Shown: piece after piece, positions 1-31,054 of the stretch
Position numbering within the stretch: position 1 is the stretch's first letter
Layout: each line of letters starts with the position of its first letter
Virus record (IMG/VR): IMGVR_UViG_3300027861_000133
Span: 1 to 31,054 of that record
Direction: 5' to 3' (one strand)
DNA: 31,054 nt
Origin: a virus
Notes under the pieces: model-generated
The model's database searches: none
What the model saw: the letters and a program-made list of their open reading frames with translations, nothing else
What the model was told of the DNA's origin: nothing
Translations under genes and position numbers: made by a program

Positions 1-2
1 GG

Positions 3-62
3 ATTGCTAAAAGAATTAAGAATAATATTACTCGATTACAATCACCATATCTTATACCATAG
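3..62 (+). CDS. C-terminal end of an unidentified protein (partial)
   Basis: The third reading frame is open from the window edge and ends at a TAG at 60-62, giving about 19 residues. The product cannot be named from so little. The same frame stays open after the TAG for 14 sense codons (REYVRYGKKFGKKK) to a TAA at 105-107. That is a Lys/Gly-rich stretch of the kind often seen at protein C-termini, so the TAG could be a true stop, a read-through site, a recent mutation or a base error. A second frame is open over the same bases, so even the frame assignment is tentative. Confidence 0.25.
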   Translation: MAKRIKNNITRLQSPYLIP

Positions 63-69
63 AGAGAAT

Positions 70-192
70 ATGTTCGGTATGGTAAAAAGTTCGGTAAAAA
101 GAAGTAAATGTGCGAATTATGCTACATTGCGTAACGCAACACTATTTTGGTTAAACGTAAATCTCGTAATGAAAATAGTTGAATTAATATGA
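70..192 (+). CDS. small ORF, 40 residues, unknown
   Basis: An ATG at 70 follows a purine run (agagagaat) and opens 40 codons to a TGA. The product is basic in its first half (KSSVKRSK) and hydrophobic in its second half (LFWLNVNLVMKIVELI), so it could be a small membrane-associated peptide. I recognise no family. The overlapping frame (63-107) also reads sensibly, which lowers confidence. It lies in the rightward arm, upstream of the lysis genes. Confidence 0.25.
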   Translation: MFGMVKSSVKRSKCANYATLRNATLFWLNVNLVMKIVELI

Positions 193-208
193 AAAATAAG
201 GATTTAAC

Positions 209-274
209 ATGAAAAATAGTAATAAATTATCAGGTTTCGTCCTTAATTACTCGGAACGAAGATTATCGGAATGA
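209..274 (+). CDS. micro-ORF, 21 residues, coupled to the next gene
   Basis: An ATG at 209, preceded by aaggattta, opens 21 codons. Its TGA overlaps the ATG of the following gene (ATGA at 271-274). The overlap suggests translational coupling, and the peptide may matter only as a leader. It is hydrophilic with no recognisable domain. The evidence is the SD-like AAGGA and the overlap. Confidence 0.3.
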   Translation: MKNSNKLSGFVLNYSERRLSE

Positions 275-462
275 AGAAATACGAAATAACATTCAGCGAT
301 TCAGATATGTTATCACGCAAACCTATCTCTGATGAAGATAGAAAGGAACTTGTGTGGATTTTATACAAGTTAGGCTATTCTACTTATGAGACTATGGATG
401 GGGATGTTGCTATTACCGCCACCGATGAAGATGTTACAGAGTTATCTGGCATTTCGGAATGA
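271..462 (+). CDS. hypothetical acidic protein, 63 residues
   Basis: A small acidic protein of 63 residues, not recognised. It starts within an ATGA overlap with the micro-ORF before it and ends in TGA at 460-462. The sequence looks like a compact alpha/beta protein: a start with alternating polarity (KYEITFSDSD), a helix-like ISDEDRKELVWILYKLGY stretch, then a Glu/Asp-rich tail. It has no membrane segment or cysteine. Its place just before the lysis genes suggests a late, rightward transcript, but nothing shows its role. Confidence 0.6.
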   Translation: MKKYEITFSDSDMLSRKPISDEDRKELVWILYKLGYSTYETMDGDVAITATDEDVTELSGISE

Positions 463-474
463 GTACGAAATATG

Positions 475-500
475 GTAATACGCTGTATTACTGGTAATAC
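475..500 (+). repeat. three alternating copies of a 7-mer
   Basis: GTAATAC (475-481), its reverse complement GTATTAC (485-491) and GTAATAC again (494-500) sit in the 67-bp gap before the holin-like gene. The middle copy can pair with either neighbour, so two mutually exclusive small hairpins with very short loops are possible. The decamer TGGTAATACG is also directly repeated at 473-482 and 492-501. It could be an operator or an mRNA switch. I know of no named motif. Confidence 0.5.
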
Positions 501-529
501 GATAATCAAATTACAAGGTAAGATGAAGA

Positions 530-844
530 ATGGATTTTATGGCAATATATGGCGAAGCTGGAATGATAGGCGTAGTGGGCGCAATGTTTGTATACCTAGT
601 AGTCTCGATGTCAAAGAAATCAGACGCACAGGCTCAAACCCTAGAAGACCTCAAAATTGAGAATCGTGGACAGAGTGAAACTTTAGAGAATATACAGGGT
701 ATGGTAATCAAATTAATTGAAAGGTGGAATAAATCAGATGATATATCTCTACGACATCGAGAAGATATTATTCGTGAAATCGGTGATTTATCTGAAAAGA
801 TAAGTTACATAAGCGGAAGGTTAAATGGTAAAGGTAATGGATAG
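530..844 (+). CDS. holin-like protein, one membrane segment plus coiled coil
   Basis: 104 residues. An N-terminal hydrophobic segment at about residues 8-26 (GEAGMIGVVGAMFVYLVVSM) is followed by a charged helical region with heptad-like spacing to the C-terminus. This layout (short N-out helix, cytoplasmic coiled coil) matches BhlA/UviB-type holin-like proteins and some spanin-like accessory proteins. Such proteins permeabilise the inner membrane so that the endolysin can reach the cell wall. Its position ahead of a murein peptidase supports a lysis role. An AAGG (513-516) lies about 13 bases before the ATG. The TAG stop overlaps the next start by 8 bp. Holin is an inference from shape and context, with no family motif to prove it. 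Confidence 0.55.
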   Translation: MDFMAIYGEAGMIGVVGAMFVYLVVSMSKKSDAQAQTLEDLKIENRGQSETLENIQGMVIKLIERWNKSDDISLRHREDIIREIGDLSEKISYISGRLNGKGNG

Positions 845-995
845 TTTAAAAGTAAGTGGCGCAAGTTTTGTAGGAATGGGTGCAGTTTTTACAGACTTTT
901 TGCCGTGGGTTCTTGGTATTACTATAGCAATTATGAATATTATCTATTTATATTTGAAAATTAAACGAATTAAAAGAATTACGGGCAAAAGATAA
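837..995 (+). CDS. small membrane protein, candidate holin or antiholin
   Basis: 52 residues, found from an ATG at 837 that overlaps the stop of the preceding gene and an in-frame TAA at 993-995. There is one strong membrane segment at about residues 19-40 (FLPWVLGITIAIMNIIYLYL) and a very basic tail (KIKRIKRITGKR) that would stay on the cytoplasmic side. The small size, single hydrophobic helix and positive C-terminus are usual for phage holins and antiholins. It lies directly between the other holin-like gene and the murein peptidase module. Which of the two is the pore-former cannot be told from sequence. Confidence 0.6.
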   Translation: MDSLKVSGASFVGMGAVFTDFLPWVLGITIAIMNIIYLYLKIKRIKRITGKR

Positions 996-996
996 T

Positions 997-1069
997 GTTG
1001 AGTATGCCTCCTATTAGCCCTATTATCCTCCCCGTCTCGTCATCTCTGTGGGGCTGAGGCATACTCGAC
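997..1069 (+). ncRNA. structured gap element closed by a 14-bp stem
   Basis: GTTGAGTATGCCTC (997-1010) pairs with GAGGCATACTCGAC (1056-1069). That is 14 base pairs with a single U-G wobble, which works only in rightward RNA. Inside, CCCC (1030-1033) can pair with GGGG (1050-1053). The element fills the gap between the small membrane gene and the SD of the next gene (AGGAG at 1078-1082). No T-run follows, so a simple intrinsic terminator is unlikely. It may be an mRNA-stabilising, processing or translation-control element within the lysis operon. Confidence 0.6.
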
Positions 1070-1088
1070 TTAATAAAAGGAGTAGTAA

Positions 1089-1244
1089 ATGGAATGGTTA
1101 AGTGAAAATTGGGAAATGGTTTTGGTGGCTTTTTTCTGTCTAGAGAAAATAGTTAAATTGTCCCCATCAGATAAAGATGATATTCTTGTGGATGTTATAT
1201 TCCAAGGATTAACTAAAATGTTAAAAAAGGAAGGTTCAAAATGA
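1089..1244 (+). CDS. small protein with TPS/SPSxxDD motif, copy A
   Basis: 51 residues, with an excellent SD (AGGAG, 6 bases before the ATG). The N-terminal half is amphipathic to hydrophobic (ENWEMVLVAFFCLEKIVKL), followed by SPSDKDD and a helical tail ending KKEGSK. The order hydrophobic helix, VKL-(S/T)PS-x-x-DD, helix is repeated in the next gene, so the two are probably diverged tandem copies. I recall small phage proteins with this VKLTPxxxDD pattern, often near lysis or tail genes, with no assigned function. It could be membrane-associated and act in lysis timing. Confidence 0.65.
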   Translation: MEWLSENWEMVLVAFFCLEKIVKLSPSDKDDILVDVIFQGLTKMLKKEGSK

Positions 1245-1399
1245 GTATGCTTTCAAGTTATATTAGGCGTAAAGTAAAAAAGCATGGAGCAAAAGGCTTC
1301 ATTATCATGGTTTTAGATATTATAGTAAAGGTAACTCCGTCTAAAGAAGATGATAAGCTTGTTGCTAAGATTAAAAAGGCGATGGCAGGGCTTAAGTAA
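1241..1399 (+). CDS. small protein with TPSKEDD motif, copy B
   Basis: 52 residues. The ATG overlaps the preceding TGA (ATGA at 1241-1244), and the TAA overlaps the next ATG (TAATG at 1397-1401), so it is locked into the operon on both sides. A basic N-terminus (SYIRRKVKKHGAKG) leads into a hydrophobic segment (FIIMVLDIIVKV), then TPSKEDDKLV and a helical Lys-rich tail. It shares the VK[LV]-[ST]PS-x-x-DD core with its upstream neighbour. The function is unknown; a role alongside the lysis proteins is an inference from position. Confidence 0.65.
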   Translation: MSMLSSYIRRKVKKHGAKGFIIMVLDIIVKVTPSKEDDKLVAKIKKAMAGLK

Positions 1400-1779
1400 T
1401 GTTTAAGTATGGTAGACGCAGTAAAGCAAGGCTTAAAGGCGTAAATACTAAACTTGTCAATGTTCTCAATGAACTCATTAAGATAATGGATGTTACTATT
1501 ATTGAAGGTGTTCGTTCAGAGGAAAGGCAATTAGAGCTACTTAAGAAAGGGGCAACCAAAGTTAAGTACAGTAAACACATGAGTGGTAAGGCAGTTGACC
1601 TTGCTCCCTATCCTATAAGTTGGGAAGATAGAGAAAGATTTCACTATATGGGTGGGATGCTTCGTGGAATTGGACATCAAATGGGTGTTAAAATCCGTTG
1701 GGGGGGAGACTGGGACTCTGATGGAGAGATAGCAGATAATAAATTTGATGATTTAGTACATGTGGAGATTCTTGATTAA
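1399..1779 (+). CDS. endolysin, M15-family murein peptidase
   Basis: 126 residues, the usual length of single-domain phage L-alanyl-D-glutamate or VanY-like peptidases, which cut the stem peptides of peptidoglycan at lysis. Zinc ligands can be placed as H60 (SKHMSGKAVDL), D67 and H121 (DLVHVEI). D118, three residues before the last His, is in the catalytic position seen in T5-type endolysins. The WGGDW signature is at 101-105. There is no signal peptide, so export must depend on a holin, consistent with the two small membrane genes just upstream. Start and stop are both in TAATG overlaps with the neighbouring genes. Confidence 0.9.
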   Translation: MFKYGRRSKARLKGVNTKLVNVLNELIKIMDVTIIEGVRSEERQLELLKKGATKVKYSKHMSGKAVDLAPYPISWEDRERFHYMGGMLRGIGHQMGVKIRWGGDWDSDGEIADNKFDDLVHVEILD

Positions 1780-4265
1780 TGCCAAGAAAGACATTAGTAC
1801 TTAATCAATTCTTGGGGATTAACAATGTTAAAGACTCTAGGGATATTGCCGATAGTCAAGTAACATCTTCTAAGAATTTAATGTTTGATAAACAGGGCGC
1901 GTTAAGGACTGCTGGTAAATTTGTCGCTATGCCAGAATCTGGATTAAGTGGGAATACTGGGTATATGGGTGCTGGTAATGGTCTATTTTATATAGAAAGT
2001 GATAGGGCGTTATCTGCGTCTAGTTCTTATAATATGCCTGTTTATAATGGTAGTAATTATGGTACATTTTGGCAAGCAAATGGAAGTGTACCAGCTCAAG
2101 TAAGATTTGAGGGGACTACTTTTGATAATAATTTCAACGTAGGGGATAAGATAAAAATAACAGGTTCAAGCGTATCAGGAACTAATGTCATAAAAACTGT
2201 TACTGGTTTAGGTTCTTATGGATTTCCCCATATGCAAGGACATATTAATGTTAGTGGTTCATGGGGTGCGACTGGCTCATCTAGTACTCAAATAACGGTT
2301 ACAAAAGTCCCTAGAGATGGGGAGATTATATGGATAAAACCGAGGTCAAATTCCACAACTACAGCAGCTAACCGTGAACTAAAAATTTGGAATTCATATG
2401 AAGAAAGTTGGGCAACTCCTGGGATTGAGCCAACAGGTAGTAATGACTCGATAAATGGTGATTTTTTACCTAGATATTATTACGCAGATTTAGCATTAAG
2501 AGTATCTGATACTAATTTTTCCAATGCTAGTAGAATTAAGTGGTATGGTTTTATAGAGAGGAATCATTTTGGAAATAATCCTCATCTTGGATGGGAAGTC
2601 AAAAATAATACCTTAGCACCACCTTCCTATGGTAAGAATTCAAGTGCTTATCCTACTGGTGCAGCTAGAATTAATTGGAATATTGTTATGGCAGCCACAG
2701 GCTCGAACGAAAATGAGAGTACTTGGGTTGAAGGAAGTTATGAATTGGGAGTTACTAATATATATGACGGAAACCAAGAATCTAAAATAACTTCTTTAAA
2801 CAATGCAACTAGCACAGAAAATGAATTTACTGTGGCACATGGTGAGAATGTTAAAATAACTGCAAGAGTTCTGGCTCCGTTTGATTCTAGGATAAGTGGG
2901 GCAAGATTATATTGTAGGGCTAGGGGACCAGAGATTGGTGAAAGTGATGAGGATTGGAGCTTTTTAGCTGAGGCAGATTTTGACAAAGGAATTAAAACAT
3001 CCTTATCTTCTGATTATAAAGTTTCATCAACTAATTATGCTTGGCACGGTACAGCAACTGCTAATCAATACTACAGCGAAACATCAACTTCTGTAAGACA
3101 AAATGCTGATACTTATGAATCTATAAACGGGTTCTCAGCGGATACAGAAGCTATTAGCTTGGGGGATATTGGAGATGGTTGGAAATTATCATGTGTGTCT
3201 AATAGGAGAGTTTTTTTAGCGAATATTAAAATTCAAGAAGGTGATGATGCTAAAACATATGGTGATAGAATTATGTATAGCGAGATAGGTAAGTACGATA
3301 CTTTTCCATCATCTAATTTTGTAGATGTAGTAAAGGGTGATGCTGAGGTTTATACTGCTCTAGTAGAATACGGAGATAGGTTGCTTGCATTTAAAAATAA
3401 TACTCTATTTGTTTTGAATGTAGCAAATCCTTCTCCTACATCTTGGTTTTTAGAAAAAACATTTAAGCATAAAGGGGTTAAGCACGCTGAGGCAGTTTTT
3501 AGAAGTGAAGATGGTGTAATTTGGGTAAATGAGGCTGGTTGCTGGGTGTATGATGGTCAGAATATACAAAACTTAATAGATGATGCATTAGACCCTATTT
3601 CTTTTTACTCATCAAGCCCTGAATATGAATTATCTTGGAGGGACTTTTATACAACAGGGTCAATTGTTGGATATTCTCCTAAATTTAAGCAAATTTTAGT
3701 TTTAAATAATTGTGGTGGCAGTGCAGCAAAAACTGTTTATTGTTATGATTTAAGAACAAAGAGTTGGGCTTTACTTACTGATGCCACTGCTTTTTTCTCA
3801 ACAGTAGAGTACTCTAATTTTATATTAGATGGTAATGGAGATTTGGCAATAATGACAGATGGTGGAGTAATTAGGAAGTATTCTCCTGTGTCAAATTCAA
3901 AGTCTGCGAATTCTATTGAATTAATTACTAAATATATTGATTTTGGTCTGCCAAATAATATGAAAAAAATATATAAAGTTGCTATTACTTATAAAAGTAG
4001 TGCTACGCAAGCAAATATGTTAACTGCTAGGTTCATCAATAAAAATGGAGGAATGCAGAATAGTACTTTTTCATCTAACCTTTTTAATAACCTTACATTA
4101 GCGGTTCATACTAATTGGGGAGTAGCAGTTTATGAGCCAACTTCAGCATTACAATGCCAATCAATACAATTTAAGATTAAGCCTCCTTCTGCTGGAACTA
4201 TAGACATAAATGAAATCATGATTTACTATAGAGCTAAAAAAACAATTGTAAAGTCTGGTGTATAA
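1779..4265 (+). CDS. virion structural protein, tail nozzle / DNA-stabilisation type
   Basis: 828 residues. The N-terminus (LNQFLGINNVKDSRDIADSQ followed by a ...GALRTAGKF turn) is the usual opening of podovirus nozzle, tubular-tail or packaged-DNA-stabilisation proteins, in which an early strand and loop precede a large beta-propeller. The body is rich in Gly, Ser, Asn and aromatic residues with many short strands. Residues about 520-700 read like propeller blades (YGDRLLAFKNNTLFVLN, then GVIWVNEAGCWVYDG). It has no membrane segment and no catalytic motif. The gene joins the endolysin and the next gene by TAATG overlaps. T7 gp12 and P22 gp10 are functional comparisons only; no clear sequence match can be claimed by eye. 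Confidence 0.65.
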   Translation: MPRKTLVLNQFLGINNVKDSRDIADSQVTSSKNLMFDKQGALRTAGKFVAMPESGLSGNTGYMGAGNGLFYIESDRALSASSSYNMPVYNGSNYGTFWQANGSVPAQVRFEGTTFDNNFNVGDKIKITGSSVSGTNVIKTVTGLGSYGFPHMQGHINVSGSWGATGSSSTQITVTKVPRDGEIIWIKPRSNSTTTAANRELKIWNSYEESWATPGIEPTGSNDSINGDFLPRYYYADLALRVSDTNFSNASRIKWYGFIERNHFGNNPHLGWEVKNNTLAPPSYGKNSSAYPTGAARINWNIVMAATGSNENESTWVEGSYELGVTNIYDGNQESKITSLNNATSTENEFTVAHGENVKITARVLAPFDSRISGARLYCRARGPEIGESDEDWSFLAEADFDKGIKTSLSSDYKVSSTNYAWHGTATANQYYSETSTSVRQNADTYESINGFSADTEAISLGDIGDGWKLSCVSNRRVFLANIKIQEGDDAKTYGDRIMYSEIGKYDTFPSSNFVDVVKGDAEVYTALVEYGDRLLAFKNNTLFVLNVANPSPTSWFLEKTFKHKGVKHAEAVFRSEDGVIWVNEAGCWVYDGQNIQNLIDDALDPISFYSSSPEYELSWRDFYTTGSIVGYSPKFKQILVLNNCGGSAAKTVYCYDLRTKSWALLTDATAFFSTVEYSNFILDGNGDLAIMTDGGVIRKYSPVSNSKSANSIELITKYIDFGLPNNMKKIYKVAITYKSSATQANMLTARFINKNGGMQNSTFSSNLFNNLTLAVHTNWGVAVYEPTSALQCQSIQFKIKPPSAGTIDINEIMIYYRAKKTIVKSGV

Positions 4266-4942
4266 TGGATAGTATATCAAGAAGAATTAAAAATAGCCAA
4301 AGAACAAATATTTCTTTTAAGGATGGAACTCCGTCTAAATCCACCTTAACAGAGGGGGAGGAAATAATGACTCTCAGAAAAAATAAAGGACTTTCTTTAT
4401 TTAGGAAACAAAAGGGTATACTTTGGTGGGTGAATTTTACTCGAGATGGTAATGAGACTATTGAAAGAGATTTAAAAGTTAATGGGAATGCTGAATTCAG
4501 TAGAGATTTAACTGTACATGGAAATTTGATTGGTCAACGTGCATATTTCGATGCAGGAGAATCATCTACATTTAGTGGAAGTAGATATTTAAATTACAAT
4601 GACGGGACAGTAATGACATCAAATAATGGATATATAATGATGAGACCTGGCTCTATAACGGGAATATCGACTTGTTTTAATGCTGTTAACGTATCTGGTG
4701 GAGGTCAATTATCTACATATGCTGAGGCAAAAATAAATGGGACTACTAAATATACCACAGCGACTGTTTCTTATTCTACGGATGGCACAGGCAAAAAAGC
4801 ATCAAGAGTGCAAGCTAGAGGAATTGATAAGTTTGTGTCTGGGGATGTACTGTCAATGTATGTTACTACAACTGAAGCTGGGATGATTACTGGGAATGTT
4901 GATAATATGAATGTTATAGTTGAGGTGACATATGATAGTTAA
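4265..4942 (+). CDS. minor virion protein, fibre or decoration-like
   Basis: 225 residues, starting in a TAATG overlap with the nozzle-like gene. Residues about 30-60 include TEGEEIMTLRKNKGLSLF and ILWWVNFTRDG, a pattern that I associate with small phage head-fibre or decoration proteins. Residues 65-95 have two near-repeats of a short beta motif (DLKVNGNAEF, DLTVHGNLIG), as in the shaft of trimeric fibres. The C-terminal half is beta-rich (Thr/Ser/Val) and ends NMNVIVEVTYDS, like a carbohydrate- or receptor-binding beta-sandwich. No enzymatic motif is visible. Role as a host-contact or capsid-surface protein is an inference. Confidence 0.5.
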   Translation: MDSISRRIKNSQRTNISFKDGTPSKSTLTEGEEIMTLRKNKGLSLFRKQKGILWWVNFTRDGNETIERDLKVNGNAEFSRDLTVHGNLIGQRAYFDAGESSTFSGSRYLNYNDGTVMTSNNGYIMMRPGSITGISTCFNAVNVSGGGQLSTYAEAKINGTTKYTTATVSYSTDGTGKKASRVQARGIDKFVSGDVLSMYVTTTEAGMITGNVDNMNVIVEVTYDS

Positions 4943-4988
4943 TACTAAAGATAGAATATGCCATTTTAAATTCATATATTCTATAGTA
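4943..4988 (+). other. imperfect hairpin in the gap before the 5026 gene
   Basis: TACT-aaag-ATAGAATATG (4943-4960) pairs with CATATATTCTAT-AGTA (4973-4988), with a 2-nt bulge and a 4-nt internal loop, around a 12-nt AT-rich loop. No T-run follows, so termination is uncertain. It separates the fibre-like gene from the gene carrying the duplicated helicase segment, in the longest gap (83 bp) of the virion block. Confidence 0.4.
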
Positions 4989-5025
4989 TCCAAATCTAAA
5001 ATTAACAAGCTGTAAGGAACTCGCT

Positions 5026-5850
5026 ATGCCGATTGACACTCTTAAAACTGGTAAGAATATTAAAAAATTTGGATACCCTCAATTAGATAATATAGCAGGT
5101 GGGATGACTAGGCCAGACCCAAATTTAAACACAGGAACATCAAGAGCGCAGGCTAGGGTTAATCAAGCCGTGGCTATGAGGTCCAATGCCGATAAAGTAG
5201 AGGATTTTCAAGACGAAGACCAGACTTATAAGAATAAATTATCTAAAAAATCTGGTTGGGGAAGGTTTTTTGGTGCTGTTGTTTTGGGTGGTACAGCTTT
5301 ATTAACTGGTGGTACATCCCTTGCTATAGCTGCCGCTGCTGGTGTAGGAAGCAGGCTTGGTAATGAAGCTGGTGAATGGCACGCTGATAAGCATGATAGA
5401 CCTGATGAATTAAAAGAAGAGAATGTTAATTATTTTAAAGATGATGTTAAACAAATAAATCGAGATATAGAGCAATTTGATGCAGATTTTGACAAAAATC
5501 AATGGATTGATGCTGGTAGGGATGCTTGGACTGCTTATAATTTAGCTAACACCGCTCAGGCATATGGGGCTAAGGCTGCTACTTCGACTACCGAAGCAGT
5601 GGTAAATAAAACGCCGTTGGAGGGAGCAAAGAAGATGTGGGGAGATTCGGCTGAATGGGGGAGTAATCTCTTTGGAAAGAAGACAGGTGATGTAGCAAGT
5701 TCTGATGAGGTATTTTCTGCTTTAAATAACATTGATAGCAATGCCTCAGAAACAATTACTCCAATTGAAGTTGTTAATGTTGATGAAGATAATGCTTGGA
5801 CCTCTACTGAAAATAATGATAAAAACTGGTTAAATTGGAATTCACAATAA
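5026..5850 (+). CDS. virion-associated protein with glycine-rich membrane segment; 5' end copied from the helicase gene
   Basis: 274 residues from the ATG at 5026, which has an SD (AAGGA, about 9 bases upstream). Residues 3-29 are nearly identical to residues 171-197 of the DnaB-type helicase, one substitution (K for I) in 27, and the match holds at DNA level. If instead the start is the ATG at 5104 (AGGTGGG just before it), the protein begins MTRPDPN and the copied segment is untranslated leader. Residues about 83-115 form a Gly/Ala-rich hydrophobic stretch (FFGAVVLGGTALLTGG, then TSLAIAAAAGVGS), resembling glycine-zipper membrane segments of phage proteins that enter the host envelope. The rest is polar and helical. 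It lies in the virion block, so an internal or ejected role is likely but unproven. Confidence 0.6.
   Translation: MPIDTLKTGKNIKKFGYPQLDNIAGGMTRPDPNLNTGTSRAQARVNQAVAMRSNADKVEDFQDEDQTYKNKLSKKSGWGRFFGAVVLGGTALLTGGTSLAIAAAAGVGSRLGNEAGEWHADKHDRPDELKEENVNYFKDDVKQINRDIEQFDADFDKNQWIDAGRDAWTAYNLANTAQAYGAKAATSTTEAVVNKTPLEGAKKMWGDSAEWGSNLFGKKTGDVASSDEVFSALNNIDSNASETITPIEVVNVDEDNAWTSTENNDKNWLNWNSQ
5032..5112 (+). repeat. 81-bp duplicated segment, copy 1 (in virion gene)
   Basis: These 81 bases match 22143-22223 on the opposite strand at 80 positions; the one difference is an A/T change in codon 12 of the virion gene. The match stops sharply on both sides. Both copies are read in the same frame, giving 27 residues that include TLKTGKN and GYPQLDNIAGGMTR. 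In a helicase this stretch leads into the Walker A domain, so the helicase copy is native and this is the derived one. Confidence 0.95.
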
Positions 5851-5865
5851 AATAGGTACAATACA

Positions 5866-6642
5866 ATGCCATACAATGATGTCAACACAAATTTAGAAGA
5901 CCTTAAGTCTGGTTTTAATTTAAGCGATGAAGTTAGTGGAACTCTTTTTGATTACGATACATCTGCTGATAAAAATCTTTGGGGAAGTTTCTCTGGAAAT
6001 AAATCATTAATACAAGATACCCTTACGATGAATAATGCTAAGATAAATCAAAGTGGGAAGGGCTTTCAATCAATGGGTGCTAAGACTGAGCTTAAAAAGA
6101 CATTAAGTGATACCGCTAATTCGCAAGTTGGAATGCAGTTAGATGATACTATGTATGGACAATATAAGAATAAAAATAAATGGCTTGACGAGAATATGGC
6201 AATAATATCTGATTCTATTTTAGCTGGAGATACGACAGTTGATACCAATCCTTATAATGAGAATGGTGGTGGTGATGGTGATGGGGATTCTAATCCATCT
6301 GGCTATGGTGACGGGACTCCTTCAATAGGGGAGACATACCGCGATAATAATAATATAGATTGGGTTTTTGGCTCAACGGGATGGGTTGAGGTGGATACCT
6401 ATAATGACCAGTCTGATGATGACTATGGATATAGCGATGTTAGGCTAAAGAAAGATATTAATTATTTATTCACTATGAATAATGGAGTACCAATTTACAA
6501 CTTTAAATATAAATGGTCTGATGATGTAAGTATTGGTACAATGGCTCAGGATATAGAAGACATGATTCCTGAAGCTGTATCACATGATTCTAATGGATAT
6601 AAAATAGTAAACTATTCAAAGGTATTTAACTATGCCTCCTAA
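5866..6642 (+). CDS. small virion protein with C-terminal S74 intramolecular chaperone/protease domain
   Basis: 258 residues. The first 120 are polar and helical. Residues about 130-150 are a flexible Gly/Asp/Asn linker (NGGGDGDGDSNPSGYGDG). The C-terminus from residue 190 carries SDVRLKKDI, the signature of the S74 endosialidase-type chaperone, with S190 as probable nucleophile and K195 as its partner. IYNFKYKW and IGTMAQDIEDMIPEAV follow, both typical of the family. S74 domains trimerise fibres and then cut themselves off. Here the domain is short: it ends right after VNYSKVF, without the long C-terminal coiled coil, and there is no beta-helix fibre in front of it. The stop overlaps the next gene by 11 bp. 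The domain call is secure; its job in so small a protein is unclear. Confidence 0.75.
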   Translation: MPYNDVNTNLEDLKSGFNLSDEVSGTLFDYDTSADKNLWGSFSGNKSLIQDTLTMNNAKINQSGKGFQSMGAKTELKKTLSDTANSQVGMQLDDTMYGQYKNKNKWLDENMAIISDSILAGDTTVDTNPYNENGGGDGDGDSNPSGYGDGTPSIGETYRDNNNIDWVFGSTGWVEVDTYNDQSDDDYGYSDVRLKKDINYLFTMNNGVPIYNFKYKWSDDVSIGTMAQDIEDMIPEAVSHDSNGYKIVNYSKVFNYAS

Positions 6643-8476
6643 ACTTAGAACAATTAATTATAGTAAAAGTGTCGCGGCTGAGGGCTTGGATGAGCTTTTC
6701 AAATATGCTTTTATAGCAAATGAAAATTCGAGAAAAAGACAGGAGGCTCTCGCTTTAGAGTTAAGGGCTGAAAAAAGAGATGATGCGAAGACAACTAAAG
6801 CTAACCAATTCGCATTAGATTTATTAGAGGAAAAAGATAAATCAGCTTTGGCCTTATTTGATAAGAAAAAGCAATGGGACACGCAACTTAGACTAGATGA
6901 GGCAAAAATAAAAGCAGAAGAGAAGTCGATTGAAATACTATATAGGGAATCACTAAGGCAATTTAATGAAAAGCGGATGGAAGCAATAGAATTAATTAAA
7001 ATTTTAGAGAAATTCGGTGCTAGTCCAGATAAATTAAATATGACTTCAAATTTAGAGAGTCTTAGTAACGATATATTTGCAACAACTGCACAGCAAGCTG
7101 GAGTTTATCAAAATAATGCTCAAGTATATGGTACTTATGTTAATGAGCTAAAACAAAAAAGATTCGAGCTTGAAGAACAGGGAAGAGTCCTCCTTGAAGA
7201 GGAAACAAAATTTGCTGGTGCAAATAAAATGTTACAAGGTCCAGAGTTTGAAGAATTCTTGAAATATGCTGAGACAGATAAAGATGAAATGTATAAGTTG
7301 CCATCTGGGGAAATGGTGCCAGGACTTGGGTGGAATTATAGTTATGGTGCTAGATATACTTTTGCAGAAGTGGGGACAATAGCAGACCGAGAAACCGCTG
7401 CTATGGCAATTACAAACAAAATGGTAATTCCATCTAAGGCAAATGTATCCGCTCAGGGTACAATAATAATGTCACAGTTTACTCTTGAGGGAGGCGGAGA
7501 TATAGATGATGTTGTAGACCATATAGAAGATAATAAATCAGAATCTTTTAAATTCACAGGGGATGAGAAAAAAGAATTAGTTGTTCTTGTTGATGTAATG
7601 GGAGGTATTAAAGACCCTATTCAAATGTATGATAAGATAATGGAATATTCTGGGGGCGAAAAAGGAGACTATAATTTAGATAGACTATTAACTAAAACAT
7701 CTCCAGTTGCATGGGAAAATTTTAAATTGAACCACGCAGAATATAGAAGAATACAAGATGACAAGTTAGAAAGTGCTTTTATTGCAGACCCAAAGGCTTC
7801 TTTTTATACTAGGATAAAAAACATAAAAGCAATTACTGAAATGTTTGAGGCTTACCATGATATGAATCAAGGTGCAGAAAATCATATAAAAATAGCCAAT
7901 TTTGATTTAATGGAACAAACTTTTGCAAAAAATAATAATCAGGCAATTGCAGACCTTGGGAAAGATTTTGATATATGGCTTAAGGAAGAGATTACTCCTA
8001 AGCCTAAAACAGGTGATGATTCTGCTGATAAGTTTAAAGAAGTGACTTCTCATGTAAAAGCTGCGACTGATGTAGAGAGGACAGATAGAGCCAGAAAAAA
8101 ATCTCTTTTTGATAAGAGAGCATCTTCAGAGATTGCCTATAAAAGAATGAAAAAAGAAATGGATGGACCTGGTGAGAACTCTCTCTCGGTGAGTCTTCAA
8201 GAAAGGAGACCTGCTCCTTATAATACAACAGTATTTAATCACCAGATGTTAGAAGACCCTAAGAATCTGGAATTCATAAAGAAAGAAGCTTTAGGGTCTA
8301 TAGATAGGTTTCTTAAAGGTGGATGGAGCATATCGGAGGGTTTCCATGGAGCAGATGATGCTGAAGAATTATTAGAGTTATTAATAAAATTTGATAAAGC
8401 AACAACTGGTAAAACTCAAGAAGAAGCAGAAGCGGAATATAGTGAAGCAATAAAAGCTTTAGAAAAATTTAAATAA
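6632..8476 (+). CDS. internal virion-type protein with long coiled coil
   Basis: 614 residues, overlapping the S74 gene. Residues about 25-130 are an extended Ala/Glu/Lys-rich helix with heptad character (ALALELRAEKRDDAKTTKAN and following), so a long coiled coil or rod is expected. The remainder is helical and charged with no membrane segment, no cysteine pattern and no enzyme motif. It is not recognised by family. Its position directly before the 3101-residue protein, with only 7 bases between, and its alpha-helical make-up fit an internal core or ejection protein co-packaged with the giant protein. Confidence 0.5.
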   Translation: MPPKLRTINYSKSVAAEGLDELFKYAFIANENSRKRQEALALELRAEKRDDAKTTKANQFALDLLEEKDKSALALFDKKKQWDTQLRLDEAKIKAEEKSIEILYRESLRQFNEKRMEAIELIKILEKFGASPDKLNMTSNLESLSNDIFATTAQQAGVYQNNAQVYGTYVNELKQKRFELEEQGRVLLEEETKFAGANKMLQGPEFEEFLKYAETDKDEMYKLPSGEMVPGLGWNYSYGARYTFAEVGTIADRETAAMAITNKMVIPSKANVSAQGTIIMSQFTLEGGGDIDDVVDHIEDNKSESFKFTGDEKKELVVLVDVMGGIKDPIQMYDKIMEYSGGEKGDYNLDRLLTKTSPVAWENFKLNHAEYRRIQDDKLESAFIADPKASFYTRIKNIKAITEMFEAYHDMNQGAENHIKIANFDLMEQTFAKNNNQAIADLGKDFDIWLKEEITPKPKTGDDSADKFKEVTSHVKAATDVERTDRARKKSLFDKRASSEIAYKRMKKEMDGPGENSLSVSLQERRPAPYNTTVFNHQMLEDPKNLEFIKKEALGSIDRFLKGGWSISEGFHGADDAEELLELLIKFDKATTGKTQEEAEAEYSEAIKALEKFK

Positions 8477-8483
8477 GGTTAAT

Positions 8484-11400
8484 ATGCCATTAACAGAAAA
8501 TTATTTAGGCACTCTAGATAAAAAGCAAAAAAAATCATCTACTCAGGATTACTTAGCTGAGAGATATGGTCAATTAGGCGGAGAAGAGACTCGAGAAGAG
8601 GGTGGTCTTTATGACTTTATGGGTTCTGCTCTTTGGGGAGCAGCATCTGGATTAACTTGGGGAGTTTCCGATTTTGCAAATAAGAATGATGAAGATTGGT
8701 CACAGATGAATTCGGCAGAAAGGTCTGGTTGGATTCTTGGAGAAGGTCTATCATTGATGGCACCCTATGTTGGTCCTTTTGCTTTACTTGGCAGAGGCTC
8801 AAGATTAGCTGTTAAGGGAGCAAATAAGTTTGTAGGCAAATCTGTAAACAAATTTAGTAAAAAAGTCGTAGGTGACGTTGGTGATAAGGTTGTTGATGCT
8901 GTAGTTAAGCACAGTAATACTGCCACAGATGCTCTTGGTAAGACTATTATTAATAATGGTGGAGACCTCGCTAAGCAACTCACAAAGAAAGTGGGTAAAA
9001 TGACAGATGATGCCGCTACTGGGGTTAGATGGACAAATCAATTAAAAGGCTCTGTTGACGATGTATCTGCCGCCACAACTAATCTAGTTAACGAGACTCA
9101 TTCTATTGTAAAGTCAGTATTTAAAGAGGCTGGTCAGGAAATTAATGATGATACAGTTAGGCGTATGGCTGAAACTATGGTCAAGGAGATTGGTTCAAGT
9201 AAGAATGTATTCGTTAATGATATTAGTGAATTAGTCACAAGAGGGTTAATGAATAAATATCCCAATTGGATGGGAGACACGGTATCTAAGTATGTAGGCA
9301 TGGCTGCTAATGATATGGCTATTATGACTATGCATAGTGGTATTTCTGGTTTGATAAAAGAGCAGTCAAAGGGTGAGGAATTTAGTACAACTTCAACTCT
9401 TGGTCACTCTGCTATGATGGCATTAATGTTCCCAGCTGTTAGAGGTCTTATTAAAGGTGGTGGAAGTGATAAGATGTTAACTGGTATAAAAGGATTCTTT
9501 TCAAGATTTAAGAAAACTGATTATGATGCTATGCTTGCCGCTGATGGTGGAGAAACTAATGTAAAGAACCTTTTGAGAATTATGGTAGAAGGAGAGGGAA
9601 AGGCTGTGTTTGGCTCATCTCATATTAAGGATTCTTTTTGGCAAGTTGGTAAAAATAAGTTTCATGGAGGCAAGCTATTAGATAAATTAGAGAAGGGCGA
9701 AGTAACTGGGGCTGAAGCCGTAACACTTTTGAAAAAAATGAATCTAGCTTCATCTAAGGAATTCATGAGAACATGGAAACCTAAATATGCTAAAGATTTA
9801 ATGTGGTCTGTCCCAAGGATGGCAGTTGGTGTTCTCGCTACTAATCAATGGATGCTTGACCCCGAAGCATGGAAGGGAGATATGGAATCATCTGAAATTG
9901 CTTCTCATGTATTCATGTCTGCTATAATGACAAAATCAAGAGGACATTGGGGAAAGAAAGACCAGCAACTTTATTTTAATAAACTATCTCCTTATCAAAA
10001 TTTATCAGCAAGATTAGGTCTTAAACATGAACAATTAAATGATTTTATTCAGTTTCATGATGATACAAAAGCCTATACTGGACTTGGTGCTGCTGGATAT
10101 AATACGCCAACTGGTAAGAAGATAACAGAAGTTTACGATAGGGCTTCTAAAACTGATGGAGATGCAAGTCAATCTGCATTTGTTGGGAATGACCCTAGAC
10201 ACTTACTTGCTCTTGAATTAGAGCCTCTCTATAATACTATGGGACAGTTTAAGGAAGGGTCAAGTTTCCGAAAAATTAACGTAAGGAACTTAAATAAGAA
10301 TGCTTTGGAAGAGCTTATTGTTGGACTTGAAACCATAGAATTAAAAGGGGCTGGAAATAGGACAGTTAAAGAGCTTGGATTTGAAGCTGCGATGGTGGAA
10401 GTAACTGATGAAGTTGGAAAGGCTGGTGAGAGGGTTTATAAGCAATTTTTAGAAGAAATAAGTAATGAACTTGGTCTTGATGTTGGTATTCTAAATAAAG
10501 ATGGTAAAATGTCTGCTAAATTTTTAGTTGGTGACGAGGGACAAAGTTGGGGAGTGCTTAGGGACGTTGGTCAATTAATTGAATCATTTGATTCTATGAA
10601 TATTATATCTGCTTCTGGCGAATTAAATTTACGAGATGCATTTGCGAGAAATAATCAAAAAAGGCTGGAAAATAACCAACCTGAGATTTCTATAGAAGAA
10701 TATGTAAAAAGAGCAACAGAGATTACTAATAAGTGGATGGGAAGACTTAATGCAGAATATGAGGGTGCTAATTATGTTCAGCATCTCATTGACGGTAATC
10801 CATTCTTTGAACACATTATTAATGCTAAATATGTTAAAGCAACAAATAGATTAATGACGGTAGCTATGGGGACTGGAGCAAATGAGAGTGAGAAGAATTT
10901 TACAAGGTCTATAGATGCATTTTTTAGGGTTAATGGGAAAAATGAATATTATTCTCTTGAGAGTATTATAAAAAGGTTGCCAAATGTCAACGACAAGGGG
11001 CAAAATGAGCTTGACCCAAGCGATGCAAAATACAACAATGTTAATAAGATGATAGAGACAGTAGAGATGGCATATAATCTTGTTAATTTAAGGAAGGCTG
11101 CTACTGGAGCTGGAACAAATCATGGTGGTAAAAAACCTATACCTTCTAATGAAGTAAGTACTTTAGAAAATCTATTTAAAACAAATTTTAATGAAGAGGG
11201 TCTTCCCATATTCTTTAAAGATGCAAGGATTAAGGATATGATGATGAGTCGAGTCCTAAGAGTTAAAGGGTTTGACCAAAGAGCAATGAGAAGTGCTAGT
11301 AATTTATTTGATGAAAATCAAGCTCGTATCAATCTTGAAGGAAAAATTGAAATACTAGACAGAGATGTTGTCATCAATAGGATGAAAAAGGATGGTAGTA

Positions 11401-14400
11401 CCCAAGAAGATATACAGAGATATTCTGATGCTTTTGATACTGTTGAAAGAACTTTAGGCAAAGACAATCTTTTAAGATTGAAAGAAGTTGCTGTTGGTGA
11501 AACGAAAAATGATAAGCAGGATGTATTAAATGTAGATAACCACATAAATGGCATAATTCGTGAGGCTGATAAATTAACTTCTTTTAAAATTAGGGATTTA
11601 GAAACTAAAGTAACAAAATCATTAGATATATTGGATAAGATTGGCGGCTCAGAATACGAACAGCAATTAAAAACCATATATAATAAATTAGAAAATATTG
11701 TTAACTCACAGAATCCAAAAGAGGGTACAGTTGGAGCAGATGTAGGCTCTGTTAAAGACCCAATTACAGAACTTCGTAAGCTATCTGTAGAAATAGATAA
11801 ATTAAAAAAGACATTTGAAGGTCGTGACACAAATTTAAATAAAGAGCATCAGTCGTTGATAGATGAATTTGTTTTATCTCTTGAGACACTTGAGACACAC
11901 ATAAACCCAGAGACAAAGAAATGGGAAATGCCTACTTCGGACTTGATTAAAGTTGGGGATAGAGACATTACTGATATGAGTGAATATGAGATAAGAAAGT
12001 TGATGATTGAAAATCCTCAAAAAATCTTAATTAGACTTCATGGATTTGAAGCTGACTCTAGGGCGCAAGTACATAAACTTGTTAATAGCTTATTAAACGC
12101 AACTGATGGAGCGGATTCTCTTAGTGCTGGGTCAATTAGAAAACATACTGATAACCTTGTAAATAAAATTGGGGAAGCGTTGGGGAAACAAGAACAATTT
12201 AAGGAATTATCAGATGTATTAGATTATGTTGAAAAAGGTGGTGCATTTGCATTCTCAGAAATACGTGAGATTGTTTCTACAGTTCAGAAGGAATTAAATA
12301 GAGATATTGTATCTAAGAAACCAATATTGAAGGACGCTGTCCACGCCATTGACCATCTACAAGAAAAATACTCTATGCATGACCATACTAAGACTATTGT
12401 TGAGCTTGCTACGGATTTTGGATTTGCTAAGGATGGTAAAACAGACCCCGATTGGGAAAAACTTGTATTAAGTAATCGTGATGGAGCATTTAAAGAGGTT
12501 AAGGACTATATTAGTGCCAAATTCTCTGACCCAGCCGAGGCTAAATCTAAGTGGGAGGAATTTGAACAATATGCTCCTGGGATAATAAATTCAATTAAGA
12601 GTCAAGGCATTGCTACTCAGGTTTCTCTTCAGGTTGTAAAGGGAGCAGGTCATAATGTACTGAATGTTGATGGGAATAAAATAACAAAAAGATTCGCAAC
12701 AATGAAATACATTGAAGATTCAGAGATTCGTATGGCATTTGTGGATGAAATTATGCCAATTATTGATTCGAGGGGAATAGCTAGAAATATAAATCTATCA
12801 TCATATGACAATCCTGCCGAGATACAAAAAGCAATTAGTAGTGCTTGGAGAAGGTCAGTCAATGCTGAAAAGCCTCTTGCCGATGCTATTAGATTTGGAG
12901 GATTCTCTAGAAATGAACTGGAGCAATACATTCGAGACTCGAGTGATACAGATATTGGTTCTGAACAAATTGTTTATGTTAGGCTTTCTCCAAAAGATAA
13001 GATGGTTGTCCCAATAAACCCCACTAATAGAAGGTTTATAAAGAAAAGATTTGATGATTGGTATGATGACTTTATGACTGACCCTAACATTACAAGAGAT
13101 ATACAAGAGACTTTTGAGTTATATATATCACAGCTTAAGGACGCTAATCTTGATAATAGAGCAATTATTGAATTGAAGGTTCTATTACCTTACCTTTCAT
13201 ATACTGGTAAGAAAGGGGAGATTGTTAAGCTTTTCACAGAACTTACTGGAACTGGTGTAGATAAGAATAGGCAAGATAAATTATTTAAAATACAGGCAAA
13301 TATATTCAAAAGGGGGTTTCTTTCCGATGGTGGAACCACAACTCCATTATCTGTTGAGGCTAATGATTACATTATTGAAAGTAGAAGTGGAGTAGTTAAA
13401 TCAGCGGCTTTAAAGTACAGGGGTCAGGGGAATAGATTGGTAATGAAGTTTTATGATGATGAAGCTGCTGAGGACTGGGTAGAAGGCAGAGATGTGCAAG
13501 ACCAACATGAATTAAATAATAGAAGAACTGTTCATCTTGAGAGACAAAGACAAATAGATTTATCAATGGATGATAATTTAAAAGGTCTTCTTAGGCAAAG
13601 TCAGTTGGAACTCTCTGAACAGGGAAGTCTGAATTCGTCTAGGCTTGATGGAATCAAATATGCCTCAAGAGGTCTTATGGCATATGTCATGGATAATAAA
13701 GCCCAATTTAATATAAATTTTCTTGATAGCCCAAATGGTGCTAAAACAATTATAAGTGCTGTTGGCGAAAATCAACTACTTGGAAAAGGATATTTAGTAT
13801 ATGACCCAAAAATTGCAGGTGCTATGGGTGATGCAGATATTCTATTAGGCACATCAGCAGCTAAGACTCTATGGGGGAATAGTTTTCAACAAAGAGCAAA
13901 TGGGTCATCTATGTTAGTGTCTCCGCTGAGAGTTAGTCAAGGCAACTTTGCTGATAATATAAGAAACAACTCATCGGATATAAATAAAATGTATATAGGT
14001 CTTGACGAGCTTTCTGTTTCTTTTACGTCTAAGATGGGTGGAAAGGTTACTGTTCCTTCTTCTATATTTGATTGGCAATCACCAGCAGTCGTTAAACAAT
14101 GGATTGCTAAGTCTAATTTTAAAGAGTCTATTGGTGAATTTAAGAAGATATATGGCGATTCTAATGGAGAAATAAGTACTGAAGTGGCTAGAAGGTTAAT
14201 GGATATTGAAATAGAGAACGGCAATCCAATGACAGATGGGCATAGTAGTACTCTGAAATTAATTCTTGAGTTTGGTGGCTCTTCTGAAATGCCATACATA
14301 ACAGCAGCTGTTAATAGGCTTGCTAGGAACTTTATTATAAAGAATGTTGGTAAAAATGTTATAGATACTGGCTCAGATATGTTTACTACCCCAGATTTAG

Positions 14401-17400
14401 AGGGAACTCTAGGCAATTCCTTTCATGTGAAATTATGGGACAAAACTGATAACCCAGGAAGTAAGCATTACGAGAGAGTTTCGCTTCAATATGGGGGCGT
14501 TGGCGTTGGAAAATCATCAACACATAGACCTATTGGAGAAGGTAGCAATCCGCTACAAGATGAATTATTTATTGCTCGGGATAAGAATGGGATAGACTGG
14601 ACTGTAAGATTAGTTGGTGGTAAGTGGGTATTTAATTCTACGTTTTATGATAAAATGGCTAGGATAGATGCAGAGACTAGGGAGAATAGACTTCATCATA
14701 CGCAGGATAGAAGAATAGATAATACACAACTTAAAACCCTTGATGGCTCTGGAGTTGAGGGCGTAATAGAGGCACGTGAAATATATGAATCTGGTAGACA
14801 TGGCACAAGGAAAGATAGACATGGTGTAGATGTGAATACGGATGGTGAAATTTGGAGGATTGGTATTGAGAATTCATTAGCAAGGATAAATGAAATTGCA
14901 GCAGAGTACAACTTGAATTATTATCAAGTGCATCAACTTATTAATGATGGTATTACTAGTGGTAGAAAGCTGGACAGGGTACAAACAAATAGGACAGGCA
15001 AGAAGGTTTATAATGATGTAATTGTAAGAGCTAATTTAAAAAAGTTTCTTGGTAAAAAATTAAATGGACAGGTTAAAGGTGGTAAGATTCAATTTGGTAT
15101 GTTGAATACCGCTGTCCCATCTTTAGGAAAAGACCAAGTTGTAAATAGGGTTCAGCGCATAAATGAGGATATGAATGGACTAATCGAAGTAAATGTCAAT
15201 GATTTGAGAAATATAATGCAAAGGGATAATGATGGTGACCATTTATATACACAAACTAGACCTGACCCTGAAATATTAAATGCCTTTTTACTTGAGCAGG
15301 GGAAGATAAACGATTTCCCAATTTTCTCAAACAATGTTAAAAAGGGTGTGAAGACATTATCTGATTTGAATGCATTTGGTTTAGATTTGAGTAAGATAAA
15401 AGCTGGTTATAATTTAGAGAATACTGGTTTTACTCAATATGCAAATCAAGTTGAAATTCAATCAAGGGCGATTGGAACTTTTATTGGGCAGAGAGGGGTA
15501 TTAACATGGGCTTCTAGGATGGGGTTGAATTTAGGTGGTGGAAAAGATGGTAAGGGTGGACTATCACCTGCTTTAAAGAAATTCTGGGAAAGATTTGATG
15601 TTGGTAGTAAGGAGTTTAATTGGCTAGAGAAATTTATGGTTGTTGCTCAAAATTCAGTTGATTATCACGATGGTAAATTGCCAATATTTGATACAACCGA
15701 AATTTTACTTGATTTTGTTTTATATGGTAAGATGTCGGATGCAACAAAAGATATATTAATGAAAAGAGACGCAAACAATGGTCAACTGAAAAAAATGATT
15801 GATGATGGAGAGACTATATTTCATGACCAGTTTACAGGTCCAAATGTTTTTAAAGGCTCAGATGCTATGCAAAGGAAGAGTTTGGGCGTTGTGATTAGAA
15901 CTCTTAAAAAGGTATCAATGGTTTCAAATGATACTTATGATGAGAAAGGTAAGAGAACCCCTCTTCCTCATGAATTTGAAAGAGCCTATAGAAATATTGA
16001 ACAATTACTTAATCCAGAGACATCGACAAAATATATAGCTAGGCAGGTTTATAGGGAAATAGGTAGAGAATGGAATGAAGATGCGAAGGGTAGTCTTACT
16101 AAGGAGTTTATAGATACGTTTTTTCCCAATAAGATACATCAAAATTACACCAGCAGGGATAAAATAATGGATGAACTTGCTTACTATAATGGGAATGTGT
16201 GGTCGCAAGTTAAAACTGATGTAATTAATTTTAATGTAAAATCGGCACAAGAAGGCTTAGAACTTTCTATTCCTGGGAATATGTTAAATAAGCTTATGAC
16301 AACTAGATTTGGTGAGTCGATATATGGTGGGGTAGATGTGCCTAACAAGGCTCAAGTTGATTTACAGAGGTCTATTGGGAATTACATTGATGGTCTTGAA
16401 CACTATATTGAGGTCGCAGAATATCAGAAAAAACAAGGATGGGCTACTGAGAAGGGGGAAGCACCCACTATAGACATGACTAAGCTTGCTGGTGGTTTCG
16501 ATAGTAATGTTAGAAAAGCTATACAAAATGGTTTTATAATTGAAGTTTTATCAAATAAAATAGGGGTTCTAAAGTCATCATTAGATTTTGAGTTATCAGA
16601 TTCATTCCCAAGTAATAGAAAAATAAATAATCTTAAAAGACAAATAACAACAACTCAAGAGTCTATAAATCATATGGATAGGTTGGCAGTTGAAAATCTT
16701 GTTATTTATAAGGATACGACAGATTTATCTATTCAAAGAGGTGATGGGGAGTATATGAATCTAAGCTGGATAGATAAAGGGCGAAGTTATACAGCTGACC
16801 CTAAGAGGGTTTCTGTTTATAGGATAAGCGATAAGGCGCATCAATTTGGGACAGGAGATTTCGACCAGAATACCTTGAAAAAATCTAAGATAAGTTATCT
16901 TGATTTAGAATATTTAGGTGATTATACTTCTGCGACTGGTGGCAAAATTAGAAAACAAAAAGGATACACTTACGTAGTCGACTTAAATAAAAAGAATAAA
17001 TTAGAAGCGACTGATGTTGAAGTAACTTATGGAGATGCTCTAAGTAGGTTTACTGCGAGAGATGTTCAGGACGTAAGGAACTCTCTTGGAGACTCCTATG
17101 ATTCCTATGAAGCAGAAAGGACTACTCTATTAAAGAGGTTGTACGCAGTTAGTATACAAGCTGGTGCAAACGCTAAGGAAAGTGCTGTTTTCAAAAACTC
17201 AATTTATGGAGAGGCTAAAAATGAGACTGGGTATGATTTAAATAGATTTATTGATAAATGGGCTGCTAAGATAGATGACACAATACAAACCGACTCTATG
17301 AAAGATGGGCTAGAGCTTTTAATTGGCGATTTATTATCACCATCTGTGTCTAGCTCAAAATATACAAAAAAGGGCAATTTTGAGGTTCCAGTGTTCCAAA

Positions 17401-17789
17401 TCAATAAAGTTATACTTGATAATGTGTTTGATTATTTAAAAGAAAGCAGAACCAATAGGCTTGATATTATGCAAAATATCATAAGCGGATGGGAAAGAAC
17501 TAAAACTGGTGAAAACCCAGATGATTTAAGGGCTGATATTTATTATGAGCAGGGATTTGATAATTACAAATTCCCAACAGAAATGGCTGACCCTCTTAGG
17601 AGTCTACTTCAATATGATAGGATTCTCTACTCATCACCAGCTTTGCAAGATGCAAAAAGACGATACTATATCCATGCCACTGAAATTCGTGATAAAAAAG
17701 TTGGTGGAAGAATAATGCAAACAGAGACACATAAGAAAACTAGTAAAGATAAAAAAAGGAAAGCTTTTCCAAAGGATGGGTGCTTTTAA
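8484..17789 (+). CDS. giant virion protein, candidate packaged two-barrel RNA polymerase (DxDGD motif)
   Basis: 3101 residues. D2248-N-D2250-G-D2252 (15225-15239) fits the DxDGD motif whose three Asp bind catalytic Mg in two-double-psi-barrel RNA polymerases (beta-prime NADFDGD, YonO, QDE-1, crAss-like virion polymerases). The context also fits. G2232 precedes the first Asp by 16 residues, as in E. coli beta-prime (GKAIQLHP...NADFDGD), and VPSLG at about 2211-2215 matches the upstream P-T-L turn. After the motif, LYTQTRPDPEILNAF occupies the place of MAVHVPLTLEAQLEA. A possible first barrel is GKGYLVYDP to TSAAK (1767-1794), with K1794 a candidate lysine; this part is weak. Residues about 40-115 are hydrophobic/glycine-rich and could be a virion or membrane-interacting domain. 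The rest is helical and unassigned. I see no T7/N4-type polymerase motif set. It sits between two large internal-type proteins, so I infer it is packaged, ejected and transcribes early genes. Confidence 0.7.
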   Translation: MPLTENYLGTLDKKQKKSSTQDYLAERYGQLGGEETREEGGLYDFMGSALWGAASGLTWGVSDFANKNDEDWSQMNSAERSGWILGEGLSLMAPYVGPFALLGRGSRLAVKGANKFVGKSVNKFSKKVVGDVGDKVVDAVVKHSNTATDALGKTIINNGGDLAKQLTKKVGKMTDDAATGVRWTNQLKGSVDDVSAATTNLVNETHSIVKSVFKEAGQEINDDTVRRMAETMVKEIGSSKNVFVNDISELVTRGLMNKYPNWMGDTVSKYVGMAANDMAIMTMHSGISGLIKEQSKGEEFSTTSTLGHSAMMALMFPAVRGLIKGGGSDKMLTGIKGFFSRFKKTDYDAMLAADGGETNVKNLLRIMVEGEGKAVFGSSHIKDSFWQVGKNKFHGGKLLDKLEKGEVTGAEAVTLLKKMNLASSKEFMRTWKPKYAKDLMWSVPRMAVGVLATNQWMLDPEAWKGDMESSEIASHVFMSAIMTKSRGHWGKKDQQLYFNKLSPYQNLSARLGLKHEQLNDFIQFHDDTKAYTGLGAAGYNTPTGKKITEVYDRASKTDGDASQSAFVGNDPRHLLALELEPLYNTMGQFKEGSSFRKINVRNLNKNALEELIVGLETIELKGAGNRTVKELGFEAAMVEVTDEVGKAGERVYKQFLEEISNELGLDVGILNKDGKMSAKFLVGDEGQSWGVLRDVGQLIESFDSMNIISASGELNLRDAFARNNQKRLENNQPEISIEEYVKRATEITNKWMGRLNAEYEGANYVQHLIDGNPFFEHIINAKYVKATNRLMTVAMGTGANESEKNFTRSIDAFFRVNGKNEYYSLESIIKRLPNVNDKGQNELDPSDAKYNNVNKMIETVEMAYNLVNLRKAATGAGTNHGGKKPIPSNEVSTLENLFKTNFNEEGLPIFFKDARIKDMMMSRVLRVKGFDQRAMRSASNLFDENQARINLEGKIEILDRDVVINRMKKDGSTQEDIQRYSDAFDTVERTLGKDNLLRLKEVAVGETKNDKQDVLNVDNHINGIIREADKLTSFKIRDLETKVTKSLDILDKIGGSEYEQQLKTIYNKLENIVNSQNPKEGTVGADVGSVKDPITELRKLSVEIDKLKKTFEGRDTNLNKEHQSLIDEFVLSLETLETHINPETKKWEMPTSDLIKVGDRDITDMSEYEIRKLMIENPQKILIRLHGFEADSRAQVHKLVNSLLNATDGADSLSAGSIRKHTDNLVNKIGEALGKQEQFKELSDVLDYVEKGGAFAFSEIREIVSTVQKELNRDIVSKKPILKDAVHAIDHLQEKYSMHDHTKTIVELATDFGFAKDGKTDPDWEKLVLSNRDGAFKEVKDYISAKFSDPAEAKSKWEEFEQYAPGIINSIKSQGIATQVSLQVVKGAGHNVLNVDGNKITKRFATMKYIEDSEIRMAFVDEIMPIIDSRGIARNINLSSYDNPAEIQKAISSAWRRSVNAEKPLADAIRFGGFSRNELEQYIRDSSDTDIGSEQIVYVRLSPKDKMVVPINPTNRRFIKKRFDDWYDDFMTDPNITRDIQETFELYISQLKDANLDNRAIIELKVLLPYLSYTGKKGEIVKLFTELTGTGVDKNRQDKLFKIQANIFKRGFLSDGGTTTPLSVEANDYIIESRSGVVKSAALKYRGQGNRLVMKFYDDEAAEDWVEGRDVQDQHELNNRRTVHLERQRQIDLSMDDNLKGLLRQSQLELSEQGSLNSSRLDGIKYASRGLMAYVMDNKAQFNINFLDSPNGAKTIISAVGENQLLGKGYLVYDPKIAGAMGDADILLGTSAAKTLWGNSFQQRANGSSMLVSPLRVSQGNFADNIRNNSSDINKMYIGLDELSVSFTSKMGGKVTVPSSIFDWQSPAVVKQWIAKSNFKESIGEFKKIYGDSNGEISTEVARRLMDIEIENGNPMTDGHSSTLKLILEFGGSSEMPYITAAVNRLARNFIIKNVGKNVIDTGSDMFTTPDLEGTLGNSFHVKLWDKTDNPGSKHYERVSLQYGGVGVGKSSTHRPIGEGSNPLQDELFIARDKNGIDWTVRLVGGKWVFNSTFYDKMARIDAETRENRLHHTQDRRIDNTQLKTLDGSGVEGVIEAREIYESGRHGTRKDRHGVDVNTDGEIWRIGIENSLARINEIAAEYNLNYYQVHQLINDGITSGRKLDRVQTNRTGKKVYNDVIVRANLKKFLGKKLNGQVKGGKIQFGMLNTAVPSLGKDQVVNRVQRINEDMNGLIEVNVNDLRNIMQRDNDGDHLYTQTRPDPEILNAFLLEQGKINDFPIFSNNVKKGVKTLSDLNAFGLDLSKIKAGYNLENTGFTQYANQVEIQSRAIGTFIGQRGVLTWASRMGLNLGGGKDGKGGLSPALKKFWERFDVGSKEFNWLEKFMVVAQNSVDYHDGKLPIFDTTEILLDFVLYGKMSDATKDILMKRDANNGQLKKMIDDGETIFHDQFTGPNVFKGSDAMQRKSLGVVIRTLKKVSMVSNDTYDEKGKRTPLPHEFERAYRNIEQLLNPETSTKYIARQVYREIGREWNEDAKGSLTKEFIDTFFPNKIHQNYTSRDKIMDELAYYNGNVWSQVKTDVINFNVKSAQEGLELSIPGNMLNKLMTTRFGESIYGGVDVPNKAQVDLQRSIGNYIDGLEHYIEVAEYQKKQGWATEKGEAPTIDMTKLAGGFDSNVRKAIQNGFIIEVLSNKIGVLKSSLDFELSDSFPSNRKINNLKRQITTTQESINHMDRLAVENLVIYKDTTDLSIQRGDGEYMNLSWIDKGRSYTADPKRVSVYRISDKAHQFGTGDFDQNTLKKSKISYLDLEYLGDYTSATGGKIRKQKGYTYVVDLNKKNKLEATDVEVTYGDALSRFTARDVQDVRNSLGDSYDSYEAERTTLLKRLYAVSIQAGANAKESAVFKNSIYGEAKNETGYDLNRFIDKWAAKIDDTIQTDSMKDGLELLIGDLLSPSVSSSKYTKKGNFEVPVFQINKVILDNVFDYLKESRTNRLDIMQNIISGWERTKTGENPDDLRADIYYEQGFDNYKFPTEMADPLRSLLQYDRILYSSPALQDAKRRYYIHATEIRDKKVGGRIMQTETHKKTSKDKKRKAFPKDGCF

Positions 17790-20476
17790 TGTCAGTAGCG
17801 TGTAATGGTGAAAAAGAACTAAAACAGTGGTCAAAAGACGCAGATGCTCTTCTCGCAAGGTGGGACAATAACCCAGCTATAAGGAAAAGGTATACAAAAA
17901 GAGTTGGCAATGGTGAAGAATTTATGGGAGATGAAGCTCGAAACGGTCTCTATGAGTGGATGAGAGAAAAAATGAATATGCCATTTAATGAGAATTTACC
18001 ATTTACAAAGCAACAAATTAATTTAGCAGAAAGATGGATAGACCACTTTGGTAGGAATCTGGAGGGTAGATTTACTAATCTTGCTTATATTGTTCCAGAA
18101 GGTCTTTCTAAACAAGACCCATCTTCTAGAAAACTTCATTTAAGGATGAATGATATATTGAATGAAGAAAGGGTTAAGATAAATACTCTTGGAACTGGTA
18201 ATGCACTAATATCTCTTAATTTAATAGAAGCCTATATTGACGATTATGGGAAGAAGGTTGGTAAAAAGAAGCTTAAAGACATAAGAGATGTTAGGCAAAG
18301 GATGATTAATGCAGATTCTGAGGAATCATATAATGAATGGTCTAATAAGTTTGGTAAAATTATGGGGGAGAATGAAGGGAAGATAATAAGACATTTTGAA
18401 GAATTGCTTGAGCTTACACCAAAAGAATTTGAGAAAATAGGCGAAAAAGATTTTAAGGTTTTAAATGAAAGGACGGGTAAGGAAGAAGATAGAACCTACA
18501 ATCCAAATACTGTTCGCGCTGCTAAAGAAGCAAGGGGTTTATTAAAAGATATTGGTATGACGTATGTAAATGGTCTTACTAAAATTGCTGGTATGATTGT
18601 AGAGAAATATAGATATGGCAACCCAGCGAGGGGAGAAGAATTATCCGATAGAGTATTGTCTCTAAAGGTAGACCTAGAGAGAGATGTAAAGAAAGGGGGA
18701 TATTACCCTCATATTTTATTTGACCAACTTATTGACGTAAAGAGAAAATTATCGGAGTCTTTTGACCCCAAAAATGGGAATTCATTAGAATGGGAAAGGA
18801 CAGTTAGTAGTTTAACTGATAAAATTAATGCATCTGTTCAGGCTAATGCCGACCCAGACCACGCTAGAAAAAGAAATCCTTTGTTACAGAGAAGTTATGA
18901 GAAAGACCCAATTCTCGCTATAACTACATATGCAAATGAAGCAATCCAGTTTAATAAGTTAGCACATACCCAAGAGGTTTATTTAAAAACACTAAGAGAT
19001 ATACCTAACCATAAGTCATTATTTACGGAAGGATTATCGAGGTTTATTCAAGAGCAATATGCTGTTTTTACAAGAGGCACAACTGGAAGGTCTGCCTTCG
19101 CTAACAACGCAGTTACTGTTTTAAACTCCATTCAAACAGCAGCCACAATGGGGTTAAATATCACTGGGGCTATTAAAAACGCAGCGTCTATAATGCATTT
19201 CTATACAAGAATAGGGCGTAAATCAACTAAAGATGCAGTGCAAGCTTATAATCACAATCAAAAACTTGGGGTAAGTGGTGAAGAGCAATTTGGTTTTGCT
19301 GATTTTGTTAGAAAAGCAGAAAAAGAAGCTGGGTTTTTATTCACAGACGCTGCTGGTGAATTATATTCTGAGGGTACAGCTAGTTTAAAAAGTATGATGG
19401 GTGAAGGTACTCATGATTTCGACCCATTAACTGGCAAAGTAACTTTCAATGGAACTCCAGTTAAGGATTTACTTCTTAAGGCTGGTCAATGGACTGTTGA
19501 AAAGGGATTATTTTTCCATAGATATACCGAGAATGCACAAAGAAGGTGGATGTATAGAACTGCTTTATATCACCAATATAATAAGCTTTCAAAAATGGGT
19601 TTAAAATCTGGTGGTCCTAACGGGGCGCAAGCAGAAGCGAAAAAATGGGCTTTGAAGATGGTTAATAGCTGGGCTTATGAATATTCTGCTCATGCTAAAT
19701 CAAAAATGGTTAGGGGGGAATGGAGAACTATTGAGGAAATGGATGATGGGCAAGTTATAAGTAGGAAAATGAGGAAGACGGGAGGAAAACAGGCTCTTTC
19801 TGAAATAGCTTTTCATTTATTACATTATCCTATGTCTTTAGCTGAAACACAATATGACCAATTATCCAAAGCTCATAAAGCGTATTTAGCGGGACAAGGA
19901 TTTGAATCAGAGGAAATACAGTGGGCTGCTAGACAAGCTGGGGTTATGTCTTTGATTGCTCTTGGTAGTGTTGTTTTTAATTCTGATTTATCTAACATAT
20001 TTGAGAATGAAACACTTAACAGACTCCAAAATGTCGCAAAAGACATAACGGAATATGACAATAAAGATAAAAGTACATTTGGATTATTGGGTGAATTTAC
20101 TGGTCCAACAATAGGGGCTTTAAAGAGGGCGTTAATTGCTCATGGATTAATTGACGTAGACGAGTCCACATTAAATAAGATACTTTTTGGTAATGTAAAT
20201 TTTGCGGATGTGCATGATGAAAAAGCACAAAGATTAGATAAATACAAATGGGGAACATTTGCTGGAACTACTGTTAATAAAATCTTACCATCTTTACAGG
20301 CTGGGAGGGGTAGGGATTTAATTACTCACTATTTAAAGCTTTATCCAAATGATTTTACTAAAAAATATAATGCTTTGCTTTTCAATAGAAAGCCAGCCAC
20401 CAAAAAAGCAAGTACAAAAGGTATGTCTCCAGATTTGAAAGCAAGTTTAGCACTGCTTAAGGGAATAAGCTCTTAA
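17789..20476 (+). CDS. large virion/ejection-type protein, 895 residues
   Basis: The ATG at 17789 is chosen because it overlaps the giant gene's TAA (TAATG), as at 1399, 1779 and 4265, with AAAGGA 12 bases upstream; a GTG at 17780 would add three residues. The first 380 residues are charged and helical (KKVGKKKLKDIRDVRQRM). A middle segment at about 440-465 (TVLNSIQTAATMGLNITGAI) and another near 715-735 (QAGVMSLIALGSVVF) are moderately hydrophobic and could contact membranes. The C-terminus is basic. It resembles the large polyvalent or internal proteins that follow virion polymerases in other phages. No catalytic motif is recognised. A role in ejection or as a partner of the polymerase is an inference from position and size. 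Confidence 0.5.
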   Translation: MSVACNGEKELKQWSKDADALLARWDNNPAIRKRYTKRVGNGEEFMGDEARNGLYEWMREKMNMPFNENLPFTKQQINLAERWIDHFGRNLEGRFTNLAYIVPEGLSKQDPSSRKLHLRMNDILNEERVKINTLGTGNALISLNLIEAYIDDYGKKVGKKKLKDIRDVRQRMINADSEESYNEWSNKFGKIMGENEGKIIRHFEELLELTPKEFEKIGEKDFKVLNERTGKEEDRTYNPNTVRAAKEARGLLKDIGMTYVNGLTKIAGMIVEKYRYGNPARGEELSDRVLSLKVDLERDVKKGGYYPHILFDQLIDVKRKLSESFDPKNGNSLEWERTVSSLTDKINASVQANADPDHARKRNPLLQRSYEKDPILAITTYANEAIQFNKLAHTQEVYLKTLRDIPNHKSLFTEGLSRFIQEQYAVFTRGTTGRSAFANNAVTVLNSIQTAATMGLNITGAIKNAASIMHFYTRIGRKSTKDAVQAYNHNQKLGVSGEEQFGFADFVRKAEKEAGFLFTDAAGELYSEGTASLKSMMGEGTHDFDPLTGKVTFNGTPVKDLLLKAGQWTVEKGLFFHRYTENAQRRWMYRTALYHQYNKLSKMGLKSGGPNGAQAEAKKWALKMVNSWAYEYSAHAKSKMVRGEWRTIEEMDDGQVISRKMRKTGGKQALSEIAFHLLHYPMSLAETQYDQLSKAHKAYLAGQGFESEEIQWAARQAGVMSLIALGSVVFNSDLSNIFENETLNRLQNVAKDITEYDNKDKSTFGLLGEFTGPTIGALKRALIAHGLIDVDESTLNKILFGNVNFADVHDEKAQRLDKYKWGTFAGTTVNKILPSLQAGRGRDLITHYLKLYPNDFTKKYNALLFNRKPATKKASTKGMSPDLKASLALLKGISS

Positions 20477-20492
20477 TAATAGGAGTTATAGT

Positions 20493-20552
20493 TTGCCTAT
20501 CCCCAAACAGTTTTGGTGGTTACTAATCTATAAAATGGTAATTTTCGTCTAA
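20493..20552 (+). CDS. possible 19-residue membrane peptide with TTG start
   Basis: AGGAG at 20481-20485 is followed 7 bases later by TTG at 20493, opening 19 codons to a TAA at 20550-20552. The peptide would read MPIPKQFWWLLIYKMVIFV, strongly hydrophobic and aromatic. The SD placed just after the stop of the 895-residue gene argues that something is translated here. The size and the non-ATG start keep confidence low. Its end overlaps the convergent leftward ORF at 20523-20717. Confidence 0.25.
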   Translation: MPIPKQFWWLLIYKMVIFV

Positions 20553-20717
20553 CATTATATATAAAGATAGTGATAATATACTTATTTCTAGTCCGTAGTT
20601 GTATTGAAGTTTATTAAAGGGATAGTGTATTGTAATTACAAATGGGAATACTCCTATAGATATATTGCCTAAATCATTTTTTCTGAAAAATATTAAATTC
20701 CTTAGTATGCTTTTCAC
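20523..20717 (-). CDS. hypothetical hydrophobic protein, 64 residues
   Basis: It has a GTG start at 20717 just after the resolvase stop (TAATGTG) and ends in TAG. After a basic N-terminus (KSILRNLIFFRKND) come two hydrophobic stretches (ISIGVFPFVITIHYPF and ISILSLSLYIML) and an acidic end (DENYHFID). I recognise no family, but codon content and spacing after the resolvase make it the likely last gene of the leftward operon. It faces the virion operon end on, and no clear terminator lies between the two. Confidence 0.5.
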   Translation of the reverse strand: MKSILRNLIFFRKNDLGNISIGVFPFVITIHYPFNKLQYNYGLEISILSLSLYIMLDENYHFID

Positions 20718-20718
20718 A

Positions 20719-21240
20719 TTATGTCCATCTTCTTTGTGCTTCCATCAAGCTATGCCCATATAGAGCAATACATATAGCATCTGCTGTTCTTAAAGTAGCT
20801 TTTATTGTACTTTGTTCCGTCGCAATCTCCTTCAACTTTTTCTTCCTTTCTTGTTTGATTTTAGGCAATTCACCGAATGTCTTTTGCCAAGCTTGTGGGG
20901 TCACAAGTTCTGTCTTTATTCCGAAGGCGCAAAGAATGCCTCTCCATATCCCGTAATTCATACCGAATTTAAAAGCAGAACTTCTTCCATCTGTTGGGAA
21001 AGCATGGACTTTCTCCAGAAAACAAGTAATATATGGTGATTCTGATTTTAACATACTTATAAAGCCAACCATTTCTTCTATCGTTTCAGGACAGTTGTGA
21101 GAGGTGAATATTTTAGCACCAAAATCATATACGTTTGATTTGATAACTGCCATCCCACCGCCCTTCCCAGGGTCAATCCCCACTACGAGGGTTGCCAAAG
21201 AGCCAGTTCTTTTTTTTATCTCTTTTCCATTTTTTCCCAT
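20719..21240 (-). CDS. RuvC-like Holliday-junction resolvase
   Basis: 173 residues with an RNase H-like fold signature. D23 lies in the first strand (LVVGIDPGKGGGMAVI), E76 in the fourth (CFLEKVHAF) and D154 in the C-terminal helix (TLRTADAICIAL), which give the metal-binding acids of RuvC-type resolvases. TPQAWQKTFG (114-123) is common in phage members. It would cut branched DNA made during recombination and replication before packaging. It is the penultimate gene of the leftward module, after helicase and methylase. Its start overlaps the small zinc-ribbon gene upstream by 68 bp; a later start would reduce the overlap but no better ATG precedes the first Asp. Confidence 0.85.
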   Translation of the reverse strand: MGKNGKEIKKRTGSLATLVVGIDPGKGGGMAVIKSNVYDFGAKIFTSHNCPETIEEMVGFISMLKSESPYITCFLEKVHAFPTDGRSSAFKFGMNYGIWRGILCAFGIKTELVTPQAWQKTFGELPKIKQERKKKLKEIATEQSTIKATLRTADAICIALYGHSLMEAQRRWT

Positions 21241-21412
21241 GACTATAATTTCTCCCGTAATATTCGTTTATTCCACATTTGTAACATATATTTAATGTTG
21301 TATCGCTAATAGATGAGTGATATTCATAGTATTTATCATCACTAAAATTGACTTTGCACATTTGACAATGCTCTATTGTTGCTAATCGTGGTTTTATTTT
21401 TACTTGTATCAT
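21173..21412 (-). CDS. small zinc-ribbon protein, 79 residues
   Basis: Four cysteines in two CxxC pairs (HCQMCKVNF at about 15-22 and NICYKCGINEY at about 42-50) predict one zinc site, followed by a basic tail (SHGKKWKRDKKK). It overlaps the helicase end by 71 bp and the resolvase start by 68 bp, a large overlap even for this compact genome. The cysteine pattern is too regular to be chance. DNA or RNA binding, or a partner role with the resolvase or helicase, is possible. Confidence 0.55.
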   Translation of the reverse strand: MIQVKIKPRLATIEHCQMCKVNFSDDKYYEYHSSISDTTLNICYKCGINEYYGRNYSHGKKWKRDKKKNWLFGNPRSGD

Positions 21413-22733
21413 TGGCTTCTCTTGCTTCGTCTGAATTCATATAGAATTTACATTTACTTCCATTAAACCCCATAATATAAGTTCCTATCTTGCCATATCT
21501 TGCTTTATCACATACTACTTCTATTTCATATTTATTATATTTATCATCATTGAAATTATATCCATAAAATACTAGTAATGCTGTTTCTGCTGTTTGTTCT
21601 ATAGTTCCACTTTCTGCAAAGTCTGCTAATCTTGGTCTAGGTTCCAGTCTCTTTTCAATTTCTCTATTTAATTGAGATACTAATATTCCTGCACAGTTTT
21701 CTTTCTTACATACCCATTTATATTCTGTTAATATTTCTTCTATTTCAAATCTTCTATCTTTACTTACTTTGTTTTCTACTTTTATTAATTGAATATAATC
21801 ATCTACTACTACATCTGGTTTCTCTCTTTGTATTTCACGCATAGCATCACTTAAAGTGCGTATGTCATCATACATTATAAGATTACTTAATGTTTTCTTT
21901 AGCTCATCAGCCATCATTTCTATTGCTTGCATTCTTCCTTCTTCAATATCGCCTACTCTTAATTCTTCATATTTCAAATCTTTACTTTCCATTATCATGA
22001 ATTTCTTAATCATTTCTACATTAGACATTTCTCTGTTGAATACCATTACTCTGTAGCCTTGTTTTAATAAGCTGGCTACTATATTGATAGTTAGTGTCGT
22101 CTTTCCGTGTCCAGGTCTTCCTCCTATCACTGTGAGTTCCTTCCTAGTCATCCCACCTGCTATATTATCTAATTGAGGGTATCCAAATTTTATAATATTC
22201 TTACCAGTTTTAAGAGTGTCAATAGTGTCGTTGATTACAGTTCCTATTTCTTTCTTTTTACTTGGGGCTATTTCTAATAATTCATTTACCAATGATGCAT
22301 GATTGTGTAACATAGTTTCTACATTGCTTTCTGTATCTTGGAATCCTGTATTGTATAATTCATATGCTGATTTAATTGATTGTCTTTTAATAAACTTTTC
22401 CCATACTATTCTTGCATACTGTTCTGAATTCGCTGTTGTTGGTACTATCTCTGGTAATCCTGTTATATAGTATAAAGATAGACCTTCATCAGAATATTTA
22501 TCTGACTCTTTGATTCTATCTCCAACCGTAACCATATCTATAATCTCTCCTTCTCTGTGCATCTCACTCATTATAGACCATAGATTTTTATTCTTACTAT
22601 GATAGAATGCATCCCTATCCCTTATCCATCCATTACATTTTTCAAATACGCTTGAGCCATCAATTAGAATTGCACCTAAAACAGCTTCTTCCGCTTCGGT
22701 TGAATGTGGATATATCTTTATTGGAGGTTCCAT
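21342..22733 (-). CDS. DnaB-type replicative helicase
   Basis: 463 residues, the normal length of DnaB-like helicases. The N-terminal domain (about 8-110) starts STEAEEAVLGAILID, typical of DnaB. The RecA-like domain has Walker A GGRPGHGKTT (204-213), Walker B VVVDDYIQ (308-315) and VSQLNRE (352-358). The hexamer unwinds DNA at the fork. No primase domain is fused. The SD GGAG precedes the ATG and the start overlaps the methylase end by 16 bp. Residues 171-197 are the source of the 81-bp duplication found in the virion gene at 5026. The last 22 residues (from about NDTSKNKTT) look like a poorly conserved tail. Confidence 0.93.
   Translation of the reverse strand: MEPPIKIYPHSTEAEEAVLGAILIDGSSVFEKCNGWIRDRDAFYHSKNKNLWSIMSEMHREGEIIDMVTVGDRIKESDKYSDEGLSLYYITGLPEIVPTTANSEQYARIVWEKFIKRQSIKSAYELYNTGFQDTESNVETMLHNHASLVNELLEIAPSKKKEIGTVINDTIDTLKTGKNIIKFGYPQLDNIAGGMTRKELTVIGGRPGHGKTTLTINIVASLLKQGYRVMVFNREMSNVEMIKKFMIMESKDLKYEELRVGDIEEGRMQAIEMMADELKKTLSNLIMYDDIRTLSDAMREIQREKPDVVVDDYIQLIKVENKVSKDRRFEIEEILTEYKWVCKKENCAGILVSQLNREIEKRLEPRPRLADFAESGTIEQTAETALLVFYGYNFNDDKYNKYEIEVVCDKARYGKIGTYIMGFNGSKCKFYMNSDEAREANDTSKNKTTISNNRALSNVQSQF
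22143..22223 (-). repeat. 81-bp duplicated segment, copy 2 (native, in helicase)
   Basis: This is the helicase copy of the 5032-5112 repeat, 80 of 81 identical and in inverted orientation in the genome. It encodes the linker from IDTLKTGKN to GGMTR just before Walker A. It fits the DnaB family pattern, so it is the ancestral location. Confidence 0.95.
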
Positions 22734-23557
22734 AATTGCTCCTGTGTGTTTATGGGTTCATAATTAGTTATAACTAGTTCATTTTTATAGTCTTTTCCTG
22801 TCATTTGCCCTGCATATTTTATAGGTATCTTTTTTATTTTAAAATCATTATAAGTATCATTGACATAATCGTGGTCATCATATGAAATCATAAATTTTCC
22901 ACCTTCACTATCTATCCTTTTACACATTTCAAATAAAGCATTATGGTCATCCATATTTAAAGAATGAACATAATAGTCTCCTCTTTCTCCTGCTATAACA
23001 TACGGAGGGTCAAGATACCAAAAATCATCTTCTCTTGTTGGATATTTATGAAATAATTCTCTGAAATCTAAATTTTCTATCATGGTATTTTCTAATTTCT
23101 TCCTACTTGTTTTCAAACAATTCCACATTTTATCATTCCACTCAGATTCTTTTGCTATAGGGTTTTGGAAGTTTGTGTTAAAGGCATTTTTTATAATATA
23201 GAAATATTTAGAAGCCCTTTCTGGGTTTGGCATATCTCTGTACTTAATGTCTTCCTTTAACTCTTCCTTAAATGCATCATATAATGTTCGACTTTTAAGT
23301 ATTGACTCACAATAATGAATGAATTCTGGATATTTTTGTATTACAGACAGGTACATATTTACTAAGTCATTATGCTTATCATTTAAAATATTAAGTTCTG
23401 CTTTGCCTTTTCTAAAGAAAATACTGCCTCCTCCTAAAAATACTTCAATATATCTTTTATGAGGTGGCATCATTGGTATTAATTTTCTGCCCAATTCAAA
23501 CTTTCCTCCCATATAGGGAATTATTACTGGGCATTCAAACCATCTGGGGTCAGGCAT
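22718..23557 (-). CDS. dam: D12-class N6-adenine DNA methyltransferase
   Basis: 279 residues with the Dam/D12 layout: YMGGK (15-19) at the N-terminal SAM-binding loop, EVFLGGG (38-44) as motif I, a central variable recognition region, and DPPY (183-186) as the catalytic motif IV. It transfers a methyl group from SAM to adenine N6, and may protect phage DNA from host enzymes or mark replicated DNA. The recognition sequence cannot be read from the protein. No restriction enzyme is adjacent, so it is an orphan methylase. Its start overlaps the small gene before it by 8 bp and its end overlaps the helicase, so all three are probably co-transcribed from the promoter near 23926. The symbol refers to the family only. 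Confidence 0.9.
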   Translation of the reverse strand: MPDPRWFECPVIIPYMGGKFELGRKLIPMMPPHKRYIEVFLGGGSIFFRKGKAELNILNDKHNDLVNMYLSVIQKYPEFIHYCESILKSRTLYDAFKEELKEDIKYRDMPNPERASKYFYIIKNAFNTNFQNPIAKESEWNDKMWNCLKTSRKKLENTMIENLDFRELFHKYPTREDDFWYLDPPYVIAGERGDYYVHSLNMDDHNALFEMCKRIDSEGGKFMISYDDHDYVNDTYNDFKIKKIPIKYAGQMTGKDYKNELVITNYEPINTQEQLWNLQ

Positions 23558-23759
23558 CTTTATAGTTCTCCATCCAATCTGTTAAAAATTGTCTAGCCAT
23601 CCTTTTATTTATTTCAAAAGTTTCTACTATATAAGGAGTTGCTCCAAACATATTAGTTTCTCCAGATTCTCTTAAATCATCTAAATAATTAAATACATCT
23701 TCTTTCATTTCATCATATTGCCAATCTCTTTGGTATTCTTCTATTTTATCTATATCCAT
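23550..23759 (-). CDS. conserved small phage protein with NMFGA motif
   Basis: 69 residues from the ATG at 23759, chosen because AAAGGAGG ends about 4-5 bases before it; an upstream ATG at 23831 would read through the inverted repeat in the leader. The sequence RESGETNMFGATPYIVETFEINKR... is a pattern I associate with many phage small proteins (SG-x-TNMFGA, a helix, then a basic helix ending in W). The second half looks like a helix-turn-helix of 30 residues, so DNA binding is possible. It is the first gene after the regulatory gap and heads the methylase-helicase-resolvase unit. Confidence 0.75.
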   Translation of the reverse strand: MDIDKIEEYQRDWQYDEMKEDVFNYLDDLRESGETNMFGATPYIVETFEINKRMARQFLTDWMENYKDA

Positions 23760-23778
23760 TTTTCCTCCTTTAGTTAAT

Positions 23779-23850
23779 TGGGCGGACATTGTAGATGTGA
23801 ATTCATTGACCCTGACATCTATGTATATCACATTGTGTTACATCCGCCCA
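23779..23850 (-). other. inverted repeat in the mRNA leader, next to the SD
   Basis: TGGGCGGA (23779-23786) and TCCGCCCA (23843-23850) are a perfect 8-bp inverted repeat, much more GC-rich than its surroundings. They close a 72-nt segment that ends just before the SD of the NMFGA gene. In the leftward mRNA the stem would lie about 11 nt upstream of AAAGGAGG. A role in translation control or transcript stability is likely. A T-run does not follow, so it is not a standard terminator. Confidence 0.5.
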
Positions 23851-23859
23851 AAATAAAGA

Positions 23860-23921
23860 GGATACTTAGCATTAGAACTCGGGAACCTTGCACAGTTTTC
23901 ACTGCTTGAAACTAAGCACCC
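23860..23921 (-). ncRNA. structured 5' mRNA leader, 62 nt
   Basis: On the leftward strand GGGTGCTTAG (23921-23912) pairs with CTAAGTATCC (23869-23860): 10 pairs, two of them G-U, valid only in this direction. Inside, CAGT-GAAA-ACTG forms a hairpin with a GNRA-type tetraloop. The TATAAT box ends at 23926, so transcription is expected to begin at about 23921-23919, which puts the stem at the exact 5' end. A 5'-terminal hairpin could protect the mRNA or sense a ligand. It does not match a riboswitch I can name. Confidence 0.5.
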
Positions 23922-24042
23922 TCAAATTATACCCTCAACAATAACAAATCAGACAAGACTCTCACTTGCCATCACTTTCGTGCATATATGGTTAATATAT
24001 GTGCTTGTTTCTTGCATACAGTCCGTTATTGATATTGAGGGT
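23918..24042. repeat. 8-mer repeats and nested palindromes, candidate operator or origin
   Basis: ACCCTCAA occurs at 23918-23925 and 23931-23938, and inverted as TTGAGGGT at 24035-24042. The second and third copies extend outward-in with CAATAAC (23939-23945) and GTTATTG (24025-24031), a 15-base inverted repeat with a 3-nt bulge closing a 79-nt segment. Inside lie ACAAG (23953-23957) with CTTGT (24004-24008), and CATATAT-ggtta-ATATATG (23983-24001). Repeated short sites, an AT-rich hairpin and a nearby helicase gene fit either a repressor operator array or a replication origin. Together with the leader elements it fills 23760-24044, in which I see no gene. Confidence 0.6.
23926..23956 (-). 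promoter_or_regulatory. sigma70-like promoter for the methylase-helicase-resolvase unit
   Basis: A perfect TATAAT occupies 23931-23926 on the leftward strand. The best -35 candidate is TTGTCT at 23956-23951, with a long 19-bp spacer. The box is sandwiched between two copies of TTGAGGGT, so a protein bound there would block or bring in polymerase. It lies downstream of the DUF932 gene and would start a separate leftward transcript. The -35 is weak; the -10 is strong. Confidence 0.5.
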
Positions 24043-24044
24043 AA

Positions 24045-24827
24045 TTACGCAGCAGCTTTGGCTGCCCACTTTTTGACATTTGGGAATATCTCTTTTTCAA
24101 GTCTATGAGTAGACTGATAATATCTATTCATTTTGTGTGATGCGAGATAAGTTGCTGTATTAAGCAATCCCCAATAATCGTTTGGTTTATTAGCTACAAG
24201 ATAGTCCACAAGATATTCAGACATTTGACTTGGAAATAATTTTACAAGTTTCATTATGTCAGATTCTCTTAACTTGGTATTCACAAGCATATCGAACTCA
24301 TCTCCAATTTCCATACTTCTAGTGATTGTTTTTTCTATTGCCTCATCCAATTTTTCTAAATTTTTATTATTTATATTATGTTTAAAATTAGATTGCCCAA
24401 GAGTTACACCTATAACAAGACCATTACTGCATACAAGTCTGAAAGCACCAGCAAGTACATGAACCTGCAAGCTACCATCATAGCTATTTTTAATAATAAT
24501 TTCAGGATTTAAGACATCTCCTTTAGATACTTCTATTTTCTTATCTGGTATTATCCATTTCCATATTGTTTTTTCTCCATTTCCAAGACTTATAGATTCT
24601 TTCAATTCTGCTTTATGTTTTTTAAGAATAGGTACTGCTGTGTCAATGATTTCTTTATTTGTCACTACTTTATATTCATTTGTCATGCAACTTAGTATTT
24701 TATTAGTATCTTCCCTTACTATAAACTTATGTCCAGTATCTGTATTCACATCACTTATTCCAGCTTCTTGATTAAAAGCATAATTCGCAGGGTATTCCCG
24801 TATTGGGAACAATGTGTCTGTTAGCAT
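24045..24827 (-). CDS. DUF932-like phage/plasmid protein
   Basis: 260 residues. The core IIIKNSYDGSLQVHV, then FRLVCSNGLVIG (about 110-140), is the hallmark of the DUF932 family of phage and plasmid proteins, found near replication and recombination genes and of unknown biochemistry. The start has an SD (GAGGAG) that is also the last codons of the gene before, with a TAATG overlap. The gene ends just before the operator/origin-like region. No membrane segment or metal-binding motif is visible. Confidence 0.75.
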   Translation of the reverse strand: MLTDTLFPIREYPANYAFNQEAGISDVNTDTGHKFIVREDTNKILSCMTNEYKVVTNKEIIDTAVPILKKHKAELKESISLGNGEKTIWKWIIPDKKIEVSKGDVLNPEIIIKNSYDGSLQVHVLAGAFRLVCSNGLVIGVTLGQSNFKHNINNKNLEKLDEAIEKTITRSMEIGDEFDMLVNTKLRESDIMKLVKLFPSQMSEYLVDYLVANKPNDYWGLLNTATYLASHKMNRYYQSTHRLEKEIFPNVKKWAAKAAA

Positions 24828-25210
24828 TAATTCTCCTCTAGTTTTACTACAGAAGGTGGTTTACCACGCCTAAGTAGTTCGTTTTTACTAATTGTAGTCC
24901 TATTTTTATTATGATTTAATATTATTTGAGCTAGGTATTTAAATCCTTTACCATCAAATAACGGCTGTTTGCTTTCTAAATATCTGTTTATAGACCAGTC
25001 TACTACTTTATCAGGTACTTTAGATATTGTTTGCCAAAAATAGTACTCTTTAATTAACTCGTTATCACTTGCTATATTTGTTTGTATAAGATTTACTGCT
25101 CGCCTAATTAGTTTTTTTGTATGCTTTGAACGTGGTCTCTTTAATTCTAATATTCTCTTACTTGGATTGAATGAAGTGCCATTTACATAACCACAGCAAG
25201 GACACTTCAT
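24827..25210 (-). CDS. hypothetical basic protein with CPCCGY N-terminus
   Basis: 127 residues. A zinc-knuckle-like CPCCGY (3-8) opens the protein but no second cysteine pair follows, so zinc binding would need a partner or a second chain. The body is basic and helical (RPRSKHTKKLIRRAVNLIQ, then WSINRYLESK, and HNKNRTTISKNELLRRG), which suits nucleic-acid binding. It starts within an ATGA overlap with the small zinc-ribbon gene before it and ends in a TAATG overlap with DUF932. The family is not recognised; a replication-associated role is a guess from context. Confidence 0.55.
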   Translation of the reverse strand: MKCPCCGYVNGTSFNPSKRILELKRPRSKHTKKLIRRAVNLIQTNIASDNELIKEYYFWQTISKVPDKVVDWSINRYLESKQPLFDGKGFKYLAQIILNHNKNRTTISKNELLRRGKPPSVVKLEEN

Positions 25211-25326
25211 TTTTTAAATTCTCTATATTTTACTAATGTTCTACATCTTCTACATTTCTTACCCATTTTTAAATAAACTTCTCCATAAAATTTGCCACAT
25301 TTACATCTTGGGTTTTTTATAGTCAT
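25207..25326 (-). CDS. 39-residue zinc-ribbon protein, Com-like
   Basis: Found by eye. The ATG at 25326 overlaps the preceding TGA (ATGA), and the TGA at 25209-25207 overlaps the next ATG in the same way, so it is coupled on both sides. C8, C10, C25 and C28 (RCKCGKFYG, then KCRRCRTL) make a compact four-cysteine zinc ribbon with a basic tail (VKYREFKK). Its size and layout resemble the Com translational activator of phage Mu, which binds the mRNA of the mom gene. That raises, without proving, a role in translation of a DNA-modification gene such as the methylase downstream. Confidence 0.7.
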   Translation of the reverse strand: MTIKNPRCKCGKFYGEVYLKMGKKCRRCRTLVKYREFKK

Positions 25327-25802
25327 TCTTCTCCTCTATACCCTATTGATTCTATCATATTGGCTTTCTTTTTTATCTTTTCTTCTCTATTTCTGTTCCA
25401 TTCTTCAGCTATCTCTTTATTTACATCAGATATACGAACATATTTTTCTGTTCCATATAAATCATTTTTAATATCTTTTTCTTCTTGTACATCATTATAT
25501 TCATCAGCTGTTGTTGGTTCTCCATCTAATATTGCTTGTATCATATCATCTAAACATAATGTTTGTGCTTTAATTTCTTTTAATCCTTTTTCTAGCCATT
25601 TTATTTTATTTTCTTGTTTTTCATTTTCCAATAATAATGAGTCATTTAGTTTGTATATTTTATTTGTTCTCTTCTCAAGTTCTCTTACAGTTGCTGCTAT
25701 ATCTTTATTCCCTTCTTCATATCTCTGTTCGCATTCAATACATATTCCAGTTTCATTCATTGTTGGTTTATCACACCAGTGACATTGAAATGGTGTAGGC
25801 AT
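25323..25802 (-). CDS. zinc-finger plus coiled-coil protein, 159 residues
   Basis: CHWC (7-10) and CIEC (21-24) form a four-cysteine zinc site at the N-terminus (CHWCDKPTMNETGICIECEQ). A long charged helix follows at about residues 30-80 (ATVRELEKRTNKIYKLNDSL and further) and is probably a coiled coil. The C-terminal third is acidic, then basic. The zinc finger plus coiled coil suggests an oligomeric nucleic-acid or protein-binding factor. It starts in a TAATG overlap and ends in an ATGA overlap. Its family is not recognised. Confidence 0.6.
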   Translation of the reverse strand: MPTPFQCHWCDKPTMNETGICIECEQRYEEGNKDIAATVRELEKRTNKIYKLNDSLLLENEKQENKIKWLEKGLKEIKAQTLCLDDMIQAILDGEPTTADEYNDVQEEKDIKNDLYGTEKYVRISDVNKEIAEEWNRNREEKIKKKANMIESIGYRGEE

Positions 25803-26065
25803 TAGATATGCTCCCTACATGATGAACATATATCGTGATATATTATTTTAGCACTACAACATTGGCTTGTATATTCATCAAGACTATCATCAACTAATTC
25901 ATTTAATTTACCAAATGCAGTAGTATCTGCTTTGTTTCTCATTTCTTTATGTGCTTCTAAGAATCCTTCAGCCATTCTAGTACTTCCTAATTCTTCTATT
26001 AATTCCTTTTTATTATCTGTTTCACATAAATGATGTATATAACTCATTTTTCCCATATTATTCAT
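25802..26065 (-). CDS. small helical protein with C-terminal zinc ribbon
   Basis: Up to 87 residues; the true start may be the third ATG (MSYIHHL), since no good SD precedes the first. The middle is helical and charged (LGSTRMAEGFLEAHKEM). The C-terminus has QCCSAKIIYHDICSSCREHI, a CC-x(n)-CxxC ribbon of the kind seen in many phage small proteins. The stop overlaps the next start (TAATG). The function is unknown. Confidence 0.55.
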   Translation of the reverse strand: MNNMGKMSYIHHLCETDNKKELIEELGSTRMAEGFLEAHKEMRNKADTTAFGKLNELVDDSLDEYTSQCCSAKIIYHDICSSCREHI

Positions 26066-26240
26066 TTTCTATTTTTTCAGTAAATAAATAATTTACAGTC
26101 ACATTTGTATCAGACAATAAATTTTCTATTCTATGTAGTCGCCACAACATATTTAATTGAAACAACAACATCATTAACATAGTAAATTCCCAATATGGGA
26201 AATACTCTGAACTAAATAAAACTTCCCAGTAATATCTCAT
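26058..26240 (-). CDS. small membrane protein, 60 residues
   Basis: The ATG at 26240 is used because AAGGAG lies about 8 bases upstream of it; the longer form starting at 26267 would read through the SD. After a Tyr/Trp-rich start (RYYWEVLFSSEYFPYWEF) comes a hydrophobic helix (TMLMMLLFQLNMLW), then a polar tail ending EKIENE. One membrane crossing with the charged tail inside is likely. It may be an early protein acting on the host membrane; the role is unknown. Confidence 0.6.
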   Translation of the reverse strand: MRYYWEVLFSSEYFPYWEFTMLMMLLFQLNMLWRLHRIENLLSDTNVTVNYLFTEKIENE

Positions 26241-26485
26241 TTTATTTCTCCTTTTTCTTGTTCCCACATTGTCCCACTAATTAAAAACTCTCTGTCCTTA
26301 CTTGATACGTTAGGAAAAGCGTTTTGTATTAAAGCACCCTGTCTGTACTCCCACAAACCTTTACTTGGAACAGTTACAGAATGCTCTTTTTGTGTGTTTA
26401 TACACGTACCTTTAAAGGTATATGTATTTTTTTCGTAGTCCTGAGTGTACGAACACTCATTATCAGCATACATCATTTTAAACAT
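26237..26485 (-). CDS. conserved phage protein with QNAFPNVSxxDREFLISG motif
   Basis: 82 residues from the ATG at 26485. ALIQNAFPNVS then DREFLISGTMW (about 50-72) is a pattern I associate with short phage and plasmid proteins (G-x-x-IQ-x-AFP-x-LS-x-x-REFLISG) of unknown role. The start is uncertain: the only SD (AAGGAG, just after the previous stop) is correctly placed for an ATG at 26502 in another frame. That frame gives nine codons and stops at a TGA overlapping the ATG at 26476. Translation may therefore begin at 26502 and reach this frame either by -1 frameshifting on the heptamer at 26476-26482 or by reinitiation. Confidence 0.65.
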   Translation of the reverse strand: MFKMMYADNECSYTQDYEKNTYTFKGTCINTQKEHSVTVPSKGLWEYRQGALIQNAFPNVSSKDREFLISGTMWEQEKGEIK

Positions 26486-26502
26486 CTTAATTCATTACTC
26501 AT
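26473..26502 (-). promoter_or_regulatory. possible -1 frameshift or reinitiation signal
   Basis: The nine-codon frame from the ATG at 26502 ends TGT TTA AAA TGA. The heptamer T TTA AAA (26482-26476) fits the canonical X XXY YYZ slippery form, and the -1 frame is exactly that of the downstream gene. The TGA also overlaps an ATG (ATGA), so coupled reinitiation is the simpler alternative. I see no clear stimulatory hairpin right after it. Confidence 0.35.
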
Positions 26503-26513
26503 TTTACTTCTCC

Positions 26514-26906
26514 TTAATTAATTCTAAACATAACTAAATTGGCTACTTCTGTTTCGCACCCATCGTAACTCGATAGGCAATGACCTCTACCGTCATATCT
26601 TGCATCGCGTTTCCATTTTTCAGAATCAAAGTAATTTTGTATAGACCGAGGTAATTCAGGATATATACAGTCTTCAAGATATGCGTCCAAAGCATCTTCC
26701 CAAGCATCATCTGCTTCATCTTCAGTACCTATCGCAAACTCCCTTGTTCCTACAGCCAATACTTTTAAGCCATAATGGTCATAATTTGTTATTTCAAATT
26801 TACCAATTTCTGTTATCAAGACTTTTAATTGCGAAAAAGAATAGTTTAGTTTCGGAACAGATGGTTTAATGTCTTCGTATATTTCAACGATTTCTTTTTC
26901 ATTCAT
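26514..26906 (-). CDS. conserved hypothetical protein with DGRGHxLSSYDG motif
   Basis: 130 residues from the ATG at 26906, which has AGGAG nine bases upstream; the ATG at 26915 sits inside that SD. The central block (LAVGTREFAIGTEDEADDAW) and the C-terminal DGRGHCLSSYDGCE (about 107-120) match a pattern I know from small marine-phage proteins (an Asp/Glu-rich helix, then DGRGH-x-L-x-x-YDG-x-E). No function is assigned to them. It is acidic and soluble. It starts within the end of the gene before it (8-bp overlap). Confidence 0.65.
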   Translation of the reverse strand: MNEKEIVEIYEDIKPSVPKLNYSFSQLKVLITEIGKFEITNYDHYGLKVLAVGTREFAIGTEDEADDAWEDALDAYLEDCIYPELPRSIQNYFDSEKWKRDARYDGRGHCLSSYDGCETEVANLVMFRIN

Positions 26907-27246
26907 AATATTCATCTCCTGTTATTCGTTTAAAATGCTTAGTGCTATGTAAAAGCATCCTTGCTCCTGTAGGTTCATCATGTGAGTATCTTACAATATG
27001 TAATTGATGGCCTTCTTTTCTTATTGATAAGTTCCACTCACTATCAATGTTAACTTTATCAATAAAATTATCAACATTTAATTTAAATGGCTCAGTATAT
27101 CCTGTTCGATGTCTCCAGCCCAAATTATTTGATGATAAAAAGCCTGTCTTTATTCTTGTCTTACCAAGAATTTCACTAAGACATTCTTTACTATCTTCCC
27201 ATTCCCAATCTTCACATGAATTACTAATGTCTAATAAAATTTTCAT
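26899..27246 (-). CDS. hypothetical protein, 115 residues
   Basis: Begins MKILLDISNSCEDWEW with AAGGG a few bases before the ATG. The N-terminal strand and Asp/Glu-rich region are followed by GWRHRTGYTEPFKLNV and a beta-rich C-terminal half (WNLSIRKEGHQLHIVRYSHDEP). It may be an alpha/beta protein. No family, membrane segment or catalytic motif is recognised. Its end overlaps the next start. Confidence 0.55.
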   Translation of the reverse strand: MKILLDISNSCEDWEWEDSKECLSEILGKTRIKTGFLSSNNLGWRHRTGYTEPFKLNVDNFIDKVNIDSEWNLSIRKEGHQLHIVRYSHDEPTGARMLLHSTKHFKRITGDEYYE

Positions 27247-27248
27247 TT

Positions 27249-27497
27249 TTATCCCTTTCTATGATTCATTATTACTTGACTCGGGTCAAAACCTTGGTCA
27301 ATTAAGCGTTCTGCCATTGCTTTATTCTCGTAAGCAAGCATATCTCTCTCTTCGGTTAAAGAATCAACAGCTAAGATAAGAGCTTTTACATAGAACTTTT
27401 TATCAGTTGTTAGTTCATTTATGAAACCTTCATCTATAAAGTATTCAATAGCATCTTTTATTGTAGTAGATTCCATCGTTGGTATTGTGTTACTCAT
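27249..27497 (-). CDS. hypothetical helical protein, 82 residues
   Basis: A good SD (GGAG) precedes the ATG. After a Thr-rich start, the sequence is almost all helix: TIKDAIEYFIDEGFINEL, then a charged heptad-like segment (ALILAVDSLTEERDMLAYEN) that may form a coiled coil. It has no cysteine or membrane segment. The family is not recognised. Two bases separate it from the next gene. Confidence 0.55.
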   Translation of the reverse strand: MSNTIPTMESTTIKDAIEYFIDEGFINELTTDKKFYVKALILAVDSLTEERDMLAYENKAMAERLIDQGFDPSQVIMNHRKG

Positions 27498-27512
27498 TTC
27501 ATTTCTCCTTTT

Positions 27513-27707
27513 TTATTCGTTTTCTGGCTTAACACCTAAAGAAGCCTTAATACTCTCTTCCGTTCCGTCTGTCTCTACTATATTAATATCGGGACTACAA
27601 TCACACAAAACTGCATTGCGTCCTTTTTTTGTATCTGACTTACACCATTCATCGTGAAATACTTGCATAACACTTATGGTATTTGATTTTAATTTCATTT
27701 TCTTCAT
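27513..27707 (-). CDS. hypothetical protein, 64 residues
   Basis: A small mixed-charge protein with three cysteines (EWCKSDTKKG, then VLCDCSPDIN) that do not make a standard zinc pattern. It starts one base after the stop of the 43-residue gene before it. The family and function are unknown. Confidence 0.5.
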   Translation of the reverse strand: MKKMKLKSNTISVMQVFHDEWCKSDTKKGRNAVLCDCSPDINIVETDGTEESIKASLGVKPENE

Positions 27708-27708
27708 T

Positions 27709-27840
27709 TTATTTTTCCTTAAATGCAGGTTCTAAAAACTTTTTAATTCCTTTTTTAATTTTTATCCAGAAAATATCTTCTTTTCCTCTAAAATTATTAG
27801 GAATATTAACAGTAAATCCTGTTTTCTTAGATTTTTTCAT
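27709..27840 (-). CDS. 43-residue basic protein
   Basis: Found by eye: an ATG at 27840 inside the end of the preceding gene, and a TAA at 27711-27709 one base before the next ATG. It is Lys-rich throughout (KKSKKTGFTVNIPNNFRG, then a WIKIKKGIKKFLEP segment). GEEIN codons of the gene before provide the SD-like GGAGAAG. Its small size and charge suit nucleic-acid binding. The family is unknown. Confidence 0.55.
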   Translation of the reverse strand: MKKSKKTGFTVNIPNNFRGKEDIFWIKIKKGIKKFLEPAFKEK

Positions 27841-27985
27841 TTATTTCTTCTCCTAGATTATCTATCCATTGTTTAAATACAGATACTAACATAGTAACTA
27901 TAAAAAGACCAACAGACCACATAACTAAAGCAATTCCTAATACTAATAGGTTTGCTATCCACTCTGCTATATCAAACATTATCAT
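27827..27985 (-). CDS. 52-residue single-span membrane protein
   Basis: Found by eye: the ATG at 27985 overlaps the preceding TGA (TGATG), with AGGAG nine bases upstream. One long hydrophobic stretch spans about residues 8-38 (EWIANLLVLGIALVMW then SVGLFIVTMLVSV), followed by an amphipathic Glu-rich tail. It may be a membrane-anchored early protein. It ends 14 bp inside the next gene. Confidence 0.6.
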   Translation of the reverse strand: MIMFDIAEWIANLLVLGIALVMWSVGLFIVTMLVSVFKQWIDNLGEEINEKI

Positions 27986-28242
27986 CACTTTTTACTCCTC
28001 TTTTTATCATATGCCTGATTCTTGTATGTATCAGTACTAAGATTATTACAAGATTTACAAGTTTTTCTAGTTAACCCATAGGTGGGCATATGTTTATAAA
28101 ACAATATAGAACCAGTTGTACTTATTTCCCAAACTTTCTTACAATCAAGACAATATTTCAATGTTGGTTTTGTATATATATTAATGCCTTGTTTTTTAGG
28201 TTTTGGGTTAACTTCTCTTTTTTTATTTAATATCCAGTCCAT
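27985..28242 (-). CDS. zinc-ribbon protein, 85 residues
   Basis: CLDC (31-34) and CKSC (62-65) lie about 28 residues apart (YCLDCKKVWEIS, then YGLTRKTCKSCN), a zinc-ribbon pattern common in phage small proteins, with Lys-rich ends (MDWILNKKREVNPKPKKQG and KKRSKK). Nucleic-acid binding is likely. The end overlaps the next start by one base. It is preceded by a structured gap and a possible 22-codon leader ORF. Confidence 0.65.
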   Translation of the reverse strand: MDWILNKKREVNPKPKKQGINIYTKPTLKYCLDCKKVWEISTTGSILFYKHMPTYGLTRKTCKSCNNLSTDTYKNQAYDKKRSKK

Positions 28243-28295
28243 ATTATCCTCAAGTTATTAGGGGCTGTCTCTAGTTCGCCAACCAGAAGAACCAT
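28227..28295 (-). CDS. possible 22-residue leader ORF
   Basis: An ATG at 28295, some 9 nt after an AAGGAAA run, opens 22 codons (MVLLVGELETAPNN and so on) and ends 16 bp inside the following zinc-ribbon gene. It lies within the stem-closed element at 28258-28325. Its amino-acid content is plausible but the evidence is thin, and the bases may mainly serve RNA structure. Confidence 0.25.
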   Translation of the reverse strand: MVLLVGELETAPNNLRIIWTGY

Positions 28296-28325
28296 TTCAA
28301 ATGTTTCCTTTTTTACAACCCCTAA
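28258..28325 (-). ncRNA. structured gap element closed by an 11-bp stem
   Basis: In the leftward RNA, TTAGGGGTTGT (28325-28315) pairs with ACAGCCCCTAA (28268-28258): 11 pairs, one U-G that works only on this strand. The stem begins at the stop codon of the 85-residue gene. Inside, GTT-GGCG-AAC can form a small hairpin. No T-run follows. Its length (68 nt) and 7-bp GC core resemble a tRNA acceptor stem, but no D or T arm can be placed. Confidence 0.5.
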
Positions 28326-28579
28326 AGTTTAATTACCTCTGTTTCTGCGCCAATAATTATTTTACCAGCCGCTTGGTCTTTGTTAGAATCTGTTATAATT
28401 ACTTTTGCATTTGTATCGCATTCCAACAAGACTCCTGTTAAATTTCCTGTGGTAAAGAAATCTCCAGGCTCTAGGTCTTTTAAATACTGATGACCTTTAG
28501 ACGGTTTCCAGTCTGGTTTATCTTTTAAGGCTTTTTCTGCTAATTTCTTTATTTTCTTAGGAGTTATTAGCTTTTTCAT
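28322..28579 (-). CDS. hypothetical protein with small beta-barrel-like core, 85 residues
   Basis: A Lys-rich helical N-terminus (MKKLITPKKIKKLAEKALK) is followed by a beta-rich segment starting LEPGDFFTTG and LTGVLLECDTN, then AKVIITDSN. The pattern L-x-x-GD-x-F-x-T, then hydrophobic strands, resembles small SH3-like or KOW-like barrels in other phage proteins. Binding to nucleic acid is plausible. It overlaps the gene before by 23 bp and ends in TAG within the structured element. Confidence 0.55.
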   Translation of the reverse strand: MKKLITPKKIKKLAEKALKDKPDWKPSKGHQYLKDLEPGDFFTTGNLTGVLLECDTNAKVIITDSNKDQAAGKIIIGAETEVIKL

Positions 28580-28742
28580 ATATTTTATTTATTTTATAAA
28601 GTTCATGTAATAATTTATCAGCTTCTTCCTTATCTCTCCCATCAGTCATATACTCTTTTTTTGAATGTAGAGCTTCCATTAACATTTCAACTTCTTTTTG
28701 TTTTTCAAATACTAAAACAGGTACTTGCATTGATTTTGACAT
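28557..28742 (-). CDS. hypothetical helical protein, 61 residues
   Basis: The ATG follows GAGG by about 7 bases. The protein is nearly all charged helix (VFEKQKEVEMLMEALHSKK and onward) and may form a coiled coil. It has no motif or membrane segment. The function is unknown. Confidence 0.5.
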   Translation of the reverse strand: MSKSMQVPVLVFEKQKEVEMLMEALHSKKEYMTDGRDKEEADKLLHELYKINKIYEKANNS

Positions 28743-28767
28743 ATTTTATCCTCTGTAATTTAAAGAA

Positions 28768-28831
28768 AATAAGGAGAGAGGGCTTACCTTTTTCACAAGC
28801 CATATGCACACAGCTCGCTACTCTCCTTATT
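28768..28831 (-). ncRNA. structured element after the SSB-like gene, possible terminator or processing site
   Basis: AATAAGGAGAG (28831-28821) pairs perfectly with CTCTCCTTATT (28778-28768), 11 bp, enclosing 42 nt. Inside, GGCTT and AAGCC pair to make an inner hairpin. The stem lies 15 nt after the SSB stop and is followed on the leftward strand by TTTCTTT, so partial termination to lower downstream expression is possible. The loop is long for a classic terminator. Confidence 0.55.
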
Positions 28832-28846
28832 CTCCATTTATTGTAA

Positions 28847-29437
28847 CTAAAAGGGTAAATCGTCTCCAGATACTTCATCAGATGTTAATTTAGTACCATC
28901 TGACCATTGGAATGCATCAAAAACTTTCCACACACTTCTTGTTTCGCCATCTTTTTGATATTCTTCTTTATTAAGCTTAATGAAACATGGATACCCAATA
29001 ATATCTTCTTCTTCAACTATAGCTAATAGTGTATTAGAATTTTTATCTGTTGGGAATACAACACCTAAATTCTCAAAGAATTCCTTGTATTTACGGTTTT
29101 TCCATCCCTGCCCTTCTTCTGGACTAGGAGTTAACCAAATACCAGTTGAGCTAAATTTCTTGCCTTTCATAAAAACAGCAGAAATTGTTTTTGGTTGACC
29201 ATCTTTATGGTTGTCTTGATGAAATTCACCATTACCATTTTTTACCATCTTTGCTACTTTTGTATTTGCAACTTCATCTGCTATGAGAAAAGTTATATTA
29301 AATACGGTTTGTTCACCAGCTTTAGTTTGAAGTTCTTTTGCTTCTAAACCACAAACATGAGCGGGATAAATACCAGAAACAATAGGAATCATTCCGTCTC
29401 TTGCTTCGTTGTAAGTAGTGTTGCTTAAGTTAATCAT
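28847..29437 (-). CDS. single-stranded DNA-binding protein-like
   Basis: 196 residues. It ends SGDDLPF, the acidic-hydrophobic tip that bacterial and phage SSBs use to recruit repair and replication proteins (compare DDDIPF). The N-terminal 170 residues are beta-rich (IVSGIYPAHVCGLEAKELQ, FNITFLIADEV, GWKNRKYKEFFENLG), as in phage SSB-like proteins of the DUF669 or gp2.5 type. It is next to an annealing protein and a nuclease, matching an SSB in a recombination set. SD AAGGA precedes the ATG. The exact family is uncertain. Confidence 0.7.
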   Translation of the reverse strand: MINLSNTTYNEARDGMIPIVSGIYPAHVCGLEAKELQTKAGEQTVFNITFLIADEVANTKVAKMVKNGNGEFHQDNHKDGQPKTISAVFMKGKKFSSTGIWLTPSPEEGQGWKNRKYKEFFENLGVVFPTDKNSNTLLAIVEEEDIIGYPCFIKLNKEEYQKDGETRSVWKVFDAFQWSDGTKLTSDEVSGDDLPF

Positions 29438-29710
29438 TTATTTATCCTTTTTTTCAGTTGTATATTCATTTGCTAATGCATTGAATTTGTTCTTTAATTC
29501 AGTCATCTTTGTACTGTATTTGTTACCAGCTAATCCTTGAAAATATAACTGAGGAGTTACGTAAGTACCATTTGCGGTCTTTAAATATCTCTTGTTATTT
29601 CTACGCCTTGTAGATACAAGTCCTTTTTCCTGCATTTCTTCTACTGCCTTCTTAGAGAGGACACCAGATTCTTGTAGTTGAGCTGCTTCATTTACTGTTA
29701 GTTTTCCCAT
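29438..29710 (-). CDS. hypothetical protein, possible winged-helix or HTH, 90 residues
   Basis: The N-terminal half (TVNEAAQLQESGVLSKKAVE and then QEKGLVSTRRRNNKRYLK) looks like a helix-turn-helix with a basic wing, and TANGTYVTPQLYF follows. The second half is charged helix. A DNA-binding or replication-accessory role is an inference. The start is TAATG-coupled to the gene before; the stop is at the SD of the SSB-like gene. Confidence 0.55.
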   Translation of the reverse strand: MGKLTVNEAAQLQESGVLSKKAVEEMQEKGLVSTRRRNNKRYLKTANGTYVTPQLYFQGLAGNKYSTKMTELKNKFNALANEYTTEKKDK

Positions 29711-29964
29711 TATTTGTCTCCTTGTATTAGGTCTTCAGGCATTGGAAATTGCCCATTTTCTTCGATTGTAAAAGAATTATAACTTGGATTAATAGATAAT
29801 TGAGAACCTCTATCGGTTTCAAAACACATCATGTTTTTTCCACCAAATGATTTAGTTCCCTTATATATTACCCTGTTGAATATTTTTCCGTCACTAGTTC
29901 CAACAGAATATTCAATTCCCTCTGTTAATAATCCTTCTTGCATTGTAGATTCTAATGGTTTCAT
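29710..29964 (-). CDS. hypothetical beta-rich protein, 84 residues
   Basis: Starts in an ATGA overlap with the annealing-protein gene and ends in TAATG. The sequence has repeated beta-like segments (GIEYSVGTSDGKIFNRVIYK, FGGKNMMCFETD, INPSYNSFTIEENG). I have a recollection of short phage proteins of this type near recombination genes, with no assigned function. No cysteine pairs or membrane segment. Confidence 0.55.
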   Translation of the reverse strand: MKPLESTMQEGLLTEGIEYSVGTSDGKIFNRVIYKGTKSFGGKNMMCFETDRGSQLSINPSYNSFTIEENGQFPMPEDLIQGDK

Positions 29965-30575
29965 TTAGACAACCTTTCTAGTTTTGCTAATGCTGCTTTA
30001 TAATTTGATGTATTTATTTCTTGACTTTCTATCTTTTTTACTATTGTATATTCAGTATCTTTATCTATTTTTGATGCCGTTAACACAAGTTTCTCATATT
30101 GATTGTCATCAAGAGTTGGGTTTTCGCTTCTATATACATCTGCTGCTATATCCATATAAACATTAAGAGCTTTCTTCATACAGTCTGTATTGGCTGATTT
30201 AATATCATTACCAATGTCCACAAATTCATCTGTACCTCTTTTTGTTTGTATTCTATGGGCTGCAACCATATCACCTTCTCTCCATAATCCATTATCTAGC
30301 CACTTTAATCTGCCATGTACTACATATGCATTACTACCCAATGCTTCTCCCTTAACAATAGTCCAAGACCATCCTGGAAATTGTTCATTTGCCATGTTTT
30401 TCATATAACTGAGTTCAACATAATCAAAACCTTGCTTCTTCTTTACCAATCCTTTAGGTGTTTCTATCTTACCTATTTTCTTATGTTGTATTGTTATTTT
30501 ACCTAATGATTCATTAATCGTATCTAAAGATAATTTACCATTTGGGTTAATTGTCATTTCAGTTGTTCCTGACAC
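29961..30575 (-). CDS. Rad52/Sak-like single-strand annealing protein
   Basis: 204 residues with a GTG start at 30575, chosen because AAGGAG lies five bases upstream; an ATG would remove six residues. The block GFDYVELSYMKNMANEQFPG, WSWTIVKG, then YVVHGRLKW (about 49-95), followed by FVDIGNDIKSANTDCMKKAL (about 118-137), is typical of phage Rad52-superfamily (Sak/DUF1071) annealases. These bind single strands as rings and anneal complementary DNA with the aid of a nuclease and SSB, both encoded beside it. The C-terminal 60 residues are a helical charged tail. Confidence 0.8.
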   Translation of the reverse strand: MSGTTEMTINPNGKLSLDTINESLGKITIQHKKIGKIETPKGLVKKKQGFDYVELSYMKNMANEQFPGWSWTIVKGEALGSNAYVVHGRLKWLDNGLWREGDMVAAHRIQTKRGTDEFVDIGNDIKSANTDCMKKALNVYMDIAADVYRSENPTLDDNQYEKLVLTASKIDKDTEYTIVKKIESQEINTSNYKAALAKLERLSK

Positions 30576-30706
30576 GCTTACTCCTTACTTTGTTTATGTA
30601 GAGTTCTGCATCTGAATCATCTTTTGCAAAAAATCTACACACGGTTATAACGCCTTCTTTAACTGCGTATTTTTTATAATTTTCAAATTGCTTGTTTTTT
30701 TTTCAT
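30559..30706 (-). pseudogene. small gene with an A9 frame disruption after the start codon
   Basis: An ATG at 30706 in a TAATG overlap with the nuclease gene is followed by nine A residues (30695-30703 as T on the plus strand). As read, the frame stops after seven codons. With eight (or eleven) A the frame continues as QFENYKKYAVKEG, then ITVCRFFAKDDSDAELYINK, and runs to a TGA at 30561-30559, overlapping the annealase start. Good codon content, coupling on both sides and the single-base shift point to a sequencing error, a true indel or polymerase slippage on A9. About 48 residues; the function is unknown. Confidence 0.55.
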
Positions 30707-31054
30707 TATATTCCTTTACAATGTATGTCTTTAAAGCCACAGTAACGACATTCCCAATTCTCCATAGGGACACCATACGCCCCTACAACCATATCATCGG
30801 ATGAAGTTCCATCGCTATATTCATTTAATTCTTCCCAATATTCAATTGCTCTATCTATCCACGGTAATTCAACATATTCTTCTCGCATAGCACTTGTATC
30901 CTTATTATACCACAATAAAGACATTGAAGCAAGACCATCAGACCTTGTTTCGTCTCTAAATGCTTTTAAATAAGTTGCAAGTTGCATATTATAATTAGGA
31001 TTTCCTTTTTTATCTGGATTTCTACCAAATTTCATTCGCCATTTATAACTTGCG
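30706..31054 (-). CDS. Cas4/RecB-like nuclease, C-terminal part (partial)
   Basis: The frame runs past the window edge, so the internal ATG at 31035 is not the start (the upstream codons read ASYKWR). About 115 residues are present. YNMQLATYLKAF is the QxxxY-type helix that ends the PD-(D/E)XK core of RecB/Cas4 nucleases. The C-terminus has WECRYCGFKDIHC, three cysteines that with one more near the N-terminus bind an iron-sulfur cluster in Cas4-like enzymes. It probably resects DNA ends for the annealase downstream. The catalytic Asp/Glu/Lys lie outside the window. Confidence 0.7.
   Translation of the reverse strand, partial: ASYKWRMKFGRNPDKKGNPNYNMQLATYLKAFRDETRSDGLASMSLLWYNKDTSAMREEYVELPWIDRAIEYWEELNEYSDGTSSDDMVVGAYGVPMENWECRYCGFKDIHCKGI

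Follow-up and report, generated by a model that had tools for sequence, protein, structure and literature searches.

An inverted, in-frame copy of a helicase gene segment near the start of a predicted virion protein gene in an uncultured phage

How does a piece of a replication gene come to lie, inverted and in frame, at the beginning of a gene for a predicted virion protein 17 kb away? The question arises from a 31,054-nucleotide stretch of DNA from an uncultured phage (IMG/VR record IMGVR_UViG_3300027861_000133; hereafter the window), in which a short stretch of the phage's own helicase gene occurs a second time. A repeat search of the window returned two inverted arms of 81 nt, at 5032-5112 (plus strand) and 22143-22223 (minus strand), identical at 80 of 81 positions, and no other long repeat. 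Self-BLAST of the window gave the pair an E-value of 1.9e-35, with the second-best self-match at E=0.16; chance cannot be the source of the match. The sole mismatch falls at position 32 of the 81, where the copy has A and the donor T. Both arms share a reading frame, IDTLKTGKNI[K/I]KFGYPQLDNIAGGMTR, which corresponds to residues 171-197 of the helicase. Repeat search, self-BLAST and translation all bore out the observation, in an earlier note on this DNA, that the two segments match on opposite strands and in the same frame with one K/I change.

The donor segment lies within the gene for a DnaB-like replicative helicase of 463 aa (21342-22733, minus strand), whose product matched DnaB_C (E=1.1e-46) and, in profile searches, the PHROG replicative helicase family (E=8.7e-76). 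Residues 171-197 lie where the C-terminal ATPase domain begins, with their codons shortly before those of Walker A; the last residue of the insert is helicase residue 197, before the GRPGHGKT motif. Since the insert contains neither Walker A nor the ATPase core, it is not a fusion of a functional-unit DnaB helicase domain. The donor gene is full length and intact alongside the copy, as expected of a templated insertion, and the proposal that the helicase was the source of an in-frame copy held. The recipient gene (5026-5850, plus strand) encodes a protein of 274 aa for which profile searches returned only a weak match to a PHROG of unknown function and no Pfam match; from its location among structural genes, beside a neighbor matching S74/tail fibre families, we infer that it is a virion protein. 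Its codons 1-2 (ATGCCG) are ancestral, codons 3-29 are the inserted copy of helicase codons 171-197, and the ancestral body resumes at 5113.

Relatives that lack the insert reveal the state of the site before insertion. By searching helicase relatives for the stretch 5000-5140 we found a genome, IMGVR_UViG_3300009173_000077 (G001), in which window positions 5000-5030 and 5113-5140 match 19448-19418 and 19416-19389, respectively, one base apart. Where the window reads TAAGGAACTCGCT ATG CCG, the 81 bp and then CCA GAC CCA, G001 reads TAAGGAACTCATT ATG CCA CCA GAC CCA; the corresponding protein N-termini are MP followed by the 27 residues and PDPNLNTGTSRAQ in the window, and MPPDPNKNTGTSRAQ in G001. 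No base of the target was lost at the insertion point relative to G001. When viral_contigs was scanned with the left and right sides of the junctions only G001 matched, and single-sequence searches with the 5026 protein in phages and viral_contigs gave no matches; homologs of this protein were instead found via its neighbor genes. The homologs at loci L057, L056 and L060 (L057 and L056 being near-identical to each other in this stretch, with the upstream protein 87% identical) also carry no insert and have short, variable N-termini, starting MTEGQAL and MPHEPGHEGRTKGQAL. The empty target site is therefore present exactly in G001, and three further loci are without the insert. Because these relatives lack it, the insert is derived: it added 27 codons after codon 2, is specific to the lineage of the window and is known from one assembled metagenomic genome only, and the N-terminus is a variable part of the recipient protein. 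Of the two observations that the earlier note had set against its reading, relatives without the segment and a chimeric join, the former was found and no sign of the latter was seen.

The direction and relative age of the copy can be read from the same relatives. The mismatched residue is Ile in the helicases of 16 of 16 relatives and in that of the window itself, and Lys in the copy; the substitution therefore occurred in the copy. The copy matches its own helicase at 80 of 81 positions and that of any relative at 78 of 81 at most, which indicates that the copying was local. With one difference to the donor, at least three to the relatives, and helicase genes of the window and G001 that are 93.2% identical over their whole length, the insertion postdates the split from G001. 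Taken together, these comparisons point to a well-resolved, recent copy-and-paste mutation, in which the insert has begun to drift (Ile to Lys). A scan of the window, the whole of G001 and parts of 11 helicase relatives (~240 kb in total) detected no older insertions of a like kind; for most of the 11 it covered ~20 kb around the helicase, so that distant pairs could escape it.

It had also been suggested that the copy supplies the start of the 5026 gene, either as its first residues or as a leader with a start codon of its own. The comparison with G001 speaks against this, as the ribosome site and the ATGCCG at 5026-5031 are ancestral: the window shares its conserved leader, its ribosome site and ATG-CC with G001, and the Shine-Dalgarno/anti-Shine-Dalgarno duplex is the same in both (-6.1 kcal/mol). 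The insert thus lengthens a pre-existing N-terminus, with translation presumably starting at the ATG at 5026 and the product likely carrying 27 additional residues near its N-terminus. An in-frame ATG within the insert (5104-5106, plus strand), which follows AGGTGGG without spacing, is a possible, less likely alternative start; initiation there would give an almost ancestral protein (MTRPDPN versus MPPDPN). A second suggestion, that the repeat could permit inversion of the 17 kb between its arms, found no support either. The window is colinear with the repeat-free G001 across both sites and indeed throughout 515-24161, and only a single orientation of the enclosed segment was seen; recombination between the arms would separate the N-terminal part of the helicase from its ATPase core and join each to other sequence.

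What allowed such an insert to persist may be sought in its frame and its location. Of the 437 pieces of 81 bp that the helicase gene yields in each sense phase, all stay open in the coding phase and only 7 and 20 in the other two; selection for an open gene therefore accounts for use of the helicase frame. Random genome pieces of 60-120 bp stay open in 9% of cases. A structure model of poor quality (mean pLDDT 49.5; four sequences), drawn on solely for the N-terminus, assigned low confidence and no structure to residues 1-37, and the N-terminus of the recipient is probably disordered. Lacking Walker A, the additional peptide is most likely without any role related to the helicase.

We consider a templated insertion, made by a template switch out and back within the phage genome, the most probable origin of the insert (probability about 0.6). 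Synthesis at the 5026 gene, during replication or repair, would have left at the third base of codon 2, jumped to the helicase gene 17 kb off, reproduced 81 nt of the sense strand there and resumed on the original template at the immediately following base, so that 27 codons were gained and the target sequence stayed intact. The product would have survived because the frame was kept and the landing site was a length-variable, probably disordered N-terminus; the insertion may well have been nearly neutral. The left junction shows 0 nt of homology and the right one no more than 1 nt, and the microhomology of 2-5 bp that the MMBIR model predicts at junctions (PMC2621351) is thus absent.

The surroundings of the site contain two shared words that might bear on how a switching strand was guided. 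The intergenic leader (4943-5025, plus strand), with a hairpin at 4951-4960/4975-4984, is 94% identical to that of G001, compared with 66-78% for the flanking genes. It contains GTATCCAAAT (4986-4995, plus strand), which is complementary to ATTTGGATAC, the exact center of the insert and donor (offset 35 of 81), and is a possible anchor: the insertion point lies 36 nt past this 10-mer, and an anchored nascent 3' end would adjoin the start of the donor. The leader also includes the 9-mer AAGGAACTC (5014-5022, plus strand), which contains the ancestral Shine-Dalgarno sequence of the 5026 gene and recurs at 22134-22142 (minus strand), abutting the 3' end of the donor. A 10-mer match in such a register is expected in ~0.0006 of random pairs (about 6 in 10,000) and a shared word of the 9-mer type in ~0.0024, both coincidences having been noticed post hoc, after several possibilities had been examined. 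Both words occur in G001 and are therefore older than the insertion. Had the shared 9-mer primed the switch, AAGGAACTCGCTATGCCG should stand between insert and target, and it does not; at most, AAGGAACTC could have kept the two regions together. The 10-bp anchor could account for the register, and neither it nor the 9-mer by itself accounts for both jumps. A broader reading, that this phage group practices long-range inverted template switching, steered by short inverted complementarity such as the 10-bp anchor and able to append coding segments across genes in one step, we regard as doubtful.

The main rival to the template switch is capture by end-joining, in which a double-stranded piece of 81 bp, left over from degraded phage genomes, was joined into a blunt double-strand break. 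Such a capture accommodates the blunt junctions (0-1 nt of homology), the absence of target loss, and a small insert from a distant source in either orientation, but it calls for a cleanly blunt break as well as end-joining activity and gives no reason to expect the register with the leader 10-mer. The two shared words are suggestive, favoring a switch held by pairing somewhat over capture of a blunt fragment, which we consider unlikely, if clearly the strongest of the alternatives. Artefacts of all kinds together are improbable, and most of that small weight falls on amplification or library preparation, where a double chimera of the MDA type could have entered the assembly. MDA chimeras resemble the insert in being mostly inverted, distant joins that beyond 10 kb often lack homology (34.8% have at least 2 bp; Lasken and Stockwell, 2007, PMC1855051), and the insert is carried by a single assembled genome. 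A typical MDA chimera, however, has one join accompanied by an intervening deletion (PMC1855051), whereas here an artefact would need two jumps that return to the exact next base and keep all target bases and the coding frame, and it would have to dominate the consensus; moreover, the copy has a substitution of its own, a base absent from the helicase of every relative.

An error of assembly, in which the assembler duplicated or misjoined the repeat, is conceivable because the window is a metagenomic record of IMG/VR, but it is the least credible of the explanations. A misjoin would link non-neighbors, and the flanks of the insert are exactly contiguous in G001, with colinearity throughout 515-24161, which makes an assembly join very unlikely; the one-base difference between the arms, a change in the copy, would be unexpected as well. 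The view in the earlier note that this is not a simple assembly duplication therefore stands. It is also highly unlikely that the helicase piece was retained for a function, whether as a second start (AGGTGGG-ATG), in binding the replication machinery or through pairing with the leader mRNA. The intact frame, the internal ATG with its purine-rich upstream sequence and a 10-bp duplex predicted to form between leader and insert around the ribosome site are compatible with such a capture. Against it, the piece comprises part of a fold and no Walker A motif, it falls within the unstructured, low-confidence residues of the model, its sole change is non-synonymous and it occurs in no relative. An RNA role of the pairing was rejected, as leader and insert together fold no better than shuffles (z=0.74), and the region had no relevant Rfam match. 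A mobile element or insertion sequence was likewise discarded: there is no target-site duplication relative to the empty site, and the insert is a plain piece of the helicase gene.

Templated insertion is already known from other settings (PMC2621351, PMC7954356), of which the phage case is a clean further instance. The insertions attributed to MMBIR-FoSTeS (Hastings et al., 2009, PMC2621351) are likewise short, inverted copies of a distant locus whose donor stays intact, and arise when single-stranded 3' ends find a template on any nearby single strand; the present insert differs in lacking microhomology of 2-5 bp, in returning to the exact next base and in its phage setting. Short-range template switches, described from great ape genomes by pair-HMM (PMC7954356) and from yeast proteins (PMC8604942), share the inverted copy and the brief excursion and return of the polymerase and occasionally alter protein sequence, but they are local, whereas the phage donor lies 17 kb away. 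A literature search of partial coverage found no recognizable published equivalent in a phage. Phage structural proteins vary at their N-termini, and the way in which they gain length can seldom be observed; in this phage donor, recipient and empty site are all readable, which resolves one mutation step to the base: a segment copied rather than moved, inverted, in frame and with zero bases lost. If such events recur, a systematic survey of viral genomes for within-genome copies of coding scraps could measure the rate at which phage proteins lengthen.

Several further features of the region were observed. The leader at 4943-5025 is almost invariant across five loci, occurs once in the window and probably serves the late operon as a regulatory or processing element. 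Downstream, the gene that follows 5026 (window 5866-6642; L052:2447-3466, minus strand; L057:6436-7416) has homologous N-terminal halves in three genomes and differing C-terminal ends. The version in the window ends in a Peptidase_S74 intramolecular chaperone, those of G001 and L057 in a Hint self-processing domain (Vint/Hom_end_hint-like, below the Pfam cut-off) that starts DCF(V/I)EGTKIFM, as though two unrelated self-processing ends had been exchanged. A single open reading frame of 3101 aa at 8484-17789, amid structural genes, probably encodes a giant virion-associated protein. Finally, DNA identity between the window and G001 is ~88% over 18896-23894 (helicase, resolvase and methyltransferase) and ~73-82% across most of the aligned structural region, an uneven divergence that suggests a mosaic history.
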